Assembly: GCF_021917145.1 (NCBI RefSeq)
Contig: NC_061081.1
Coordinates: 8,642,100-8,706,099 of the forward strand
DNA: 64,000 nucleotides
Direction of reading: 5' to 3'
Source: Hypomesus transpacificus
Taxonomy: Eukaryota; Chordata; Actinopteri; Osmeriformes; Osmeridae
In this document: positions 1 to 64,000 of the stretch, one piece after another
How positions within the stretch are numbered: position 1 is the stretch's first letter
Layout: every line of letters starts with the position of its first letter
Program-made: the position numbers and the translations under genes
Notes under the pieces: generated by a model
Told to the model about the DNA's origin: nothing
The model's database searches: none
Seen by the model: the letters and a program-made list of their open reading frames with translations, nothing else

Positions 1-1539
1 CTACTGCAATTCAACTCCAACTTCTTCTTTATTCATTTCCAGGTGTGCGCAAATATCAACATGACCTGGGGCAGGGACAGCCCCAACTTGACACGGCAAC
101 AACAGACTCTGTTGCCAAGGGGGAAGAAGGGGGATTTATTTACATTTGTAATCGAGGAAGTTGTAATGACATGGAAATGCGGGAGCCACAAAATGGAGAT
201 CAGAGGCAATTCATTAAAACTCAATTGGAAGGCCTCCTTTATAAATTCAAATGTCTCTCCTCTGCCGCTAGGTAGAGCAGGGCAGTTTGTCAGGGAACAC
301 ACACTAAGCTACTCACGTTTCCCTGTTGGATGTGGCAAAACGCAATGCAGGCAAAAATACCACAATACACTGAGGAAGAGTCTCATTAAATAGTCAAATT
401 CATTACTATCTAGCTCTCTGTTTGAGCACACAGCTGCCTCAGACAAAAGAAAACAGCGGCATAAAAGAAAAAACAATGACATTCAGTAAACCAGCCGTTT
501 GAAGAGGAAACAGCACGTTGAAAGTGAAATGTTGAGAAGCAATAGATGCTTTAAACCAGGGGTGTTCAAGTTCGGGTCCTCGGGGTCCACTGTCCTGTAT
601 GTTAGTGTGACATAGGATAGTGGACCCTGAAGACCAGGATTGAACACCCCTGCTTTAAACCAATGACCCGACATGCGTTTTGGGCAACATTTCAGTGGAG
701 TTGACTGGATATTGCTGCTACCTCTGTATGGTCCTGATTCAATGATGCCTTCTGCTGAGGCGAAGCTGCTGTTGCTGACGTGTGCCTCTGAGACGCTCAG
801 GGCTCCGGGGGGGCCTCGGGAGGAGTCCTGGGGGGGGGGACAAGTGACACACCAGGAAGTGTGAGCATGTGATGAGCGTATGTGTGTGTGGGGTGAGGGG
901 GGGGGGGCATAGACTGTCTTTCAAACTTCTATACAAAGTCACTTCACACACCGGCATGTAGCAAGACCAATCTTTTTGACAGGCTGGGTTCATGTCGAGA
1001 AACCAAAGCCTCCAACTTTGTCCAGACAGTCTTAATCAGTTCATTATAAGGTGGAGGACAGAGGCTCAGTCTTGTTGGGCAAACTGCTGATTTCGACATG
1101 TTCCAAGAAACAAAAGCAACTGTCTTTGGCCTGCTCTGCGCTAAGCTTCGATCTACTTGTATGTACTTGCTCAATTGAATTGAACCATACGAGGCTGTGG
1201 TTACAAAGTTTGTTTGAACTTCATTTAAACTGCTCTCAGTTTTGACAATGTCCATGTATGACTTGTAATGACTGGATGTAACTGTGGACTGGACTCCATT
1301 GTATTCTAGTGTACATTTACGCACCACCATACACCTAGGTGTCCTTTCCTGTTCTTGAATTCTGCAAATGACAAATTACAGTTCACACAGTGGGACAGAA
1401 TGTACGGTTTGTGTGAATGATATCCATGTTTACAATGTGTTTGGAGTGTGTGTATTAAGCCGGTTGTGTGCAGTGTGCAGGATATCTGTGTGTGGCTGTG
1501 TGCGTTTGGTTGTGAGCATGCGTGAAGGTTTGTCCTCAC
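1..1539. other. presumed intron or flank left of the minus-strand acidic gene
   Basis: Apart from the miniature transposon at 557-652 I find no supported exon here. If the gene at 1540-4650 is real, its third coding exon should lie in this stretch or beyond the left edge, but I could not identify it. A G-rich and TG-rich run occurs at 820-910. Confidence 0.4.
557..652. mobile_element. short palindromic hAT-type MITE
   Basis: The element starts with caggggtgttcaa and ends with its near-complement ttgaacacccctg. Just inside these, gggtccactgtcct pairs with aggatagtggaccc. It is flanked on both sides by the 8-base direct repeat ctttaaac (549-556 and 653-660). Terminal inverted repeats of this kind with an 8-base target duplication are the hallmark of hAT transposons; the termini match a miniature family I recall as common in fish genomes. 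At 96 bp it has no coding capacity and is nearly a fold-back hairpin. The intact target duplication suggests it is not very old. Confidence 0.85.
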
Positions 1540-4500
1540 CCTTGTGAACACATCTTCGTGGCCGTCGTCCAGGCCTCCATTGCTGGTGACGGAGATCTCA
1601 GCTGCAGGACTTCTAAGGGCCTCCTCTGTCATGGTGCTTTCCTGCGAGGAGAGCAGAAGAACTCCACGTGAAACACTGGAGCGGACACAGCTTTAGAAAG
1701 GGGAGTCCTGTAGAGTGATCTGTCAAATGTTTGGATGTGAACCAAGAGAGAGGGAAGGGGGAGGCTCCATGCAGAAGTTTGGCAGGTGTGGGCTGCCATC
1801 TTGTGGGCAAGATGGTCCAACTTTGATTTCAGACTGTAACCATAACCATGGAAACGTCATCCCACATAGCCACACTGAGTCATGCACAGAGCAGGAGTAA
1901 CATACAGACGAGCGCACGCTTAAGAACCAAGGCTGTTCATTCATCATCCTCTGTAGCAGTGTTACACACTGGGATGGTTTGGCTGTGTCAAGGATTTGTT
2001 GAAGCACAACAATTGTAGATTGGTGACCCCAAATTATTGATTAGCGGTACATCCAAATGATACATTACTATCATGTTACGCTTAAGGACAATTGTCTAAT
2101 TGTCTAGGATTAGGATTTATCCATGTCCGGGAAACTGGGCCTTTGACATGCTGAACCAGACACACAAAAAATCCAAATGGTCTACCTGTTCCACAATGAT
2201 TGGCATAGAATGCCTTATTACTCTAAACCAAACAAATACAGGAAAAAGGCATAGACCTACAGTGTCACAAAATGCACATATTGTGACACTGTAGGTGTAT
2301 ATTTCACCATAGTATATGTGACCACATGACACTATGGTGAAATAGAAATCTATGTTTCAAAGTATGTTGTCTGAGTACCGTTTCTACACTTGGCATGTCA
2401 TGAGGTTGGGCAAGGTGTTCTCTGTAGCCCTAGACAGCGATCTAAATAATGCAAGTATCCACCATATACAGCTGGCCTATACAGACTTGTAGTTCAAATT
2501 CACCATTTGGACAGAGTTGGGATGCTAAATGTGCCACAGATGAGATCCACCCTACGGATACCCGACCAGTTGCGGGAGGCCATGTCAACTCTACGAAGCC
2601 TTTAAGAAGATTGTAAAATGTCATCAGAGCCAAAAGCAACCCGTGAGTTTACAAGGTTGCCTGCCCATGAGACTGACTGACAGGATCAAGTTCAGGAATT
2701 ATCATGCAAGTAGGCCAATTCAATCAGACTGAACCGGATGCTCAATCTCTGAATACAATAATCTCCTGTTTACTATCATATCCCAGTGCGTAGAAATTGA
2801 CAAAATATTACCTAATAGGGCCTAAAGTGTACTGCTGTGAGCTATTTGATCATATGCTCACCTCAGACTACAAAAACTCTAAGCTGGTTGTTTTCCAAAG
2901 TTTGTCTGTGTCATTTTGTGAGCTCATCGGGGTCAAAGGAAGGCCTATGGCCTGCGTCCTATGTTCATTCTACGAACGACATATAGTACAGTACTACTGT
3001 TTTAACGAGCGATCAATTAAACAACTAAATTTTTTTGTAAGAGAATATGCTAAGCCTTTAAAAGTTCAAACGCTCCAAAGAAGCGACATGATTGGGATCG
3101 CTTTGGCAGCAGAGTATACCAGCCTGGCCCTGCAGACAGGACTGCAGGTATCAGATTCCAACACACAACATAAATAGTTAAGAGCCACACGACGCCCACG
3201 TACGGTTAGAACACAAAGACAGCAGCATGCAGGCTTGTCTAGAGAGAAACAGGACAGAGAGCAGCGGATCTGACATGAGGCGAGAGGTGTGTCTCCACAG
3301 TCTGGGACTGCATGGCCTTCGCAGAGGTTGGCTTGAATACCAAATGGAACAAACCAAAAACAGTCAGTCAGTCATTCTCAAATCTGAGTCAGAAAGAAAA
3401 AAAACTGTCATGGAGCCTATCGAACCATTCTCAGTCGATAGCCCTCTATTCAAAACCACGTGTGATGCAACAATGGGAACAAGCCCAGTGATTGAGTGCC
3501 GACAGCTTGGAATGGTCAGGCACAGCGACAGCAGATCTGGTGCTGCATGGGAACACTAAGGCAGGGGCCAAATCCCTCTGCCTACAGCCACTGCCCAGCC
3601 ATGTGACGCTCTGCTGAATACAAGTGCTGTATCCACATCCACAGGAAACACTGGGATGGATTCTTATCATAGCCGGGATCAGTCACATGTACCGGCCTCT
3701 GTCAAAGTCAAACCTGTGAAAATCCAGGTTTAGGCTGGCAAGTGGAAATGATTGTCACAGCAGTTGCTCGATGAGCCTCTCGTAGTCAATGGATTGCGAA
3801 TGTATACATCATTGGCATGAAGAAAGAGCAGCTCGTGGAGTTGCAGCAATCAGCTACAAACTACAACATGTCACAGTACAGCAAACCTTTCAGAAAGAAC
3901 CCCACCAAGCGAAGGCAGAAAAAGCACAGACACATCATACCACCAGTCTGTTTTACAACTTAAAAGTTCCACAACAAATTTAAATAATTTTGCAAAGCTA
4001 CCAACCAAGCAAAAAGAAAAAGATGCCAAACGCTACAATTGGCATGAAAGCATTTATCAAATGTTGATTTGATTTGAGCAAAATGTTGAACTTGAGTGCT
4101 GCAGTGAAAAATTTCAAGAGAGTAGCTAGGTTGATTGCCAAAGTCAAAGATAAGATGTCACCTTTGTGCAAGAGGGAGAATCTTGAAAATGTTCCTTTGG
4201 TGTACTCTGGTCTGCTGTCTCAGTTTGGTCATTTTCTGTTTCTGCACCAGCGCTGAAAGAGCCAAAGCTGACGGCAGAGGGCGGAGCAGCAGTCCCGTGA
4301 TCTGGAGTTTCCATGCTGTCTGGAATCTCACTGCTTATCTGAGCACCACCACCACCACCGTCACTGTCGTCATCCTCCTCAACATCATCATCATCATCAT
4401 CATCATCGTGTGCCTCGATCCTCTTTCCTGTGTCATCTTTGTCACCTTGCACATTGTCTTTGACTGAATGAGAAACTGGGTCAGGATGTTCTTTGTAAAC

Positions 4501-4650
4501 TGTTGCATGTTCAGCACCAGGATATCTGTTAGAGTCCTCCTCTCCCTCACTTTGGGAATCCTCAGTGTTCTGAGCTTCGTTCTTTGAATCCATTCGCAAG
4601 GCCCCGTCTGAGACTACCCCAGACTCAGCCTCAAGACTAATTTCGGACAT
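1540..4650 (-). CDS. unrecognised acidic protein, 5' exons only (partial)
   Basis: Two coding exons fit together in phase 0. Exon one is 4162-4652, with ATG at 4650 two bases after a good acceptor (tttgtttacag on the minus strand) and donor AAG|gtgaca. Exon two is 1540-1641, with acceptor ctcctcgcag and donor AGG|gtgagg. The N-terminus reads MSEISLEAESGVVSDG, then a low-complexity Asp/Glu run (eight Asp, then VEEDDDSDGGGGG), then Ser/Thr/Glu-rich sequence. Exon two adds ESTMTEEALRSP and ends DGHEDVFTR. The chain is about 196 residues and continues leftward with no stop. An upstream untranslated exon must exist because the ATG follows an acceptor; the gene is head-to-head with FAM193A and may share its promoter region. 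I do not recognise the family. Acidic disorder of this kind is seen in many cytosolic and nuclear proteins, so no function is proposed. Confidence 0.55.
2256..2343. repeat. two adjacent perfect hairpins
   Basis: cctacagtgtcacaa (2256-2270) is perfectly complementary to 2281-2295, with a 10-base loop. Five bases further on, atttcaccatagt (2301-2313) is perfectly complementary to 2331-2343, with a 17-base loop. Both lie within the presumed first intron of the acidic minus-strand gene. They may be a remnant of a palindromic miniature transposon. Confidence 0.8.
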
Positions 4651-4652
4651 GC

Positions 4653-7077
4653 CTGTAAACAAACACACAGGTGGGCATGAACACATGTCCCTGGAAAACT
4701 GGTATGTCCGGGCAGGTTTTGGCACATTCAGAGAAAGGGGTGGTCAACACCTGAGGCAGAGTAGCAGTCATTTCAAGTTATTCAGTAGCAGGTTGATGGC
4801 ATTCACACAACAGGTTGTTCTGTTCTGCAAAATAGAATCAACCAGTATCAATCAATGGTGGGATGTTTGCAGAAACATCTTAATAAACATACCTTTACAG
4901 TGACTGTGTGATTCAACCATTGTTCCACAGAGCGACAATGAACACTGAGGTGGTTCAATGTACACCGAGATTTGAAAAGATGCAGACGTATTAAATCAAG
5001 AAAAAAGTGTAGGTATATAAAGTTTGGGTTTCAGGACCAAATGATTATCCCATGTCTGATCACCCCTGCAGCAGCATGTCATGTTCTCTTAATAAAATGC
5101 CAGATTACAAGCCTACCTGGTTCCATCCTTGTAGCCAGTCTGTTGGATTTTCAAAATTGTTAACTGTTCTTCAGTGGACTGTGGACCGTAGATGTCGTCT
5201 TTATATGACTGAACAATGGCCACTTCCTTGTGAATGTAACTAGGCGCTTTAACCCTTTACATTTTTCATGTCGCCTACTATTAGTATATCATTATCACAA
5301 AAATTGTACGATATGATTTGTAATGATGGGCAATTGCATAGAAACGGTTTGTTTTGGTATGTTTAGTTACCCAAAAACATCTTATTATACGACTTTATTT
5401 TTATTACTTCTAAATCTGATCAAAATTGATGAGGTGTACCTTTAAGAAAAATAATGCCAATAAAATGTAAGTTGACACGTAAACGGTAGGCTACTGTTGA
5501 CAACCTGACAAATGAACCAACAATACTTCTGCTTATGCAAACTACCAAAAAGCTAGCTACATGCAGTCTATTTAGTACTGTACTGCAGTACTGTAGTGTT
5601 TGACATCTATATTTAACTGGCACCTGTAACACCTGTAGCTAGCTAACATTTTTGCTAGTGGCTATTGATGCAGTAGCTTATGCAAACTAGGTTAAAACCT
5701 CCAGTGGCGATCAAAACCTCTAACGTTTAGAAAATGCCAAATATTTAGGAAGTTAGAGCTAGTGTTCTTTGGTTAGCTAGACAGAGTAGCTATCTGTGGC
5801 AGGCTTGATGTGTACATCATCAGCTAGTACTACTGTAGTTGGTACAGTACGCTACTGTCTACAGTAGCTACTATTGGCTAATATGCACTCTAAAATGCAA
5901 TCCTGTCCATTTGTCGTTTACAGTACGTTAGCAATAGCCAGCAAGCTAACTTATAACCAATACAAACTGTGAGCTAGCAAGCTAGTGTGTTTAGCTGCTA
6001 CTACTAGCCACTTACGTAGCAAAAGTGACACATCATTAGCTAGCCACATACTGCTAGCTAGCTTCTACCAAACAACACACCCTGACAGTGTCGGACTGAT
6101 GTGTATCGATCTGGGCAACTTTACCTTAACACGTAAGTTAGCAAGCGAGATAGAAAGTAATCCAAATCTTCCTTTGTGATACCGAAATGTCCCACTCCTG
6201 TCCTCTCGGCAGAAAAACGTAAATTTGCTCAATTGTACTTTTATTCCGCACCCATTGGGTTTACTCGATAAAGTCGTCCAGACCCGGAAAAGTGAGTGTA
6301 GTTTTCTTGCTGCACACTAGAGTGCACAGTGGTCACTGACTTAGTAACATTGCAAAAGCTTAGACGAATCTTGTTGTGTACTCTCGAACCATCCCGCGGT
6401 GCTTACCATGTTCGGTTTCCAGGCAGTCGCCTGAACGCAGACAGAGAATGGGGCCACACTGTGTCTTCTTATTGTGGTTTAATATTGGTATAGTATTTTA
6501 ATCTTGTAGCAGAAGCAGCATACGTGAATAAATCGGGGGTGTTCCCATCGCATCCAATTCGTTGGCTTTCGTTTGATCCCATTAAAGGACGGAAACTAGC
6601 GTTACTGACTGGTTTTGCCAAATCGAATAGACCTGCAGATTTTACGCACGACGGAGTCTTTCTCCCCCTGGTGATTGACTGCAGTAGTATTTACCGACAG
6701 TAAATGAGATTAAATTGAGAAATGACCAAATGCATATGATGGAATAATTAAGCGACTATACTTTACAATTTTTCGTGATTTATATAACTTTTTGAAGTTA
6801 GTTAAGTTTTGTTGCAGAAATAAACTGCATTACCCATCAGCCAGAGAAGCGTTGCCAGATTGAAAAGACTCCCCCTTCCCTTTTCCTGAATAAATGTGAA
6901 ATCGGTGTATGTGTTCATTGGAAATGGGTCACACTTTAAACACAAAATGTACTGCTTTTTTTAACCAGGGAATGCAATACCATAACATACATATTTGTGG
7001 CACCAAAAACAGACAGACAGACAGACAGACACAGACAGACAGGCAGACACAGACAGACAGGCAGACACAGACAGACC

Positions 7078-7164
<87 letters not shown>

Positions 7165-7700
7165 CGACCGACAGACAGACAGATATGTAAATAGACAGGA
7201 CGACAGACAGATAGATAGACCTATCCCCTGCCTGACTATCTATCTATCCCCTGCCTGACTGAAAACTAAATAATATCACACAAGCGGCTGACAATAAACT
7301 CAAAAAGAACACCATGTTTTTCTGTAGAACATAGCTAGCATGATGGTTTTCAGATTTATTCTGCTATCATGTATGTCACAATCACGACATATCTTAACTT
7401 TAAATGAAAGGATATTGGTGTAGTAATGGAAAAGGCTTCGCAAGGAGTTTAGGACATCTTGATAGGGGGATATTTAAGTACCTGGCAACCCCCGACGCAA
7501 GCTCTTGCCTGAGTATGTAGCTACAGGGGCCATATTGAAATCTCAAATCTAGCAGTAGTCTGAAAATTCAGTGTCGCTGTCTCATTTGGAGACTCTGAAA
7601 TATTGCTATCCTTTATTTATATCAGGGGGTTTGGGACAGACATTCCACCTGAGACCCTGCCTTTACTGGACGGCAAGTTGTCTCTGATTTTCGTGGAAAA
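4653..7700. other. intergenic region between two divergent genes
   Basis: There is no supported coding exon. It must contain the 5' untranslated exon and promoter of the acidic minus-strand gene and the promoter and 5' leader of FAM193A. The part from about 5500 to 6100 is dense in AGCTAGC-like palindromes. A large tetranucleotide repeat lies at 7010-7190. Confidence 0.5.
7010..7190 (+). repeat. (CAGA)n microsatellite
   Basis: This is an almost pure run of the ACAG/CAGA tetranucleotide, about 45 copies, with a few G and C interruptions near its start and end. A short gata-rich coda follows to about 7245. All frames across it are open (TDRQ-type repeats), which is a consequence of the repeat and not evidence of coding. 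Confidence 0.97.
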
Positions 7701-21108
<13,408 letters not shown>

Positions 21109-23704
21109 CAGGGCCTCGCGGAGGTCCAACAGGCTGGAACTTGAAGCAAGACGCAATCATCCCCACATAGTCCCCCTCTCCCCTCCCTGACCCTCCTCTA
21201 CTCTAAGGCTATCAACTGTCGACCCCCCCCTCCCCGCTCCCAGACTCGTCTACCTGTCTCGTCTCCCGCTGTGCCCAAATCTCGCCCACGCTGCCTTGCC
21301 CTGTCCTCGTCACTGTGGCTCCGCCAGGAACCCTACTGGACTGGTTCTCCTCTTGCGGAACTCTTGAGAAGAAAAAAAAGAATCTAAAAGTGAAGACGCC
21401 ACCAATAAAAAAGGAATAAAACACACATCACAAAATGCTACTTTCTATCAATGATTACTTTTTTTTTTCTTGTGGGAGCGCTTGTGTGCTTTTAGTCCAT
21501 CAGTGGGGACTTGCTCTTGACTTCAAGCAATGTTCTAAAACTCGTATGTTTTGTTTGTTTGGCTTAGTAGTCAAAAATATGCTTGAATATTCTTGGATGA
21601 AAAAAAACAAAAAAAAACAAGACATGCGTTTGCTGAAACCCAGTGCTGATAAAAAAAGAGATGAATTTCAAAGCCTTTAATTCTGTTACTGTGGCTTATT
21701 ACCCCCGTTACCTCCATTTCCTAGCACGGAATCTCCTTCAGATAACTTGATGAGGGAATGGGGTTGGTGTCTTCTCCCCCCCCCCCCCCCCTCCTTTTCC
21801 CAACCCCAACTGAGACAAAGGCTTGATACTTGACTACGTTCTGTTCTGTTGGGGTTTATTCAGTTCCATTTAACAGACCGTTGAGTAAGTGTTTTTTTTG
21901 TTTTTGTTTCTTTTTTGTATTTTTGACTTGTAGCCAGCTTGTATCAGAACTTTCAGAATGAAATTTAAAAAAAGAACAATACTCACACTATCAATCTGTT
22001 ATAGAGTGTATATTGTATTAACACTGAAGCCAAACTGGCTACTTTTTAACATATTGTTAAGTAATATTAAAATCTTGTCTTTCTTTTTTGAAAGATGGAA
22101 TACAATAGTGTGGCAGGATGCGTGTGTTGTGTCAAACCTTCTTTCTTCATATCTCTTTGTGCAGCAGATAGTCCTCATATATCACATTATCTTGGTTTAC
22201 TCTTTAAATATCAGTCCATTGGCTTTGTCCATAGATGTCTGCATGCGTAGGAAGAGTAGTATTACATGGCATGTGACGAGCATGTGACCAGCTGGTCCCA
22301 GGTGAGTCAAGTTGACTGGATTTACCAGGGTGGGGGGGAGGTGTCAGCTGTTTCATTCTCTGTTTGATTTGACTAGACCGCCCCCCTGGGGAACTGGTCA
22401 GGGTGTCGTGGTGATCTTTGTTTAAAAGCTATGTGTACGTGCCCGAGGCCCAGGAGAGCGTAGCTCACCTGGTGACGTGTGCGTTGATGTTGGAGTACCA
22501 AACAAAGGCCATGCTATTTTGATTAGATCGATTGGGGGTGGCTGTGGTGTTGCTAGGTTCCTATGTATCCATGTTCTTTACTGTGTCACTGTTGACATGC
22601 ACAGTGGATCAGAGCCATGTTGAGGATGAGAACAATCCTTTTTTTGTCAACCACCTCTTTGTGAATGCATGTTCTACGGGAGAATTGATGGTACCGTTTG
22701 AGTTTATATGGAGGGTTTCAGAGATGCGTAGTGTTAAAACCACACAGAGACTATCCCCCCACCACTCGTCAGGTGTGACACCTACACATAGGGAACTTTT
22801 TTGAGGCGGGGGCTATGCAGTATCTTTTTTAAACATCCTTTGTCTTTTTTTCCCTCACATCCTGTCAGAGAGGGCCTTTTTGCTCGTTTTGGTAAGCGCT
22901 CTCACTGTCATGTGACACCCTGGTGAGGGTGAAAAAACAAGAGGCAGCCCTCTGGGGGGGAGGATTCGTCGACTGGATGATTTATAAAAATGTTGAGGTT
23001 TTAAGAAATGTCCCTTCTGCTTTCAAACTTACCGTAAAAAAAAAGGCAGAAAATGAGGTCAACGTGCACTTACTCCACCCTAACTTTTTTTTTTATATAT
23101 TTTTTTAAATACGCAATTCTCTGAACTCATGTCTTTATTCATACGGGGAGGACTTCATGTATGCCTTGTTTAGCATCTGTCCATCCATTAATCTATTATT
23201 TCTTTATTAAGCCATTCAATTATCTTTTGGTGAAGCTAGGTTAAACACTAAAACATAGCACAGACAGGAAGTGAGTCAGTCTGACTAAACACAAGATCAT
23301 TGTAATTTTCCTCATACTGGACTATGCTTTTGACTTTCACTGCCAACATTCCCCTTTCTTACACATTTAGTCAAGGAGGGAGAGCTGGGAAATTCACAGC
23401 CCATCATAAGATGATGCCATAGAAACAGACGTCACAGTAGAGATGATTTTGATATGCGTCAGGGTTCATGTCTGTGGCCTTCTGTCTGGCTGTGCAGCAT
23501 GTTCTCTGTCAGCCTGCGGTGATGTAAGAATGGAGGTGCCCTGCTTGGCCAAGGGAGCGAGATGAAGGAGAAGCCATGCTCAGAAAAGGCCACCAAAACA
23601 CCACACAGACAAGGGTTCCCGTCAGGCACAGGGAGATCATGGAAAACCCATTTCAAATGAGACAAACCTAAAATCTATCTAAAAAAGTATTTAGATATGT
23701 GTGG
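21109..23704. other. FAM193A 3' untranslated region and intergenic sequence
   Basis: Two AATAAA signals sit about 300 bases after the stop codon (21404, 21415), so the short transcript would end near 21440. T- and A-rich runs follow. Several short open frames occur but none has splice context or recognisable similarity. Confidence 0.5.
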
Positions 23705-24155
23705 GTATTTCTAAATTGATGTATGTACTGTATGTAACAAGCAAACTTGGTCTACAACAATGCTCAGGTAAGGGGTACGTGTTGAAATAACATCCACATG
23801 AATGACTGGACCCAAGGTTTCCCAGCAGAACATTACCCAAAGCATCACACGGCCTCTGCCGGCTTGCCTTCTTCCCATAGTGCATCCTGGTGCCATGTGT
23901 TCCCCAGGTAAGCGACGCACACGTCCACATCCACGTCAAAGAAGATGTGCTTCATCAGACCAGGCCACCTTCTTCCATTGCTCTGTGGTCCCCTTCTGAT
24001 GCTCACAGGCTTGCCTTCGCTGCCCATGTGCGTCAGTGAGCCTTGGCCACACATGGCCTCGTCGACGTTGCTCAAATCCTTATGTTGCCCATTTTTCGCA
24101 TCAACTTTGAGGCCAACATTTTTCACTTTCATGACATGTCCCAATGTTGGAGCCC
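23705..24155 (-). mobile_element. Tc1/mariner transposase remnant
   Basis: Read on the minus strand, the open stretch contains VRRLPGEHMAPGCTMGRRQA-like sequence followed by VMLWVMFCWETLGP and HVDVISTRTPYL. This is the central part of the DDE transposase of fish Tc1-like elements as I remember it. Upstream (rightward) parts of the transposase, including an N-terminal KRKDLSNVDEAM-like stretch, are present but large internal pieces are missing and the frame is broken. No clear terminal inverted repeats were seen. It is an inactive deletion derivative. Confidence 0.85.
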
Positions 24156-25545
24156 AGGCTCCCTGAGCCAGAGAGATGCAGGAAAGCACCGTGACGCAGG
24201 GTTGGAGTGTCTCAATGACAGGGGGCAGAGCTCCATTAGGAGCCATCAGGCCTCTCAGATGGCTACCCGCAGCTTGTAATCAGTGGAGGGGGATCTTTTC
24301 ATTGCACACAGCCTGGGGCGTCAAAGACATGGTGTACACCTCCATGGAATGGAGGGAGCACCCAGCTCACTTACATTCACAATTGAAATGGCCTGGCAGA
24401 AGCACTCAGAGGTACTGGCTTGACCCTCGCTTGGCATAAAGACTTTGACGAAAGCAATTGACGCTAGCCACCCCAACTTCAACTAATAATGATCTACAGT
24501 TCCGAGTCTATAGTCTATAGCTCCTCTTTCAAGTGAACTAGAGAGTCTGCTTTTCGGGAATTCCCTATGTCTATGGTGGGAAATTCCCATTCTTTTCGGA
24601 TACACAAGAGATTAAAGGCCATATCTATCCATTCTGTGTTTGTCTGGATGTCAGGCACACAGGAAAAAAGGTTTTCCCAATCTCTGATGGGGTATAGGGA
24701 CAGATCTGAGGAACAGCCCATTATGAAAAGCTGTTGGCGCCAGCCACGGATGTTCTGTCATTTGACTGCAGATTCATAGTTGTGTTCTTTCTGAGAAAAG
24801 GTCTCTGAGAATAGAAGAGGGATGTGTGACCTAATTGTTTCCACTCTATAATGAGGTGGGTGGTTTGTGTGCTGTATAGCGTTCACCAATCCAGATATGT
24901 GTGTGTGTATAAGTGTTCAAGGGGGAGTCCCTGGAAGCCCACCTATGACTTTACCCAAGGCAGCATGTGCATGGTTAATGTGACTGTCAACCTCTGATCG
25001 CCCTACTTTGAAGTCCCAATCTGACACGCTCAAGTCGTCATGAACTCCCTGATCACATGACAGCTCAGGGGACACACAGAACCTCTATGTAAATGTTTAT
25101 ACGCCATGGGAACTAGTTGACGGTTATCAAACATCTTCCCCAAACACGGTCCCTACGTCATCCCAAAACTATGATTTGGCTGATCGTAGGTCTTCGAAAC
25201 CTGATGGGTTTTCTTTCGTTGACCTTTTAGTTGCGTTTGACACAGTTTTACTCAGGTGTCTCTTGTAGAATGTGCTTCTTTACCACAAGTGGTACTCAAC
25301 CAAGGCAGAGTTTTGATCTTATAGTGCCATAGCCAGGTGAACACGTTGGGCTGCCTACTTTACTATTCAGTAGGTCCCTTTACAAAATGAAACAGAAAGA
25401 TTTCATTTCTATTGAATGTGTGAGGCTGTAAATGGAATGACGAGAAGACATTTAAGTAGTCAGTTAAAAAACAGGAAGAGCCTAGTCCTATTGTTACTAT
25501 GGCTGCGTCTTTGCAACCGCATACATACAAGGTCTACAGGGTGTA
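24156..25545. other. intergenic, nothing recognised
   Basis: Unique-looking AT-balanced sequence between two transposon remnants. I see no exon with splice context, no RNA gene and no clear repeat. Confidence 0.4.
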
Positions 25546-25928
25546 TACGGTCGTGACCATAAGTTTTGGCAATGACAAATGTTGTGTTTGGTGGTAAGTT
25601 TGCTGGTTCAGTATTTGAGGAAAATGTTTTCACGTTTCTATAGAATACTGTAATCACAATAAGGCACATTTCATATTATTTCAAGGTTATTTGGGGCGAA
25701 CATTTTCAATATATGCAAATACTACCCTCTTTTACAGCAGTCAATCTGCTCTTAAAATCCAATCAGAATGATAGAGTGATTTCACCTGGCTAGAACTAGT
25801 TCACACTTTCCCCTGTGCTGATGATATGACTTACTGAAATTATGTTAGCAGTCATTTTATGCCAAGGCCCAGCTAGCTTTAGAAACACAAAATGTATGTT
25901 GCTCCCAACACCTTTGGCCACGGCTGTA
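25546..25928. mobile_element. non-autonomous Tc1/mariner-like element
   Basis: The left end reads tacggtcgtgaccataagtt and the right end reads acctttggccacggctgta, a degraded inverted pair; both begin or end at TA. The terminal motif (cgtggccaaaagtttt type) is that of a fish Tc1-like family. The 383-bp interior has no transposase open frame. Confidence 0.7.
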
Positions 25929-27475
25929 CACACATTCCTCTTATAAGGTTGACACATACACACACACACAAAGAACTCTAGTGCTTTGTCCACCCCCTCT
26001 TTCAACTTAATAACCGCCCACTTAATTTTAACAAAGACAAACTACACTCGCAACAACTAACAGGTCCTAAACTTCGTTTTTCTTTCCTCTCACAAGGATT
26101 GAATTGAGGGCTTGACATGAGACAACTGATCCTGATTCAGTTGAAACTAGAACTAGTGTCTGACTGGTCCGGTCTGTCCTTTTGCAGTGTTCCCTTCAGC
26201 CATAGGACAGCTGGGAATGTAGCACACTGTAAAGCATGCCCATTCAGACTACTCAGGGAAGGGGGTTTCCACCCTGTCCACATATACATATACACACACA
26301 CACTCAATGTTTCAGCTGTGGTCAGAGGGACGTGGTCTCTCTACCACTACTCTACACAAGCAAAGAGACACGCTGGCATGCACAGACAGTTCAGCAGCTT
26401 TTGTGTTTATATCTGATGTCAGAAACAAATACATACGCACACAACCACATCATTACCATCACAATCATTCTGCTGCTTTTTTCTCTTCCTCCCCACCGAC
26501 CCGGAACATGACTGTCAGTTACCTTCCTGACTAACCCCCACACAGCCTCCTTACGATCTGATTTCACTGAATAATGTGACACCATGTGATCGAGGCCAAC
26601 ACTAAACTTTTATTATAAAAAAATAAATATTTGTGAACAACAGCAAGGGATATTGTGATATTTCATAGAACTGAGCTAAAACATTGTCAGTCATGATTCA
26701 ACTGAAAAAGCACTTTCTTTTGCATTTTCAGTTGACATAATGGAGCATTATGTTACATTTATTGCAAGAATGTAACATGTGTTGGGTGCAAAAAATATTA
26801 ATTGTTTTTGATTTCACTGTTATGTGCCAGTTTCTAGAACAACACGGATAAAATAAATTAGATATAATACTGTCATTGAACTCTGTCTGTGGCATGTACA
26901 GTAGCTAGTAAAAAAAAATCTATCAGGGAAACTGAATAGATAATTTACAGACTCAAAATATATCATTAAAACATGTACAGCTAATAGCACCATATTAAGA
27001 ATAAACTCAAAATCTTTAACCAGAGGGAAGCTTATGTATTTAAACTCAATAATCTGTGCATTTAGGAAATCAATTTGGCATAAGATAAGAAGGATGTGCA
27101 ACACGGTCATCATTTCATGCAGAGAATATTAATGGAGGTATATTTTATATTGCAGTGATATTCAATCACCTAGTATTCATAATGTCCATACAAACAGACA
27201 TCTTATGTTCTTGCCACAAAAAAAACCTGCATTTTTTGGGGGGTCAATCTTATGTGACACATAGTGGGACTGCTAAATAAAACATTTGACACTTATGACA
27301 TTTAAGAGGTTTAGACTCTGAACTCAAAGTCAGTTCTTATTCAAAATACATTTCAAAAGTCCAAAACGTTCAGCCACATTTAGTGTTTTTCTCCAGTGCT
27401 CAGCTTTCGTCAGGTCCGGAATAGAATAACAGGTCAGGAAGAGATAATAGTCTAGTCTCATTCATGTTGTACCTT
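25929..27475. other. TNIP2 3' untranslated region and intergenic sequence
   Basis: No coding exon is supported. On the minus strand, AATAAA-type signals occur within A/T-rich sequence around 26608-26630, so up to about 850 bases here may be TNIP2 3' untranslated region. Confidence 0.4.
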
Positions 27476-30400
27476 TCACAGCCTGGCGCACTCCTCACAG
27501 TGGTTCAGATACTCTGTGGCTTGGTTTTCATCAAACGTTGTGAAGCATCGTGGGCACTGTAGTTCTGACAGTCCCCGGGTCTCCATCCAGGCTGGGACAA
27601 GCAGCTCTGTCTGTGCTGCTGCTGATTGGCTGGTCTGGTGCTTGGCAACCGGCAGGTCCGCGCTAGTCCTTAACAACGATTGGGTCGTGTCCATTCGCCG
27701 GTGAGGTGAGACTCGGACTCCAGTATGAACTCTGCATGTCGCCTTTGCGTCCTTACCACGACTCTGTCAAAGATACAGAACCACATTTAGACTGACCACA
27801 ACTGCTTGTCCTTAATATTTCTTATTCATTTTTTTTCTAGTGCCATTTCGGTGCATGAAATTTTGAGGATGTGTTCCAGCCTGACTAAGGTCTCCTTGCG
27901 TGTTTGCAAGCTACGTTATTGACCAGCAATTAGACAGCTATATCATAGAATAAGATGTCTGTGTCCAGTCTTATCCATGTTGTGTGAGACCTGGTAGCTC
28001 ATGCTACACTAAGGCCTCACCTGTGCGTGGAGCTGCTGCTGTAGGCGAGAGACCTCCTCCTTTAGATCCTGGATCGTGCCCTGTGCTCTCTCTCTGTCCG
28101 CCCGCTCTGACTTGAAGTCCTCTGTATAGATAAGAACCTGTGGGAGATAAAGAGAGGGAGGGATGAGGTCAGGTGAAGTCCTACCCAGGTGTGGTCCTGT
28201 TATCATATCATAATGAGGAAGGACACAAGTCGGGTTTCATGATCCAAAAACACTGGAATATGTTGCATTATAAGAATAAGAGGGCGGAATATTTCCATAT
28301 TTGTCACTGACCTGTTGCTCTAGCGTTTGAATACATTCCTGGTTTTTCCTCCTCATGCCCTCCAAGTCTCTTCCAAGTCTCCCACAGTCTCTAATCTTCT
28401 CTTCCAGTAAGCCGTTAAGCCTGGCTATCTCCTTCTGGAGCAACCCGCTACTGGGTGAGGCCAAGCCAGGCACCAAACCTGATCCAGACCCGGGCCTAGG
28501 CCCAGGCCCTTCTACTGGGCTAGTGCTGGAGGTAGCCTGGACACTGAACTCCTTCAGTCGCTGGCACAGTCCTCTGACGTACTCTTCCCTGCTCGCATCA
28601 TACTTCTGCCATTTAGCGTTCAGAGCTTCAACCTGGGAAGAAGAAAAGGATAGTCACTCCCCCGTAACATTTCAGGCTTTTTCTGGTCGGGCCACTCAAA
28701 TTTGCATGCAATGGTTGGTTCATTGTTAGGGGTAAGACCTGTTCTTACATGAGCCACGCTGTGTTTCAGCTGTCGGTTCTGCTCCTGCAGTTTTTTCACC
28801 AGTGCTTCCTGAGACCCGTCTGTCATCTTCATGAACAAACAGAAATCAAACCTCAAAATGAAACAGTCTTTCAGGGAATTCCAGAAACAATCAATGTCAG
28901 TCATGTACATAACTGCCAGACGTGTAGAGGAAAATAATGGGACATTTTAGTAGACTAGATGACTGACAATTTCAGTTTCAAAATGAATAAATGCGGCATC
29001 AAAAACTCAACAACCTTTACAATAAATGGGCTTACTAATAAAATGCACTGTGGGTTTGACTCCTCATGGGAAAATCAATACTTATGGCAAATGTGAGAGA
29101 TCATAAATAGGAAATTCACTATTTGTGTTGCCGAGCAATTATTCTCTTTTTCAGTCACAAACTCAGCAGATCAGGGGGCACAAAATAGCAAAGGTTGTTG
29201 GTGACGTTGTTACCAACAATGTTACAGTTAAAAGTCTATTCTGACTGGGTCTGCTACGACTACAATATTACACACCTGCTTTCCCCTCTGTTGCGTCTGT
29301 TCCTCCTCCGTCAAACCTCCCTTCTTCTCTTTCTCCAGTCTGCCCAGCAGCTCCTGGCATACCCGGACTGTCGCTGCCAGCTGGGCTCGCAGCTGGTCTG
29401 CTTCCTCCACCAGGGAGTTGCACAGCACAGCTCTGGTGGCCTGCGCTCGATCCCTCTCCTCCAGCGCTCCCCGCAGCCTCTGGATCTCCTCGTCCTTCTC
29501 ATGCTCTGGTTGGAGGGTGAAGGTCTCCAGCTCCCTCTCCTTCTCTCTCAGTTGCTGCTTCAACCTCTGGATCTCCTGTGGGGAGAGAGGGTAGGGAGAG
29601 AGAGAGACACGGAGAATGTGAAAAGGGGAGAGATAGAGAGAGGAAGGTATATGGAGAGAGAGAGTAATGGAGGAAGAGATGGAGAGAGAGGAGAGTGACG
29701 GGGAGAAATAGAGAGTGAGGAGGAGAGGAGCAGTGTGAGGACGCAAGCTTTAGAGGATGTCAATCATACTCAAGTATACAGTTTATAGTTTCCCTTTGTG
29801 GGAACACACTGAGGGTTTGAACATGAATTCTGTGTGTTGTTCTTGGTAGAAGAAAGAATTGTTGCTCAACTGTCTTGCCAACCCATAAAACAACAGTTGC
29901 ACCTGCACCCACACAGACGCTGTGAGATGGAAACGTATGGTTGATGCTACAGCAACACCCACTGTACTTGTATGGTGGGTCTGAAGAATTGAGATTTGTA
30001 TCAAGTTTGTCAGTTTCACTAAAAATAAACTAAGCCTTTATGTAAAAGATATGACTTTATCATTTATGCTTTTAATAAATAGCTCTGTAATATATTACAT
30101 ATATATAATATATAGTTTCCTTATCAAAGAGTGTGAACACACCTATACAGAGTATTTGTCAATTATTATTATCAACATGATAAGGAGTTTGTCAAATTTA
30201 CCTGACAAACACGTCAAATTCCCCAGGGAAACGTCTTACTATACTGTTCCGAACTACTTTGTTCTGCTAATTTTAGCAGTACACGTTATGTAGATTTCGT
30301 GGCTATAGAACAGATTTCGTATAGGGAGAGGTGTAAAGTCATAAATTATTGTAATCTAACCATTTTTACCTATACAAACATGACAATATAGTCAATCAAA

Positions 30401-30837
30401 AAACAATAGACTAACCAGTTACAAAATAAATATTGAGTTACACGTTACTTTATCTGCATGATTTATTTTCCATGCATGCCATAATTCAGATTGCCAATAA
30501 ATAGGCTACTTACTTGTTGACTCAACTCTGCTTGATGGGACGTGTTCACCTGTGTCTCGTAAAATTGTTGCTTTATTTTGCAGATTTCTTTACATAAACT
30601 TTCAATTAAGCACGTGGATGGTCCAATCACAACTGACTCTTGTCCCTCGACATTAATATCAATTCTCTCATATTTACCCAATCTTGCTTTAAGATCAGAA
30701 ATTAAATTGTCCCTTTTGATAATCTGCTTATTCAAAGTATCCATCTGTTGTCGCGTTTCGTGATAAAATGTGTTCAAAGTATTACAACTCCGGATTTTTG
30801 CTTTCAACGAATCATTGTGAACATTTACACTATCCAT
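27476..30837 (-). CDS. tnip2: TNFAIP3-interacting protein 2 (ABIN-2)
   Basis: Six exons joined in phase 0: 30514-30837, 29276-29575, 28749-28826, 28312-28632, 28021-28137, 27476-27763. The product is 475 residues (human about 429). It is largely coiled coil. NTFYHETRQQMDTLNKQI near the start, NAKWQKYDASREEYVRGL in exon 4, and the ubiquitin-binding UBAN core TEDFKSERADRERAQG in exon 5 all align with human TNIP2. The C-terminus has a zinc-finger pattern, LQCPRCFTTFDE, then HCEECARL. ABIN-2 binds polyubiquitin and A20, restrains NF-kB signalling, and stabilises TPL2 kinase in the cytosol (family knowledge). I chose the ATG at 30837; an in-frame ATG at 30909 would add 24 residues. A Pro/Gly-rich insert in exon 4 makes it longer than the human protein. 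Confidence 0.93.
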
Positions 30838-31603
30838 AGCAAGCGAGTATTTCCGAAGATGACACTTTTTGAGGGAGATAAAAGCACAGTAGGTAGCGAA
30901 TGTTTTCAATAGTCCATTATTTGGTGTCCAATTGTCGTGCTTCGAGAGTTCTTCTCTAATAAAGCCAAATAGGCCTACTTTCTAAATAAAACAAGGAGGT
31001 CAACAAGCTAAAAGATGTGGCGCATCTCAATTTCGAAATGAAAATATTCCGACTGCAGGGGATTTCCTTGAGGGGAGTTCCCCATTTCAATAGGCGGACT
31101 TTTCTTGTACTTTACTTTGCTTGTAGCTATGCCTACTAGGTCGGGTAAATGAACCACTCCTTTGTTCAGCCTAGAAATGTAATTTCTAAGACACTTGTAT
31201 TATGATTGTCATTTATGAAAATGTACGCATTATTTAGATTAGGTAGCCGAAGCGCCTGTCCATAGTTTGTGCACATGCGTATTCAAAAGCCTGGGTTTCC
31301 GGACCCTGATCCATGTTAGCAGAGCCCGTCTACCTATTAAACATTCTCTGATGTTAGTCAAACTGCGTTACGTGCTTAAATTCACACACCATGCAATGCA
31401 ATTGTATCAGAATATTTGACCCAGGCTTCAACTAAAACATCAACGGAAGTTGTGAAATGTGATGCAAGTTGTAAAAATTAGAAGAACGCCTTTAAATGGC
31501 CACCCCTTGTTAAATACCGCTCTCCAGCAACTAACACATTTAACATAAAATACAATTTCTAAAACGAAACAGTATCCTAAAATACGCATTTAAAAAAATA
31601 GTA
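30838..31603. other. TNIP2 promoter side
   Basis: Upstream of TNIP2 and downstream of the tRNA gene. It should hold the TNIP2 promoter and 5' leader; no TATA box, CpG-rich stretch or other feature stands out. Confidence 0.4.
31592..31598 (-). terminator. RNA polymerase III terminator of the tRNA gene
   Basis: Seven consecutive T on the minus strand, five bases beyond the tRNA 3' end. Confidence 0.85.
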
Positions 31604-31677
31604 TGGCCAGTACGGGTATCGAACCCGCGACCTTGGCGTTATTAGCACCACGCTCTAACCAACTGAGCTAACCGGCC
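31604..31677 (-). tRNA. tRNA-Ile (anticodon AAT)
   Basis: The minus strand begins GGCCGGTTAGCTCAGTTGGT and folds as a 74-nt cloverleaf: acceptor stem GGCCGGT with ACTGGCC (one G-T wobble), discriminator A, and anticodon loop CTAATAA giving AAT. The T arm GGGTTCGATACCC contains the B box. It is nearly identical to vertebrate tRNA-Ile-AAT genes as I remember them. A run of seven T at 31592-31598 (minus strand) lies just downstream and serves as the polymerase III terminator. No intron is present. Confidence 0.97.
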
Positions 31678-32045
31678 GATGAGACTTTATAGGAGGATTT
31701 AGACAACTTCAATTGTCAACACTTGATGGAGCTACACTTGACACGTTATCCTGAATACAATACATTTATTGTAAACACGTATTAAAGTACAAAGCCATTT
31801 ACAGAACAACACAAACAAATAGGGCTACATTTTATTTCAAATTTGGCAGAAACCATGCCTATAAACTGACCACCTGCTATCTATAACATTAGTTTGAAGT
31901 CATAATTAAAGCTGACCATCAATTGAGGTACTGAAGCACAATACAACTTGACAAAGCTTCTTATCTCTATGTGTAATGCAACTCAACAAAAGCAGAGTGT
32001 CAAATAAAACAGTGTAGGATTGAGAGATGTTCGTCAAGGTGTTCA

Positions 32046-34289
32046 TTATCTCCGTAGATGCAACTCATGCACCTCTTCTGGCATCATTAGGTGTTCCACT
32101 GGGTAATGAGCGTCATCACCTATGTCCTGGAAGACATACTCGTCACTGTCGCAGGCAGTGCTATCGACACCTACCCGGCAGTCCCTGGTTTCCATCTGTT
32201 GTGTGTCTGCGCTGTCGCTGGTCTCACTTTCTGTGCTCTCGCTGGTGTCACTGCTGTCACTGGCCTCAGAGGTGTCACTACTCTCACTGGAGTCAGTGTT
32301 AGCCTCTGGCACATTGCTGGTATCACAACCTTCTCTGTCATCATGGTCCTCTCTGGGAATGGTCGCAATTTGACCATCTAACGGTTGGGAAATACTTTCC
32401 ACCAAAAAGATGTCTCCATTGCTTGGTACTGTGGTGCCCTTCTGGTTGACTGTCATGGCAGTGGTTGTGTGAATGGAGGTTTGCAGCTGTTCTCCCTCCT
32501 CAACATTCTGATGATCTGGTTGACCTTTGACCTTGACACTGCCGTTGACCTTGGGGCTCAGGACTTGGATGACATTTGCAAACATCCGGATCCAACTCTG
32601 GACATGGACAAGATTATTCAATAAACGAAACTGTTATAAAAACATGACTTCACAACATCACAACGGTTATAGCTCTAGATATATGAGCAGAAATCACATT
32701 TGTGTATAAATTACACCTAAGTGTCTCATGATGGCAAGCTTGTAAGCACAGGTCTGTTGCTGTCATAATGTCAATAGTCCTATCTCACCTTGCGAATGTT
32801 CTCCTCACTGCCCAGGCTGTTGTCACTGGTGACACCCATCTCGCGTGACGTGTTCTGCACCAACATTTACAGAAAGAAAAGACCTTTTACAATATTCCTG
32901 ACATAAGAACACTAATCTTTCTTCAATGGGCAATGACAAATACATCAAATGATGACCATTGATCTTACATCATAGGTATTGCATGAATGTTTCTGAACAT
33001 TCTATCATGTGGTAATGATAAGCTGAACTGACAAAACTACCAACAATGCATTTAATTTATTAACACTTTATCTTTTTCTTATTATCTTACTGTGTCTTGT
33101 AGTGATTGGCTCTGACTCTTTTCAGAACTCTGTTGGTGGGAAACAGACAACGCTGCTTTTACTGTGACACTACCACTGGGGGATTAGTAATGTTCATTGA
33201 ATTTAAGTAAGCAAAATATGCAATAAGACCAGAGCTCGTTTTGGTTGTTTTGTCAACATCATTTGTCTGTGTAATTGTGTCTACTGATGCATCCACACCC
33301 ACCTCATCATCAGAATTGGATTCCAATGATTCTGACTCTGACTCGGATTCTGAAGTCTGAAAAGAGAAACCCAGCTGTGACCTACATGATAAGAATGCAG
33401 ATGACCTCAGCATGAACACATCTGCTGTGTTTTGGAAGGTGTCTTGGCTTCATCAAAGGAGGTGTTACTGACCTGGTTCTCAGATGTATCTTCTGATGTG
33501 TTTTCCTCAGAGCTCTGCAACATAAGTGCAGAAGAGATCTGTTAAGATCGCAGACAATAATAACCATGCAACAACAAACAATAATACATTACCCTCAAAA
33601 CAATTCACACCCACCTGAAGTTCTGAAGTGTCACTTTGATCTGACGATTGTGAGCCAGACAAACATTGAGTCTGAAAGACAAAAAAACACAGCCAGAAAC
33701 AACAGTTCATTTTAATGAGAACTCCGTCCGCCAATGTCAACAATCATCATGTTCATTTGGAATCTAAACATGCCCTATTGTGGCCCCAACAAGCTAACAT
33801 CACCTACACAGTCTGATACATGGATGTACATAATGCAGAGGAGGCTAACCTCAAATGTTTACTAAACCTGAGGTTTGGCACAGGTATAAATTACTGCAAT
33901 TGTCAGCTTTTCTTGCTGAAATGGGGATATGTAAGAGAGGGAGGCAGACAGGTTGATTACACTCGGGAGACTTCTGTCTGTGTGGAGATTTCAAGAGCCC
34001 ACACCCAATGCCACAACCAAGTGCAATGGATTCTGATTGCATGTTGTGACAGTACTCACTGCATTTGATTCAGACACACATGGCTCCATGTCTACTCGGT
34101 GCAAAATCTGTTGAAAGACAAATTTAAGTCGGAGACAGACAGGGTGTGAGAACAGAAATAAAAAGCATACAAATCTTATGTACATTTGACAATTGATTTG
34201 TTGCTTTTTCTCATAAATCTAGGAATGTTACTTACTGGGTTTGCAGAAACGGCTCCCATCAGACAGAGTATTACTGTGGTAATCTTCAT
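32046..34289 (-). CDS. scpp1: acidic secretory calcium-binding phosphoprotein (scpp1/spp1-like)
   Basis: Eight coding exons, all phase 0 as in every SCPP gene: 34236-34289, 34060-34107, 33615-33671, 33473-33514, 33303-33356, 33091-33129, 32789-32854, 32046-32597. The product is 303 residues. Exon one encodes a signal peptide, MKITTVILCLMGAVSANP. Exons 3-7 are short and Ser/Glu/Asp/Gln-rich (TSESESESESLESNSDDE), with many S-x-E sites for the secretory kinase Fam20C. The last exon has SSDTSEASDSSDTSES and ends HELHLRR. There is no RGD, so it is less like classical osteopontin. Its place beside sparcl1 fits an acidic bone/tooth matrix SCPP that binds calcium in the extracellular matrix. It could instead be a diverged spp1; class is certain, the symbol is not. 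Confidence 0.85.
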
Positions 34290-34713
34290 TCTATTATGAA
34301 CACAAATTGGATTTAAGTTTGACACGTTTTCCAGTGTGTGAAACATGACTTAGTAGTAAATACAATTATCATAAACTTGATCAGAAAATGCATTTCAGAC
34401 CAAACTCCCCTCCACTACCACCAACAACAACACTTCATCCACAGCAAACAGTCTGCATGTGAAAACATGCACTTATATCTTACCTCATTACTGAAAGTAA
34501 CACATTCCATATCCATTCATGCAACTTTGTACAAGTTATTAGGTCTTTTACCTTCAGCTCTGCTGTAACCTGATACAGTAGACTGCTCAGCTAATGGTTC
34601 CTATGTGGTGTACAGAGGTAGGCTGCAGTGCCACGCTTGATCTCAGAAGTGTGGAGACTGGATGCTGAGACAATCACATTAGTGGATGTGGTGACTGTGG
34701 AAGCAGGCAGAGC

Positions 34714-34720
34714 TATATAA
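34714..34720 (-). promoter_or_regulatory. TATA box of the acidic SCPP gene
   Basis: TTATATAGC on the minus strand lies about 160 bases upstream of a plausible untranslated first exon with donor GCTGAAG|gtaaaa at 34551-34556. SCPP genes usually have a TATA box and a non-coding exon 1. Confidence 0.5.
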
Positions 34721-34829
34721 CTAAGCATGAACTCCAATTAACATTGTTGCATCATTTCCTCCCAGGCGACAATGCTACGCCAAGCTGCATCGCCAGTCAA
34801 CAGGGAAGGTGGGTTTGTTGGTGAGCCTG

Positions 34830-35200
34830 GACACACACACACACACACATTCATGCACACACACTCATGCACACACAATATACATGTGGACAGACATAGA
34901 CATACATACACAGATGTACACAAGATTGTTCACACCCACACACAAGACACATGCATAAATGTACACAGGCTTGTGCACACACATACACACGCACACACGT
35001 ACTCACAAGACACTTACGCACACTTGTACACTGGATTGCACACACCTACACACACAATATACCCAAACAAACATGGACAAAGGCGAGTATGTACACACGT
35101 ACACACACACGTACAGTTGCAAACACACTTATTCTCACGAGCTAGCACAGACACAGCCCTCCTCTCTCCCACATACACACACACACACACACATACGGAT
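34830..35200 (+). repeat. degenerate (CA)n region
   Basis: About 370 bases of interrupted CA dinucleotides with acat and catg variants; open frames across it are low-complexity. Confidence 0.85.
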
Positions 35201-35926
35201 CCATCCATCCAAACAATCCATCCTCCTCTCCATCCTCCCCCTCCCTGTCAAAAGTTACATGTAATTTAGGAGTCTTAACTACAGGGTCTGTGGTGCCTTT
35301 AAAAAACATGTTCACCCACACCAGGAAGAAGGGAGGGTCAAATAAGAACACGGCTACATCCTGTCAAGGAGTTCCGCTTTCCAAACCCCTGGGCCTTCAT
35401 CAGAGAAACTCACTCATGCTGAGATACTTTAAAGGTGCTACACCATCCTATACGAAATTAAATTATACCACTGTCCAAAATTCCTGCGGAATTATTTGAA
35501 CTTATTCAACAGTAATGTATATTACTGTAATGGGTTCCCATGTATGTTTCTTTGTAAAGGCTTTTACGACTCAACAGGAGTGTTGTCATATTCAGTGTAA
35601 TTGAAACAACATTTTAAATACTTAATTTGTGTTAATACAACATGTAATTAAGTAATTTTAATAGATTAAGAACATAACAGCTCACTTATCATATGTTGCC
35701 TGAGTTACCTGCCTGCATGACACCAACATATCCTCTCCTGGAAATCCATATCAATAGTTTCCTGGATATCCATATTTGGACAATTATTCTTTGGAATTCC
35801 GTGTTTTGACCTCACTCTAAGTCAGTTATTTCAGCTATGCCAACACAGCGTGTAATTAGAGCCGCACCACACTGGTGCTGCATGGGAAACCACGGATCCC
35901 CCCCAGTCATCGTATGGGTCTGGTCA

Positions 35927-36010
35927 GGAACGAGGAGGAGAGGAGGAGGAGAGGAGGAGGAGAGGAAGAGGAGAGGAGGAGGAGGAGAAGAGGAGGAGAG
36001 GAGGACGAGA
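35927..36010 (+). repeat. purine-only GAG/GGA tract
   Basis: An almost uninterrupted run of G and A (gaggaggagaggaggagg type) of about 80 bases. Such mirror-like purine tracts can form triplex DNA. Confidence 0.85.
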
Positions 36011-36896
36011 GGAGCACAGAGGCTGGTTACAGTACAGACTTAGTACACAGCATTGTTGTCATTGAGCAATGTGTTTTCTCCCTCTAACGGATACTGGAGT
36101 TTAAATGTCTTCTATGTGGGGTGTAACAGTGTTGGTGGTTGAAGCAGATAACTCAAACTGATTGTGATTTAGGACTCTGTAATGTAGGAGTTAATGCAAA
36201 TGTTTCGAACGTTGTGTAAAAAAAAAACTTGAAACATTGTTTTTAAGCTTGATTGTTTGAAGGACTATCTTCTAACAAGTGTAATCTACAAAGTATGATG
36301 GTACTACGTAAGATTGAAACTAATAGGAGGATGTTTGGAAGTGTGTTGAAACTGTGTGCATGTTTACAATGCTTAGAATGAGCTCTAAGCTATTTTGGGA
36401 GATGGGTTGCTTCTTGTTTCTGTGTGTGTGTGCATGTGTGTGCTTGGTAGAGACGGTATACAGTGTTTACACTCATCTGACTTAGATATAACAAGCAACC
36501 TGTGGTAGACTAGAGATAGGGGGTCATCTAGTGGTGAAAGTATTTAACTACAACATTTGGTGACAACTTCGTGAGATATGCCCGTTTCTATGAGATACCA
36601 TGGAGGCCACCTAGTGGTGTAAAGATATAACTGCAACAGTTTACAATTCCCAAGTTATTTTTTTATCTGTGAAAAGCTTACCTTTTACTCTAATTACAAC
36701 GATGAATCCTACTGTGAGTTAGTTATGCCATACCATTTTTTTAAAAGGCCATCAGAAAACATAGAGGGATACTTGATAATTTGTCCGTTGGTTCTTAGAC
36801 TTGCATAACCTAACATTATCAAGTTGCTGTTTTATACACCACGTTAGATATTTTTTCATTACTAATGATACAATTATACAATAACATTCTCTTCCT

Positions 36897-37018
<122 letters not shown>

Positions 37019-38177
37019 CTCTCTTACCCAATTCCCCATCCCTAGATGGCTCACTGTACAGAGACCCTAGGAACCTTGTGTGTGTGGCTGTCTTGGGTGA
37101 GAGCAGACCTCTCTCCTGGGCCAGCACTGGTCTGTGTCAGTGTGTGTTTGAACAATACTTTACCCTCTTCTCAAAGCCAAATCAAGGTAATATCTTAGTT
37201 ATTGTAGTATGTCTTTTTTATGAAGGTCTGTAAGAGTAGAAATTACTGTTATCACAGTAGGAATTTTTGTTTGAAAGCAACATATTATAAAACTGGACAT
37301 TCATAATTTTACAATGATTGTATAATTGTGTTTTGGAAGTTAAGTATTAGTAATATCAACATACTGCAGAATGTGTTTGTTTATCAAGTAATGAAAGGTT
37401 GTCTTGTTTTACAATGCATACCAAATCATGCACAATTGGATTTTCTCATTATTTTTCTTTATTGACATGAGAATGATGGCTTCTTTAGAATTCACTAATT
37501 GAAGTGTTGTATTTCCAAAATTTTGAACATTACGCAAAGTCTCAATCATTTGTCAGTGATGTATTATTTTTCACAGGACTGCTTTAACAACCCCCACTCC
37601 CTTTTCTGGAGGCTTGCTCATGGGTTTATTGTCTCCCACGGTTGATCCAGTAATGCCTGCATTGTAGCCTAACCCTAACCCCCTGAGAGACAAAACAAGT
37701 TTGTGGACTTTGTCGGTTCTTTTTCCAGTCTGGTGGGTTGTGGTGTTTGCTTTAGCCCCCTCATCCCCTCACCCGCTCCCCCCCTCACCCCCTCACCCGC
37801 TCCCCCAACTCAACCACTGTGAGAGGGGGCGCATCACGCTGCCCATCTCCGTGGCAACGGCCCTGGGAGGCCTCTGTGTCATCACGGCTGTCCTGGCAGC
37901 ATGCAGACACACTGGGGGGAAGGCTGAGAACGCCCCCGCATGCTGTGTAAGAGCAGTCAGGCTGCTGAGGCACTGAGGGGTCCTTGTACTGGATTGTCAC
38001 TTCACTTGGGCCCAAGATTTGAATGATATTTGTTTATCATTCATTTCAGTTGGCTCCGGTCTGAACCGTCTTCTGTTGCAAGAATCATGCAATGCTCAGT
38101 GACAATATCCATACTTTAGGATTCCCTGAATTGCGGTTAAATCTAATTGGACCAATATCATTTCTCCTGTTGCAGGT

Positions 38178-40310
38178 ATGGAGACCCGTTTTCTGTTGGT
38201 CTGCTTGTTGGCCTCAGCCTTTGCAGTGTCTGTGAGTAGCACCTTCTTTCTCAGTAAACTCAGTGTTTCAACATGCAACACCATTTACATCCAATCCTTC
38301 ACTGTCCTCAAGGTCAAAGGCAAACCTCATGAAAAACACCAAGCTTCAGTCAAGTCCTCACACACAACGACTGAAAAGGTACAGTATGGAGCATTCAAGT
38401 TGTGTTAGGGTTAGGATAGGACCCTTTTTCTCATGAAAGTAGACATTGTAAAGTGGCCCTTTCATCTAATCTTGGAATCCCATTGCGTTTAACACTCATG
38501 CTTTACAACCTGGTCACTCAGGATGCTGTCTCTGAGGGGGCCGACAAGGGCCAGGTCCTTCCCACCAACGTAAAGGCCAGCAGTCTAGAGCAGGAGGACG
38601 AGGAGCTGAGCTCCCAGGACAATGCTAACGCTGACAAGGAGGAAGAGGAGAGGGAGGAAGGGGACGAGGAAGGCAAGAGAAGCACCCCAGTCCTTCTGAG
38701 CCAAGAGGAGCTGGTGGATCTCCTGCAGAAGGAGTCCATGGAGGAGGTGGCGGCAGAGGAGGTGGGGGGGGAAGAGGAAGGAAAGGTAGAGATAGAATCT
38801 GCCGGGACTGTGGAGGAGGTGGAAGAGGTGGAGGTGGAGGGAGAGTTGGAGGCAGAGGTGGAGGGAGAGGTGGAGGGAGAGTTGGAGGCAGAGGTGGAGG
38901 GAGAGGTGGAGGGAGAGGTGGAGGGAGAGTTGGAGGTGGAGGGAGAGTTGAAGGGAGAGGTGGAGGGAGAGGTGGAGGGAGAGGTGGAGGGAGAGTTGGA
39001 GGTGGAGGGAGAGTTGAAGGGAGAGGTGGAGGGAGAGGTGGAGGGAGAGGTGGAGGGAGAGGTGGAGGGAGAGGTGGAGAAGGAAGGGGAGGATGAAGAA
39101 GTGGTCAGTGTGAAAGAGGTAGAGGCAGAGGTAAAGGGGGAGGAAGAGACTGACAAGAATGCGCAGGAGGAGGAAAGTGAGGAGGAGGAGGATAGTGAAG
39201 AGGAGGAAGAGGCTGCTGATAAGCAAAAGGAGGAAGAAGAGGAGGAGTCCTTGGCTGTGGATGGAGAGGGAGAGCAAGGGGCTGATGTGAAGGAAATAGG
39301 AAGCAGCACAGAGTCTGAGATCAACGACATGGAGTACACAATGCCCCTGAAGACTCAGACCCCTGAAGGGAAACCCCTCGCTGATGACACTCAGCTCCTC
39401 TTGGAAGAGAAAAAATTGGATGAGGTGAAGGCGTCGGGGAAAAAGGAGGAAGAGACCGCCACTGAGGAAGAAATCCCCACTTCAATCGACGACTACGAGT
39501 CCCAACAAGATGTTCAAAACACAGAAGCTTTGGAGGATGAGGAAGTGAGTGACGAGGGAAAACTCCCAGAGGAAAACAAAAACCCGGGCAAAGATTCCCA
39601 GGCGGTACCCCAGGAGAACAGCTCCACTCGGGAAGAGGACAACCTGGAAGTTGACCAGGATTCTAAGACTAGCATGGAGCTGGATGGGAGTAGGGAGGAG
39701 GACAAGGAAAAGGAGAGCATCAGACACACCAAAAGAAAGATAAGGAAGATAAAGAAGAATCTGAGGGTGAGGAAGCACCCTGCTCAGAGGGATGAGGCCA
39801 GCATGGACACTCAGAGGGATGAGGCCAGCCAGGACTCCCAGAAGTCCGAAGGACAGGTGGAGCACAGCTTGCCCGCCGACAATGCTGTCTACAAGCCACA
39901 GAGGAAGAGAGCTGGGAAATGGGTAAATATGTACAGTATGCAGGGCATTAGTGATAACAGTAACTTTTAGTGTGACAAGGCCCATTCACAAATACAATTC
40001 ATTCACGTTTAAATGAATTGAAATTTATAATGGCCAATTTAACTGTGACCAAGCAAAATAAAACTGAAAATCCACATGAATGCACTTTGCCCTTCTTCGT
40101 TATAGTTATACAGTTTTCTTCATGGTTATACGATGTGACTCCCTCTATGGTGTGTTGTTCACAGGCTCCTTCAGTGGGCATGAACCCAGTCCAAGTCAGG
40201 GCCAGGGTGGATCTGTACCCCACCAGGCCCTCTCTATGGGCCAGCATTCACAGAGGAGAAGCATCCTCTGGTAAGTGTCGAATAAGCAGTTACTGTAAAT
40301 CTCTTTCTCA

Positions 40311-40352
<42 letters not shown>

Positions 40353-43300
40353 TACAGGTCCTTATGTATTAGAGGGACAATTTTTTCAAACCAGTTTTTT
40401 GCAACACTAAACGGACACCTCTTTCCACTTATGCTAGAAAGATGTAGTGAATCTTCAAAAATTTTATTTGAGCCATACAGCACAAATCTCACTTCAAAAG
40501 TTAGATACACACATCAGAACTCAAGATACAAGAACCTGACGGAATGCTGTATTAAGAGGACACAAGATAATGAGGTACTTAGCTCCGCCCATGACACAAA
40601 CAGTAATTGCCAGGACCAACTTTTTTATCAGGACCATAGCCATACACATACACAAACGTGAAGTTTATGTGTATTAAAAAGGCCAAACATGGATAAATGG
40701 AATATGACTAAACAGAAAGAAGTAGACTGGATTTTACAGCGCCTTGACCACATATCAGAGCAACAGAAATGTATTTGTGAACAGAAAGGAAAACATTTAT
40801 AAATGTCAAAATGAAATTATGCATGTCTACTAGACCAATGCATGTCTAACAGTGTTCCAGTTACAACAGGCCTGGTGTTGGATGTGGTGTTAGATGTGAT
40901 GTTGGATGTGATGTACTGTAGCTGTATGGTGTTAGATGTGATGTTGGATGTGATGTACTGTAGCTGTGTGGTGTTAGATGTGATGTTGGATGGGATGTAC
41001 TGTAGCAGTGTGGTGTTAGATGTGGTGTTGGATGGGATGTACTGTAGCTGTGTGGTGTTAGATGTGATGTTGGATGGGATGTACTGTAGCTGTATGGTGT
41101 TAGATGTGATGTTGGATGTGAAGTACTGTAGCTGTATGGTGTTAGATGTGATGTTGGATGTGATGTACTGTAGCTGTATGGTGTTAGATGTCATGGATGG
41201 GATGTTGGATGTGATGTTGGGTGTGATGTAGGATGTGATGTTGGATATGTTTCAGCTCTGCTGCAGGGTGTTGTATCTATCCAGGATTTTCTTTTCTTTT
41301 CAAAGTTACGCCCCGATTCCTTACAAAATCTCTTATGTTTTGGATAGAGCGACCAGCCAGAGCAAGATTTTCAGCCTTCTTGCATTGCTGGCATTCAATC
41401 ATAGTGGCCAGTTTCCCTTTTTTGATGTGTTGGCCAAAATGTCTCATGACTGCGGCAACCTCCATGGGAGACCAAAGATGCTTTTTTGCTCTCCTGGCAC
41501 TTTCCAGAGATACTAGAAAAAAAGACAAATAAATCAATGAAAACCAACTCCACTTTAAACATGTTTTAAATAAGGAATAGTAGTAGTAGTATAAACAGTA
41601 TCCCGCAGAAAGAAGAGAATGGTCATCATATTGCCTTTGGGTGGTATGGATAATTTATTTTTATCATTCTTCAGTTATACTTAAGTAACTTGGTGTTTAG
41701 TGACTGAGTATGTGTTTTCGCATTTACCAGAATGTTTCTTCGTGTTCTTTTTTCTGCTGGGCCCTTTGTCCTTCTTTTTTAGTCTTCTGTTGGGTTCTTC
41801 CCCCTTAGCATCTGTGTGTTGACTTTGTGCTGAAATGAAGAAATAAAGACAAATAACAATGGATGAGCATTTATTTGTTGTAGGGTAGGGTCCTTAAATA
41901 CGGTGAAGTCCAAGATGCTCAAGCAACTGATGGATGAATAATAAATAACAAATACATTCACTGTAAAGCGCTTAGGCTGGAACATTATTTGCTTCCAAGT
42001 TGATTTGTCATTATGAATGATATGATTAGAAGTGCTTTTATTTTGAAGGCAGTGTCGTTGCTGTCGTGCGTACTGAAGAGCAGCAGCCAGGCCTATATGT
42101 TCCTTGTTGCACTGTAATGTATTCAAAAAGTTCATTGTTAGATTGAAAATAATTTCCTGGTCATCGGTTAAAGCTACTACTTCTGTAATCTACATTCACA
42201 TCACTTGAAATTTAGCTTACATGCCTCCCATTTACCTGAACTGTTGCCGTGACAACAACATTGAAACGAGTGAAGAAGGTCTGAATCCACAATGCATTAT
42301 TTCATAGCCTAAAAGCAATCAAAGAAGGTGACATGTAGACTGAGGATAAGAGTTAACCTTGTGATAATGGCGCAGGTTCCTCGACAGGTTGCCCGACCAT
42401 CAACAGTTCTTGCACAACCTGTAATAAAATATAATATACTTCATTACATACATAGAAATAAAGATGAGTATTACAGAGAAAGTTTGGTTAACTTAAGTTA
42501 CCTTTGCCATGTCATGTCACTGCATGTGTCATTTGGCACATGCAGTTAAGTTTGGACAAAAGCAGACTTTCACAGAATAAACCAGGAAACGTTGAAAAAT
42601 CTAATTGGCATACGGCACCCTTTGCCATCTTTGTATGTGACTTCATAGAGGCCCACGAGTAGAACGCAAACCAACTGTGGATGTCTGTTTGCATGAGCAC
42701 TCAATTGCTATCTCAAAAAAAAAAAAAAAACTGTGAATCTATACACAGCTGAATGCAATTCTTATGAATTCAGATTTAAATAAAGTTAATGTATAACTGC
42801 TGAATATCATTCTCATGACTTTATTTTGGACAATAAATATGCCTTAAAAGATGAAACTTACCTCTAGTGTGTTGCCTGAAAAGGATCCGCATGCGTCCAC
42901 ATCCTCAGCCTGGCATGGCATCTCTTTGGAGATCTGAGATGTAAAGAACCATCACTGAATGAGAGTTTGTTTCTCATGTACAGTACTCAGTCCTCCTTAT
43001 TCCTGCACCTTACATGTTGAGTATTACACAGGACCTGTGTGTCTGCGCACTTCTTAATGTACTTTCATTCCTTTGTACATGTAATTTCAAATCTCAGTCC
43101 TCCAAATTCCTGCACCTTACATATTAAGGTTACATCGTACCTGTGTGTCTGAATACTGTTGAATATCATTCTCCTGACTTTATTTTAGACAATAAATATG
43201 CCTTAAAATATGAAACTTACCTCTAGTGTGTTGCCTGAAAAGGATCCGCATGCGTCCACATCCTCAGCCTGGCATGGCATCTCTTTGGAGATCTGAGATG

Positions 43301-46300
43301 TAAAGAACAATCACTGAATGAGAGTTTGTTTCTCATGTACAGTACTCAGTCCTCCTTATTCCTGCACCTTACATGTTGAGTATTACACAGGACCTGTGTG
43401 TCTGCGCACTTCTTAATGTACTTTCATTCCTCTGTACATGTAATTTCAAAACTCAGTCCTCCTTATTCCTGCACCTTACATGTTGAGTATTACACAGGAC
43501 CTGTGTGTCTGCGCACTTCTTAATGTACTTTCATTCCTTTGTACATGTAATTTCAAAACTCAATCCTCCAAATTCCTGCACCTTACATATAAAGGTTACA
43601 TCGTACTTGTGTGTCTGAATACTTCTGAATATCATTCTCATGACTTTATTTTAGACAATAAATATGCCTTAAAAGATGAAACTTACCTCTAGTGTGTTGC
43701 CTGAAAAGGATCCGCATGCGTCCACATCCTCAGCCTGGCATGGCATCTCTTTGGAGATCTGAGATGTAAAGAACAATCACTGAATGAGAGTTTGTTTCTC
43801 ATGTACAGTACTCAGTCCTCCTTATTCCTGCACCTTACATGTTGAGTATTACACAGGACCTGTGTGTCTGCGCACTTCTTAATGTACTTTCATTCCTCTG
43901 TACATGTAATTTCAAAACTCAGTCCTCCTTATTCCTGCACCTTACATGTTGAGTATTACACAGGACCTGTGTGTCTGCGCACTTCTTAATGTACTTTCAT
44001 TCCTTTGTACATGTAATTTCAAAACTCAATCCTCTAAATTCCTGCACCTTACATATAAAGGTTACATCGTACTTGTGTGTCTGAATACTTCTGAATATCA
44101 TTCTCATGACTTTATTTTAGACAATAAATATGCCTTAAAAGATGAAACTTACCTCTAGTGTGTTGCCTGAAAAGGATCCGCATGCGTCCACATCCTCAGC
44201 CTGGCATGGCATCTCTTTGGAGATCTGAGATGTAAAGAACAATCACTGAATGAGAGTTTGTTTCTCATGTACAGTACTCAGTCCTCCTTATTCCTGCACC
44301 TTACATGTTGAGTATTACACAGGACCTATGTGTCTGCGCACTTCTTAATGTACTTTCATTCCTCTGTACATGTAATTTCAAAATTCAGTCCTCCTAATTC
44401 CAGCATCTTACATATTAAGGTTATATCGTACCTGTGTGTCTGAATACTGCTGAATATCATTCTCATGACTTTATTTTAGACAATAAATAAGCCTTAGAAA
44501 GATTAAACTTACCTTTAGTGTGTTGCCTGAAAAGGATCCGCATGCGTCCACATCCTCAGCCTGGCATGGCATCTCTTTGGAGATCTGAGATGTAAAGAAC
44601 AATCACTGAATGAGAGTTTGTTTCTCATGTACAGTACTCAGTCCTCCTTATTCCTGCACCTTACATGTTGAGTATTACACAGGACCTGTGTGTCTGCGCA
44701 CTTCTTAATGTACTTTCATTCCTTTGTACATGTAATTTCAAAACTCAATCCTCCAAATTCCTGCACCTTACATATAAAGGTTACATCGTACTTGTGTGTC
44801 TGAATACTTCTGAATATCATTCTCATGACTTTATTTTAGACAATAAATATGCCTTAAAAGATGAAACTTACCTCTAGTGTGTTGCCTGAAAAGGATCCGC
44901 ATGCGTCCACATCCTCAGCCTGGCATGGCATCTCTTTGGAGATCTGAGATGTAAAGAACAATCACTGAATGAGAGTTTGTTTCTCATGTACAGTACTCAG
45001 TCCTCCTTATTCCTGCACCTTACATGTTGAGTATTACACAGGACCTGTGTGTCTGCGCACTTCTTAATGTACTTTCATTCCTCTGTACATGTAATTTCAA
45101 AACTCAGTCCTCCTTATTCCTGCACCTTACATGTTGAGTATTACACAGGACCTGTGTGTCTGCGCACTTCTTAATGTACTTTCATTCCTTTGTACATGTA
45201 ATTTCAAAACTCAATCCTCTAAATTCCTGCACCTTACATATAAAGGTTACATCGTACTTGTGTGTCTGAATACTTCTGAATATCATTCTCATGACTTTAT
45301 TTTAGACAATAAATATGCCTTAAAAGATGAAACTTACCTCTAGTGTGTTGCCTGAAAAGGATCCGCATGCGTCCACATCCTCAGCCTGGCATGGCATCTC
45401 TTTGGAGATCTGAGATGTAAAGAACAATCACTGAATGAGAGTTTGTTTCTCATGTACAGTACTCAGTCCTCCTTATTCCTGCACCTTACATGTTGAGTAT
45501 TACACAGGACCTATGTGTCTGCGCACTTCTTAATGTACTTTCATTCCTCTGTACATGTAATTTCAAAATTCAGTCCTCCAAATTCCAGCATCTTACATAT
45601 TAAGGTTATATCGTACCTGTGTGTCTGAATACTGCTGAATATCATTCTCATGACTTTATTTTAGACAATAAATAAGCCTTAGAAAGATTAAACTTACCTT
45701 TAGTGTGTTGCCTGAAAAGGATCCGCATGCGTCCACATCCTCAGCCTGGCATGGCATCTCTTTGGAGATCTGAGATGTAAAGAACAATCACTGAATGAGA
45801 GTTTGTTTCTCATGTACAGTACTCAGTCCTCCTTATTCCTGCACCTTACATGTTGAGTATTACACAGGACCTGTGTGTCTGCGCACTTCTTAATGTACTT
45901 TCATTCCTTTGTACATGTAATTTCAAAACTCAATCCTCCAAATTCCTGCACCTTACATATAAAGGTTACATCGTACTTGTGTGTCTGAATACTTCTGAAT
46001 ATCATTCTCATGACTTTATTTTAGACAATAAATATGCCTTAAAAGATGAAACTTACCTCTAGTGTGTTGCCTGAAAAGGATCCGCATGCGTCCACATCCT
46101 CAGCCTGGCATGGCATCTCTTTGGAGATCTGAGATGTAAAGAACAATCACTGAATGAGAGTTTGTTTCTCATGTACAGTACTCAGTCCTCCTTATTCCTG
46201 CACCTTACATGTTGAGTATTACACAGGACCTGTGTGTCTGCGCACTTCTTAATGTACTTTCATTCCTCTGTACATGTAATTTCAAAACTCAGTCCTCCTT

Positions 46301-49300
46301 ATTCCTGCACCTTACATGTTGAGTATTACACAGGACCTGTGTGTCTGCGCACTTCTTAATGTACTTTCATTCCTTTGTACATGTAATTTCAAAACTCAAT
46401 CCTTTAAATTCCTGCACCTTACATATAAAGGTTACATCGTACTTGTGTGTCTGAATACTTCTGAATATCATTCTCATGACTTTATTTTAGACAATAAATA
46501 TGCCTTAAAAGATGAAACTTACCTCTAGTGTGTTGCCTGAAAAGGATCCGCATGCGTCCACATCCTCAGCCTGGCATGGCATCTCTTTGGAGATCTGAGA
46601 TGTAAAGAACAATCACTGAATGAGAGTTTGTTTCTCATGTACAGTACTCAGTCCTCCTTATTCCTGCACCTTACATGTTGAGTATTACACAGGACCTATG
46701 TGTCTGCGCACTTCTTAATGTACTTTCATTCCTCTGTACATGTAATTTCAAAATTCAGTCCTCCAAATTCCAGCATCTTACATATTAAGGTTATATCGTA
46801 CCTGTGTGTCTGAATACTGCTGAATATCATTCTCATGACTTTATTTTAGACAATAAATAAGCCTTAGAAAGATTAAACTTACCTTTAGTGTGTTGCCTGA
46901 AAAGGATCCGCATGCGTCCACATCCTCAGCCTGGCATGGCATCTCTTTGGAGATCTGAGATGTAAAGAACAATCACTGAATGAGAGTTTGTTTCTCATGT
47001 ACAGTACTCAGTCCTCCTTATTCCTGCACCTTACATGTTGAGTATTACACAGGACCTATGTGTCTGCGCACTTCTTAATGTACTTTCATTCCTCTGTACA
47101 TGTAATTTCAAAATTCAGTCCTCCAAATTCCAGCATCTTACATATTAAGGTTATATCGTACCTGTGTGTCTGAATACTGCTGAATATCATTCTCATGACT
47201 TTATTTTAGACAATAAATAAGCCTTAGAAAGATTAAACTTACCTCTAGTGTGTTGCCTGAAAAGGATCCGCATGCGTCCACATCCTCAGCCTGGCATGGC
47301 ATCTCTTTGGAGATCTGAGATGTAAAGAACAATCACTGAATGAGAGTTTGTTTCTCATGTACAGTACTCAGTCCTCCTTATTCCTGCATCTTACATGTTG
47401 AGTATTACACAGGACCTGCGTGTCTGCGCACTTCTTAATGTACTTTCATTCCTCTGTACATGTAATTTCAAAACTCAGTCCTCCTTATTCCTGCACCTTA
47501 CATGTTGAGTATTACACAGGACCTGTGTGTCTGCGCACTTCTTAATGTACTTTCATTCCTTTGTACATGTAATTTCAAAACTCAATCCTCCAAATTCCTG
47601 CACCTTACATATAAAGGTTACATCGTACTTGTGTGTCTGAATACTTCTGAATATCATTCTCATGACTTTATTTTAGACAATAAATATGCCTTAAAAGATG
47701 AAACTTACCTCTAGTGTGTTGCCTGAAAAGGATCCGCATGCGTCCACATCCTCAGCCTGGCATGGCATCTCTTTGGAGATCTGAGATGTAAAGAACAATC
47801 ACTGAATGAGAGTTTGTTTCTCATGTACAGTACTCAGTCCTCCTTATTCCTGCACCTTACATGTTGAGTATTACACAGGACCTGTGTGTCTGCGCACTTC
47901 TTAATGTACTTTCATTCCTTTGTACATGTAATTTCAAAACTCAATCCTCCAAATTCCTGCACCTTACATATAAAGGTTACATCGTACTTGTGTGTCTGAA
48001 TACTTCTGAATATCATTCTCATGACTTTATTTTAGACAATAAATATGCCTTAAAAGATGAAACTTACCTCTAGTGTGTTGCCTGAAAAGGATCCGCATGC
48101 GTCCACATCCTCAGCCTGGCATGGCATCTCTTTGGAGATCTGAGATGTAAAGAACAATCACTGAATGAGAGTTTGTTTCTCATGTACAGTACTCAGTCCT
48201 CCTTATTCCTGCACCTTACATGTTGAGTATTACACAGGACCTGTGTGTCTGCGCACTTCTTAATGTACTTTCATTCCTCTGTACATGTAATTTCAAAACT
48301 CAGTCCTCCTTATTCCTGCACCTTACATGTTGAGTATTACACAGGACCTGTGTGTCTGCGCACTTCTTAATGTACTTTCATTCCTTTGTACATGTAATTT
48401 CAGTATACAATATGATTTAATGATATTAGATGTTATTTTTCCAAAACGGAAGCTAGCTAGCTCTAGTTAGCTTCGGTTACCTAGCAACCTAGCATAATAC
48501 TCGTAGCAATGCTACTACCTGCTAGTGTTACTTGTTAGGGATATGAAACATAACCATTAGTCAATGTGCAAGCAGCTGCTCTGTTGAATAAATATATTTG
48601 TAAATCTGATTTTGAAAGAGTCAGTATGCCTACGTGCCTCCCCAGCCAAGAACCTCACCGCATGTCACTGGCCAGTTGCTAATAACTAGCTAAACTGTCA
48701 TAGATCAGATGTTTTGGTGCATACAAACATCAAGTAACCTAATCCATTCTGCATAATTTACCTTTAGTCATTGTTTTAGCAGATTACATAACAATATGTA
48801 CCTAAATGTGTAAAGAATATTAAATGGGTCTTACCTCGTCCTCCACGCATGCAGGGATGAGAGGTGTTCAATTAGAAAGTACTAATGTTTCGCGGCAAAA
48901 CTTGACGGATTGTACCACGTTGATAGAAGAGGAGGGGTATGACAAAATAAGAATTCCTTTTTCGTTTCTAAAGAGCATAGTTTGATTTATTCAGGAAGAA
49001 GAAAACAACTTACTTACGTAATATTTTGTTAATTTCATTCAATATTTCAAGATACATGGTTTATAATACATTTTGCTTTTATCGTATTGCTAACTCATCC
49101 CCTGTGTAAATAGCGACTTGAATTGGAAGGACAGTGTAGTAATTATCAGGACCTTCCGGCAGACAACCAATCAGCATAAGACGCTGTGTGCATATTCATG
49201 AAGTCCTGCTAGTACACAACCTGCCGTAGGGGGCGCTGTGGTGATACACAGATTTTACACACAAATCATGTTTATATGTATTAAACGGACATCTTGGTTT

Positions 49301-49454
49301 TTTTGCATTTTTAGGGTTAATGGACCAATAGAAACCATTCTACACTTTTAGAATTTTGTCGAAATTAGCAGGACACTGCTCCTGTCCTGTTAATTCAAAA
49401 TGTCCTTCTAGTGTGGTGTGTATTCTGACCAATTGTCCTGTTAAAACACATGGA

Positions 49455-49509
<55 letters not shown>

Positions 49510-50761
49510 ACACATGCTCAAGCAGACACATTATCTCTCCCCATTTCTCTCTCTCTCGCTGTCTCTCTCTCTCTCTTTCTCTTTCTCTCTATTTCTCTCT
49601 CTCTCTCACACCCACACACACACACACACACACACATACATACACACATGAACACATACACTCAATAAATAAATAAATATATAAATATGCTGACTGGCCC
49701 GTTTTACTAACCCTCCCAGAATAATAGTGTCATTCATTTTCACGGTCACTACCAAAACACAACTGTGTCCAGCTTAAGGAGTCAATGAGAGAGATCATGT
49801 TGAATTCAGGCTCTGTACAAACTACTGCAGCTCTGGAATGTAGGGCTCTGGTGTACTGTGGATGTAGTGCTTGTGTTCACTAGTCCCTACGGTCTCCAAC
49901 AAGGACAGGGAGGGCCAGGATGAATACATACAACAACAACTAAACATTATGGACGGACATGATAGTTACACTAACACAGTAGCGTGATATAGCTTTGCTG
50001 TTAGGGTTGGGTTCTATCAAAATCTGTTTTTTTTACTGTACTTTACATACATATGTGTATCTTCTGGGTCTGAGGAGAACCTAAATTCCTGTTATGTTTG
50101 TGTTCCCTTCAGACCCCTGTGATACCTTCCACTGCAAGCGTGGGAAGACTTGCAAACTCGGCGAGGACAACAAGCCCACTTGTGTGTGTCAGCAGCCCTC
50201 CGCCTGTCCTCACAGCAAGTCAGATGTTGACCATGTGAGTGCAATGTCTTTGGAGGGTTCCACAAGTTGTGGATGGGAGGATTAAAAAAAACCGATATGA
50301 TCTCAGTCTACTTCACTGAACAAAAATGAAAAAAAAGGTTGGAAGGAAACCATGGAAGAAAACATTCGGAGTGTTTAGCTACAATACCTATAGCTTTTTA
50401 ATGCACTGTATACATTTGTTGTAGGTTTGTGGATCTGATAACACCACTTATGATACCTCATGCGACCTGTTTGCTACGAAGTGCAACCTGGAGGGAACCA
50501 GGAGGGGTCATAGGCTCCACTTGGACTACACCGGGCCCTGCAAACGTAAGATGGCCACCATGCCAACCACCACGCCAACCACCATGCCAATCATCTGCCA
50601 GTCTCTTATAGTAGTAGCGACAGAAAATGGGTCAAACTGAAACAAATTCACACTGTATTTTCTACCACTGCTTTTCCCATCATCACTGTGTTTCTCTCTC
50701 TCTTTCCCTCTCTCTTTCCCTCTCTCTCTTTCCCTCTCTCTCTTTCCCTCTCTCTCTTTCC

Positions 50762-50793
<32 letters not shown>

Positions 50794-52148
50794 ATCTCTC
50801 TCTCTCTTTCTCTCTTCCTCTGTCTCTCAGTCATAGCCCCATGTTTGAGCTCAGAGTTGGTCCAGTTTCCTCTGCGTATGAGGGACTGGCTGAAGAACGT
50901 ATTGTTGCAACTCTACGAACACGACAGCAAGACTCCTGGGTTCCTCACTTCTAAACAGCGCTACAGAGTAAGAATGAAACAATGGATGGATAACTGTTTG
51001 ACTGTAAACCTTCTAACATCCCTAAAGTTTATCTAAATAAGAAAAGAATCATTCATAAAATTGCCATATACCAAAACCCCTCAGGTGAGGAAAATCTTTG
51101 AGAGCGAGAGACGTCTCCACGCCGGAGACCATCCCATAGAGCTGCTTGCTCAAGACTTTGAGAAGAACTACAACATGTACATATACCCTGTCCACTGGCA
51201 GTTTGCCCAAATGGACCAGCACCCAGCAGACAGGTATTCAGACATCAGGAAGGTATCGAATGGTTGAAAGAAACAAACAAAAAGTTTATGTTGATGAAAC
51301 AAGAATGTGCAGTTAATGAAACCAAGCATGGATTTACGTAATACTCAGGTCAGTTATCTATCACACTGGGACTCAAATACAGCATAGATTCCCGTTGCTG
51401 ACTTCTACATATTTAATATGTAAGCTTTAATATCACAATTCAAACTCCAGGTGAGCATTTAGACCCATTCATGCACCCCCCCCCCCCCCCCTCCCCCTTC
51501 CGCTTATCTCCCCTTCCTTCCCCCTTCTGGTGTGTCTCATCCTTCCCCCCTATGTCAACCTGGTGCACCCTCATCCTTCCCCCCTATGTCAACCTGGTGC
51601 ACCCTCATCCTTCCCCCCTATGTCAACCTGGTGCACCCTCATCCTTCCCCCCTATGTCAACCTGGTGCACCCTCATCCTTCCCCCCTATGTCAACCTGGT
51701 GCACCCTCATCCTTCCCCCCTATGTCAACCTGGTGCACCCTCATCCTTCCCCCCTATGTCAACCTGGTGCACCCTCATCCTTCCCCCCTATGTCAACCCT
51801 CCCAGGCTCCTGTCCCACACGGAGCTAGCCCCTCTCAGGGTCCCCCTCGTTCCCATGGAGCACTGCACCTCCCTGTTCTTCCAGGAGTGTGACGTCGACA
51901 AGGACAAACAGGTGTCCTTCAGGGAGTGGGCTCACTGCTTTGGCATCAAGAACGGTGAGGAAGTGTTTTCTCTGTCCGTGCAGTTTGGATGCCATTTGGG
52001 TTTCTACTTTGGCAGATGTGTGCTGAGGTTGTGTTGTTGGCCCTCTGGGGTTAGTGTTAGACCAGGCTGTATGGTCAGAGAACGGTAATTGACATATTGT
52101 CCTATTTTTGTTCCAACAGAGGATATGGATGTCAACCTGCTTTTCTGA
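38178..52148 (+). CDS. sparcl1: SPARC-like protein 1 (hevin)
   Basis: Ten coding exons: 38178-38231, 38313-38378, 38522-39922, 40165-40270, 50113-50234, 50425-50545, 50831-50967, 51085-51233, 51806-51954, 52120-52148; 777 residues, phases consistent. Order: signal peptide [18 protein letters not shown]; a 467-residue acidic exon with [10 protein letters not shown]-type repeats; follistatin-like/Kazal modules ([20 protein letters not shown], then [16 protein letters not shown]); and the SPARC extracellular calcium-binding domain ([11 protein letters not shown]). The final EF-hand [20 protein letters not shown] matches SPARC, and the C-terminus [10 protein letters not shown] is typical of the family. 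The protein is a secreted matrix protein that binds collagen and calcium (family knowledge). SPARCL1 is regarded as the ancestor of SCPP genes, and it lies in the cluster here. The fourth intron (40271-50112) is unusually large and holds a nested antisense gene. Confidence 0.95.
38836..39082 (+). repeat. in-frame GAG-rich tandem repeat in the sparcl1 acidic exon
   Basis: Units of gtggagggagag and gttggaggtggagggagag variants are repeated about twenty times. They encode alternating E-V-E-G and E-L-E/E-L-K-G blocks. All units preserve the frame, so the acidic domain can lengthen or shorten freely. Confidence 0.9.
40316..40350 (+). repeat. (CA)n microsatellite
   Basis: A pure CA run of about 17 units shortly after the sparcl1 donor at 40270. 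Confidence 0.95.
40866..41255 (+). repeat. 42-bp minisatellite
   Basis: About nine copies of a 42-base unit of the form gatgtgatgttggatgtgat + gtactgtagctgtatggtgtta are present. Because 42 is a multiple of three, frames stay open on both strands (129 codons on plus, 125 on minus); I regard these as repeat artefacts. It ends about 20 bases from the last exon of the nested minus-strand gene. Confidence 0.93.
41277..48127 (-). CDS. nested gene with 14 tandem copies of one 72-bp exon
   Basis: It lies antisense within sparcl1 intron 4. Fourteen identical-length exons (72 bp, phase 0) begin on the plus map at 48068, 47709, 47243, 46883, 46523, 46057, 45698, 45338, 44872, 44513, 44153, 43687, 43221 and 42862. 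Each has acceptor ctttacatctcag and donor gtaagt. Each encodes [12 protein letters not shown] then [12 protein letters not shown] (K for the final E in three copies). Three single exons follow: 42358-42418 ([20 protein letters not shown]), 41728-41829 (basic, [20 protein letters not shown]) and 41277-41512 (ending LKRKENPG). Starting at the first in-frame ATG, in the 5'-most copy, the product is about 464 residues. The basic stretch looks like a nuclear localisation signal. The last module ([36 protein letters not shown]) resembles, from memory, the C-terminus of multicopy teleost proteins of unknown function. No function is claimed. Confidence 0.7.
42780..48410. repeat. tandem array carrying the repeated exon, with 1185-bp higher-order period
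   Basis: Exon starts are spaced (plus map, left to right) 359, 466, 466, 360, 359, 466, 360, 359, 466, 360, 360, 466 and 359 bases. The 466-base unit is the 360-base unit with an internal 107-base duplication (the block beginning tcctccttattcctgcacct). Three units of 466+360+359 make a 1185-base block, seen two to three times in near-perfect copy. Neighbouring copies differ by only a few bases, so the array is young or is being homogenised. The final partial unit ends at about 48402. Confidence 0.95.
48835..48900 (-). other. candidate 5' untranslated exon of the nested gene
   Basis: On the minus strand GGACGAG|gtaaga at 48829-48835 is a strong donor, just 5' of the array. The exon's 5' limit is unknown. 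Its ATG (MRGGR) spliced to any array exon would reach a stop after 14 codons, so it would act as a short upstream open frame rather than the main start. Confidence 0.4.
49456..49650 (+). repeat. compound (CA)n / (CT)n / (CA)n microsatellite
   Basis: CA run at 49456-49517, CT-rich run at 49543-49606, then CA again to about 49650. It lies in sparcl1 intron 4. Confidence 0.95.
50690..50830 (+). repeat. CT-rich tract ending at a sparcl1 splice acceptor
   Basis: About 140 bases of ctctctttcc-type repeats run directly into the acceptor of the exon at 50831, forming an extreme polypyrimidine tract. Confidence 0.9.
51538..51805 (+). repeat. 34-bp minisatellite forming a sparcl1 splice acceptor
   Basis: Seven copies of tcatccttcccccctatgtc + aacctggtgcaccc are followed by an eighth, partial copy that ends ccctatgtcaaccctcccag, which is the polypyrimidine tract and AG of the exon at 51806. 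The unit was therefore probably duplicated from the acceptor region itself. Confidence 0.95.
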
Positions 52149-53143
52149 GCTTCTTCTCTGTACCTAATCAACCGGCTTTATAGCGGCCGCTACAGCTATG
52201 ACAGAGCAAGCAGAGACAACACACCATTACCTGAACAGGAGAGGTTGGCTGAGTCAGTCATGATGTGCCCTGAACAAGTATAGATAACTAGAACAAAACA
52301 GAAATGATCATCTCTATGTCTTGGCCATACTTCCTGGTAAATGGAAGATGATATTTTGTGTTACTTTGACTTTGCCTTAAGACAGACAAAGGCAGACCTC
52401 TTGGGTCTTTACATGTGTTTATATTCTGTGATATGTAGATGCATCAGCAGAATTTATGTGTGTTAGCTGATAAGAAGGAAATTATATTTTAACCTTGAAT
52501 AATAATAGTGTTTTGATCGCATTCCAAAAGGGAAAAAGTTTACAATCTCTCCTTCATAGCTGACTGAGAAAACCATATGATATACTGTTTCATCAATGTC
52601 TTACCAGTTTTACTCTTGTGCTGAATCTTAAGAATACATATATATATTTTGGAATATATTAAAATACTGTTGGTCATAAGCCACATAGAAGCATGACATT
52701 TCTCTAAGAAACAAAACAAAAATCAGCTTGTAGAAGTTATTTATTTCCATGAAAAGAAGTACTGAGAGTGTTGAATGCTGTACATGTTAATTGTGTTTCA
52801 CTTATTTCTGTTGTCTTCTTTAACAATTCTAATTAAATCATTTTTTGACCTTGAAACATTTCTCATTCCCCAATTGTACCTCTCACATGAACACCACACA
52901 TGACAGTCAAGACGACCTTCCAGCTCTGTAGATAATGAAAGCCTGAGCGTTGAGGACATGAGACTCTAAAGCTGGGGTTAACCCAACTAGGTCACGATCC
53001 ACACATCCTCCAGAAATAAATCCTAATTGTGAGCTTTGGTCTTTTACATGGTCAAGAGGGTGAGAATGACTAACATGTTGAGATCAGCTTTGGAGCTTGA
53101 CTCTGATTGGACTGTGAACAGTTGGACGGATGGAGGGAGTCCT
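52149..53143. other. sparcl1 3' untranslated region and spacer
   Basis: ATTAAA at 52832 is the likely poly(A) signal. No coding exon is supported between it and the next SCPP gene. Confidence 0.5.
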
Positions 53144-53152
53144 CTTTAAAAG
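53144..53152 (+). promoter_or_regulatory. TATA-like box of SCPP gene A
   Basis: ctttaaaag lies about 125 bases before the coding ATG, in a region that would hold the non-coding exon 1. Confidence 0.4.
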
Positions 53153-53269
53153 CACATTGTCTCCGCTTCATCACTCAAACACACTTCATCAACAGAATAA
53201 GATCAAACTTTGATAAGTCTTACTTTGTTTTGCTTGCCTTGTTTACATTTCTTTGTAGAAGAGAACATC

Positions 53270-54739
53270 ATGTTATGCTTTCTTTGGGTCATGTTTCCAA
53301 TCTTTGCTCTACTGGTAAGAATGAACCATATGTCCAGATGTCCAGACTATTTCTCCATGACTGTAGATCCATTGGGATGTGTCTCATGTCTGTTCTCCTG
53401 GTGTTTCAGGTGGACGCTGGAGGAGCGTCATCAGGAAGCGCAGAGGCAAAGGTACGCACTGCTGCTACTTTTTCAATATGTACGATTCTTCTCAGGACAT
53501 GTACAGTGGCTTCCTGTCTTCATGTGTACCGTTTACGGTTTCTGGAACATTCTACAGGCTGGTGGTGGCAATGGGAAGGCTGGTGGAGGGGTGAAAGGAG
53601 GAGTAATGGGTAATGTTGCCAACCAGGGGGCTATGAATGGTGTCATCATGAACGGACAACCCTTTCTAGCCCAGGTTTGTACTTTTAGGGAACTTGTATA
53701 CTGTCAACATGCACTATTGGGTACCTTACATACTGATGAAGTCACCATCACACATAAACACATTGCATGCTTCTTCTGTGATGCATATATCATTAATATG
53801 TAAAAAAAATATATTTTTTTACATTATAGGTCGTCCCAGTCGGTGGGTCATTCTTGATTCAACAGCCGGGTGCTCCAATTGGTCAGGCTGCTGTACCTCA
53901 GTTGTTCTCCATTGGACCATTCCGGCAGTTTGGAGCACTTGCGGCAGGGCAGGCTGGAGCAGCCAATGGGGTGCCACAGCAACAGGGACAGCTGCCTCAG
54001 CTGCCCAATGGGGTCAGTGTGCTTTATCAGCCCAGCATTACATCCATACCAACCTGGGAAACTTTGAAAATGTAAAAATAGAATAGGATCATAAAAAAAA
54101 AATTGAAGCAATTTAAAAAGTATCATGTGGGTTGAATGAACCTGTGTTGGCAGGCAGTACCACTGTATGCCACACTGCCCCAGCCCAATGCCATGGGAGG
54201 TCCCCAAGCTCCAGTGTTCATCCCTGCTCAAGTACAGGTATCCTCACCTGAACGCATTGATACATATCGCAGACTTTAAGATGTAATTTAAGGTCACCCA
54301 ACATTCCGATTTAAATAGGGGCCTTGTCCGGGAACTCTGGACAAGGAACTGAATAGACATGCCATACTGTTATGGAGCCCTTATCACTCATCTGTCCCCT
54401 CTCCAGATGATCCCAGTGGGAGGGGGGAACATGCAGCAGCCAGGAGCAGCGCCCAGGGGAGCTGCCAAAGTCAAGGTAACCCCAAACACCACTGTCTCCT
54501 TCCTCTGAGGTCACTTGAAAAAACCTAAATAAACCAACATTCCGTGATGTAGGTCTTATAAGACAAGCATGTTATGTTACTAACAAGACAGTGGGGAGCG
54601 AGTTGTGACGTTTACTAATGAGAGTGGTACTGATGGTATGTGTCCTGCTTCTGTTTGCTGACAGAGGTGGTTAGTTGGAGGTGAGGTGGAGGAGTCTTCA
54701 GGGACAGGTACTACGATGAAAGTCAAGCAGACCTCTTGA
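53270..54739 (+). CDS. P/Q-rich SCPP, gene A
   Basis: Seven coding exons, all phase 0: 53270-53314, 53410-53451, 53558-53674, 53830-54012, 54154-54237, 54407-54475, 54665-54739; 204 residues. Exon one is a short signal peptide (MLCFLWVMFPIFALL). Exon two, VDAGGASSGSAEAK, carries an S-x-E phosphorylation site at the position usual for SCPPs. The rest is Gly/Ala/Pro/Gln/Val-rich with few charges (for example QLFSIGPFRQFGALAAG and QLPQLPNG). AATAAA lies at 54851. P/Q-rich SCPPs are secreted into enamel-like or enameloid and scale matrices. I cannot assign it to a named teleost SCPP. The glycine-rich exon 3 (AGGGNGKAGGGVKGG) is unusual. Confidence 0.85.
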
Positions 54740-54859
54740 AACATCTACATTTGTCATTACTGATGTGGTTCTTTGTTTAACTGATTGAGCCATATCTGTG
54801 TTGGTAACCTATTTTGATAAAATATTTTTTCTGTCATGTCAATCAATTGAAATAAATGA

Positions 54860-56351
54860 ATAAAGCATGGATGGAGCATGATGAAAACGATTTTTCGCTT
54901 GCTTAGTTAGCACTTTCATATGCTTGAATATAAGTTTTCATTTTATCATTGGTGATGCTGGGAGTGAAGAAAGTCATCTCCTCTTTCTATCTTTGTTGTG
55001 TCTGTCTCACATTCACACACAAATGCACACACAGTGGTGCTATGTCATGGAAAAATTCTCAAAAACATTATCTCAATCTTTGCTGATGTTTCAAAACCAT
55101 AATGAATCAATCTCAAGTCACAGTGTACAATTAAACAGGCTGCATGACAGTCTATAATCAAGGTAAACCCCCAGACTACCACAGGTGCTAGTTACCTCGC
55201 ACACACCAACCCCACACAATCTAATCGTTGCATTGCACCATATGCATCCGATAACACTAGAGCAGAGTCATGGCCCAGATAACATCCGGTGGTAAAAGAC
55301 AGTGTTCTGGTCTCTCTCTCTCTCTGGGATCTCTCTCAGGGATCAAATACGCCTCCCTCCCTCCCTCCCCTCTCGGGTTATTTGATGCATAAGCAGTGTT
55401 ACTGGGGCTGGTCATGGCAAGGTTACGCATTAAGTTTTCTATTGTAAGTTGGTTGGAAAGATGAGTTTATTGCATTGTAGCTGGAGAGGGGCATCTGTGC
55501 CTAATTAATGGGGAGGGGGCTTCAGTGCAAGTTGTAACCAATGGGTTATTTTAGTTTTTGTTTATTATCATTATGCGTAAATAGGTTGTGCTGCTTGTCC
55601 AGTGTGGTGTAACCATCCAATAAAGATAAAAAAAAACCTTAGCTTCCTCTGTTTCTCTGTCTCCATCTCTGTTTTGATCTCTGTCGGTCTCTGTCTCTCT
55701 CCCCCTATCTCTCTCTTTCTCTTTATCTGTCTGTCTGTCTCTCTCTCTGCCTTGTCCCCACATACTGTACACCCTATGCAATCCTGAAACGGACTACCAA
55801 AACACTGCACATCCCATTACCCTGTGGCTGCAGCCCACCAGCTGCAGGATGTTGTGGCAATCAGGCAGCTGACAGCCCTGACACGCCCCAAACACAGCAG
55901 CAGTATTGAAGAGAGGGGAACCTCTGCTAGGAGTTCAACAGGATGATTTTCATCCAGTCCCTTATAGTCTGCTTGTCTTTGGCTGGCCACTCAAAGTCCC
56001 TGTTAGTGTCTCATTTTTCCTTATACCACAACAGGTTACCACTTTACCTTAAAAGGTTTCACAATCTACTAATACAGCTGTCTTTTCACCTGACTCACAA
56101 CATCTATTTTTGACTAGTCACTGTCCGGCTGTTGTATTTCAGCTTGTCCGGAACAATGGCAAATTTCTCCATTGCAGTGTTGAAGTCATTCAAGGCGAAA
56201 CCACAAGCTTTTGACCATTATCGAGTGTTTAAACGCTTTTGTCAGATGGTAACAACATGATCACTTTTGTAATTCTGACTTGCAGGTGACAAATATGAGT
56301 AATTATGATTGTTTACTAATTTCTGATTGGCCACTGTGTGAGGTCTAACGC
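54860..56351. other. spacer between SCPP genes A and B
   Basis: It contains short CT-rich stretches at about 55310-55330 and 55660-55750. No exon with splice context was seen. Confidence 0.45.
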
Positions 56352-56361
56352 CAATAAAAAG
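56352..56361 (+). promoter_or_regulatory. TATA-like box of SCPP gene B
   Basis: caataaaaag lies upstream of a likely non-coding exon whose donor would be ccggcag|gtacat near 56474. Confidence 0.35.
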
Positions 56362-56576
56362 CAGCAGTATGCTCAGTGTTCACATCACTGGGCGACTGAA
56401 AACCCGGCAAAGCAGACATCTTGAGAAGAACCGATATCTACATCAAAGGTCCATCAATTAATCACATCCGGCAGGTACATTTATAATCTAAAACTGTAAG
56501 GTGTATGAGCTATTGTCCCTTTGTAGTTCCTTTGCCCATTCTGTGTGTTCGTAAATAGTTGTTCTATTTTTCAGCC

Positions 56577-58270
56577 ATGAACAAAATGAAGCTTACTCTC
56601 CTGGCCGTCTCTATAGCTGCCTTCTTCCAGGTGAGTCGACCTGAAACAGTAGATGGTCAGACATCAAAGTAAAACAAACTAATAAATGACAAGTTGCACA
56701 TCGTAAATTACTCTTTGTCTCCTCTTCATCCCCTCATTAGGTCAACGAAGGCAAGGTAAAAAACATAATCGAATATTGTTTATCGTCATGCAGAAAACGA
56801 GAAAACAGGATCCCTGACTTTGATTCTCTCTACCGTTCAGAAACTACGTCTCCTGGCTGGTGTTAATGGAGGGGTTCTGACAGGGGTGAACCCTGGGCTG
56901 GTGGTAGGGGGGGTGAACCCTGGGCCGGTGGCAGGGGGGGTGAACCCTGCTCTCCTTGGAGGGGCTGGCTTTCTTGGACAGCCCCAGTTTGGCCAGGTCA
57001 GTCCCAGTTCTCACCCCTTCCAGAGGTTCTCTCGTCCAGGTTCATATTGAACTTTGTGCTTCATGAATTTAGTCAAACTGGCTGCCTTATTTCAGCTTGG
57101 ATTTTGATACTGCAGAAGCAGGTATTCTTGTTCTTTAAACTAGAGAGAAGTGTCAATGATCCACCTGTTTCTTCCCACCCTCCTCTCTCCATCCAGATGG
57201 TCCCTGGGTTTGGATTCCTGCAACCCCAAGCCTTCCCTGCCGGGCCCTTCGGTCTTCCCAATGCTGGTCTGCAGCCTCAGCAGTTCCCTGGGCAATACCA
57301 GTATCCAGGCCTGCCAGCAAACGGGGTACAAATTAATAATTACCAATAATTACTGTCTTTCAATTAGGAATATCGATTTTGAATTTTTTATATATTTTGG
57401 TGGCGTTACTGTTAGTGTTGTAATTTGACATTGTCATGTGTCTCTTTGCTACTGGTAGCTGCCTTACCCAGGCTTCCCTCAGATGGCAGGAATGATGCCC
57501 CCACAACAGCAAGTCATGGTACAGTCCATTTTGCAATACTAATATCTGTTCGTATTGTAAAACTAGTACTCACATTGTAGTGTGCCTCATGTAAATAATC
57601 ACTACTGCAATTACAGATATCAGCACAGACTTTGTTCAAATCCACATAATTACTGGCCGTAAAGTATTTATTGTGATGAAATTGACATTGATGTCTCTAC
57701 TTGCTGACTAGGGAGGACCAGGAAATGCTGGGAATGGCATGCAGCAACAAGGTCCTTCACAGTCTGACCCTGTTAGAAGATTCAAGGTACCTACTAGCTG
57801 TGTGTGTGACTTGGTTTGCTTGCTCACACAGCATAGTGTCTGTGTAAAAATGACACTAATAATCGCTATTGTCACATTTCAGCGTTTCCTTATGAGAAAG
57901 GCTCAGGCTTCTGAGACCAATCCTGATTCCCAGGTAACACTCACGTCTAACCAACCGATGAAGGAAATGTAATGTATCAGATAAAAATATCATATTGGAC
58001 CTTAAACCATCTCTCCCTGCTTCCCAGACCCAGACCCAGACCCAGACCCAGACCCAGACCCAGACCCAGGCCCAGGCCCAGACCCAGACCCAGGCCCAGA
58101 CCCAGACCCAGGCCCAGGCCCAGACCCAGACCCAGGCCCAGGCCCAGGCCCAGGCCCAGGCCCAGGCCCAGACCCAGACCCAGACCCAGGCTCCCACTTC
58201 AGCTTCACGTTTAAACTTGACAGACAACCTGAGGAATCATACACTAAGACTAACAACATGTCTTTGTTAA
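56577..58270 (+). CDS. P/Q-rich SCPP, gene B
   Basis: Eight coding exons, all phase 0: 56577-56630, 56741-56755, 56841-56996, 57197-57325, 57459-57518, 57712-57786, 57883-57933, 58028-58270; 260 residues. Signal peptide MNKMKLTLLAVSIAAFFQ is followed by a 15-base microexon (VNEGK). Exon 3 has a threefold G-V-N-P repeat. Exons 4-5 are Pro/Gln/Phe/Tyr-rich (QQFPGQYQYPGLPANG, LPYPGFPQMAG), as in enamel-matrix type SCPPs. The last exon opens with about 27 Thr-Gln or Ala-Gln dipeptides and ends LRLTTCLC. AATAAA lies at 58434. It is likely a secreted matrix protein; I cannot name the orthologue. Every hexamer of the TQ/AQ tract ends in CAG and could be used as an alternative acceptor. Confidence 0.82.
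58021..58192 (+). repeat. hexanucleotide CCCAGA/CCCAGG repeat in an SCPP coding exon
   Basis: About 28 copies of acccag or gcccag encode T-Q and A-Q dipeptides. The repeat begins inside the acceptor (ttcccag) itself and continues into the exon. Confidence 0.92.
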
Positions 58271-58439
58271 TGGTGCAGGTCTTACACAGTTTGAAGGGAT
58301 AGAATATTGTTTCACAGTTTTCACAGTCATTATTATATCTGTTTTCTGATCTGTCTTTACAACTGTTGTGTCTGCTTATTAAATTAGTGCCTGCAGTGAA
58401 GTTTGACAATCTTCTTATGGTTCTTGATAATTCAATAAA

Positions 58440-59040
58440 TGATTACCAGCCTAATTCAATTTGTTGTAATGTCATTTTTGTACTGTAAAGGCTTTTGAGA
58501 GCCCCAATCTTAGATTGAAACGGACATTTAATCTGGCCATTTATCACCCTCCAGTGGTGTAATGAAGAAAGAGCATTTTGCTAAATGCTTCAGAAGGTAT
58601 TTGGACAATAAAACTACAGATGTAGACTACTACTCGTTGTTACAGTTTTTAAATGATTTATTTGACAATATTAATATAATATGTAACATACATTTTCACC
58701 AACATTTACTATATTTTGCACATATTTACAAACCAAACACAACAATTTTAAATTACTGTCATTATTATGATCTCAAAAAACCTACAGCCAACAACAGCAA
58801 AACCGTATTTCTAATGTTAAACTTGTCGATCATTCATTGATCTTTCAACATTTTTTAAGACATGACACTCTATTAGACAATGTCCAGTCTTGAGATCAGG
58901 GATGACACCATGTCCATAATGACACAGTATTTCTGCACCGTGACTGTCTGAGTCTAATGTGGTTGTCTTTAAGTGGCCCTGCGTCATGGTGGCAGCATGA
59001 GTCTGGTTCACCATGGCTCAGTCTGTTGATGCAGGGAGAG
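58440..59040. other. spacer upstream of odam
   Basis: AT-rich, without a supported exon; the odam promoter lies at its right end. Confidence 0.5.
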
Positions 59041-59048
59041 TATAAAAG
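59041..59048 (+). promoter_or_regulatory. TATA box of odam
   Basis: tataaaag lies about 30 bases before a short non-coding exon with donor gaacaag|gtaaag at 59102. This matches the usual SCPP gene start. Confidence 0.7.
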
Positions 59049-59206
59049 GACAGAGATGCAATGAAAGGAGGAAAGTGGAAAGACTGGAAAACACTTGAAC
59101 AAGGTAAAGTGAACATTTCGAACATGACAAAGTTGATATTGACAAAAATGTTTAATGTTTTTGTATTGAAAGGCCTTGAAACAACTCTGCTTTCTACTTC
59201 AGGACC

Positions 59207-61145
59207 ATGGAGTTTCAGTTGGCTGCTGTGTTGGTCTGCCTTTTTTCTTTTAGTTTTTCCCTTCCTGTAAGTGATTCCATAATATCTCTGCAAAGACACT
59301 TTGTCTGTTTACTTCACGTTGGAGAAAGGTAATTGTAAATGCTAAAGATAAATGTATGTAAACATTTTTGCTTTGAAAGGTGCAAATTGGAATCCTTGCA
59401 AGTAACAGTAATGAGGTACAGTACATATTCAGAATACAGATTTACTGCAAAAACAATTCTTCTGATTCCCACATCGATACTGGGTCAGTCGTGTTTCAAG
59501 CGTTTTCTGGTTTTCAGATTTTGCGGCTGAACGGGCTGACACTGACCAACCTGGGCTTCGGTCAAGCACAAGTACAAGTACTGAGAGGATTGTTTTTGTA
59601 TTTCAATCTTAATGCAAAAAATGCTTGAAAATACACTAGATCAATAACAGTCAGTGTCACTGACACACTGCTACTTATCTGTTTGACATGAAGACTCACA
59701 TGTTATGAATGCATTTGACTTTGGGTATCTCTCACCTGAAACTCCCCTGACCTTCACCCCCACTTCCCCAGGCCTCTCCCTTCCTGCCCCAGTACGTGCT
59801 CCAGCAGCAGGCAGAGTTGGCTCGCACCCCCCAGTTGGTGAACCTTAACCCCCAGCTGACAGGCCCCTTCGGGCCGATGGGTCCCCAGATGTTGTTCCCT
59901 GCCCAGGGGAACCAGCTTACTCCCCAAATATTCCCAAACGCCCAGCAGGAGCCGCAGCCCGGGACTCCCCAGGACCCAAACAGCCCCCACCAGACACACA
60001 ACACACAACAGGTCTGCAACATCAAAGACTGTTCACTTTGAGGCTCAGGTGTTGAAGATAAGGTTGTGTTAGCTTTGCTACCTGCTAACCTTCAATATTA
60101 ATGAAGTATCATGCCATTTCAAATATATGTTTCAGTTTAAGCTAATCTTTCTTTCCTTGTGTTCAGCAGATGGTTCCCCAGTACTACCCATCCTTCGCCT
60201 ACCCTCAGCCACCCAGAGTTCAGGTAGGTAGAATCCTACTCTACCTCCATCTTCCTCAGGATCCCTGTTTGCTGGTGATGTAGCATCAGTTAGTTTCCTG
60301 AGATCCAGAGCGCGCTGCATACTACACTGACAGAACCAACACATTTTAAATAATGTAGTTATGAGCAAAAGCCCAATACTAACCATGTACAATTTTGGTA
60401 ACTCTAACATATTTAGTATTCAGTCCATACTTAATGAATTTTCATTCTCCATTCAGATGGTAATCTAACTCTCAGCTCTCCACAGGGCTACCCCTACTAC
60501 CAATATACACCCTATGGTTACCCTCAGATGAGGAACTCTCCATCGGTCATGCAACCAACCATCAACAACGGTCAGGGCCAGCAGAACCCGGAGAAGACCA
60601 CCCAGAACCCACAGCTCCCCCTGCAGGTGAGGATGAAGTTTCATTGACTTGGGCATTTCCTGTCTCTGTAATTTTCCGTGCACCTCAATCTGTTGTACTC
60701 GGATCATGGACAGTTTAGAGCTAACCGAGGTAGTTTGTCATTCTGCTTGTCTTGTCTTTTTCTGATGACGACAGCAAGCAATCAAACCACCGGGGCAGGG
60801 AGAAATGGTGAGGATGCCATCATAAAACATTCTAACAGCTTCTAAATAGAGAGAGAGGTTTCTGGGACGATGTTGAGTTTGTGTTGTCGTCATTAGACAT
60901 GGCCCAAGGACAGACCGACAGAGTCCTCCCCCCTGCCCCCTGATCACCGTGGAGACACAGCTGACCCCGGCATTGATGAGGTGTGACCCCTGACCCCTGA
61001 CCTTGAACCCAAAACAATAAAATACTTTGCATAAAGTTGCACAGTGCTTAAAAGTTGCATAATTGTTCCAATGTAGTACCTTGATTGTTTGTACTGAATA
61101 TGTTTCCAGGGCCGTCCTAACTTCCCCTTCATATTTGAGCCCTAG
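59207..61145 (+). CDS. odam: odontogenic ameloblast-associated protein
   Basis: Nine coding exons, all phase 0: 59207-59266, 59380-59415, 59518-59571, 59772-60011, 60167-60223, 60486-60626, 60775-60807, 60897-60980, 61110-61145; 246 residues. Signal peptide MEFQLAAVLVCLFSFSFSLP is followed by VQIGILASNSNE and ILRLNGLTLTNLGFGQAQ, which matches human ODAM (MSASNSNELLLNLNNG). The rest is Pro/Gln-rich, with PFLPQYVLQQQAEL, MVPQYYPSFAYPQPP and a final PNFPFIFEP. ODAM is secreted by ameloblasts and epithelium attached to teeth and is the likely founder of P/Q-rich SCPPs (family knowledge). The 3' untranslated region contains an intron (61173-61271); AATAAA lies at 61344. Two tandem donors end exon 3 (59571 or 59577), and exon 5 has a CAGCAG double acceptor. 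Confidence 0.85.
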
Positions 61146-61349
61146 ACCACGTGGGCATCAAGAGCCATCAAGGTAAACTTGTGCTGTAACATGTTTTTAC
61201 CGAGGATCAATATATGATATCCTCAATCTAGGTTTGTCCTAACATCTTATTAATTTGTTTTTCATTTCCAGCATAATCTTTGCATCACTGTCATTGATGT
61301 AAATGATCAGGACAATTTTGAGCAACAGTATAATGCATTGTCAAATAAA

Positions 61350-61769
61350 ACCACTCATGCGACTTGCATGCTTGTGTTAAACCTCTTGAATTTCAATAAA
61401 TAGTATTAGTTTGCATGAATTCCATTTTAATGAAAGAAAGTTACAGTGTTTTACTTCATCATTACTTATATGAATGTACAATATGATATACAGGTAATAT
61501 ATGATGAAGTATAAAAAGATTGCTACACAAGAAAGATAGAAAAAGAGATCAAACCAAAAGCCTAAAGGCTTCAACTTGAGTTTGTGGTTTGCAAGTATGA
61601 TAGTTAGATATATAATTTATTAGATAACAAATGAAATTGATGAACGGTGGTCTTCAGAACGATAGCCACATCTTCCATTCTGGGTTTCTGTTGGCTCATG
61701 TCTTATCTTAGCCTGTTGGGGAACCAGTCATTACAAGAGGTTATTAACATCACGCTGAGTTTAGTGTTC
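61350..61769. other. convergent spacer between odam and the minus-strand gene
   Basis: AT-rich; it would hold the 3' end of the minus-strand gene (a minus-strand AATAAA at about 61613). No exon is supported otherwise. Confidence 0.45.
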
Positions 61770-64000
61770 TTAGAATAAGAATATCAACCAACACTTACCA
61801 AATGGAAGCTTCAGACAAAGAGCCATGCAAAAGAAACAGATTTTTACCATGAAGTAAACGTGTCACCAAGTATATTTCATATTATTAATTATTATTAATC
61901 ATTATTATTACAACAGGTTATGGCGTGTATTTTAAGAATTTGACTGAAGTTACTCACCAGTGTTGTTAATCCATATTCAAAAGAAATTTTACGCTTTAAA
62001 AGACCAAAAAAATGCGTTGATTACAGTTGAATTACTTACTGATTAATGAATCAATTCATTCATTCAAATGTATTCTGAAGTTTTCAATTCATTACCGTTG
62101 CAGTGGGATTGTAAATGAGCTTCAGATAGGGCTGAAACAAAATATGAAGACAAATTCTTAGTAATTCAACCAGCAATATATCCTAAAATCATGAAACAAA
62201 TCATGACAAAAATTAGAATGACTTACTTGAAGATTATAGGAAGGATTTCCAAACTATCACCAGAGAAAAAATATAAACACCATTAATTATCCTCAAAAGA
62301 GAAATCTATTTCCCAGTTAGAGAAACTTATGATCATACCAATTGCCTCTGAGGTGCGTTGGGATCAACCTGTGAGACATATCAAAGACACATTATGGTTC
62401 CAATATTGGTTTGATTCCTTATGCTTCATTACTGTTATGTTATCTTTCATTGCCACTGATGAAGCCATACAAAGGGTCTGTTTACTGTAAGAAGACTGAC
62501 TCATACCATTGGTGGAGGTGGTCTTGTCGTGTCCTGATAGGAAAAGACAAGATATGTTAGAAAAGTAAAGGAAAGTGTCTTTGCTCCACCTTTAACGTGG
62601 GTCCTTGCAACAGTCCCCAAGAGCCTCTATGATGCAGACATCTTTACTATATGCATCAAATGCTTACCAGTGGCAGCAGGAAAAGATTTTCCCCCTAAAA
62701 AAAAAGGAATTATTTACACGTCCATGAACTGTTTGGTTTTGAGATGAACAGACTAGTCATAACCAGGAGGCAATTCATCACTAACCTCTTTCAGGGGAAG
62801 GTCAGACACATTCTGTGAAAAAAAATGTTTGAGTTATTGATTAATTTAGCATACAGACAATTTACAGGAACAAACTCAAAGGAACTTAAAACGTTGCTCT
62901 TACCTGGAAAATCACATTATCCGCCTGATGAAACAAGAAACAAAAATTTGACTGTCAATCATACCTGACATAATTAAGATATCACATTTCAGTAAGCTGT
63001 GTTTGATGTTGGAAAAATGACAAATGTTGTACTTTACCTTCAGGAAAGGGAAGAACTCCCTATTGCCCTGAACAAAGAAAAACATAATAAAGAGACTTAA
63101 ATCCACAGTCATTCCTCTTTAATGTTACAATGTACAGAACGTGACTGTGTGAGTGTCTGAGCAGCGTACCACAATCTCAGGCATCAGGGGCTTCCCTCCA
63201 ATAAGGATGTTGCCAGCTCCAGGGTATGGAAGCATCGGTCCAGGCTGCCCACAAACACAATCCACGTTTCATTTATTTGACGTCTTTTCTATCAGTCTAG
63301 TGTGTAGTCGAGGAGCATTGTTGCTGTGTATTACCCTTCTGTTTCGGTCCCGTGTGTCTGGCTGTCGTGCTCCTCCCCTGGGTCCTCCAGGCTTCCCAGG
63401 TCGGCCTCGCTGCCCACGCTGGGGCTCCTGGCCAGGGTAGGCCCTTGCGCCCTCAGGCTTGTACCCCAAACCAGGTCCCTGCATACATTATGTATTTTTG
63501 CATGTTAACTAAATGAAGTTTGTGTGTTAGGAAAGGTTGTTTGCGTTGCTGTACAACAGAGGTGGAAGGCTGGGTGGTGATGCGAGGTCTCCCATAGTTC
63601 CCTGCTCCCACCATGGAACCCAATCATCTTTCTACATCCCAAACAAGATTTAAAGATAGTATATCTATTCCATATGGCCATCTCTACTGTACAGTTATAG
63701 ATGTTAAAAGACTATCTAGACTACAATGACCTTAGGTTGGTCAGTGAGGAGTTGTCACCTACCAGTCTGTCCCCTCTTTCAGGGATTAAAGGGGGTCCTC
63801 CAGGCTGTGGGCTGCTGGGCGGCTGGGCGGCTCCATTCCCTGGTCCTGCTGTGGGCCTCTCTGGGAGCCAGGGGGGTATCTCTTTAGGCTACATGACATC
63901 AGGGACATCAGTTAGAATCGGCAATATGTTATTGCATATATTTTGTCATGGCCACAGAGAGGGAAATTCTTACCCATGTTGGATTGCCAGGTTTCCTCAC
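61770..64000 (-). CDS. Pro-rich SCPP-like gene with many tiny exons (partial, 5' part off the edge)
   Basis: Minus-strand exons, all phase 0 with good GT-AG sites: 63974 to the edge, 63763-63888, 63335-63478, 63170-63244, 63038-63067, 62904-62924, 62786-62812, 62668-62694, 62507-62533, 62339-62368, 62227-62253, 62096-62131, 61958-61993, 61770-61808. The larger exons are Pro/Gly-rich (PKEIPPWLPERP, PGPMLPYPGAGNIL, IGGKPLMPEIV) and one is Gly/Arg-rich with PQRGQRGRPGKPGGPRGG. They are followed by ten exons of only 21-39 bases (for example GNREFFPFLK, ADNVIFQ, DTTRPPPPM). Phase-0 introns, composition and position beside odam suggest an enamel-matrix type SCPP such as an enam or ambn relative; I cannot choose. 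The final exon (LPFGKCWLIFLF then stop) is the least certain, because a donor-like site lies inside it. Confidence 0.65.

Follow-up and report, generated by a model that had tools for sequence, protein, structure and literature searches.

A putative gene with fourteen near-identical 72-bp exons nested antisense in a sparcl1 intron of Hypomesus transpacificus

Fourteen copies of one small exon lie on the minus strand within an intron of sparcl1 in the window, i.e., the 64,000-nucleotide stretch of Hypomesus transpacificus DNA analysed here. This raises the question whether the copies encode a protein or belong to a repeat array that merely resembles coding sequence. The locus is probably a small, unstudied gene, the coding part of which would consist mostly of the 14 near-identical exons. 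As judged from the sequence, we consider it likely that this gene is protein-coding and antisense to its host, that its array has recently expanded, and that its product joins acidic modules to a basic tail.

The host gene, sparcl1, belongs to a cluster of SCPP (skeletal-matrix) genes. The most plausible end of its acidic exon is 39922, and a follistatin-like exon, recognised by eye, begins at 50113; every exon of the putative nested gene (41277 to about 49200) lies within this one host intron and on the opposite strand (Table 1), which supports the originally predicted position antisense in a sparcl1 intron. A repeated-exon gene inside sparcl1 was not among the literature matches listed, in a search that left subscription papers mostly outside.

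Table 1. Features of the nested locus and its host intron (positions in the window).
Feature	Position	Strand	Basis or remark
sparcl1 host intron, 10.2 kb, encloses all minus-strand exons	39923..50112	+	donor at 39923 chosen by eye
Putative promoter, CpG-rich	48701..49300	-	CpG o/e 0.82-0.91, 400-bp windows starting 48701-48901
Putative 5' UTR exon 1	48835..48920	-	3' end at 48835 (CGAG|gtaaga, 7/9); 5' limit approximate
Whole VNTR	42796..48402	-	13 units, measured from exon to exon, of 359, 360 or 466 bp
1185-bp three-unit higher-order repeat, two copies	44225..46594	-	units 5-7 and 8-10
Repeat exon 1	48068..48139	-	17-base seed search; internal ATG (M5), probable start codon
Repeat exon 2	47709..47780	-	17-base seed search
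Repeat exon 3	47243..47314	-	17-base seed search
Repeat exon 4 (E24K)	46883..46954	-	17-base seed search
Repeat exon 5	46523..46594	-	17-base seed search
Repeat exon 6	46057..46128	-	17-base seed search
Repeat exon 7 (E24K)	45698..45769	-	17-base seed search
Repeat exon 8	45338..45409	-	17-base seed search
Repeat exon 9	44872..44943	-	17-base seed search
Repeat exon 10 (E24K)	44513..44584	-	17-base seed search
Repeat exon 11	44153..44224	-	17-base seed search
Repeat exon 12	43687..43758	-	17-base seed search
Repeat exon 13	43221..43292	-	17-base seed search
Repeat exon 14	42862..42933	-	17-base seed search
Exon 15, single-copy, 61 nt, phase 0 to 1	42358..42418	-	phase check
Possible alternative last exon, continuing exon 15 in phase	42038..42111	-	
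Exon 16, single-copy, rich in lysine and arginine, 102 nt, phase 1 to 1	41728..41829	-	phase check
Last coding exon (C-terminal domain), 236 nt with the stop counted	41277..41512	-	phase check; helices predicted, low confidence
AATAAA as candidate polyA signal, roughly 0.8 kb past the stop	40463..40468	-	

The repeat exon and the history of its array

On the minus strand, an exact 17-base seed search located the 72-bp exon 14 times, first at 48139-48068 and last at 42933-42862. The acceptor ttctttacatctcag and the donor gtaagt are common to all of them (14/14), and each copy contains 24 open codons. The exon is symmetric (phase 0/0), so that copies join in frame without stops; when all 14 are joined, frame 0 is the sole open sense frame, and the other two contain 14 stops each. 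The copies vary at a single site, a G/A difference in their final codon that replaces E by K in copies 4, 7 and 10 (3/14). With the array masked, the window held no extra copy of the exon, just chance-level matches of 16-21 bp. The predicted set of 14 tandem exons with identical splice sites, 24 open codons and phase 0 at both ends was thus found in full.

The structure of the array can be read directly from its units. Each repeat exon is preceded by one or two copies of a 107-bp intronic monomer (20 matches in total, with up to 4 errors allowed), and the units differ in length by whole monomers. In best local alignments, the units are 94.5-100% identical to one another: identity reaches 100% among units 1, 6 and 9 and also between units 8 and 11, and most pairs of different unit classes share 94.5-97.5% identity. 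The two copies of the higher-order repeat differ by 2 mismatches in 1185 bp (99.83% identical). On these alignments, the array is a recent, predicted coding VNTR with tandem duplication units that include the intron.

The same recent origin and the length steps of whole monomers would also suit neutral expansion: a real gene with one or a few 72-bp exons, in which the intronic repeat has expanded and the extra exons are mostly skipped or tolerated passengers, so that copy number has no function. Variable sites number 1 of 72 in the exon and 20 of 287 in the intron, a difference that is not significant two-sided (Fisher P 0.09; one-sided 0.052) and is consistent with such neutrality; the single variable exon site is an amino acid change. 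The evidence for selection on the repeat exon from this comparison is marginal. However, all 14 copies are intact in splice sites and frame despite the divergence between unit classes. As the copies are young, this intactness is mild evidence, and we regard a neutral expansion as unlikely.

Single-copy exons, tail and upstream region

The original prediction also joined the array in frame to three single-copy downstream exons with their own splice sites. The phases do fit: all 17 exons are without stop or frame break, and their phases agree throughout. However, the donor of exon 15 after 42358 is weak (gttaac, 6/9), and while the best-scoring downstream chain comprises exactly these three exons (42418-42358, 41829-41728 and 41512-41277; 132 codons), chains of at least 132 codons were also obtained in 16/300 shuffles, with thresholds chosen to admit the three exons. 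The alternative terminal exon has a weak acceptor (6/12), and its stop overlaps an AATAAA at 42042.

Searches with the last exon returned nothing above the cut-off in Pfam (Thioredoxin_7 at E 0.21) and 0 matches in NCBIfam and in PDB sequences. Pattern stretches numbered 17 in viral contigs and 104 in bacterial and archaeal contigs, with 0 relatives confirmed in either set, and the exact word IRDFVRNRG was absent from the literature searched. A 66-residue single-sequence model from the tail places helices at 8-23, 30-44 and 49-58 with low confidence (mean pLDDT 64.3), and a 79-residue model, likewise of low confidence, places them at 4-10, 17-32 and 39-68; fold matches to known structures were weak, none of them convincing. 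The tail may resemble a Myb/SANT-like or recombinase-derived DNA-binding domain, and fish tyrosine-recombinase-like proteins end in a similar W...R...NR motif. In the available part of one account, the animal groups CryptonA and CryptonI are without a C-terminal domain (PMC3212892), and a Crypton-type origin of the tail therefore gains no support.

Upstream of the array, a CpG-rich stretch stands out directly: the six highest CpG o/e windows among 195 in the intron all begin at 48651-48901, values in 500-bp windows elsewhere in the intron are at most 0.55, and the median across the window is 0.35. With a G+C content of merely 36.5%, the stretch is not a formal island. ATTGG/CCAAT occurs at 49171 and 49126, with a third occurrence at 49329, just outside the putative promoter, and CCGGAA lies at 49159; we take these to be promoter motifs, the latter ETS-like. 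No ATG yields phase 0 with the donor at 48835. Among the 13 in-phase ATG-donor pairs upstream of the array, the best donors score 7/9 and none higher, which favours the internal ATG of repeat exon 1 as the start. By eye, an ATG in exon 1, the putative 5' UTR exon, would start a short reading frame that is out of frame.

Part of this evidence would fit a decayed or non-coding locus, in which an old gene tail, possibly derived from a mobile element, adjoins an exon-like VNTR and yields at most a non-coding antisense sparcl1 transcript. The missing homologues of the last exon in PDB sequences and in viral, bacterial and archaeal contigs, the weak exon 15 donor and an upstream region without a clear coding start point in this direction, but 17 unbroken exons with consistent phases and a CpG-rich region upstream argue against it, and we consider such decay quite improbable.

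The exon filter required a donor of 8/9 or better, an acceptor with 10/12 pyrimidines or more, a length of 45-150 bp divisible by 3 and an open frame; its thresholds were fixed after the exons had been seen. It returned 14 matches on the minus strand of the array, 0 on its plus strand and 4 across the remaining 116,786 strand-bases, all 4 within genes (by eye). A first run at donor 9/9 had given 3 array matches (the K copies) and 0 outside, and the donor was then relaxed to 8/9. Shuffled outside sequence gave a mean of 0.3 matches, with at least one match in 10/40 shuffles, and 0/1000 shuffles of one unit with its flank passed. With 14 matches in the array against 4 elsewhere and this shuffle mean, the sequence evidence favours a real gene. 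The original argument, that chance would not give fourteen intact exons, needs a correction: the 14 copies represent one independent event, not fourteen. Exon-like signals arising by chance in a repeat array, with no gene, would fit this dependence (one chance exon would show up 14 times), the equally long tail chains in shuffles and the filter matches in shuffled outside sequence, but the absence of any such exon among the unit shuffles, the position of the outside matches within genes and the CpG-rich stretch make this highly unlikely.

In favour of a gene we thus count the intact exons, the CpG-rich stretch with its CCAAT and ETS-like sites, the candidate polyA signal, the array history and the fewer variants in the exon; counted against it are the marginal difference between exon and intron, the shuffle-matched tail, the weak exon 15 donor, the lack of a clear upstream start, a tail without family match and the G+C content.

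The predicted protein

Computed pI values of 4.05 for the repeat part and 10.4 for the tail agree with the product originally proposed, an acidic 24-residue repeat with two Cys fused to a basic tail. A Pfam search with three repeats plus the tail gave no family above threshold; sub-threshold matches to ChpA-C (E 0.012) and RunxI (E 0.21) were taken as noise. An ML-domain Pfam match in the array, read through on the plus strand (2 of 3 frames scanned), reached E 1.5e-6 with no stretch passing alone and is taken as weak matches summed across repeated sequence.

For the preferred reading, a protein-coding gene, we infer transcription from the putative CpG-rich promoter (about 48.8-49.2 kb), with a short 5' UTR exon followed by 14 copies of the 72-bp phase 0/0 exon and by the three single-copy exons that close the protein. 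Translation, probably from the ATG in whichever repeat exon is used first, would yield a protein of about 464 residues, composed of the basic tail and 14 acidic modules of 24 residues with two Cys apiece, of which the first starts at its residue 5. The array would have originated by unequal crossing-over, aided by the 107-bp intronic monomers between exons, and homogenisation is probably ongoing. Since the exon is symmetric and every copy brings an ATG in frame, copies can be gained, lost or skipped without a frameshift, and length differences between alleles would be expected to come in multiples of 24 residues. The protein would likely be nuclear, and its length-variable acidic arm would be tethered through a small helical domain that is basic and DNA-binding-like; the tail is perhaps DNA-binding. 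A bolder version, which we offer tentatively and hold to be rather doubtful, is that this undescribed teleost gene is a tunable coding VNTR: each 72-bp unit would be both a possible start exon and an internal module, allelic copy number would determine how long an acidic arm the DNA-binding tail carries, always with the frame intact, and the 107-bp monomers would serve as the crossover substrate.

Significance and known systems

If expressed, the gene would represent a very young example of exon duplication that amplifies a domain, with its individual duplication steps still legible in the sequence, as are the intronic monomers that are the likely crossover substrate. One could then measure how copy number changes, how splicing proceeds through a series of identical exons and whether sparcl1 is affected, and protein length could shift in 24-residue steps. 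Near-identical tiny exons collapse easily during assembly, and gene predictors easily miss them; the array is a warning for annotation.

As a layout, the tandem amplification of a symmetric exon is already known in teleosts. According to the available part of its description, the zinc-finger array of piccolo b (pclob) consists of a single phase-0 exon in 8 to 16 tandem copies, for which unequal crossing-over is the proposed mechanism (PMC3484663). The likeness lies in the tandem amplification of one phase-0 exon within a teleost gene; the same source describes pclob, a known gene, as having repeat exons of 702-1350 bp in zebrafish that are divergent in sequence and length (PMC3484663). In contrast, the array here has near-identical 72-bp exons and short repetitive introns and is nested antisense in another gene.

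The repeat unit of human LPA encodes a known fold, the kringle, whereas the 24-residue module here matched no Pfam family above threshold. As far as the accessible portions of two reports go, LPA KIV-2 is similar in that tandem exon-plus-intron units change protein length by whole modules, and in that its copies are near-identical, with unit types set by few variants, but its units span 5.6 kb compared to 359-466 bp here (PMC4378929, PMC11462820). A nested gene of C. elegans, as portrayed in the part of the report available, also lies inside a host intron in the opposite direction (PMC12274878); the gene proposed here differs in being dominated by a VNTR.

Repeat exon array and predicted protein

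Reading and indexing the minus strand from 49400 to 40800 yielded 14 copies of a 72-bp exon (numbered 1 to 14 in transcript order); elsewhere in the window, no further copies were found. All 14 exons are directly preceded by ttctttacatctcag and directly followed by gtaagt, which bears out the original prediction of 14 copies of a single exon. Their start-to-start distances are 359, 360 or 466 bp (n = 13 spacings). The sole variable position among the copies is the last codon, which is GAG, but AAG in copies 4, 7 and 10, i.e., the translation comprises 23 constant residues and a final E or K.

Three single-copy exons, here called the tail, lie downstream of the array (see table). When the 14 exons and the tail are spliced in silico, they give 468 continuous residues followed by a stop, as expected from the in-frame join that had been proposed, and the predicted protein counted from methionine 5 of the first repeat has 464 residues (49.6 kDa). 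The anticipated acidic repeat and basic C-terminal part are likewise reflected in the computed pI (4.05 for the repeat vs. 10.4 for the tail). Neither the repeat (Pfam) nor the tail (Pfam, and NCBIfam for the last exon) has a family match above cut-off. Comparing the sequence of the last exon with solved structures gave no match either, and in collections of viral, bacterial and archaeal contigs no relative was confirmed for it. Single-sequence models of this exon are helical, with three helices each and a mean pLDDT of 64–65, and a search for structural relatives of the models returned no useful match. A 19-residue stretch resembles, by eye, a nuclear localisation signal. On a tentative reading, less likely than not in its details, the product would be nuclear and would combine an acidic arm of variable length with a basic helical domain.

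Features of the predicted minus-strand gene and exon-filter matches outside the array
Feature	Position	Strand	Remark
Tail exon 15	42418-42358	minus	61 nt, after last array copy
Tail exon 16	41829-41728	minus	102 nt
Last coding exon	41512-41277	minus	236 nt, ends in stop
Possible alternative last exon	42111-42038	minus	in phase with exon 15; weak acceptor
ATG-donor pair, donor 7/9	49038-49018	minus	reads MKLTKYY
ATG-donor pair, donor 7/9	49531-49514	minus	adjoins GT repeat
Outside filter match	14542	plus	exon filter
Outside filter match	33671	minus	exon filter
Outside filter match	28137	minus	exon filter; adjoins EABR-domain reading frame
Outside filter match	60167	plus	exon filter

Chance and selection

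An internal-exon filter (donor at least 8/9; at least 10/12 pyrimidines before the acceptor; 45–150 bp; length divisible by 3; no in-frame stop), whose thresholds were fixed only after the exons had been seen, matched 14 times on the minus strand of the array, not at all on its plus strand, and four times in the remaining 116,786 strand-bases. With a donor of 9/9, three matches are found in the array and none outside. Judged by eye, the outside match at 14542 presumably belongs to a FAM193-like gene and those at 33671 and 60167 to SCPP-like genes, and we take the one at 28137 to be TNIP2-like. Dinucleotide shuffles (n = 40) gave a mean of 0.3 matches, with at least one match in 10 of them, and none of 1000 shuffles of one unit (exon plus intron) with its flank contained such an exon. 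Because the copies are duplicates, they count against chance as one strong event and not, as in the original argument, as fourteen.

For the tail, a dynamic program seeking the longest coding chain (with minimum scores of 6/9 for donors and 8/12 for acceptors, set to admit these exons) selected precisely the three tail exons (132 codons), and this chain was equalled or beaten in 16 of 300 shuffles. As evidence against chance, the tail by itself is therefore suggestive, while array and tail combined are strong.

In the aligned ungapped columns of the 13 units, 1 of 72 exon sites is variable compared to 20 of 287 intron sites (Fisher P = 0.09 two-sided, 0.052 one-sided), and the single exon variant changes an amino acid. 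At least as invariant as the exon are 27 of 288 72-column windows, nine of which lie at the exon or are shifted by up to 8 columns, and 18 toward the unit end. This pattern is compatible with purifying selection, without proving it.

Formation of the array

The array introns contain a 107-bp monomer, once or twice before each exon (20 matches in total), and one extra monomer accounts for the 466-bp units. By our own reading of the site patterns, the unit classes run A B C C B A C B A C B B D, with minor variants in units 2 and 3; units 5–7 and units 8–10 are two copies of a 1185-bp higher-order repeat and differ from each other by 2 mismatches. This structure is the trace to be expected if unequal crossing-over had occurred repeatedly, which in turn predicts allele length variation. 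Copy number may reflect an assembly error, while the order of the unit classes argues against a random assembly product.

Arrays of this kind are described in teleost piccolo b, where one phase-0 exon is present in 8 to 16 amplified copies, attributed to unequal crossover as the proposed mechanism (PMC3484663), and in human LPA KIV-2, where exon-intron units make up a coding VNTR (PMC4378929; PMC11462820). The mechanism of formation is probably shared. The present locus is set apart by tiny near-identical exons, short repetitive introns, an in-frame ATG in every unit, and antisense nesting.

Host gene and candidate transcript boundaries

On the plus strand, sparcl1 is marked by Kazal and SPARC calcium-binding domains at ~50.4–51.2 kb (Pfam) and by a follistatin-like exon, recognised by eye, that starts at 50113. 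For its long acidic exon, the most plausible end is 39922, at a GTAAAT donor, and the resulting intron (39923-50112) encloses the complete predicted minus-strand gene, in agreement with the nesting originally predicted. SCPP-like reading frames (by eye) flank on both sides, consistent with an SCPP survey that places sparcl1 in teleost SCPP cluster Ia (PMC13367325). The acidic exon contains a coding repeat of its own (38423-39967, plus strand), so that host and nested gene both have repeat-expanded acidic coding regions. Another tandem repeat (51490-51810, plus strand), directly preceding a part of sparcl1 that looks EF-hand-like by eye, shows its repeat translation in all three forward frames and is probably an intronic minisatellite.

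Across 400-bp windows (n = 1273), the median CpG observed/expected ratio is 0.35, compared to 0.91 at 48801-49200. The six top windows among the 195 of the intron all begin at 48651-48901, and elsewhere in the intron 500-bp windows reach at most 0.55. Since the other members of the 40 top windows in the whole 64 kb lie near 6.0-6.9, 12.2-12.8, 16.8-17.2 and 30.0-31.9 kb, the stretch upstream of the array is one of a small number of its kind. This stretch at ~48.8-49.2 kb, a putative promoter, is not a formal CpG island because its G+C is only 36.5%; it includes CCAAT-type and ETS-like motifs. A candidate 5' exon plausibly ends at 48835 (CGAG|gtaaga), and from it no in-frame ATG leads into the array. 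Within 49700-48200 there are 13 in-phase ATG-donor pairs, two with a 7/9 donor and the others with 6/9. The ATG in the first repeat is favoured as putative start codon, with the one at 49038 as a less likely alternative.

Downstream, a candidate polyA signal (AATAAA) is present at 40468; another AATAAA, at 42042, overlaps the stop of the possible alternative last exon, which would swap the basic tail for 24 residues. A 42-bp minisatellite (40885-41195; 7.4 copies, 95% matches; an 84-bp row extends to 41246) starts ~30-80 bases past the stop codon and would thus occupy ~40% of the predicted 3' UTR. The highest CpG observed/expected ratio of the window (up to 1.09) is a broad peak at 30001-31950, upstream of a minus-strand gene with an EABR domain, which we presume to be TNIP2-like.
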